Positions 1 through 20,646 of a DNA stretch of 20,646 nucleotides are shown piece by piece. The translations under genes were made by a program, and so were the position numbers. The DNA comes from Nitrosotalea sp. (GTDB lineage: Archaea > Thermoproteota > Nitrososphaeria > Nitrososphaerales > Nitrosopumilaceae). The stretch spans positions 1-20,646 of the forward strand of contig JARLFW010000047.1 in NCBI GenBank assembly GCA_031296345.1, in the 5' to 3' direction. How positions within the stretch are numbered: the first letter of the stretch is position 1; each line of letters begins with the position of its first letter. Below the pieces are notes generated by a model. It saw nothing but the letters and a program-made list of their open reading frames with translations. It ran no database searches and had not been told where the DNA came from.

Positions 1-70
1 GGCACTCAAGATTTTAGAACAAGCAAATGAAAAAGAGATTTCGGCAGGAAAGGATCCAATGGGCCTTGCA
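1..70 (+). repeat. Direct repeat of the TFB cyclin-repeat-2 coding segment (second copy 550-619)
   Basis: Bases 1-39 are identical to 550-588, and 40-70 differ from 589-619 at seven positions, all synonymous. Both copies are read in the same frame and give the same 23 residues. The first copy then switches to TFB linker sequence at a shared ATGGG.CT.GCA. The repeat may extend to the left of the window. Confidence 0.85.
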
Positions 71-790
71 ACTGTAATCGGACAGGCAAACAAGGATTCA
101 ACTGGGAAGCCATTATCAGCATCAATGAAAAATACAATCACGCGTCTTAGAACATGGGACAGTAGAAGCCAAGTACATGAAGCAACTGAAAGAAATTGTA
201 GACAGGCATTCAGTGAGCTTAGCAGACTAAAGGATAAACTTGCTTTATCAGATGCAGTAGTTGAAAAGACTGCATACATCTACAGAAAGGCATTAGAAAA
301 AGGATTAGCAAAAGGTAGATCAATTCCAGGATTAATTGCAGCTGCATTATACTTATCATGTAGAGAAACTGGCACACCTAGAACATTAAACGAGGTTGCA
401 AGAAGAATCAATGTGAAAAAGAAAGATGTCTCAAGATGTTACAGATTATTATTACAAGAGCTTGACATGACCATGCCAGTACTAGATCCAATAAAATGCA
501 TGTCAAGAATTGCAAGTGAATCAGGTCTTAGTGAGAAAGTAAAACGAGAGGCACTCAAGATTTTAGAACAAGCAAATGAAAAAGAGATCTCAGCAGGAAA
601 AGACCCGATGGGACTCGCAGCAGCCGCATTGTACTTGTCTTGTGCAATACATGGAGACAGTACAACTCAAAAGGTAATTGCAATTGCAGCAGGTGTAACA
701 GAAGTAACTATACGAAACAGGTACAAGGGGTTACGAGAACTCTTGGACATTCAAGTGCCAGATAAAAAAACAAGGTCAGAACTGGCTTGA
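2..790 (+). CDS. tfb: Transcription factor B (TFIIB-like), 5' part lies outside the window
   Basis: TFB recruits RNA polymerase to TATA/TBP complexes through two cyclin-fold repeats. From the ATG at 59 the frame holds the linker after the B-reader (MGLATVIGQANKD), then cyclin repeat 1 (around GRSIPGLIAAALYLSCRETGTPRTL) and repeat 2 (around GKDPMGLAAAALYLSC), ending with a recognition-helix-like VTEVTIRNRYK. No zinc ribbon is visible. The frame is open without a stop from base 2, and bases 2-70 encode a second copy of the end of cyclin repeat 2 (ALKILEQANEKEISAGKDP), joined in frame to the linker at MGLA. The complete TFB at 5707-6627 has a normal HDMGLATSIG at this point, so the N-terminus here is a rearranged TFB or an assembly chimera. 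The core is certainly TFB; the true start is unknown. Confidence 0.9.
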   Translation, partial: ALKILEQANEKEISAGKDPMGLATVIGQANKDSTGKPLSASMKNTITRLRTWDSRSQVHEATERNCRQAFSELSRLKDKLALSDAVVEKTAYIYRKALEKGLAKGRSIPGLIAAALYLSCRETGTPRTLNEVARRINVKKKDVSRCYRLLLQELDMTMPVLDPIKCMSRIASESGLSEKVKREALKILEQANEKEISAGKDPMGLAAAALYLSCAIHGDSTTQKVIAIAAGVTEVTIRNRYKGLRELLDIQVPDKKTRSELA

Positions 791-835
791 AAGATTATTC
801 TAAAAAATTTGTCATTAAACCATAAAATTAACAAG

Positions 836-1129
836 ATGACCTATGCGGAAGATGTAATTCTCAAGGTATGGCAAAAAGGTCAGATTGATGAATACAACAT
901 TCCAAATAATTTTAGAAAAGACAATTGTGGTGCATGGATTGAAAGAACAGAATATGAAAATGCCAACTCCCCATTTGGATGGCACATAGACAAAATAAAT
1001 CGAGACTTGAGTTCAGAGGATATAACAAATCTATACCCAGTACATTCTAAGAACAATGTAAGAAATCAGGATGGAACCATAAATTGTAAGGTGACATCAT
1101 TAAGTACAACAAACGTTGAGAAATTATAA
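836..1129 (+). CDS. Small HNH-endonuclease-like protein, probably degenerate active site
   Basis: This 97-residue protein resembles a small HNH-type family with an N-terminal region like FRKDNCGAWIERTEY, followed by GWHIDKI and NLYPVHSKNN. Family members usually read G-W-E-I-D-H-I and N-L-x-P-L-x-W-x-N-N. Here the Asp-His pair of the metal-binding motif reads Asp-Lys, so nuclease activity is doubtful. I chose the ATG at 836 because the MTYAEDVILKVWQKG segment fits the usual N-terminus of the family and an AT-rich element lies at 801-807. A TTG at 809 is in frame and would add nine residues. It starts shortly after the TFB gene, same strand, so co-transcription is possible. Substrate and role are unknown. 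The family assignment is from memory of motif layout, not a search. Confidence 0.65.
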   Translation: MTYAEDVILKVWQKGQIDEYNIPNNFRKDNCGAWIERTEYENANSPFGWHIDKINRDLSSEDITNLYPVHSKNNVRNQDGTINCKVTSLSTTNVEKL

Positions 1130-1134
1130 TTCTT

Positions 1135-1142
1135 AAAAAAAA
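1135..1142 (-). terminator. Oligo-T terminator behind cdc48
   Basis: Eight consecutive T on the minus strand immediately follow the cdc48 stop codon (1145-1143). Archaeal polymerase commonly terminates at such T runs. It lies in the 13-base gap to the convergent HNH-like gene. Confidence 0.5.
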
Positions 1143-3419
1143 TCATCTAAAGTGAGATATAGCTACCTTTTGCCCAACTTTAAGATCCTTTTGAATCTTG
1201 ACCTTCTTTACGGCTTCCTCAAAGTCTTTCATCTTTACCTTTGCCTGTTCAACTTGTTTTTCTGCCTCTTTTGGATCAGGATATTTTTCAACAAAGTTAT
1301 GCAACACAATAGATGCCGCAGTATTTGCAATTGCCGCAACGTCTGCTCCGCTCATACCATCAGTCATCTCTGCAATCTTTGCCAAATCAACATAATCTGG
1401 GTTTAGTCCAGTTGGGGTTCCCATCTCTTTTTCAATTGGAATATCACGTGAACTAATCTCCAATATTTTGAGTCTGCCTTCCTTGTCTGGAATTGGAACT
1501 ACGATTATTTTGTCAAATCTACCAGGTCTAATTAGTGCAGGATCAATCATGTCCGCTCTATTTGTTGCAGCTATTACCACTACACCATTCAAAGAAGTGA
1601 TTCCGTCCATTTCTGTCAGTAATTGACTGACAACTTTTTCTGTTGTTGCACTCTCGCCCATTCCTCTAATTGGTGCAATAGAATCAACCTCATCAAAGAA
1701 TATGATACATGGTGAAGACTGTCTAGCTCTTCTAAATATTTCTCGAATTCCACGCTCTGATTCACCTATCCATTTGGATAGCAATTCAGGACCTTTTACC
1801 GAAATGAAATTTGCCTCACTCTCTGTTGCCACTGCTTTTGCTAACAAGGTCTTTCCAGTTCCACTTGGACCATGTAACAAAATACCGCGTGGCATTCTAT
1901 AACCAAGCTGAGAGTAAAGATTAGGATATTTCATTGGCCATTCTACGGCTTCTTGGAGTTCTCGTTTTACATTCTCAAGACCTCCAATTTGGCTCCATTG
2001 TACATCAGGAGTTTCTATATAGACCTCACGCATTCCAGCAGGAGTTACATCCCGGAATGCAAGCTGATAATCGTCAGCATTTACAATTAATTTATCTAGG
2101 GTTTCTGGAGGAATTTTATCATCAGATAAATTGATTTCGGGTAACAATCGTCGCAGGCATTTCATTGCAGCTTCTTTGCACAAATATTCTAAATCAGCTC
2201 CAACATATCCATGACTTGATCCCGAAATTTTTTCCAAGTTTACATCTTCAGTTAGAGGCATGTTTCGTGTATGAATCAACAAAATCTCTAGTCTTCCTTT
2301 TTTATCCGGTACTTTGATCTCAATTTCTCTATCAAATCTTCCAGGTCTTCTCAGAGCTGGGTCTAGTGCATTTGGTCTATTTGTTGCAGCAATGACTATT
2401 ACTTTACCTCTTCCTTCAAGACCATCCATGAGGGACAACATTTGTGATACAACTCTTCGCTCAACTTCTCCTGTTACCTCTTCTCTTTTTGGTGCAATAG
2501 AATCAATTTCATCTATGAAAACAATTGAGGGTGCTTTTTCTTTTGCCTCCTTGAATATCTCACGAAGTCTTGCCTCACTTTCTCCATAAAACTTGCTCAT
2601 TATCTCAGGACCTGATATGCTGATAAAGTGCGCATTAGTCTCATTTGCAACTGCTTTTGCTAACAAGGTCTTTCCAGTTCCTGGAACTCCATATAGTAAG
2701 ACACCTTTGGGAGCTTCAACTCCTAGTTTTTCAAATATTTCCGGATGTCGCATCGGAAGTTCAATCATCTCTCTTACTTTTCTTATTTCATCAGACATTC
2801 CTCCAATGTCTTCATAAGACACTTGTGGCACTCCACGTAAACTCTCACCTTTTTCAGCAATGTGAAATTCTGTTTTTGGTGTTACAAGTACTGCATCAGT
2901 GGCCGGAGTAATTCCAATTACCTGAAATGTCAGTCTACCACCAAAGTATGGCACCATTATATTATCACCTTTTACAAGTGGAATGTTTTCTAGAGAATCA
3001 GTAAGATATCTTTCATCAATTGGAGGTATAGAATCAAGTGGTGCAACTATGACTTTTTCAGCAGGAACAGTCTTTATTTTTCGCACAGTTACAGTGTCTC
3101 CAATTCCAATACCCGTATTGTTTCTACCAAGACCATCAACTCGGATAATTCCTTTTCCTTCATCAGAGGGATATAATGGAAGACATCTTGCAACAGATCT
3201 TCGTTTTCCAGTAATTTCTAAAATATCACCAGTTGATGCACCTAGGGCATCCATTGATTCATAATCAATACGTGTTACACCTCGACCTACATCGCGAGTA
3301 TACGCTTCCAATATTTTTAATTGAATAGAATTTTGGGCTATGTGTATACATGGAAGGCATGTCTTGTTATACCTTTGGAATCTTTGGTACACATAACATG
3401 TACATCCTCGATCTGACAA
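1143..3419 (-). CDS. cdc48: Cdc48/VAT-type AAA+ ATPase (p97 homologue)
   Basis: This is a hexameric unfoldase that extracts and unfolds proteins, probably for a proteasome or other protease. The order is canonical: N-domain with double-psi barrel (about 33-120) and second subdomain (to about 190), D1 with Walker A GVPGTGKT (244-251) and Walker B VFIDEID (300-306), and D2 with Walker A GPSGTGKT (517-524) and Walker B IFFDEVD (573-579). RRPGRFD and IRPGRFD carry the arginine-finger regions, and the pore loops KFYG and KWIG keep aromatics. The C-terminus ends KVAISHFR, without a clear HbYX proteasome-docking motif. The TTG at 3419 is 29 bases from a good TATA box (3443-3454), supporting a leaderless start. 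It adds about 32 residues with C6, C8, C21, C24 and H26 before the conserved [11 protein letters not shown]. No ATG occurs before residue 56. Family assignment is firm; the exact start is less so. Confidence 0.95.
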
Positions 3420-3497
3420 GGAACAAAAAGTGTGAAAATCTCAATTATATAAAAAAATTGAGAACTTTTATACCATAAATGTAATTTCAAGATCGAA
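3420..3497. promoter_or_regulatory. Divergent promoter region, cdc48 / small conserved gene
   Basis: The minus strand carries TTTTATATAATT (3454-3443), centred about 29 bases from the cdc48 TTG. The plus strand carries TTTTATAC (3466-3473), about 28 bases before the TTG at 3498. Both distances match archaeal TATA-to-start spacing for leaderless mRNAs. The two boxes are about 20 bases apart, so binding of initiation factors could compete. Confidence 0.65.
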
Positions 3498-3749
3498 TTG
3501 GATGCATATCTTGAAGAAGAATTATACGATCTCATAACACATTGTATTCAAAACTCTAATGCCTCAGATTATTCCATCAAAGAAAATAGAATCAAGGAGA
3601 TAGGCCAAGAGTTATTTGCAGATGGCGGAGTAGACGCACTTGAAAACATGTATTTTTCAATAGAACATAGAGTTAGAGAAGAGATTTCAGAAGATGCCAA
3701 GCCTTATCGTTCCCTTTGGAACGGCATCACTAAAGAGTGGAATTATTAG
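3498..3749 (+). CDS. Small acidic helical protein, unknown function
   Basis: This 83-residue, acidic, predicted all-helical soluble protein has no recognisable enzymatic motif, Cys cluster or membrane segment. It starts MDAYLEEELYDLI and ends with a Trp/Tyr-containing tail (LWNGITKEWNY). The TTG start is chosen because it sits about 28 bases downstream of TTTTATAC and no earlier start is available after that box. It probably belongs to a lineage-restricted thaumarchaeal family, but I cannot name it. Its stop codon overlaps that of the convergent minus-strand micro-ORF at 3746-3865. Divergence from cdc48 with closely spaced TATA boxes is the only hint at function. Confidence 0.7.
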   Translation: MDAYLEEELYDLITHCIQNSNASDYSIKENRIKEIGQELFADGGVDALENMYFSIEHRVREEISEDAKPYRSLWNGITKEWNY

Positions 3750-3865
3750 GCAATCGCAACCAGTGACTCGTCTTTTACTGGTTCTTGCATCTCTTTTCTT
3801 GCTCTGGCTAACACCATTCTAAGATGTTCAATTTCGATTTCGTCAATCATTTCACACATGATCAT
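3746..3865 (-). CDS. Micro-protein of 34-39 residues, unknown function
   Basis: A minus-strand frame encodes 39 residues from the ATG at 3865, or 34 from the ATG at 3850, with sequence like MIDEIEIEHLRMVLARARKEM. It looks like one charged amphipathic helix. Its stop overlaps the stop of the plus-strand gene ending at 3749, a compact convergent arrangement. AT-rich TATA-like sequence at about 3868-3885 fits the shorter form better. Helical periodicity and tight packing favour a real gene, but no family can be named. Confidence 0.5.
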   Translation of the reverse strand: MIMCEMIDEIEIEHLRMVLARARKEMQEPVKDESLVAIA

Positions 3866-3904
3866 TTTATAAAATAATTATGATACTTAAGAGATGCGAA
3901 TCTT

Positions 3905-4567
3905 TTATACAAAAGATCTTTTGGACTCGGGATTATTTGTCGGTTTAAGATTCGTACAATAATCAATCCATTGGTGCGTAAATGAAATCTCCTTATCACC
4001 ATGCAAATAGCATCCAATTACATTTTTATCATCTACTTTTAGCGGAAAGTCTACAACAAATTTTTCTTGTTCATCTATTTTTCTAAAGTATGTAGGTCGA
4101 AGCCCCATTGAGTACAATTCAATAACATATTCAAATGGATTAGTTCCACCAAGTTTCTCCTTGACTGATTCAAATGCTGTATATCTTGATGCATATTTTG
4201 CCGCATCCCTTGCCACATCCCTTACAGTCTCACCAGAGAGAAATTCGCTACCATACCAACCATAATTAGTTCTGGCAGATTGACTTGCTTCCTTCCATGC
4301 ATAATTCCATGCAGAATCCCAAGTGTTAGTACAGTTAGATTTCATTGCCGTAACTCTTGCCAGATCCCAAAGGGAATCTGATGCATGCTGAATTGTATCG
4401 TTTTCTTTCTTCCAAGTCATTAATATTTTAGTATATTTTTCAACAATCTCTTCTACCTTTGATAAGATGGAGTTAGCTTCTGAAATAGATCTTGTGGGGG
4501 TAAAATATGTCATAGACTGCAACTTGGAAATTGGTGAATTTGCTGAATTGGTTTGTGACACTTTCAA
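3905..4567 (-). CDS. Uncharacterised Trp/Ala-rich helical protein
   Basis: This 220-residue soluble protein has no signal peptide or membrane segment. After an N-terminal coiled-coil-like stretch (about 28-60, SILSKVEEIVEKYTKIL), residues 62-135 contain repeated helices spaced by Trp and Ala (SLWDLAR, TWDSAWNYAWKEA, VARDAAKYASRYTAF). The C-terminal third looks like an alpha/beta domain (FVVDFPLKVDDKNVIGCYLHGDK is near 167). I do not recognise the family. The start is TTG at 4567, 24-26 bases downstream of TTAATATAAAAC on the minus strand. That box overlaps the stop codon of the upstream small membrane protein gene, so the two are packed tightly but probably transcribed separately. A perfect palindrome CAAAAGATCTTTTG lies over its last codons (3910-3923). 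Confidence 0.75.
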   Translation of the reverse strand: MKVSQTNSANSPISKLQSMTYFTPTRSISEANSILSKVEEIVEKYTKILMTWKKENDTIQHASDSLWDLARVTAMKSNCTNTWDSAWNYAWKEASQSARTNYGWYGSEFLSGETVRDVARDAAKYASRYTAFESVKEKLGGTNPFEYVIELYSMGLRPTYFRKIDEQEKFVVDFPLKVDDKNVIGCYLHGDKEISFTHQWIDYCTNLKPTNNPESKRSFV

Positions 4568-4584
4568 GATTCATGAATTAATTA

Positions 4585-4597
4585 GTTTTATATTAAT
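4585..4597 (-). promoter_or_regulatory. TATA box for the gene at 3905-4567
   Basis: The minus strand reads TTAATATAAAAC about 25 bases before the TTG start at 4567. It overlaps the TAA stop (4593-4595) of the preceding minus-strand gene. Confidence 0.55.
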
Positions 4598-4766
4598 CTG
4601 TTTTTTTACGTTCATAAAATTTTTCAGGTGGTTCTTGTCTATCCTTTTTACGTCCTGGCAGATACAATTTGGCTACTGCACCCATCATAAATCCCCCAAC
4701 TACCACTATTGCAATTCCACTAACAATTAGTACCAAAACTCGTACAATTGATTTGAATATTGCCAT
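4593..4766 (-). CDS. Small single-span membrane protein (57 residues), unknown function
   Basis: The ATG at 4766 opens a 57-residue frame starting MAIFKSIVRVLVLIVSGIAI. One hydrophobic helix spans about residues 8-33, followed by a very basic, Pro/Lys-rich tail (LPGRKKDRQEPPEKFYERKK). The positive charge after the helix suggests a cytoplasmic C-terminus. It lies between marR (upstream, same strand, 65-base gap) and the gene at 3905. A possible TATA element (ATTATATGG on the minus strand, near 4806-4814) is about 40 bases upstream. The clean hydrophobic-basic pattern argues that it is coding; no family can be named. Confidence 0.6.
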   Translation of the reverse strand: MAIFKSIVRVLVLIVSGIAIVVVGGFMMGAVAKLYLPGRKKDRQEPPEKFYERKKTD

Positions 4767-4831
4767 CTTATTCTAGTTAGATTTACAGGTAAATAGGGTT
4801 AGCCATATAATGTGGCCCTATACCTTTTTTT

Positions 4832-5311
4832 TCAATCCTTTGTCTTTTTGAGATCTATGGCTTCAGAATCTCCAAGATATACGATCAGGTTTTCTGTTAT
4901 CTTTTTTACGATCTCAAGTGCTAATTTTATTTCTTGTTCAGAGACATCTTTTATTGAGATTTTTCTAAGATGTGTTGCACATTCCATTACAGAATCCCAC
5001 AACGAATCCGTCTTGGAAGTAGTGTAGATTCGTTTTATTCTCCTGTCGTTAGGATCGGATCTTCTTTCTACATATCCATCCTCTTCCATTTTGTCAATAA
5101 TTGGCACAAGCGTAGGACTTTCAACTCCTATTTTATCTGCAAGTTCTCTTTGCGTAAGACCAGAATGCAAGTATAGTGAAAATATAACTTTGGATTGAGT
5201 TATTGTTATCCCAGATTTATTACGCAATTCAAGATCAAATGCCTTTTGAAATGCTTTTGATGCAGAATACACTACAAAGCCAATACTATTTTCATAATCA
5301 AATTTTTTCAT
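4832..5311 (-). CDS. MarR-family transcriptional regulator
   Basis: A dimeric winged-helix repressor of the MarR type. Flanking dimerisation helices surround a helix-turn-helix (GLTQRELADKIGVESPTLVPIIDKM is split here as GLTQRELADKIG and SPTLVPIIDKM) and a wing with the typical RRSDPNDRRIKRIYTT pattern. I start it at the ATG at 5311 (MKKFDYENSIGF, 159 residues). The alternative ATG at 5326 lies inside a perfect palindrome and only about 18 bases from the TATA box (5339-5348), too close for a leaderless start. The palindrome sits between TATA box and start, where bound protein would block initiation, so negative autoregulation is likely. The ligand and other targets are not visible. The divergent winged-helix gene at 5398 may be co-regulated. 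Confidence 0.9.
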   Translation of the reverse strand: MKKFDYENSIGFVVYSASKAFQKAFDLELRNKSGITITQSKVIFSLYLHSGLTQRELADKIGVESPTLVPIIDKMEEDGYVERRSDPNDRRIKRIYTTSKTDSLWDSVMECATHLRKISIKDVSEQEIKLALEIVKKITENLIVYLGDSEAIDLKKTKD

Positions 5312-5313
5312 TT

Positions 5314-5334
5314 GCTTCCTAATCATTAGGAAGC
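5314..5334. promoter_or_regulatory. Perfect 21-bp palindrome, probable MarR operator
   Basis: Arms GCTTCCTAAT and ATTAGGAAGC flank one central base. Size and symmetry suit a MarR dimer. The site covers the expected transcription start of marR, 25-30 bases from its TATA box, and lies just ahead of the ATG at 5311. Confidence 0.65.
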
Positions 5335-5338
5335 TAAT

Positions 5339-5348
5339 GAATATATAG
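5339..5348. promoter_or_regulatory. Near-symmetrical TATA element between marR and winged-helix gene
   Basis: GAATATATAG reads as CTATATATTC on the minus strand, centred about 33 bases from the marR ATG. It could also direct plus-strand transcription from about 5370 toward the gene at 5398. Confidence 0.5.
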
Positions 5349-5397
5349 ACCTTGTTCTGTATACTAGATATGAAAACAATGAGAGGAGAAAAAAGAA

Positions 5398-5694
5398 ATG
5401 GCAGTTAGCATGAAACAGCAATACCGATCCGAGTTAGGAATAATCTCAGAGGTATTACAAGTAACAATGGATTGTGGCATGCAGGGCGCAATAATATCTT
5501 CAATTGCAAGAAGAGCAAATCTTTCACATTATACAGCAATGGAAAAATGTCAAAAGCTAATTGATTTTGGATTAATGGAATCTAAAATAGATAAAAAAAG
5601 TCGCGCCTTTGTCATTACAGAGAAAGGAATTCAATTCTATCACGAGATGCAAAAATTTCTAGAAATTGCTCAAGAAATAAAAATAAGATATTAG
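5398..5694 (+). CDS. Winged-helix DNA-binding protein, ArnR1-like type
   Basis: This 98-residue protein is a single winged helix: an N-terminal helix (YRSELGIISEVLQVT), a helix-turn-helix (GAIISSIARRANLSHYTAMEKCQKLIDFGL spans about 29-58) and a wing plus C-terminal helix (ITEKGIQFYHEMQKF). This architecture matches the small archaeal ArnR1-like winged-helix domains, frequent in thaumarchaea. The ATG at 5398 has a GGAG-type ribosome binding sequence about ten bases upstream (AGGAGAAAAAAGAAATG), unlike the mostly leaderless neighbours. The leader begins after the shared TATA region upstream of marR. It converges with the TFB at 5707-6627, 12 bases apart. Targets are unknown. Confidence 0.8.
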   Translation: MAVSMKQQYRSELGIISEVLQVTMDCGMQGAIISSIARRANLSHYTAMEKCQKLIDFGLMESKIDKKSRAFVITEKGIQFYHEMQKFLEIAQEIKIRY

Positions 5695-5706
5695 AATAAA
5701 GACAGA

Positions 5707-6627
5707 TTATTCTTCAATCAAAAGACTCAATTTTACTTTGAATAATTTGGTTATATTTCTTACAGAGACGTTACTTACACCGCAGACTCTTGCAATCTCC
5801 ACCTGTGTTTTTTTCTCATTAGTTGTACATGTTGCTAAGTAAACTGCCGCAGCAACTAAAGACATGGGATTTTTCCCCATAGAAAATCCGACATCTTCTG
5901 CCTTTAACAACAAATTCAAGGCATTTCTTCGTGTACTCTCGCTAGCATTAATCATACTACAAATCTTAGTTACAAATTCTACAGGTTCATACGGTTCTAA
6001 CTTTAGATCTAGACTTTGTACCATTATCCTGTATGCAGTGGCAAGATCACCTTTTCTGATATTTCCAGCTTTTGCAATATCTCGTAAAGTTCTAGGAGTA
6101 GCTGTCTTTCTACATGCAGCATATAATGCAGCATAAAGTATTGAAGAAATCCCTCTTCCTCGAGTCAGTTTTAGCGCAGCTGCCTTTCTGTAGATATATG
6201 CAGTCTCTTCAACTACATTATCTGGAAGTGAAAGTTGTGATTTCATTGTATCAAGTAACACAAATGCTTGCCTCAGATTGGAATCGTTTCCTTTTGATTT
6301 GCTTCGACTATCCCAGATTCGAAGTCTGTTAAAGGTATTTTTCATATATCCAGATAGTGAATTACCAGAAGCATCTTTGTCTTGACTTCCTATCGAAGTT
6401 GCAAGACCCATGTCATGTATAGCAAGGCTGGATTTAGATCCGGTTCTACTTTTATCGTTAAATTGTTCAAGATCAAATGAGCGTGATTCAGGTCCAACAC
6501 TATCTATTTTTTCTATCAGAACTTGACCGCATCTGGAACATAGAATTTCACCCGTATCATTGTCTGTTACAAGAGGCCCCCTAGTACATACATCTAATTT
6601 GCATCTATCAAACATCTCATCTTGCAA
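5707..6627 (-). CDS. tfb: Transcription factor B (complete paralogue)
   Basis: A complete 306-residue TFB: N-terminal zinc ribbon (C9, C14, C30, C33), B-reader/linker (HDMGLATSIG, about 72-81), cyclin repeat 1 (around GRGISSILYAALYAACRKTATPRTL) and cyclin repeat 2 (around GKNPMSLVAAAVYLATC), ending VSVRNITKLFKVKL. It would bind TBP and the BRE and recruit RNA polymerase. The first Cys pair is spaced C-x4-C instead of the usual C-x2-C. Both cyclin repeats differ clearly from the TFB core at 59-790, so this is a specialised paralogue, as expected in multi-TFB thaumarchaea. The TTG at 6627 is about 28 bases from a weak TATA-like CCTAATTAATC (6660-6650). The ATG at 6615 would shorten it by four residues. 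Confidence 0.93.
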   Translation of the reverse strand: MQDEMFDRCKLDVCTRGPLVTDNDTGEILCSRCGQVLIEKIDSVGPESRSFDLEQFNDKSRTGSKSSLAIHDMGLATSIGSQDKDASGNSLSGYMKNTFNRLRIWDSRSKSKGNDSNLRQAFVLLDTMKSQLSLPDNVVEETAYIYRKAAALKLTRGRGISSILYAALYAACRKTATPRTLRDIAKAGNIRKGDLATAYRIMVQSLDLKLEPYEPVEFVTKICSMINASESTRRNALNLLLKAEDVGFSMGKNPMSLVAAAVYLATCTTNEKKTQVEIARVCGVSNVSVRNITKLFKVKLSLLIEE

Positions 6628-6823
6628 TTGGGTACTATAGGTCGAATTTGATTAATTAGGAATTTGCAAACAATACTAGGGTTATTTTGCAGTAGCTACA
6701 GCTAATTTCTCATTCCAAGATCATAGAATAAAAAAGTAAATTTTCATCATGATGACGGATTCACCATTACGAATACGTTTGGTTCACACTTGCTTTAAAT
6801 TATGAACAAATCTCTCTCAAGGA
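6628..6823. promoter_or_regulatory. Divergent intergenic region, TFB paralogue / membrane-anchored protein
   Basis: No gene fits in these 196 bases. On the plus strand TTTAAATTA (6794-6802) is about 26 bases before the ATG at 6824, a good leaderless promoter. On the minus strand CCTAATTAATC (6660-6650) is the best TATA candidate for the TFB. A single ATTAGGAA (6655-6662) inside it equals one half of the marR palindrome. A 12-base palindrome TCATCATGATGA lies at 6744-6755. Confidence 0.5.
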
Positions 6824-7618
6824 ATGTCAGAAGACTTAATCCGTTCAGTTGAAGAGATGATAAAATCTGAACGGGGGGATGTTGGAAGACTACAAGATAT
6901 TCTGATTGCAATTAAAAATGGCAAATCTATTTCTTCTGATGATCATCAATATGTCGAGAGCCTCGTACAGAGTCAATCTCCACCTAATCCAGTTTCAAAT
7001 TCTGATAACACTAATAGTGATCCAATAAAACCAGATAATACTTTTGATAATATCATCCCTGAATCAAATTCAGAAATTCCAAGTCCAGAAGTCGCTGATA
7101 GAGAAGATGTAAAGAGAGCACCCACTAGAAAATATGCATCAGTTGGAATAGTAGTTGCAATTATACTTGTGGCGTATATTGGACTAGACGTATACGCTGT
7201 CGACAACTTACAATTTCGTCCTCATCATGGCCAGCAGACAATAATTTCAGAAACCCAGCTTGCTATAAAATCAGATGCGTGTAATCCAGCTTATTTCCCT
7301 GCAACATTTACCAAGTATGAAATAACCGCATTCTATAATTCTGATGAGATAGAGAAGGCTACAATTTCTGGGTCTACATTATCACCAAAATCAGCAGCTA
7401 CATTGGATGGCATATTTGCAATAAACAAAGATGCGGTAACTAAGATTGGAAAAGAGAATGCCACATTTGATCCTACCAAAGCCACAATAACAACTTCAGT
7501 AGATGCCCCGATCTTTGGATTCATCCCATATACAGTAGAAAAGAAATATCCTGCACAGGAATTCCAGGATATGATAAAGAATCCACCTCCAGGCACATTT
7601 GACTGCCTCGGATTATAA
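6824..7618 (+). CDS. Membrane-anchored protein with shared N-terminal module and extracytoplasmic domain
   Basis: The 264-residue protein has three parts. Residues 1-50 form a helical cytoplasmic module (MSEDLIRSVEEM, GDVGRLQDIL, QYVESL) that also starts the SHOCT protein at 19111-19410. Residues 51-100 are a low-complexity Asn/Ser/Pro/Asp linker. One transmembrane helix (about 104-126, SVGIVVAIILVAYIGLDVYA) precedes an extracytoplasmic beta-rich domain (about 130-264) containing C153 and C261, which could form a disulphide. Segments such as ISGSTLSPKSAATLDG and DAPIFGFIPYTVEKKY recall LEA14/WHy-like beta sandwiches, but that is only a resemblance. The ATG is about 26 bases from TTTAAATTA, so the transcript is probably leaderless. 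Function unknown. Confidence 0.8.
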   Translation: MSEDLIRSVEEMIKSERGDVGRLQDILIAIKNGKSISSDDHQYVESLVQSQSPPNPVSNSDNTNSDPIKPDNTFDNIIPESNSEIPSPEVADREDVKRAPTRKYASVGIVVAIILVAYIGLDVYAVDNLQFRPHHGQQTIISETQLAIKSDACNPAYFPATFTKYEITAFYNSDEIEKATISGSTLSPKSAATLDGIFAINKDAVTKIGKENATFDPTKATITTSVDAPIFGFIPYTVEKKYPAQEFQDMIKNPPPGTFDCLGL

Positions 7619-7728
7619 TCGAAGTTTATTCAACAATATAGTTTCAGAAAGATTATGAATATTGTTATCAAAAATCATTTTTTCAGAATTGATAATCTAG
7701 ATCATTTTAATATCAAGCTCGTATAATC

Positions 7729-7890
7729 ATGACTTTTATGAAATCAAAGAAAAAGAAAATAAAAATTGAAGAGAAAACAGAAGAGGAGATAAAACAGATG
7801 GAGCATGAACAGGCAAAAGAAGAACTACATCAGGCAGAATTAGCAATGGGTTATGAACAAGATGAGAAATTTAACGAGTCTGGCGACTAG
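7729..7890 (+). CDS. Short, highly charged helical protein (50-53 residues)
   Basis: The frame encodes 53 residues from the ATG at 7729, or 50 from the ATG at 7738. It is a Lys-rich start (KSKKKKIKIEEK) followed by a Glu/Lys coiled-coil-like helix (EEEIKQMEHEQAKEEL) and an acidic end. TTTTAATATC (7705-7714) is 20 bases before the first ATG and 29 before the second, favouring the second as the leaderless start. There is no membrane segment or Cys. The composition is that of a genuine soluble micro-protein, possibly nucleic-acid or ribosome associated, but I cannot name a family. Confidence 0.55.
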   Translation: MTFMKSKKKKIKIEEKTEEEIKQMEHEQAKEELHQAELAMGYEQDEKFNESGD

Positions 7891-7928
7891 TTCAAGTTAT
7901 TTGGAATAGCATTATTTTCTCTAAATTA

Positions 7929-7971
7929 AAAGGGGTCGTTCAGACCACGATTAAAGATCCGAGTCCCCTTT
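7929..7971. other. Long-loop inverted repeat between convergent genes
   Basis: AAAGGGG (7929-7935) pairs with CCCCTTT (7965-7971), and TCG (7936-7938) with CGA (7960-7962) after a two-base bulge, leaving a loop of about 21 bases. It lies in the gene-free stretch 7891-8092, where I see nothing else. No T run follows directly, so it is not a classical terminator. A small structured RNA or a DNA site is possible. Confidence 0.35.
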
Positions 7972-8092
7972 CAAGTTGATTATAGTCACTACGTGAAAGT
8001 ACTTGATATGTTCATGTGTTTTCATTTTGAATAAACTACTCAGAAGTATCTAATCTGAAAATCATATAAGATATCAGTAATAAGCATATGAT

Positions 8093-8815
8093 TTAGGTTC
8101 TTGTTGTAACTGAATCTGGTTGAAACTTTTTCCATAGCCAGCCAAGAATAATCGCATTTGTTAACCAGGATATTGTCACTGTTACAGCAGAAATAGTCCT
8201 AAAACCATTTATCAGCTCTGATGGAACTTTTATCGGATCTGGGTTTTGAGGCATTACAAAGAATACTATGCTCATAAATACAGCATAACCAAGAAATGCT
8301 AGAAATTTTTTATTTTCCAGTTTTTTGTAAATCCTTGAAAAACCCAATGCTCCCAAACTAGATAGTGCTACAAATGCAACATAAGTCAGGGCCCTGAAAG
8401 TTACAGTGTCCGGTTCTCCTACCGTTGGGGGATTTGCAGGATACTTTAGAAATGGAATAAAATACAAGACAGCCCACATTATACCTGCAAGTACTAACGC
8501 TTTTTGGACATCATTTTGACCTGGGAGTGCATTTCTAGAATATGCAAAGACCAATCCAAATAGTGCACCAGTAGCAGTACCCAATATGGCACCTGCCACT
8601 ATAGATCCTTGTTTTTGCCATATTCTATAATCAGAGAACTGTTTCCAAAATTGAGAGTTGTCTTGTGCTTGTCCTTGTGCAAACAGGCGTTGGTTTTCAA
8701 TCCCTATTGCATTATCAAGATATGGTTCTACAAGTGCAATATTCAAAAAACTATGAACCAGGCCTGCCAAAAACCCAGATACTATTACTATAATAAGAAA
8801 AGTAAGGGTTTTCAT
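8093..8815 (-). CDS. cbtA: CbtA-type predicted cobalt transporter subunit
   Basis: The 240-residue integral membrane protein matches the CbtA family. Helix 1 (about 3-27) carries the family's His in SGFLAGLVHSFLN, a loop follows with LVEPYLDNAI, then helices at about 70-93 and 107-122 with the signature FIPFLKYPANPPTVGEPDT, and further helices to about 228. Together with CbtB it is predicted to move cobalt across the cytoplasmic membrane, feeding cobalamin synthesis, which ammonia-oxidising thaumarchaea perform. It begins nine bases after cbtB on the same strand, so it is the second gene of a cbtB-cbtA operon. The ATG at 8815 is the natural start before the first helix. Transport direction and metal are predictions from the family, not shown here. 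Confidence 0.9.
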   Translation of the reverse strand: MKTLTFLIIVIVSGFLAGLVHSFLNIALVEPYLDNAIGIENQRLFAQGQAQDNSQFWKQFSDYRIWQKQGSIVAGAILGTATGALFGLVFAYSRNALPGQNDVQKALVLAGIMWAVLYFIPFLKYPANPPTVGEPDTVTFRALTYVAFVALSSLGALGFSRIYKKLENKKFLAFLGYAVFMSIVFFVMPQNPDPIKVPSELINGFRTISAVTVTISWLTNAIILGWLWKKFQPDSVTTRT

Positions 8816-8824
8816 TTTAGGGCA

Positions 8825-9049
8825 CTAGTGGCATGGAAAACCAGATGCGTGTCTCATATCATGAGTCATCTCGTGTAGATAACCTACACCATTCATCTGT
8901 GTATATGCGGCATGTCCTTGTACTATACTAAACAACTGCCCTTGGTCAAATCCAACCATAAAGTAACCCATTCCAAATAATGCAAGCAACGCCACTACTG
9001 CAATTATTGGCACTGCATGTGTTTTTGTTATTTGAGATGTTTGTACCAT
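8825..9049 (-). CDS. cbtB: CbtB-type predicted cobalt transporter subunit
   Basis: This 74-residue protein has one transmembrane helix (about 13-34, VPIIAVVALLALFGMGYFM) and the diagnostic His-rich C-terminus LHEMTHDMRHASGFPCH of CbtB. The His and Cys residues are plausible cobalt ligands delivering metal to CbtA. It is the first gene of the operon with cbtA. The ATG at 9049 lies 28 bases from GCTTAAATAATC on the minus strand, consistent with a leaderless mRNA. I see no cobalamin riboswitch in the roughly 100-base divergent spacer. Control is more likely by a protein, and a regulator-like gene is transcribed in the opposite direction. Confidence 0.92.
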   Translation of the reverse strand: MVQTSQITKTHAVPIIAVVALLALFGMGYFMVGFDQGQLFSIVQGHAAYTQMNGVGYLHEMTHDMRHASGFPCH

Positions 9050-9155
9050 TTCTACACTTTAGAAATTCATCGATTATTTAAGCAGTCGGATGGTTTATCC
9101 AACATAGTAGAATTGGTTTAAATTTAATCAGTGATACATCGGATCGGAAAAGGAA
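9050..9155. promoter_or_regulatory. Divergent promoter with candidate operator, cbtB / DUF4443-like regulator
   Basis: The minus-strand TATA GCTTAAATAATC (9083-9072) serves cbtB. The plus-strand TTTAAATTTAA (9117-9127) serves the regulator. Between them an imperfect inverted repeat has arms GTCGGAT (9085-9091) and ATCCAAC (9097-9103) separated by five bases, six of seven pairs matching, directly next to the cbtB TATA box where a BRE-blocking repressor would sit. Confidence 0.55.
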
Positions 9156-9794
9156 TTGAATCATGCAATACGGTTAATTTCAAAAGTAGCAGAAAGACAT
9201 GCCCCAAGCAGAATGCTTAGTTTTGAACTAGTTCACGTGTTTAAAACAATGCAGATGATGGATGAAAATAAAAAAATAGGCAGATCGTTAATGATGCAGG
9301 AGCTTGGCCTCGGAGAAGGGTCAGTTAAGACAATTGTCAAGCACATGAAGATGTCAGGATTGGTGGAAAACTCCAATGCTGGTATGTGGCTTTCAAACAA
9401 AGGAAAATCCATCTATACAAAATTACATATTTTAATTCCAAAAGAGATGGACATTCCCAAGTGTTCTATTGCTTTAGGAAAATTCAATCATGCCGTATTG
9501 TTAAAAGACATGGCCTACAACATACGAAGCGGAATTGAGCAACGAGACGCTTCAATAAAAGCAGGAGCTGTAGGAGCAACTACACTAGTATTTAGAAATG
9601 AAAGACTTCTACTACCAGGTACCGGAGAGGACTTGATGAGAAATGACCAGAAAATACATTCATTAATTATAGAAAAAATGAAACCTGAAGAAAATGATGT
9701 GATAATAATAGGAAGTTCGCAGAGTAAGAAAATTGCAGAGATGGCGGCTAAAAGTGCAGCATTGTATACAATCGAAGAGCATGAGAAACGCTAG
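9156..9794 (+). CDS. DUF4443-like winged-helix regulator, candidate cbtBA repressor
   Basis: The 212-residue protein has an N-terminal winged helix-turn-helix (about 22-90: SLMMQELGLGEGSVKTIVKHMKMS across 44-67, then a wing GMWLSNKGKSIYTKL) and a C-terminal ligand-like domain (about 100-205) containing CSIALGKFNHAVLLKDMA, GIEQRDASIKAGAVGATTLV and a C-terminal IIIGSSQSKKIAEMAAKSA. This matches my recollection of the archaeal DUF4443 family. The start is TTG at 9156 with AAAAGGAA just before it and TTTAAATTTAA 29-39 bases upstream; the next in-frame ATG is residue 20. It is transcribed away from cbtB, so it is a good candidate to control cobalt uptake, sensing cobalt or a corrinoid. That role is inference from position only. 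Confidence 0.7.
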   Translation: MNHAIRLISKVAERHAPSRMLSFELVHVFKTMQMMDENKKIGRSLMMQELGLGEGSVKTIVKHMKMSGLVENSNAGMWLSNKGKSIYTKLHILIPKEMDIPKCSIALGKFNHAVLLKDMAYNIRSGIEQRDASIKAGAVGATTLVFRNERLLLPGTGEDLMRNDQKIHSLIIEKMKPEENDVIIIGSSQSKKIAEMAAKSAALYTIEEHEKR

Positions 9795-9856
9795 GATTAC
9801 TCATTTTATTTCAAAACGAATTACCTATTACAATCTAAATAACTAGAAAAATTTCA

Positions 9857-10333
9857 TTACTCTTTCTTTCTTTCTCTTTTTCTCTGAAGCATTCTCTGTT
9901 CACCTTCTGCAAATCTCTTTTTCTCATCTTCAGTGACAAGCAAGAGTGAAGGAACCGTAGATGGTTTTCCAAATTCATCTAATGCGACAGAAGTAACAAA
10001 AGCTGTATTTGTGAGAATCCTATTTCCAGTCATCAAGTTTTCAGCTTCAACTTTGACTTCAATCTCCATGGATGAATGAGACACATAGTTCAGTCTGGCA
10101 TTAAGTATTAGCGCGTTTCCAACCATGACAGGTTTGAGAAAATTTACTCTGTCAATTGATGCAGTTACTGCATTTTTCTTACAATGCCTTTGAGCAACAA
10201 GTCCAGCTATCAAATCAATTTGTTTTAGAATTTCACCACCAAAGACATTACCTGCAGGATTTGCGTCAGAAGGAAACATTCTAACAGTCATTTGTGCTTT
10301 TGACTCTTCAATACTCTTTGGTTTTAATGACAT
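9857..10333 (-). CDS. Hotdog-fold acyl-CoA thioesterase (YciA-like)
   Basis: A single hotdog domain that would hydrolyse acyl-CoA to free acid and CoA in the cytoplasm. Residues matching the family include MFPSDANPAGNVFGGEILK, with the N-x-x-G-x-x-F-G-G helix start, and a following ASIDRVNFLKPVMVGN strand region typical of YciA/ACOT proteins. The C-terminus is a basic Arg/Lys/Glu helix (ending RKRERKKE). I place the start at the ATG at 10333 (158 residues), 27 bases from CATAAATTAATC on the minus strand; the TTG at 10351 is too near the TATA box. It shares a divergent promoter region with the SRPBCC gene. Physiological substrate unknown. Confidence 0.88.
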   Translation of the reverse strand: MSLKPKSIEESKAQMTVRMFPSDANPAGNVFGGEILKQIDLIAGLVAQRHCKKNAVTASIDRVNFLKPVMVGNALILNARLNYVSHSSMEIEVKVEAENLMTGNRILTNTAFVTSVALDEFGKPSTVPSLLLVTEDEKKRFAEGEQRMLQRKRERKKE

Positions 10334-10426
10334 GATATTGCAATTAACCAACTGATTAATTTATGAGTTTGTTCTTTTGTCATTCGTAAAAGACCATTTA
10401 AGTAATCGACATCGTGACAAAAAACA
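10334..10426. promoter_or_regulatory. Divergent promoter, thioesterase / SRPBCC protein
   Basis: Minus-strand CATAAATTAATC (10365-10354) is 27 bases from the thioesterase ATG. Plus-strand ATTTAAGTA (10396-10404) is 27 bases from the TTG at 10427. Both imply leaderless messages. Confidence 0.55.
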
Positions 10427-10816
10427 TTGAACTCTATTACAGAGACTTGTGTGGTGGCGGTACCAAAAGATACAGTATTTGCATTTTTATCAAACACTGA
10501 AAACCTTCCAAAATGGAGTACAAAGTTTGTTAAAAAAATAATTTCAGCAGATGGCAAATACAAGGCAATAACACCAATTGGTGAAGTTTTCATACGACTG
10601 GATATAAACGAAAAAGCAGGCCTGATTGATATCTATGCTGGACCTACAGAAGATAACATGACCCCTGCATATCTGAGAATAATTCCTCTTCCTAGTGATT
10701 CTACTGCAATAATGTTCACTTTCTTTCAGTATACTTCCACATCTGATACCATTTGGAAGATCTTTTGTGAGTGGATCAAGATAGAAGTAGAAAATATCAA
10801 AAAACACTTTTCCTAG
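10427..10816 (+). CDS. SRPBCC (START/polyketide-cyclase-like) ligand-binding protein
   Basis: The 129-residue protein has the SRPBCC pattern. A first strand (SITETCVVAVP) is followed by the helix KDTVFAFLSNTENLPKWS, in which the N-x-x-x-x-P-x-W motif is typical. A run of antiparallel strands follows (IGEVFIRLDI, LIDIYAGP, TAIMFTFFQ) and then the long C-terminal helix (SDTIWKIFCEWIKIEVENIKK across 107-127). Such domains enclose a hydrophobic cavity for lipids or cofactors. The TTG start at 10427 is 27 bases after the TATA-like ATTTAAGTA; no ATG is available near the N-terminus. The ligand cannot be inferred. It may act with the divergent thioesterase in acyl or lipid metabolism, but only position suggests this. 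Confidence 0.75.
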   Translation: MNSITETCVVAVPKDTVFAFLSNTENLPKWSTKFVKKIISADGKYKAITPIGEVFIRLDINEKAGLIDIYAGPTEDNMTPAYLRIIPLPSDSTAIMFTFFQYTSTSDTIWKIFCEWIKIEVENIKKHFS

Positions 10817-10863
10817 GGGATAAAATCAATCTTATATTTCAGATAAATCAAGAAAGAGACTAA

Positions 10864-11076
10864 ATGAAATATTTCTGGTGGAGATTGCTAGATTATTCAA
10901 TAGGGGCTCTAGGTGGAGGAGTCATAGTATTTCTTGTAAACAAATTTGTCTGTCACCAATGTATAGGCCATTATACACCTGTTCTAATGCTTGGGCTATG
11001 GATTGGATTTATGCTACTTTGTAATTTCATCTTTCAAAAAACAAGACCGTCAAGCATAAAACAAGATACGGTATAA
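10864..11076 (+). CDS. Small two-helix membrane protein with a CHQC motif
   Basis: A 70-residue protein with two predicted transmembrane helices (about 8-29 and 38-58) joined by a short loop containing C30-H-Q-C33 and H36, a possible metal- or redox-active site facing one side of the membrane. The C-terminus is hydrophilic. The ATG at 10864 lies 29 bases after TTATATTT, indicating a very short or absent leader. I do not recognise the family. It stands alone between the SRPBCC and DUF6659-like genes. Confidence 0.65.
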   Translation: MKYFWWRLLDYSIGALGGGVIVFLVNKFVCHQCIGHYTPVLMLGLWIGFMLLCNFIFQKTRPSSIKQDTV

Positions 11077-11127
11077 AGTGAAATTCCCCAGAAAGCAAAT
11101 ATAGCATAACTGATATCCCTCTAGTGA

Positions 11128-11538
11128 ATGGCATTTTTTGACGATTTCTGTAAAAGTGTAGTTGCATTAGACCAAAAGATAAGATTCGCAGGAATTGCAG
11201 ACGGAGATGGAACTCTTGAAGGAACATCTGAAAGGGCAGGTCTGACTCCAATCATGAAACCAGAAGAGAGGGCACAGTATGCAATAACTGCAGCCACAAG
11301 ACAATATACTAGACTAAGATGGGAATATCTCCTTGGAAGAATATCATATGCAAGTTCACACTATACAAACATCATAAGAGCAACTATACCAATAGCAGAC
11401 GAAAATAGAAGACTTGCACATGTACTATTGTTGTCATTTGAACCTGATGCAGATGATTTCCATCAAATAATTACAAAGAAGATAATTCCTCTTGTAAAGC
11501 AAAATATGGAAAGATTCATGCAAGAAGCTCAGAAATAA
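11128..11538 (+). CDS. DUF6659-like protein, possible sensory alpha/beta domain
   Basis: The 136-residue soluble protein begins with the pattern FCKSVVALDQKIRFAGIADGDG, followed by L-E-G and PIMKPEERAQYAITAA. This matches thaumarchaeal DUF6659 proteins, which occur in many copies per genome and usually carry L-D-x-x-I-R-F-A-G-I. The alternation of helices and strands (RLRWEYLLGRISYAS, TIPIADENRRLAHVLLLSF) suggests a small PAS/roadblock-like fold. That fold is inference. The ATG is 27 bases after AAATATAGC, so translation is probably leaderless. Function is unknown. It converges with the gene at 11544-11876, five bases apart. Confidence 0.7.
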   Translation: MAFFDDFCKSVVALDQKIRFAGIADGDGTLEGTSERAGLTPIMKPEERAQYAITAATRQYTRLRWEYLLGRISYASSHYTNIIRATIPIADENRRLAHVLLLSFEPDADDFHQIITKKIIPLVKQNMERFMQEAQK

Positions 11539-11543
11539 AAAAA
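11537..11543 (-). terminator. Oligo-T terminator behind the gene at 11544
   Basis: Seven T on the minus strand directly follow the TAA stop of the minus-strand gene and overlap the stop codon of the convergent DUF6659-like gene. Confidence 0.45.
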
Positions 11544-11876
11544 TTAGCTTCCAATATTAATAGCAGGACGTCGAAGACCACGCTGGTCAACATATTGTGC
11601 TACCCGAGCATCAGAGCAGACTGGAACATGTTGATCTTTATTGTCTTTACAGAATTTTATTATTTGTAACATTTCTTGGTCACAGTCAGAAGTTGGATTT
11701 GTTACACACGTATCTACGTCATTGGTTAGCGTTGGAACAGCATCAGGACTTTGATTTAAACTAGGTATCAAACTTTGATCTTGAGAACCAAGAAAGGGTG
11801 AGACAAAAAAGTATATGCTAAAACCAAATGCCACTGCTATTATGAGGTAAGTTGAGATCTTTCTAGCTCTGTTCAC
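11544..11876 (-). CDS. Membrane-anchored extracytoplasmic protein with four cysteines
   Basis: The 110-residue protein has a basic start (NRARK), one transmembrane or signal-anchor helix (about 8-26, STYLIIAVAFGFSIYFFV) and an extracytoplasmic tail. A Ser/Pro/Gln linker is followed by C57, C65, C76 and C87 (DTCVTNPTSDC, IKFCKDNKDQHVPVC), a spacing that would allow two disulphides. It ends with a basic RGLRRP segment. The GTG start at 11876 is 24 bases from GTTATAATTTAG on the minus strand. An overlapping ATG at 11880 is out of frame. Probably a lineage-specific surface protein; no family can be named. Confidence 0.7.
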   Translation of the reverse strand: MNRARKISTYLIIAVAFGFSIYFFVSPFLGSQDQSLIPSLNQSPDAVPTLTNDVDTCVTNPTSDCDQEMLQIIKFCKDNKDQHVPVCSDARVAQYVDQRGLRRPAINIGS

Positions 11877-11894
11877 ACATATGATTCAAAATTT

Positions 11895-11906
11895 CTAAAT
11901 TATAAC
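11895..11906 (-). promoter_or_regulatory. TATA box for the gene at 11544-11876
   Basis: Minus-strand GTTATAATTTAG is centred about 24 bases before the GTG at 11876, immediately downstream of the preceding gene's stop. Confidence 0.5.
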
Positions 11907-11916
11907 TGATGCTAAT

Positions 11917-12318
11917 TTACGATACTATAATCTTCATTGCAAGTGGTGGAGATAACGCATCAGGATTATCCACACTTGCCCATACAAAGATCTGTGCAGT
12001 ATAAGTACCAGGAGTAGTAGGCATCCATGACTGAGACGGACTAAGTGATTGTCCTGCATCAAGTGTTCCCGTAATCCAAGATAAAGAATACACAACGCCA
12101 TCTTGATTTTGTATTTGAACGATATACGCAAAGGGTTGAACCCTATCTTGACCATTAGTAACATCAGTTGTTATCTGTACTTGTTTTCCAACCTTTGTGT
12201 TCCATATACCATTTTCAAGTGTAGCACCAGATTTCATTTGAGAATATCCAGCTGGAATAACAGAAAACAACATTATACTAAAAAGCAACACAGCAATGGA
12301 TTTGTTCACAAGAAGCAT
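11917..12318 (-). CDS. Secreted Ig/CARDB-like beta-sandwich protein
   Basis: The 133-residue protein has an N-terminal signal peptide (about 1-26, SIAVLLFSIMLFSVIPAGYS) and a single beta-sandwich domain. The strand pattern is QVQITTDVTNGQ, FAYIVQIQNQDG, TGTLDAGQSLSPSQSWMP, GTYTAQIFVWAS and PLAMKIIV, which is the layout of extracellular CARDB/Ig-like domains common in thaumarchaeal surface proteins. It has no Cys and no C-terminal membrane anchor, so it is released or bound non-covalently. It starts 17 bases after the UPF0235 gene ends, on the same strand. No strong TATA box is visible in the gap, so it may be co-transcribed with it, although the functions do not suggest a link. Confidence 0.75.
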   Translation of the reverse strand: MLLVNKSIAVLLFSIMLFSVIPAGYSQMKSGATLENGIWNTKVGKQVQITTDVTNGQDRVQPFAYIVQIQNQDGVVYSLSWITGTLDAGQSLSPSQSWMPTTPGTYTAQIFVWASVDNPDALSPPLAMKIIVS

Positions 12319-12335
12319 TGAATTACTCTCATTTT

Positions 12336-12563
12336 TTAGGGTTTGGCAGATTGTTGTGTTACTTCTACTATCTTGTCTCTAGATTTTTCGCCCGCCACAA
12401 TTCTTACATTAGATTTCGGTATATCGAGGTGTTTTGCAATTTTTTTTATTATTTCAAGATTAGCTTCTCCTTTTACAGGTTTTGCCATAATACCAATTTC
12501 AATGTGATCGCCTATTATTTCTATATGATTCTGGTGAAATGATACAGATACCTTGTAAAGCAC
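12336..12563 (-). CDS. UPF0235/DUF167 (YggU-like) family protein
   Basis: The 75-residue protein follows the DUF167 pattern: an N-terminal strand (LYKVSVSFHQNHIEI), the conserved MAKPVKGEANLEIIKKIAKHL segment (family A-x-P-x-x-G-x-A-N) and a final IVAGEKSRDKIVEV (family G-x-x-S-R-x-K). Length is typical. The molecular role of the family is not established. The GTG start at 12563 is 26 bases from CTTTAATATTT on the minus strand. The same AT-rich element serves the divergent gene at 12612. Confidence 0.9.
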   Translation of the reverse strand: MLYKVSVSFHQNHIEIIGDHIEIGIMAKPVKGEANLEIIKKIAKHLDIPKSNVRIVAGEKSRDKIVEVTQQSAKP

Positions 12564-12611
12564 AATCTATTTCCATGTAAGACAAATATTAAAGATAGAG
12601 TAACAAATATT
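12564..12611. promoter_or_regulatory. Single AT element serving two divergent leaderless genes
   Basis: Only 48 bases separate two GTG start codons. The near-symmetrical AAATATTAAAG (12584-12594) lies about 25 bases from each, so one TATA element may support both directions. Confidence 0.55.
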
Positions 12612-12845
12612 GTGGAAGACAATAGTGACGATCTTGAAAGACTCCAACTATTAGATATTGTATTTACAAAAGGAGTCAATGTACTATCAAGAGAAGAGCT
12701 TGAAAGACTGCATGATCTGATAGAGAAAAAAGACTATAGCCATGATAAAAAAGCACAAAAATCAAAATCTAAACTGCTCAAGAAAATTGGAAATGCAATA
12801 TATGATCATGATATAAAATATGGCAATTCATTTAAAACAAGCTAG
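12612..12845 (+). CDS. Small charged helical protein, unknown function
   Basis: This 77-residue soluble protein is built of charged helices: DDLERLQLLDIVFTKGVNVLS across 6-26, then REELERLHDLIEKKDY, then a basic KKAQKSKSKLLKKIG stretch. A domain like the first half (short helix, loop, helix ending L-I-E-K) resembles small coiled-coil regulators, but no family can be named. The GTG start is about 24 bases after the AT element; no ATG precedes the conserved-looking region. It is followed 15 bases later by the DedA-type gene on the same strand and may be co-transcribed with it. Confidence 0.65.
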   Translation: MEDNSDDLERLQLLDIVFTKGVNVLSREELERLHDLIEKKDYSHDKKAQKSKSKLLKKIGNAIYDHDIKYGNSFKTS

Positions 12846-12860
12846 AAGAGATTTTAGTCA

Positions 12861-13358
12861 ATGCTTAACGAGTTTATAAATTCTGTACTGCATGATATCA
12901 TATTTATTAAATATGGACTCTTGGGTTTATTTTTTAATGGAATGTTTTCAAGTTTCATTCCAATCCCTACAGAGTTAACTGTCTCTGCTTTGCTGCTAGG
13001 GGGAGTAAAACCGGTAGAAGTATTTTTAGTGTTAACATTTAGTTCCATAGTTGGTGGTTATATTGCATATTATCTTGGATATAATGGTAGACTATTACGT
13101 AGACTTCGAAAGACTCCAGAAAAAAAATATGAGCAAAAAAGCATCAATATAATGACAAAGTATGGTTGGTCTACAATAATTTTCTTCTCTCCGTGGATTC
13201 CCATAATTGGTGACGTTGTGTCAATCATAGCTGGAACAAAAAGATACAGCATTGTAAAGTATACTATCGCAATGACAACAGGTAAAACAGTAAAATCAGT
13301 TGCAATAGTATTTTTTGGTGTTCATTTCATCCATTGGTTAGTTAGAACTCTACATTAG
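12861..13358 (+). CDS. DedA/VTT-domain membrane protein (YqaA-like)
   Basis: The 165-residue membrane protein has the DedA/VTT layout: a re-entrant region around GLLGLFFNGMFSSFIPIPTEL (16-36), the SSIVGGYIAYYLGYNGR motif (about 61-77), and the second conserved block FFSPWIPIIGDVVSIIAG (about 108-125) followed by a last helix (KSVAIVFFGVHFIHWLV). The short length and motif set resemble YqaA rather than full-length DedA. Family members are implicated in lipid scrambling or undecaprenyl/polyprenyl-phosphate flipping and envelope homeostasis. Its archaeal substrate is unknown. The ATG at 12861 lies 15 bases after the preceding gene. Confidence 0.85.
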   Translation: MLNEFINSVLHDIIFIKYGLLGLFFNGMFSSFIPIPTELTVSALLLGGVKPVEVFLVLTFSSIVGGYIAYYLGYNGRLLRRLRKTPEKKYEQKSINIMTKYGWSTIIFFSPWIPIIGDVVSIIAGTKRYSIVKYTIAMTTGKTVKSVAIVFFGVHFIHWLVRTLH

Positions 13359-13362
13359 AAAG

Positions 13363-13369
13363 TATATTA
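13363..13369 (+). promoter_or_regulatory. TATA box for the M1 aminopeptidase gene
   Basis: TATATTA is centred about 28 bases before the GTG at 13394. A second TATATTA lies at 13374-13380 but is too close to the start. Confidence 0.5.
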
Positions 13370-13393
13370 CGTGTATATTAGAACCAAAATCTT

Positions 13394-15877
13394 GTGAAGG
13401 ATATCCATCCAATACACTATGATATAGAATTTGAGCCAGACTTTAAGAAATTCACATTCAAGGGAACAGAAAAGATATCAATTCGAGTATCAAGATCAGC
13501 AAGTAAAATAGTTCTACATGCTGCAGAACTTGAAATAAAAAAGTGTCAAATATCTTGGAATGGAAGAGAGATAAAGCCAAAGATACAACTTGATGCAAAA
13601 ACAGAGCAATTAATCATCACATTACCTCAAAAAATATCAGGTACCGCAATTCTCTCAATTGATTTCATAGGACAACTAAATGACAAGCTAGTAGGATTCT
13701 ATAGAAGCAAGTACAAGTATAAAGGAAAAGAAAAACATCTTGCAACTACTCAATTTGAGGCAGCCGACGCACGAAGAGCATTTCCTTGTTGGGATGAACC
13801 AGAGGCCAAGGCAACATTTGATGTCTCTCTTCTAGTTGACAACAACCATACCGCAATTTCAAACATGCCAGTAATATCAAAGAAAAAGACAGGGCTAAAG
13901 ACACTATACAGGTTTGATACCACTCCAATAATGTCTACATATCTCCTCTATCTTGCAGTAGGAGAATTCGAATACATTTCAAGCAAGTCTGGTAAGACAT
14001 TGATACGAGTAATCACAACATATGGAAAGAAGCATCAAGGAAAATTATCATTAGAATTTACAAAACAATTCCTTTCATATTTTGAAAAATATTTCAAAAT
14101 TAAATATCCATTACCCAAGCTTGACATGATTGCAATACCTGACTTTGCGTCAGGGGCAATGGAAAATTGGGGGGCAATTACATTTAGAGAGACAATACTA
14201 TTGTATGATCCAAAGACATCATCGACTGAAACAAAACAACACATTGCAGAAGTCATCGCACATGAGATAGCACACCAATGGTTTGGCAATTTGGTCACAA
14301 TGAAATGGTGGAATGATCTATGGCTCAATGAGAGTTTTGCCACATTCATGGCAACAAAGGCAGTTGATACAATATATCCAGAGTGGGACTTTTGGGATCA
14401 GTTTCTCATTTCAGAGATGACAGGTGGACTAAGTCTTGATTCTTTAAAATCATCACATCCAATTGATGTTCCAGTAAAAAGTCCTGCAGATGTTCGACAG
14501 ATATTTGATGAAATTAGTTACAACAAGGGTGGTTGTGTATTAATGATGCTTGAAAATTTTATCGGAGAAGATAATTTCCAAAAAGGATTGCATGGTTACC
14601 TCAAAAAACATGAATATGCTAATGCAACAACAGAAGATCTTTGGAACTCATTGGGTTCAATATCAAGACAACCAGTAAGACAGATGATGAACACATGGGT
14701 AAGACAGATAGGATATCCAGTCATTGAGGCACAGGTAAAAGATTCAAAATTAAGATTATCCCAGAGAAAGTTTCTCTTAGAAGATAACGGAAAGACAAAA
14801 CGAGGGAATTGGATAATTCCACTCTCTGTTAGAATTGGCGACAAGGTAGTTAGCAAACTAATGAAAGGACGGGTGACAATCCCCTACAAGGCAGATTGGT
14901 TCAAGGTAAACGATGGTCAAAAGGGATTTTATCGAGTAAAATATGATGAAACTGCTCTAGAATCACTTGGAAAGAGAGTTGAAGAAAAGGCAATATCAAA
15001 TGTTGATCGATGGAGCATTCACCATGATCTATTTGCATTGTGTGTTTCAAACCAAATATCATTCAAGAATTATTTGGACTTTGTAAGACATTACGAGGAT
15101 GAAGATGATTATGTTGTTTTATCAGATATCATAGGTAGTTTGAACTTTTTCTATACAATATTATCAAAAGAAGAAGTTTGGCAAGAGATTAAAGAATTTA
15201 ATCAAGATTTCTTTAACAAGGTATTTTCAAGGCTTGGATGGGACACAGTCAAGGGAGAAAAACCAACAACTTCACTTCTTCGTGGACAAATAATTAGCTC
15301 ACTTGGAAGAGTGGGAGATGAAAAAATAATTTCAGAAGCGAAATCAAGATTTTCTAATCTATTAAAAACTGGACAGTTGAATCCAGATCTACGTGGTCCA
15401 ATCTATTCCATAATAGCATGGAGTGGCAACGCTTCTACATATCAAAAAATACTTGGTTTGTATCGTAAAGCACCAACACAGGAGGAAATGGTCAGATTAT
15501 TAAGCTCACTTGCAAACTTTCAAGACAAAAAGTTACTATCAAAAACACTTTCATTTACACTTTCAAAAGAGGTCAGAACACAAAACCTATTCCAGCCTAT
15601 TGCAAGGATGGTAACAAACCCACAAGGAAAAGAACTTGTTTGGCCATGGATAAAGCAAAATTGGAAGGGAATTGTATCAAGATTTGGAGTTGGAAATCCA
15701 CTTCTTAATAGAATAATTGGTAGTGTTTCAATCGAAGCAGACTTGGAAAAGGAAAAAGAGATCAAGAAATTCTTTACAAAACATCATGTTCCTGGTACTG
15801 AAATGAAACTTGCTCAAACCTTGGAGAGAATAAGAATTCATGCAAAGTTTATCCAAAGTGTAAGAAAAGAATTTTAG
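13394..15877 (+). CDS. M1-family zinc aminopeptidase (tricorn-interacting-factor F2/F3-like)
   Basis: The 827-residue metallopeptidase removes N-terminal residues from peptides, probably finishing degradation of peptides made by the proteasome. Visible motifs are the substrate-anchoring GAMENWGAI (254-262), the zinc site H290-E-I-A-H294 with E313 in WLNESFAT, and the catalytic Tyr Y376 in ISYNKGG. The N-terminal beta domain (1-about 200), thermolysin-like catalytic domain (to about 430), small beta domain and C-terminal helical domain (about 520-827) are all present at normal length. No signal peptide is seen, so it is cytosolic. The GTG start is 28 bases after a TATA box and places IHPIHYDIEFEPDF at the usual N-terminus. 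Confidence 0.96.
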   Translation: MKDIHPIHYDIEFEPDFKKFTFKGTEKISIRVSRSASKIVLHAAELEIKKCQISWNGREIKPKIQLDAKTEQLIITLPQKISGTAILSIDFIGQLNDKLVGFYRSKYKYKGKEKHLATTQFEAADARRAFPCWDEPEAKATFDVSLLVDNNHTAISNMPVISKKKTGLKTLYRFDTTPIMSTYLLYLAVGEFEYISSKSGKTLIRVITTYGKKHQGKLSLEFTKQFLSYFEKYFKIKYPLPKLDMIAIPDFASGAMENWGAITFRETILLYDPKTSSTETKQHIAEVIAHEIAHQWFGNLVTMKWWNDLWLNESFATFMATKAVDTIYPEWDFWDQFLISEMTGGLSLDSLKSSHPIDVPVKSPADVRQIFDEISYNKGGCVLMMLENFIGEDNFQKGLHGYLKKHEYANATTEDLWNSLGSISRQPVRQMMNTWVRQIGYPVIEAQVKDSKLRLSQRKFLLEDNGKTKRGNWIIPLSVRIGDKVVSKLMKGRVTIPYKADWFKVNDGQKGFYRVKYDETALESLGKRVEEKAISNVDRWSIHHDLFALCVSNQISFKNYLDFVRHYEDEDDYVVLSDIIGSLNFFYTILSKEEVWQEIKEFNQDFFNKVFSRLGWDTVKGEKPTTSLLRGQIISSLGRVGDEKIISEAKSRFSNLLKTGQLNPDLRGPIYSIIAWSGNASTYQKILGLYRKAPTQEEMVRLLSSLANFQDKKLLSKTLSFTLSKEVRTQNLFQPIARMVTNPQGKELVWPWIKQNWKGIVSRFGVGNPLLNRIIGSVSIEADLEKEKEIKKFFTKHHVPGTEMKLAQTLERIRIHAKFIQSVRKEF

Positions 15878-15897
15878 ATAACAAATTATTACTTAGA

Positions 15898-15911
15898 TTT
15901 TTATAATTTAG
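15898..15911 (+). promoter_or_regulatory. TATA box for the antiporter gene
   Basis: TTTTTATAATTTAG is centred about 24 bases before the ATG at 15928, consistent with a leaderless transcript. Confidence 0.6.
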
Positions 15912-15927
15912 ATACTAGAGTCAAAAG

Positions 15928-17193
15928 ATGTCCGAATTAAGTCTGGGTCACATTTTATCAGATGAGTATTTAATTCCAGTCTTTCTTGTAACAATCTTTC
16001 TTGCTACCCTGATTGCAACAAAAGTAAAGATTCCTTATACAATGATTCTTGTAGGTATTGGAATTTCAATTTCAGTTCTGGATTTTACAGGTCATGGCAT
16101 TCCAAACATTTCAGGATTCAAGGTAGACCCAAAATTGATACTATACTTTGTCATTCCACCTCTAATTTTTGAAGCGATGATGAGAATAGATCGTGAACAC
16201 TTCAAGACAGTCAGAATATCATCATTATTGTTATCTACAGTTGGAGTCGGAGTTGCAACTATAGTTGGCGGACTATTACTATCATATCTTGCAGGACTGC
16301 CAACAATTGTTGCATTTGCTTTTGCTGCATTAATTGCTCCAACTGATGCAGCAATTGTAATTGAAGTTTTCAAGAGAGTAAAAGTTCCAAGTCAACTTGC
16401 TACACTGATGCAATCAGAAGCTAGTTTCAATGATGCAGCTGGAGCAATCATATTTTCTTCAATCATAGCTATATCAGTAGCTCAAGGATCATTACTCTCA
16501 CCAAGTACTTCGGCTTCAATTAATGTCAACATTTTAGAAACAATTGGGCAATTTGCCATCATATTCTTTGGAGGAATTGCAATTGGAATAGGACTTGCTG
16601 CAGGTTCACAATTTTTACACAGATTATTAGAAGAGCCATTTTCTGAAACCGCACTTTCGGTAGCAGTACTTTTTGGCTCTGTCGTAATTGCAAATTCACT
16701 TGGTCTCTCAGGCCTTGTTGCAGCAGCTGCTGCAGGATTATGGTTTGGAGTGATTATGAGAAAGCCTCACATCATAAGTGAAAGAGTAAGAGCGTACACA
16801 GCTAACTTTTGGGAGATGATTGCATTCTTTGCAAACTCTGTTGCATTTTTGTATCTAGGATTGAGCATGGATATTGTCAGAATAGGACAAAATTTACCTC
16901 TAATTGCACTTGCAGTGATCATAGTATTGGCAGCTAGAGCAGCATCCACTTATCCAATACTTGCAGCAACTAATCGATTTACTAAAGAAAAAACAATAGG
17001 AACGTGGAGGCATGTAGTCATGATAGGGGGAATGAGAGGAGCACTTTCGGTTGCACTTGTTGCGACTCTTCCTGAGAGCGAATTCAAAGAGATACTAAAG
17101 ACCATAACATTTGGAGTAGTTCTATCTTCTTTAATAATCCAATATCCAGTTCTTTCAAGATATATCAAAAAGGTATTTCCTGAAACAATATAA
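15928..17193 (+). CDS. Na+/H+ antiporter, CPA1 (NhaP-like) family
   Basis: The 421-residue polytopic membrane protein has about 12-13 hydrophobic helices. It carries CPA1 signatures: FVIPPLIFEAMMRID (about 74-88), the unwound helix ALIAPTDAAIVIEVFK (134-149) and the ion-binding SEASFNDAAGAIIFSS (163-178), with the Asn-Asp pair N168-D169 typical of electroneutral exchangers. GGMRGALSVALVATLP (about 366-381) carries the conserved Arg near the dimer or ion path. There is no long C-terminal regulatory domain; the protein ends shortly after the last helix. It would exchange Na+ or K+ for H+ and contribute to pH and salt homeostasis. It appears to be a single-gene unit. Confidence 0.93.
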   Translation: MSELSLGHILSDEYLIPVFLVTIFLATLIATKVKIPYTMILVGIGISISVLDFTGHGIPNISGFKVDPKLILYFVIPPLIFEAMMRIDREHFKTVRISSLLLSTVGVGVATIVGGLLLSYLAGLPTIVAFAFAALIAPTDAAIVIEVFKRVKVPSQLATLMQSEASFNDAAGAIIFSSIIAISVAQGSLLSPSTSASINVNILETIGQFAIIFFGGIAIGIGLAAGSQFLHRLLEEPFSETALSVAVLFGSVVIANSLGLSGLVAAAAAGLWFGVIMRKPHIISERVRAYTANFWEMIAFFANSVAFLYLGLSMDIVRIGQNLPLIALAVIIVLAARAASTYPILAATNRFTKEKTIGTWRHVVMIGGMRGALSVALVATLPESEFKEILKTITFGVVLSSLIIQYPVLSRYIKKVFPETI

Positions 17194-17245
17194 GAATCAA
17201 GAAACTAGATAACGAATTTGTAGATCGGAAAACTATTCAATATAA

Positions 17246-17265
17246 TTTTTAAAAACAATAATTGT
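17246..17265. terminator. AT-rich symmetrical element between convergent genes
   Basis: TTTTTAAAAA (17246-17255) followed by the palindrome ACAATAATTGT (17255-17265) lies between the antiporter and ppk2 stops. T runs exist on both strands, so it may terminate both transcripts. The rest of 17194-17293 shows nothing recognisable. Confidence 0.4.
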
Positions 17266-17293
17266 AAATAATTTAAGGAGATAATTATCAGAA

Positions 17294-18166
17294 TTATTTC
17301 TTTGTCAATAATTTTTTGAATGATTGTAATTCTTGTCGACGTTTTGCATCAGTCTTAGGATAAGTCATATTGAGATCCTTAAGTGTATCAAGAATAATCT
17401 GTGAAATTATCAACCTTGAATTCTCTTTGTCATCAGCAGGAACAACATACCATGGAGCATTAGAAGTGCTTGTTGCACTAAGACAATCATCATAAGCATC
17501 CATGTAATTGTGCCAGAATTTTCTCTCTTCAATATCAGCAAGGCTAAATTTCCAGTTCTTTTCTTGTGCATCAATACGTTGGAGAAAACGCTTTTGTTGC
17601 TCATCCTTTGAAATATGAAGGAAAAATTTAATGATTCTAGTTCCATTTCGATAGAGATGTTTTTCCAAATCTATAATAGAATTATACCTATCTTGCCAAA
17701 TGGTTTTCTTGTCAAGTGTTCCATCAGGAAGCCCTTGACTTGACAGTATCTCAGGATGCACACGAACAATCAGTACTTCCTCATAATAGGAACGATTGAA
17801 GATACCAATTCGTCCGCGTTCTGGTAGGCAGTGAGTTGTGCGCCAGAGAAAATCATGTTCTAGTTCCTCAGCACTAGGATGTTTAAAACTAAATACTTGA
17901 CATCCTTGTGGATTGACACCAGACATTACATGCTTGATGGCACCATCTTTTCCTGAAGCATCCATCCCTTGAAAGATTATCAAAAAAGAATACTGATTAG
18001 ATGCATATAGAAGACTTTGTAGAGAACTCATCTCTTGGATGTGTTCTGTAAGGATTTGATGATACTGCTCTTTTGACTTGTATGCGAGGGGAACATTTGT
18101 AGGGCATTTTTTAAGTTTGACCTTTTTCCCTGGCTTGACACGAAAATCTTTGGAGTTTATTTTCAT
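17294..18166 (-). CDS. ppk2: Polyphosphate kinase 2 family (polyphosphate:nucleotide phosphotransferase)
   Basis: The 290-residue single-domain PPK2 transfers phosphate between polyphosphate and nucleotides. It shows Walker A G67-M-D-A-S-G-K-D74 in the PPK2 form, the lid and Walker B region [17 protein letters not shown] (114-130) and RVHPE (135-139), and a basic region KYYRNGTR-like ([17 protein letters not shown] at about 171-187). Length matches one-domain PPK2 enzymes. Whether it prefers AMP, ADP or GDP cannot be told from these motifs. The ATG at 18166 is about 30 bases from TAGATAAATC on the minus strand. A soluble cytoplasmic enzyme likely to link polyphosphate stores to nucleotide pools. 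Confidence 0.94.
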
Positions 18167-18266
18167 CTTGTTTGATAGATAAAGATCTTGGATTTATCTA
18201 ATTCACTACTTTTATAGTAAAATAAAACATTAAACAGCACATCAAGGGTCTTTCAAATATAGGAAA
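18167..18266. promoter_or_regulatory. Divergent promoter region, ppk2 / TPR gene
   Basis: Minus-strand TAGATAAATC (18200-18191) is about 30 bases from the ppk2 ATG. For the plus strand, ACATTAAAC (18227-18235) is about 34 bases before the ATG at 18267, and a stronger TTTATAG lies further away at 18211-18217. Confidence 0.45.
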
Positions 18267-18365
18267 ATGAGTTCAGATAAAACATCGGCCCAAAAAATGA
18301 TTCTAGAAGGTATCAGTTATGCCAAGCTTAAAAAACACAAAGATGCAATATCATTTTTTGACTAG
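18267..18365 (+). pseudogene. 5' end of the TPR gene, cut off by an in-frame TAG at codon 33
   Basis: An ATG at 18267 begins MSSDKTSAQKMILEGISYAKLK, then KHKDAISFFD followed by TAG (18363-18365) and, in the same frame, ALKLETENIEALYNKG. This is one continuous TPR helix pair apart from the stop. The neighbouring repeat reads NKDAISCFEKIIEYK, so the TAG stands where Lys is expected; AAG to TAG is a one-base change. Either the gene is disrupted and translation starts later, or there is a sequencing error or suppression. Confidence 0.7.
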
Positions 18366-18413
18366 GCCTTAAAGCTTGAAACAGAAAACATTGAAGCACT
18401 TTACAACAAAGGA

Positions 18414-19109
18414 ATGTCTTTGTTAGAGATTAAGAAAAACAAGGATGCAATATCATGCTTTGAGAAAATAATCGAATACAAACATGATCATGTTGACGCA
18501 CTAAATAATTTGGGAAATCAGTATGCCGAATTGCAACAATTTGAAAAAGCAGTTACATATTATGACAGAGCATTAGCAAGTGATTCCAATTACATTCCAG
18601 CATTATATAATAAAGGAATTGCAATAAGTAGACTTGAGAAATATGATGATGCGCTTGACTGTTTGAATAAGGTATTAAATAAAGAGCCAGAAAATATACA
18701 AGCTATATACTACAAGGGAATGGTTCTAGGTAAACAAAAAAAATATGAAGACGCAATATCTTTTCTGGATAAATTTCTAGAAAGAGAACTAAAAGATAAT
18801 GAAGTGTTATTTCATAACGAGGTACTTTATGAGGCATTATTTTACAAGGCAACTGATTTATCTGAGCTTGGAAGACATCAAGATGCAATACTGATCTTCG
18901 ATAAAATACTAAAAGAATTTCCAAAAAATGGTACTATAATTTATGCAAAAGCAAGAAGTAAGGCTCAACTTGGTGAAGATAGTGATGCGCTAATTCTTCT
19001 CGCACAGGCAATCTCTCACTATGGTAAAACCATAAAGAAATGGGCGGTCAAAGATTCTTCATTCGATAAACTAAAAGGGGATCCCAAATTCAAGACTATA
19101 GTGAAATAA
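18414..19109 (+). CDS. TPR-repeat protein (N-terminus lost behind an amber codon)
   Basis: The open part (231 residues from the ATG at 18414) consists of tandem tetratricopeptide repeats of about 34 residues: NKDAISCFEKII, FEKAVTYYDRALASDSNYIP, YDDALDCLNKVLNKEPENIQ, YEDAISFLDKFLE and HQDAILIFDKILKEFPKN. It ends with the KWAVKDSSFDKLKGDPKFK motif typical of archaeal TPR proteins. TPR arrays bind peptides or scaffold complexes. The natural start is 18267 (see preceding entry), and the same frame is open from 18366. The ATG at 18414 has only AAAGGA directly before it, a poorly spaced ribosome site. A small internal duplication, NEVLFH followed by NEVLYE, lengthens one repeat. It is followed one base later by the SHOCT gene, so the two form an operon. 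Confidence 0.8.
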   Translation: MSLLEIKKNKDAISCFEKIIEYKHDHVDALNNLGNQYAELQQFEKAVTYYDRALASDSNYIPALYNKGIAISRLEKYDDALDCLNKVLNKEPENIQAIYYKGMVLGKQKKYEDAISFLDKFLERELKDNEVLFHNEVLYEALFYKATDLSELGRHQDAILIFDKILKEFPKNGTIIYAKARSKAQLGEDSDALILLAQAISHYGKTIKKWAVKDSSFDKLKGDPKFKTIVK

Positions 19110-19110
19110 A

Positions 19111-19410
19111 ATGTCTGAAGATATACTAAAAACCGTCAAGAATTTGCTGACATCTGGCAAGGGAGATTCAAAGAGACTAAGAGAAATAGTTGAGATTATA
19201 AAAAAAGGAGAGCCTGTTGTCATGTCAGATTATAGATACGTCCAATCGTTGACCGAATCTTCAAAAGGCGTAGAAGGAGAGCAACCCCCAAGTGTCAAAC
19301 CAAGTAAAAATGATGAGTCATTAGAACTACTTCGGGTCAGACTTGCAGAAGGTCAGATAACAGTTGAGCAGTTCAGGGAACTCAAGAAAGCGCTTACAGA
19401 AGACGAATAA
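19111..19410 (+). CDS. Protein with shared N-terminal module and C-terminal SHOCT domain
   Basis: This 99-residue soluble protein has two parts. Residues 1-47 (MSEDILKTVKNLL, GDSKRLREIVEII, YRYVQSL) align with the N-terminus of the membrane-anchored protein at 6824-7618, about 40 percent identical by eye, with M-S-E-D, G-D-x-x-R-L and Y-V-x-S-L retained. After a Lys/Pro/Ser linker, residues 70-96 (LELLRVRLAEGQITVEQFRELKKAL in two helices) form a SHOCT domain, a short oligomerisation or tail domain. The ATG follows the TPR stop by one base, indicating translational coupling. Role unknown; probably a partner of the TPR protein. Confidence 0.8.
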   Translation: MSEDILKTVKNLLTSGKGDSKRLREIVEIIKKGEPVVMSDYRYVQSLTESSKGVEGEQPPSVKPSKNDESLELLRVRLAEGQITVEQFRELKKALTEDE

Positions 19411-19411
19411 A

Positions 19412-19464
19412 AGAAGAAATCCTTCTTAAATCTTAAATTCAAAAATACCTGAACATATTTCAGG
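19412..19464 (+). terminator. Two small hairpins downstream of the SHOCT gene
   Basis: AAGAAG/CTTCTT (19412-19428, 5-base loop) lies just after the stop, and CCTGAA/TTCAGG (19448-19464, loop CATAT) follows. They may mark the end of the TPR-SHOCT transcript. No long T run follows either. Confidence 0.35.
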
Positions 19465-19530
19465 ATTGAAATTGGAACAGAATCAATATCATGTCTATAA
19501 CTATCAAGTATGGACTTTACAATCTTGCAC

Positions 19531-19542
19531 TATATGGTTAAA
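19531..19542 (+). promoter_or_regulatory. TATA-like element for the tubulin-like gene
   Basis: TATATGGTTAAA ends 34 bases before the TTG at 19577, implying a leader of about 10-20 bases. A tandem GTTCCAGTTCCA lies between them (19550-19561). A 16-codon ATG frame at 19491-19541 is not convincing as a gene. Confidence 0.4.
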
Positions 19543-19576
19543 GAGACAAGTTCCAGTTCCAAATAGTGATTAGACT

Positions 19577-20646
19577 TTGTCAAAATTTGCCCCATTACCA
19601 CCAGCGCCGGTCATCATGACATGTTTTGGTCATTGTGGAATTGGTCTTGGTGCAGAAACATATCGAAGATTATTAATCGATGTTGGAGCAGATCCTCTCA
19701 AACCAACCTTAAAGGGGGAAAAAGATGAATCACGTATACTCAAGAGATATGGAAGCACGATTCTTCGATTTCCAAATGCATATGGCGGAAGCGAGATTCC
19801 ATTAATTCCAAGAGCATTATTAATCGATCTTGACCCAAGAGCCGCGAATCTGATATTACAATCATATCCAGATCTTTTTGCACTAAGAGACAAGCATGTG
19901 ATATCAGGAGCAGGCGGTGCTGCAAGAAATTGGGCAGAAGGTCGTACAAGATTCATCAAAGAAGTAAGTACAAAATATGATATGCAAAAACAACTTGCCA
20001 GTCTTTCTCCAGAACCAGTAAGAGGTTTTACGATTCCATTTGCAATGGGGGGTGGTACTGGTGCCTCATTTGCTAGTGCATTTATGCAATACATTAAAAG
20101 AGATACAAAAGAGCATGCAACAATTGCATCATTTGGATTATTACCAGAGTTTGGATGGGATCCAGTAATTTTAGAAGCATCGGCTATTAACATTGTAATG
20201 AATCTAGAACACCAGATAAAATATAGTGACTGTTCAATTCTATTTTCAAATAAAAGACTAAGAGAATTAGCACAAAGACATGAGAAAAGACTAGAAAAAA
20301 TGTCATCAATTATAGATGATCTTCCAAAGGAGCATGAAGTGGGGTGGAAGGATTACAGAGGAATGAACTTGATTGCAGCAAATGCAATGTCCATGTTTGT
20401 TGCATCCTTTGCAAGAGAAACAGAATGGGACATGTCAAACTATAGAACGTGGCTTGCAACAAAGAGGCCAAGATTTGCAATTACTTGGGTAATTCCAGTA
20501 ATTCCAGAAGAAAGACAATGGGGAGCTGATTTGACTGGCACCAAACATAACACAATGGAAGGAATTGTGGAACACATCAATAAGAAAGAGGATGCGGTAT
20601 TGTTTGATATTGATGAAAACGATATAAGAGACAAGGGCGGACCTAA
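19577..20646 (+). CDS. Tubulin/FtsZ-superfamily GTPase, tubulin-like N-domain, cut by window end
   Basis: At least 356 residues are visible. Nucleotide-fold motifs follow tubulin order and spacing: CFGHCGIGLGAETY (16-29, tubulin G-Q-C-G-N-Q-I-G), PRALLIDLDP (78-87, tubulin R-A-x-L-V-D-L-E-P), GAGGAARNWAEG (111-122, tubulin G-A-G-x-N-W-A-K-G) and the glycine-rich T4 loop MGGGTGAS (157-164). The gap between the first Gly motif and T4 is about 140 residues, close to tubulin (about 130) and unlike FtsZ (about 85). Deviations: T4 lacks its last Gly, and the T7 segment (around TEWDMSNYR, 282-290) lacks the N-x-D-x-x-D/E catalytic pattern. Thaumarchaea are known to carry divergent FtsZ-like proteins, and artubulins were described in Nitrosoarchaeum; I cannot decide which this is. 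The start is TTG at 19577, directly after an in-frame stop; an ATG at 19616 would begin just before the motif. Confidence 0.85.
   Translation, partial: MSKFAPLPPAPVIMTCFGHCGIGLGAETYRRLLIDVGADPLKPTLKGEKDESRILKRYGSTILRFPNAYGGSEIPLIPRALLIDLDPRAANLILQSYPDLFALRDKHVISGAGGAARNWAEGRTRFIKEVSTKYDMQKQLASLSPEPVRGFTIPFAMGGGTGASFASAFMQYIKRDTKEHATIASFGLLPEFGWDPVILEASAINIVMNLEHQIKYSDCSILFSNKRLRELAQRHEKRLEKMSSIIDDLPKEHEVGWKDYRGMNLIAANAMSMFVASFARETEWDMSNYRTWLATKRPRFAITWVIPVIPEERQWGADLTGTKHNTMEGIVEHINKKEDAVLFDIDENDIRDKGGP

Follow-up and report, generated by a model that had tools for sequence, protein, structure and literature searches.

What is the tubulin-like protein encoded at the end of a Nitrosotalea contig, and can it still hydrolyse the GTP that it would bind? 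The gene lies at 19577..20646 (+) of the window, by which we mean the whole stretch of DNA analysed (20,646 nucleotides), as an open reading frame of 356 codons with a TTG start and no stop up to the window end. Because the window is the whole contig (G000:C168), the assembly lacks the 3' end of this gene; locus L002 from the same genus is identical at 356/356 residues and has a full length of 461 aa. A Pfam scan of this frame detected the Tubulin/FtsZ GTPase domain (E = 2.7e-16) as its one match above cut-off, and the NCBIfam scan gave no match. There are 171 homologues at E <= 1e-3; the best 120 of these were listed, of which 116 are 420-490 aa long and are used below as full-length homologues, the other four being dropped by length. 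The Pfam score, the 171 homologues and a T7 segment that is nearly unchanged among relatives confirm from the sequence that this is a real gene, well past chance. All motifs named in the preliminary description of this DNA (GHCG, RALLIDLDP, GAGGAARNWAEG, GGGTGAS and ETEWDMSNYR) are found in the translation.

The protein is an artubulin and not an FtsZ. Artubulins, described by Yutin and Koonin in 2012 (PMC3349469), belong to the tubulin family, are related to the tubulin of eukaryotic microtubules and occur in ammonia-oxidising archaea. The identification rests on a clade shared with Nitrosarchaeum in our tree and on the published gene block, which we found again at locus L105: triosephosphate isomerase, DNA polymerase B, dCMP deaminase, Snf7, artubulin, MFS and DEAD helicase, an arrangement that the text of the 2012 paper describes around the original artubulins. 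Among the 120 listed homologues, nine carry the NCBI name 'cell division protein FtsZ' and 15 the JGI name 'tubulin gamma'. Among solved structures, Asgard tubulins match best by sequence and eukaryotic tubulins come next. Profile-profile comparison with alpha/beta/gamma-tubulin gave E 2.6e-16 (386 columns, 24% identity) and that with canonical FtsZ a weak match (E 0.0034, probability 9.5%), which bears out the initial view of a tubulin-like rather than FtsZ-like protein. FtsZ and artubulin belong to a common superfamily and canonical FtsZ has the GGGTG motif too, yet their profiles match poorly and their clades are separate.

A tree of 56 rows groups the window gene with 17 relatives (100/100), within a larger clade of tubulins and artubulins (100/100). 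Canonical FtsZ and the short thaumarchaeal FtsZ stand apart from this clade, as do further archaeal relatives. The branches of the tree are very long, at 2.9 changes per column on the way to artubulins. The tree program warned that long branches meet, and the E rows L040 and L041 stand beside the tubulins. Of the Asgard rows three are fragments, gamma-tubulin is a single row, and the sampling is without CetZ, TubZ, OdinTubulin and AtubC. Two Nitrosarchaeum rows, L105 and L107, fall inside the artubulin clade, both of them MAGs and not the two strains of 2012. The window protein lies outside the FtsZ clade and lacks the NxDFAD T7 of FtsZ; it does fall inside a named family, artubulin (100/100), and on this point the preliminary description does not stand as worded. 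The tree does not settle the branching order among tubulins, and the text of a 2026 paper likewise treats the placement of artubulins within them as unsettled (PMC13394414).

The predicted model of the protein (pLDDT 76.5, pTM 0.83) has a full tubulin fold, including the two C-terminal helices. Compared with eukaryotic alpha/beta/gamma-tubulin, Asgard AtubA/B, bacterial BtubA/B and OdinTubulin, artubulin shares this predicted fold, the layout of T1-T6 and the residues that contact guanine, at 15-19% identity in structural alignments among the matches listed; it differs from them by a gap in T7, an Asn for Glu254 and an M-loop without any conserved column. By tree and published neighbourhood it belongs to the same family as the artubulins of Nitrosarchaeum and Nitrosotenuis, as these are presented in the text of two papers (PMC3349469, PMC3835317), although the Nitrosotalea gene has no Snf7 neighbour. 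The second of these texts, from 2013, calls artubulin functionally untested and places no Snf7 gene next to the Nitrosotenuis uzonensis one, which is ~79% identical to those of Nitrosarchaeum.

Most of the nucleotide site is preserved. In the T1 loop FGHCGIGLG (19625..19651, +), G18, H19 and G21 are each found in 116/116 full-length homologues, and in the T2 region RALLIDLDPR (19811..19840, +) profile and homologue alignments put D86 at the position of alpha-tubulin E71. The T4 loop GGGTGAS (20048..20068, +) keeps GGGTG throughout the 116 homologues save for one Ser at the first Gly, and carries Ser in place of the last Gly of tubulin GGGTGSG; the loss of this Gly had been recognised from the window alone, and it extends to the family (position 164 is Ser in 113 and Ala in three of the 116). 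Further along, N225 (20249..20251, +) corresponds to alpha-tubulin N206 and is present in 116/116, as is each of Y260 and N264 (20354..20368, +), which correspond to Y224 and N228 at the start of H7. We take N206, Y224 and N228 of tubulin to be guanine contacts. Judged from these alignments, the GTP site looks intact, aside from the end of T4.

The T7 loop and the start of H8 depart from those of other tubulins. This segment, ETEWDMSNYR (20417..20446, +; homologue alignment and hhalign), contains E283 (20423-20425), D285 (20429-20431) and N288 (20438-20440). With hhalign, artubulin EWDMSNYRTWL falls on alpha-tubulin NVDLTEFQTNL, with a three-residue gap in artubulin just before it; the match with FtsZ, a weak one, sets it against NVDFADVRTVM. 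In alpha-tubulin and E. coli FtsZ numbering, E283 is thus equivalent to N249 and N207, D285 to D251 and D209, and N288 to E254 and D212. The preliminary description had read the T7 acid as lost, which holds at the E254/D212 position itself, where the profile alignments place no acid; the segment as a whole is still acidic, with D285 kept and E283 at the N249/N207 position. The substitution is a property of the family. Among the 116 full-length homologues, N288 is Asn in all 115 sequences that have a letter there (P0094 has a gap), E283 is Glu in 116/116, and D285 is Asp in 115/116 and Asn in one. Of our 80 artubulin loci and the window, 80 reach the site, with Asn in 79, including L121, and Ser in L091; L140 stops before it. 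No acidic residue was found at the E254/D212 position among the 116 homologues or the 80 loci and the window, and T7 is nearly unchanged in relatives as distant as 53% identity. The Asn is therefore near-invariant and not absolute, given the Ser of L091 and the gap of P0094. L091, whose T7 reads DTEWDMSSYR, is the only sequence with Ser at the E254 position and also has Asp for Glu281; it comes from a MAG, and this may be a real change or a sequencing error.

The predicted model assigns H7 to residues 261-283, T7 to 284-286 and H8 from 287 onwards, which puts N288 in the first turn of H8; its confidence is lowest at T7 (pLDDT < 50 for residues 284-286). In an alignment of 39 sequences, 15/20 columns of T7/H8 are at >= 97% identity and 0/28 columns of the M-loop segment are conserved. 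This difference points to a strong constraint on the head-to-tail face of the protein and to no such constraint on the lateral loop of microtubules.

A second gene accompanies the first. Directly 3' of artubulin lies a gene for a coiled-coil protein of ~181 aa. All 77 loci that extend far enough have it: in 76 it was found within 200 bp, and L121, where it was placed, is the other; three loci and the window are the 4/81 without room. The first ATG of this partner gene stands 2-18 bp past the artubulin stop in 68/77, overlaps by 26 bp in one, and lies further inside in 8/77, where the start is uncertain. Identity among relatives goes down to 25-36%. Structure prediction gives a helical hairpin with a small alpha/beta domain (pLDDT 89). 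Neither Pfam nor NCBIfam has a family that matches above cut-off, and the best 120 of its 413 homologues are named, where a name is given, 'hypothetical' or 'uncharacterized'. In the window's own assembly, the partner is found at the start of another contig (G000:C150:3-467), which fits an assembly break inside the artubulin-partner pair. In four genomes (G232, G233, G234, G286) the partner frame reaches 508 aa, as though it had fused with the following gene, and at L129 the gene after the partner is ~310 aa long with no Pfam match.

Named records with artubulin include Nitrosotalea, Nitrosotenuis, Nitrosarchaeum, Nitrosopumilus and Nitrososphaerales, with many MAGs, and 80 of 85 loci were kept for comparison. 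One record labelled 'Gammaproteobacteria bacterium BBSC-SA02' (L096) carries artubulin in a Nitrosotenuis-like neighbourhood, so that its label or binning is probably wrong. The distribution is patchy: artubulin was counted in 66/300 genomes of the class (68 less the weak matches of G054 and G068, at about 1e-5 in ~900-aa frames), and the partner is present in 66/66 of these; the two counts come from two 300-genome draws that we take as the same set, since the listed genomes agree. Artubulin and partner travel together in these archaea. The partner without artubulin occurs in 29/300 genomes, namely five in group f2, 20 in group f8 (for the most part with shorter matches), G017 and G167 with a remnant or fragment, G060 with a broken copy and G073 at a contig end; for this reason the partner can have another job, and it is older or of wider use. 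In G175 and G251, an intact partner stands beside an artubulin that lacks its N-terminal part. The partner fragments of ~40 aa in G017 (L161) and G167, where artubulin was not found, point to separate losses of the unit. Within the genus of the window, 3/37 genomes (the window's own among the 37) have no artubulin match; with these and the partner remnant of G017, the unit is dispensable.

Upstream neighbours are less constant. A SHOCT-like gene of 99 aa (19111..19410, +; Pfam SHOCT E 0.0019, below cut-off) directly precedes artubulin in the window, and among 75 loci with an upstream neighbour, a member of its cluster comes closest in 35. In this genus a TPR-repeat gene lies two genes upstream (18414..19109, +; Pfam scan and locus comparison), found within three genes of artubulin in 33 loci. 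A figure legend shows bacterial BtubA/B tubulins also adjoining a TPR gene (PMC3349469); the association with artubulin may be due to chance, because the TPR gene is retained at L161, where artubulin is lost. As for Snf7 (ESCRT-III), it was rejected as a conserved neighbour, being within three genes upstream in 7/78 parsed loci. A profile built from these seven copies detected no further copy in the 80 loci and the window, where a very divergent copy could escape it, and the window's genome has Snf7-type matches below the family cut-off on other contigs.

Most genomes of the genus (33/37) match PF00091 a second time, usually with a short FtsZ of ~331 aa, taken to be of the Nmar_1262 type. In the consensus of 15 such sequences (L141-L154 and L053), T4 is changed and there is no T7 segment; most genomes of the genus thus keep, besides artubulin, another tubulin-superfamily protein that has no catalytic loop. 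Artubulin itself is not the N. maritimus FtsZ (Nmar_1262), both because it coexists with this FtsZ-like gene in most genus genomes and because the T4 of Nmar_1262 reads AGKAGSA in the text describing it (PMC3684127). A mixed filament in which the short FtsZ donates the missing T7 acid is unsupported by the same consensus.

How would a tubulin with such a loop behave? The explanation that best accommodates what was computed, that is the family, the T7 substitution with its gap, the guanine contacts, the variable M-loop, the two-gene unit and the co-occurrence, is an artubulin that binds GTP, hydrolyses it slowly or not at all, uses it as a structural ligand in longitudinal assembly and has its turnover set by its partner; we give it about an even chance. 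On its sequence, artubulin would bind GTP. The conserved Asn of the gapped T7 would face the nucleotide of the next subunit where alpha-tubulin Glu254 or FtsZ Asp212 would, and because it replaces these acids, hydrolysis on head-to-tail contact may be slow or absent: E254 is the catalytic residue and beta-tubulin K254 its non-hydrolysing counterpart, according to the introduction of one paper (PMC13394414). The three changes in T7, with Glu for N249, Asn for E254 and the gap, would remove the usual interface geometry for hydrolysis while the GTP contacts persist, so that a GTP-locked tubulin is to be expected. Its assembly would give single protofilaments or short oligomers and not microtubules. 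Such filaments are plausible, not assured, since in the texts concerned E. coli FtsZ D212N forms stable polymers (PMC12754632) and S. aureus FtsZ D213N does not assemble, nor does N208L (PMC8936486); the S. aureus mutant means that there may be no filament at all. The preliminary description had likewise inferred bound GTP, slow hydrolysis and stable filaments or none, a choice on which, by analogy, these Asp-to-Asn mutants point both ways. Turnover of GTP-locked artubulin, if any, would depend on the coiled-coil partner, presumably through physical binding. A bolder version, in which tubulin and partner have permanently given up T7-triggered hydrolysis, with GTP as structural glue, dynamics handed to the partner and not one subunit bearing a catalytic T7 acid at the E254 position, is possible and on the whole doubtful.

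Some hydrolysis may nevertheless remain, because D285 is kept and its S. aureus FtsZ equivalent, D210, swings to position the catalytic water in structures discussed in the mutant study (PMC8936486). Artubulin would then still be a GTPase, with D285 and/or E283 catalysing in a reshaped T7 and filaments that turn over like those of other tubulins; the near-constancy of both residues is consistent with this, and the three-residue gap could bring E283 within reach. We nonetheless hold it to be unlikely, as the key S. aureus residues N208 and D213 are Glu and Asn here, and as the constancy of the Asn looks like selection, not tolerance. The S. aureus mutants and the unconserved M-loop speak for a protein that does not polymerise, a GTP-bound monomer or dimer acting as a switch or adaptor for the coiled-coil partner, and N. 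maritimus FtsZ, a different protein, remained unpolymerised in yeast according to the text reporting it (PMC3684127). A monomeric switch would not need the conserved longitudinal face of T7/H8, however, and this too seems an improbable outcome. Finally, artubulin might cap or nucleate a hetero-polymer, its Asn protecting the GTP of a partner subunit as beta-tubulin K254 protects that of alpha, a role given in the introduction cited above (PMC13394414). In our own reading of aligned tubulin sequences, beta-tubulin has Lys and gamma-tubulin Gly at this site, and the JGI 'tubulin gamma' names are in line with the idea; the second PF00091 protein of the genus, mostly the short FtsZ whose consensus of 15 sequences is without T7 and has a changed T4, speaks against it, as it offers no tubulin subunit whose catalytic loop is intact, and we regard this reading as very improbable indeed.

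The artubulin family was already known, and its gapped T7 with a near-invariant Asn, constant partner and rarely adjacent Snf7 appear to be new: none of the three turned up in the literature searches and the text passages that these covered, nor did a functional test of artubulins. The loss of the acid across the family, together with the constant partner, makes of a tubulin without known use a prediction that is specific and can be tested. It also calls for caution. Artubulins were put forward in 2012 as candidate ancestry of eukaryotic tubulin in the text of Yutin and Koonin (PMC3349469), and this protein makes a doubtful working model of an ancestral dynamic tubulin; the adjacency of ESCRT-III (Snf7), on which the idea of cooperation in division is based, is confined to a small part of the family.

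Elsewhere in the window, the gene at 6824-7618 and the SHOCT-like gene upstream of artubulin (19111-19410) share a related N-terminal MSED...GD..RL... segment, with weak Pfam matches to LEA_2 in the former and SHOCT in the latter. Two frames that we take to be TFB-type transcription factors (5707-6627 and 2-790) lie on this one 20-kb contig. The second, at the contig edge, carries ALKILEQANEKEISAGKDPMGLA both at its start and near its end, a possible assembly artefact.
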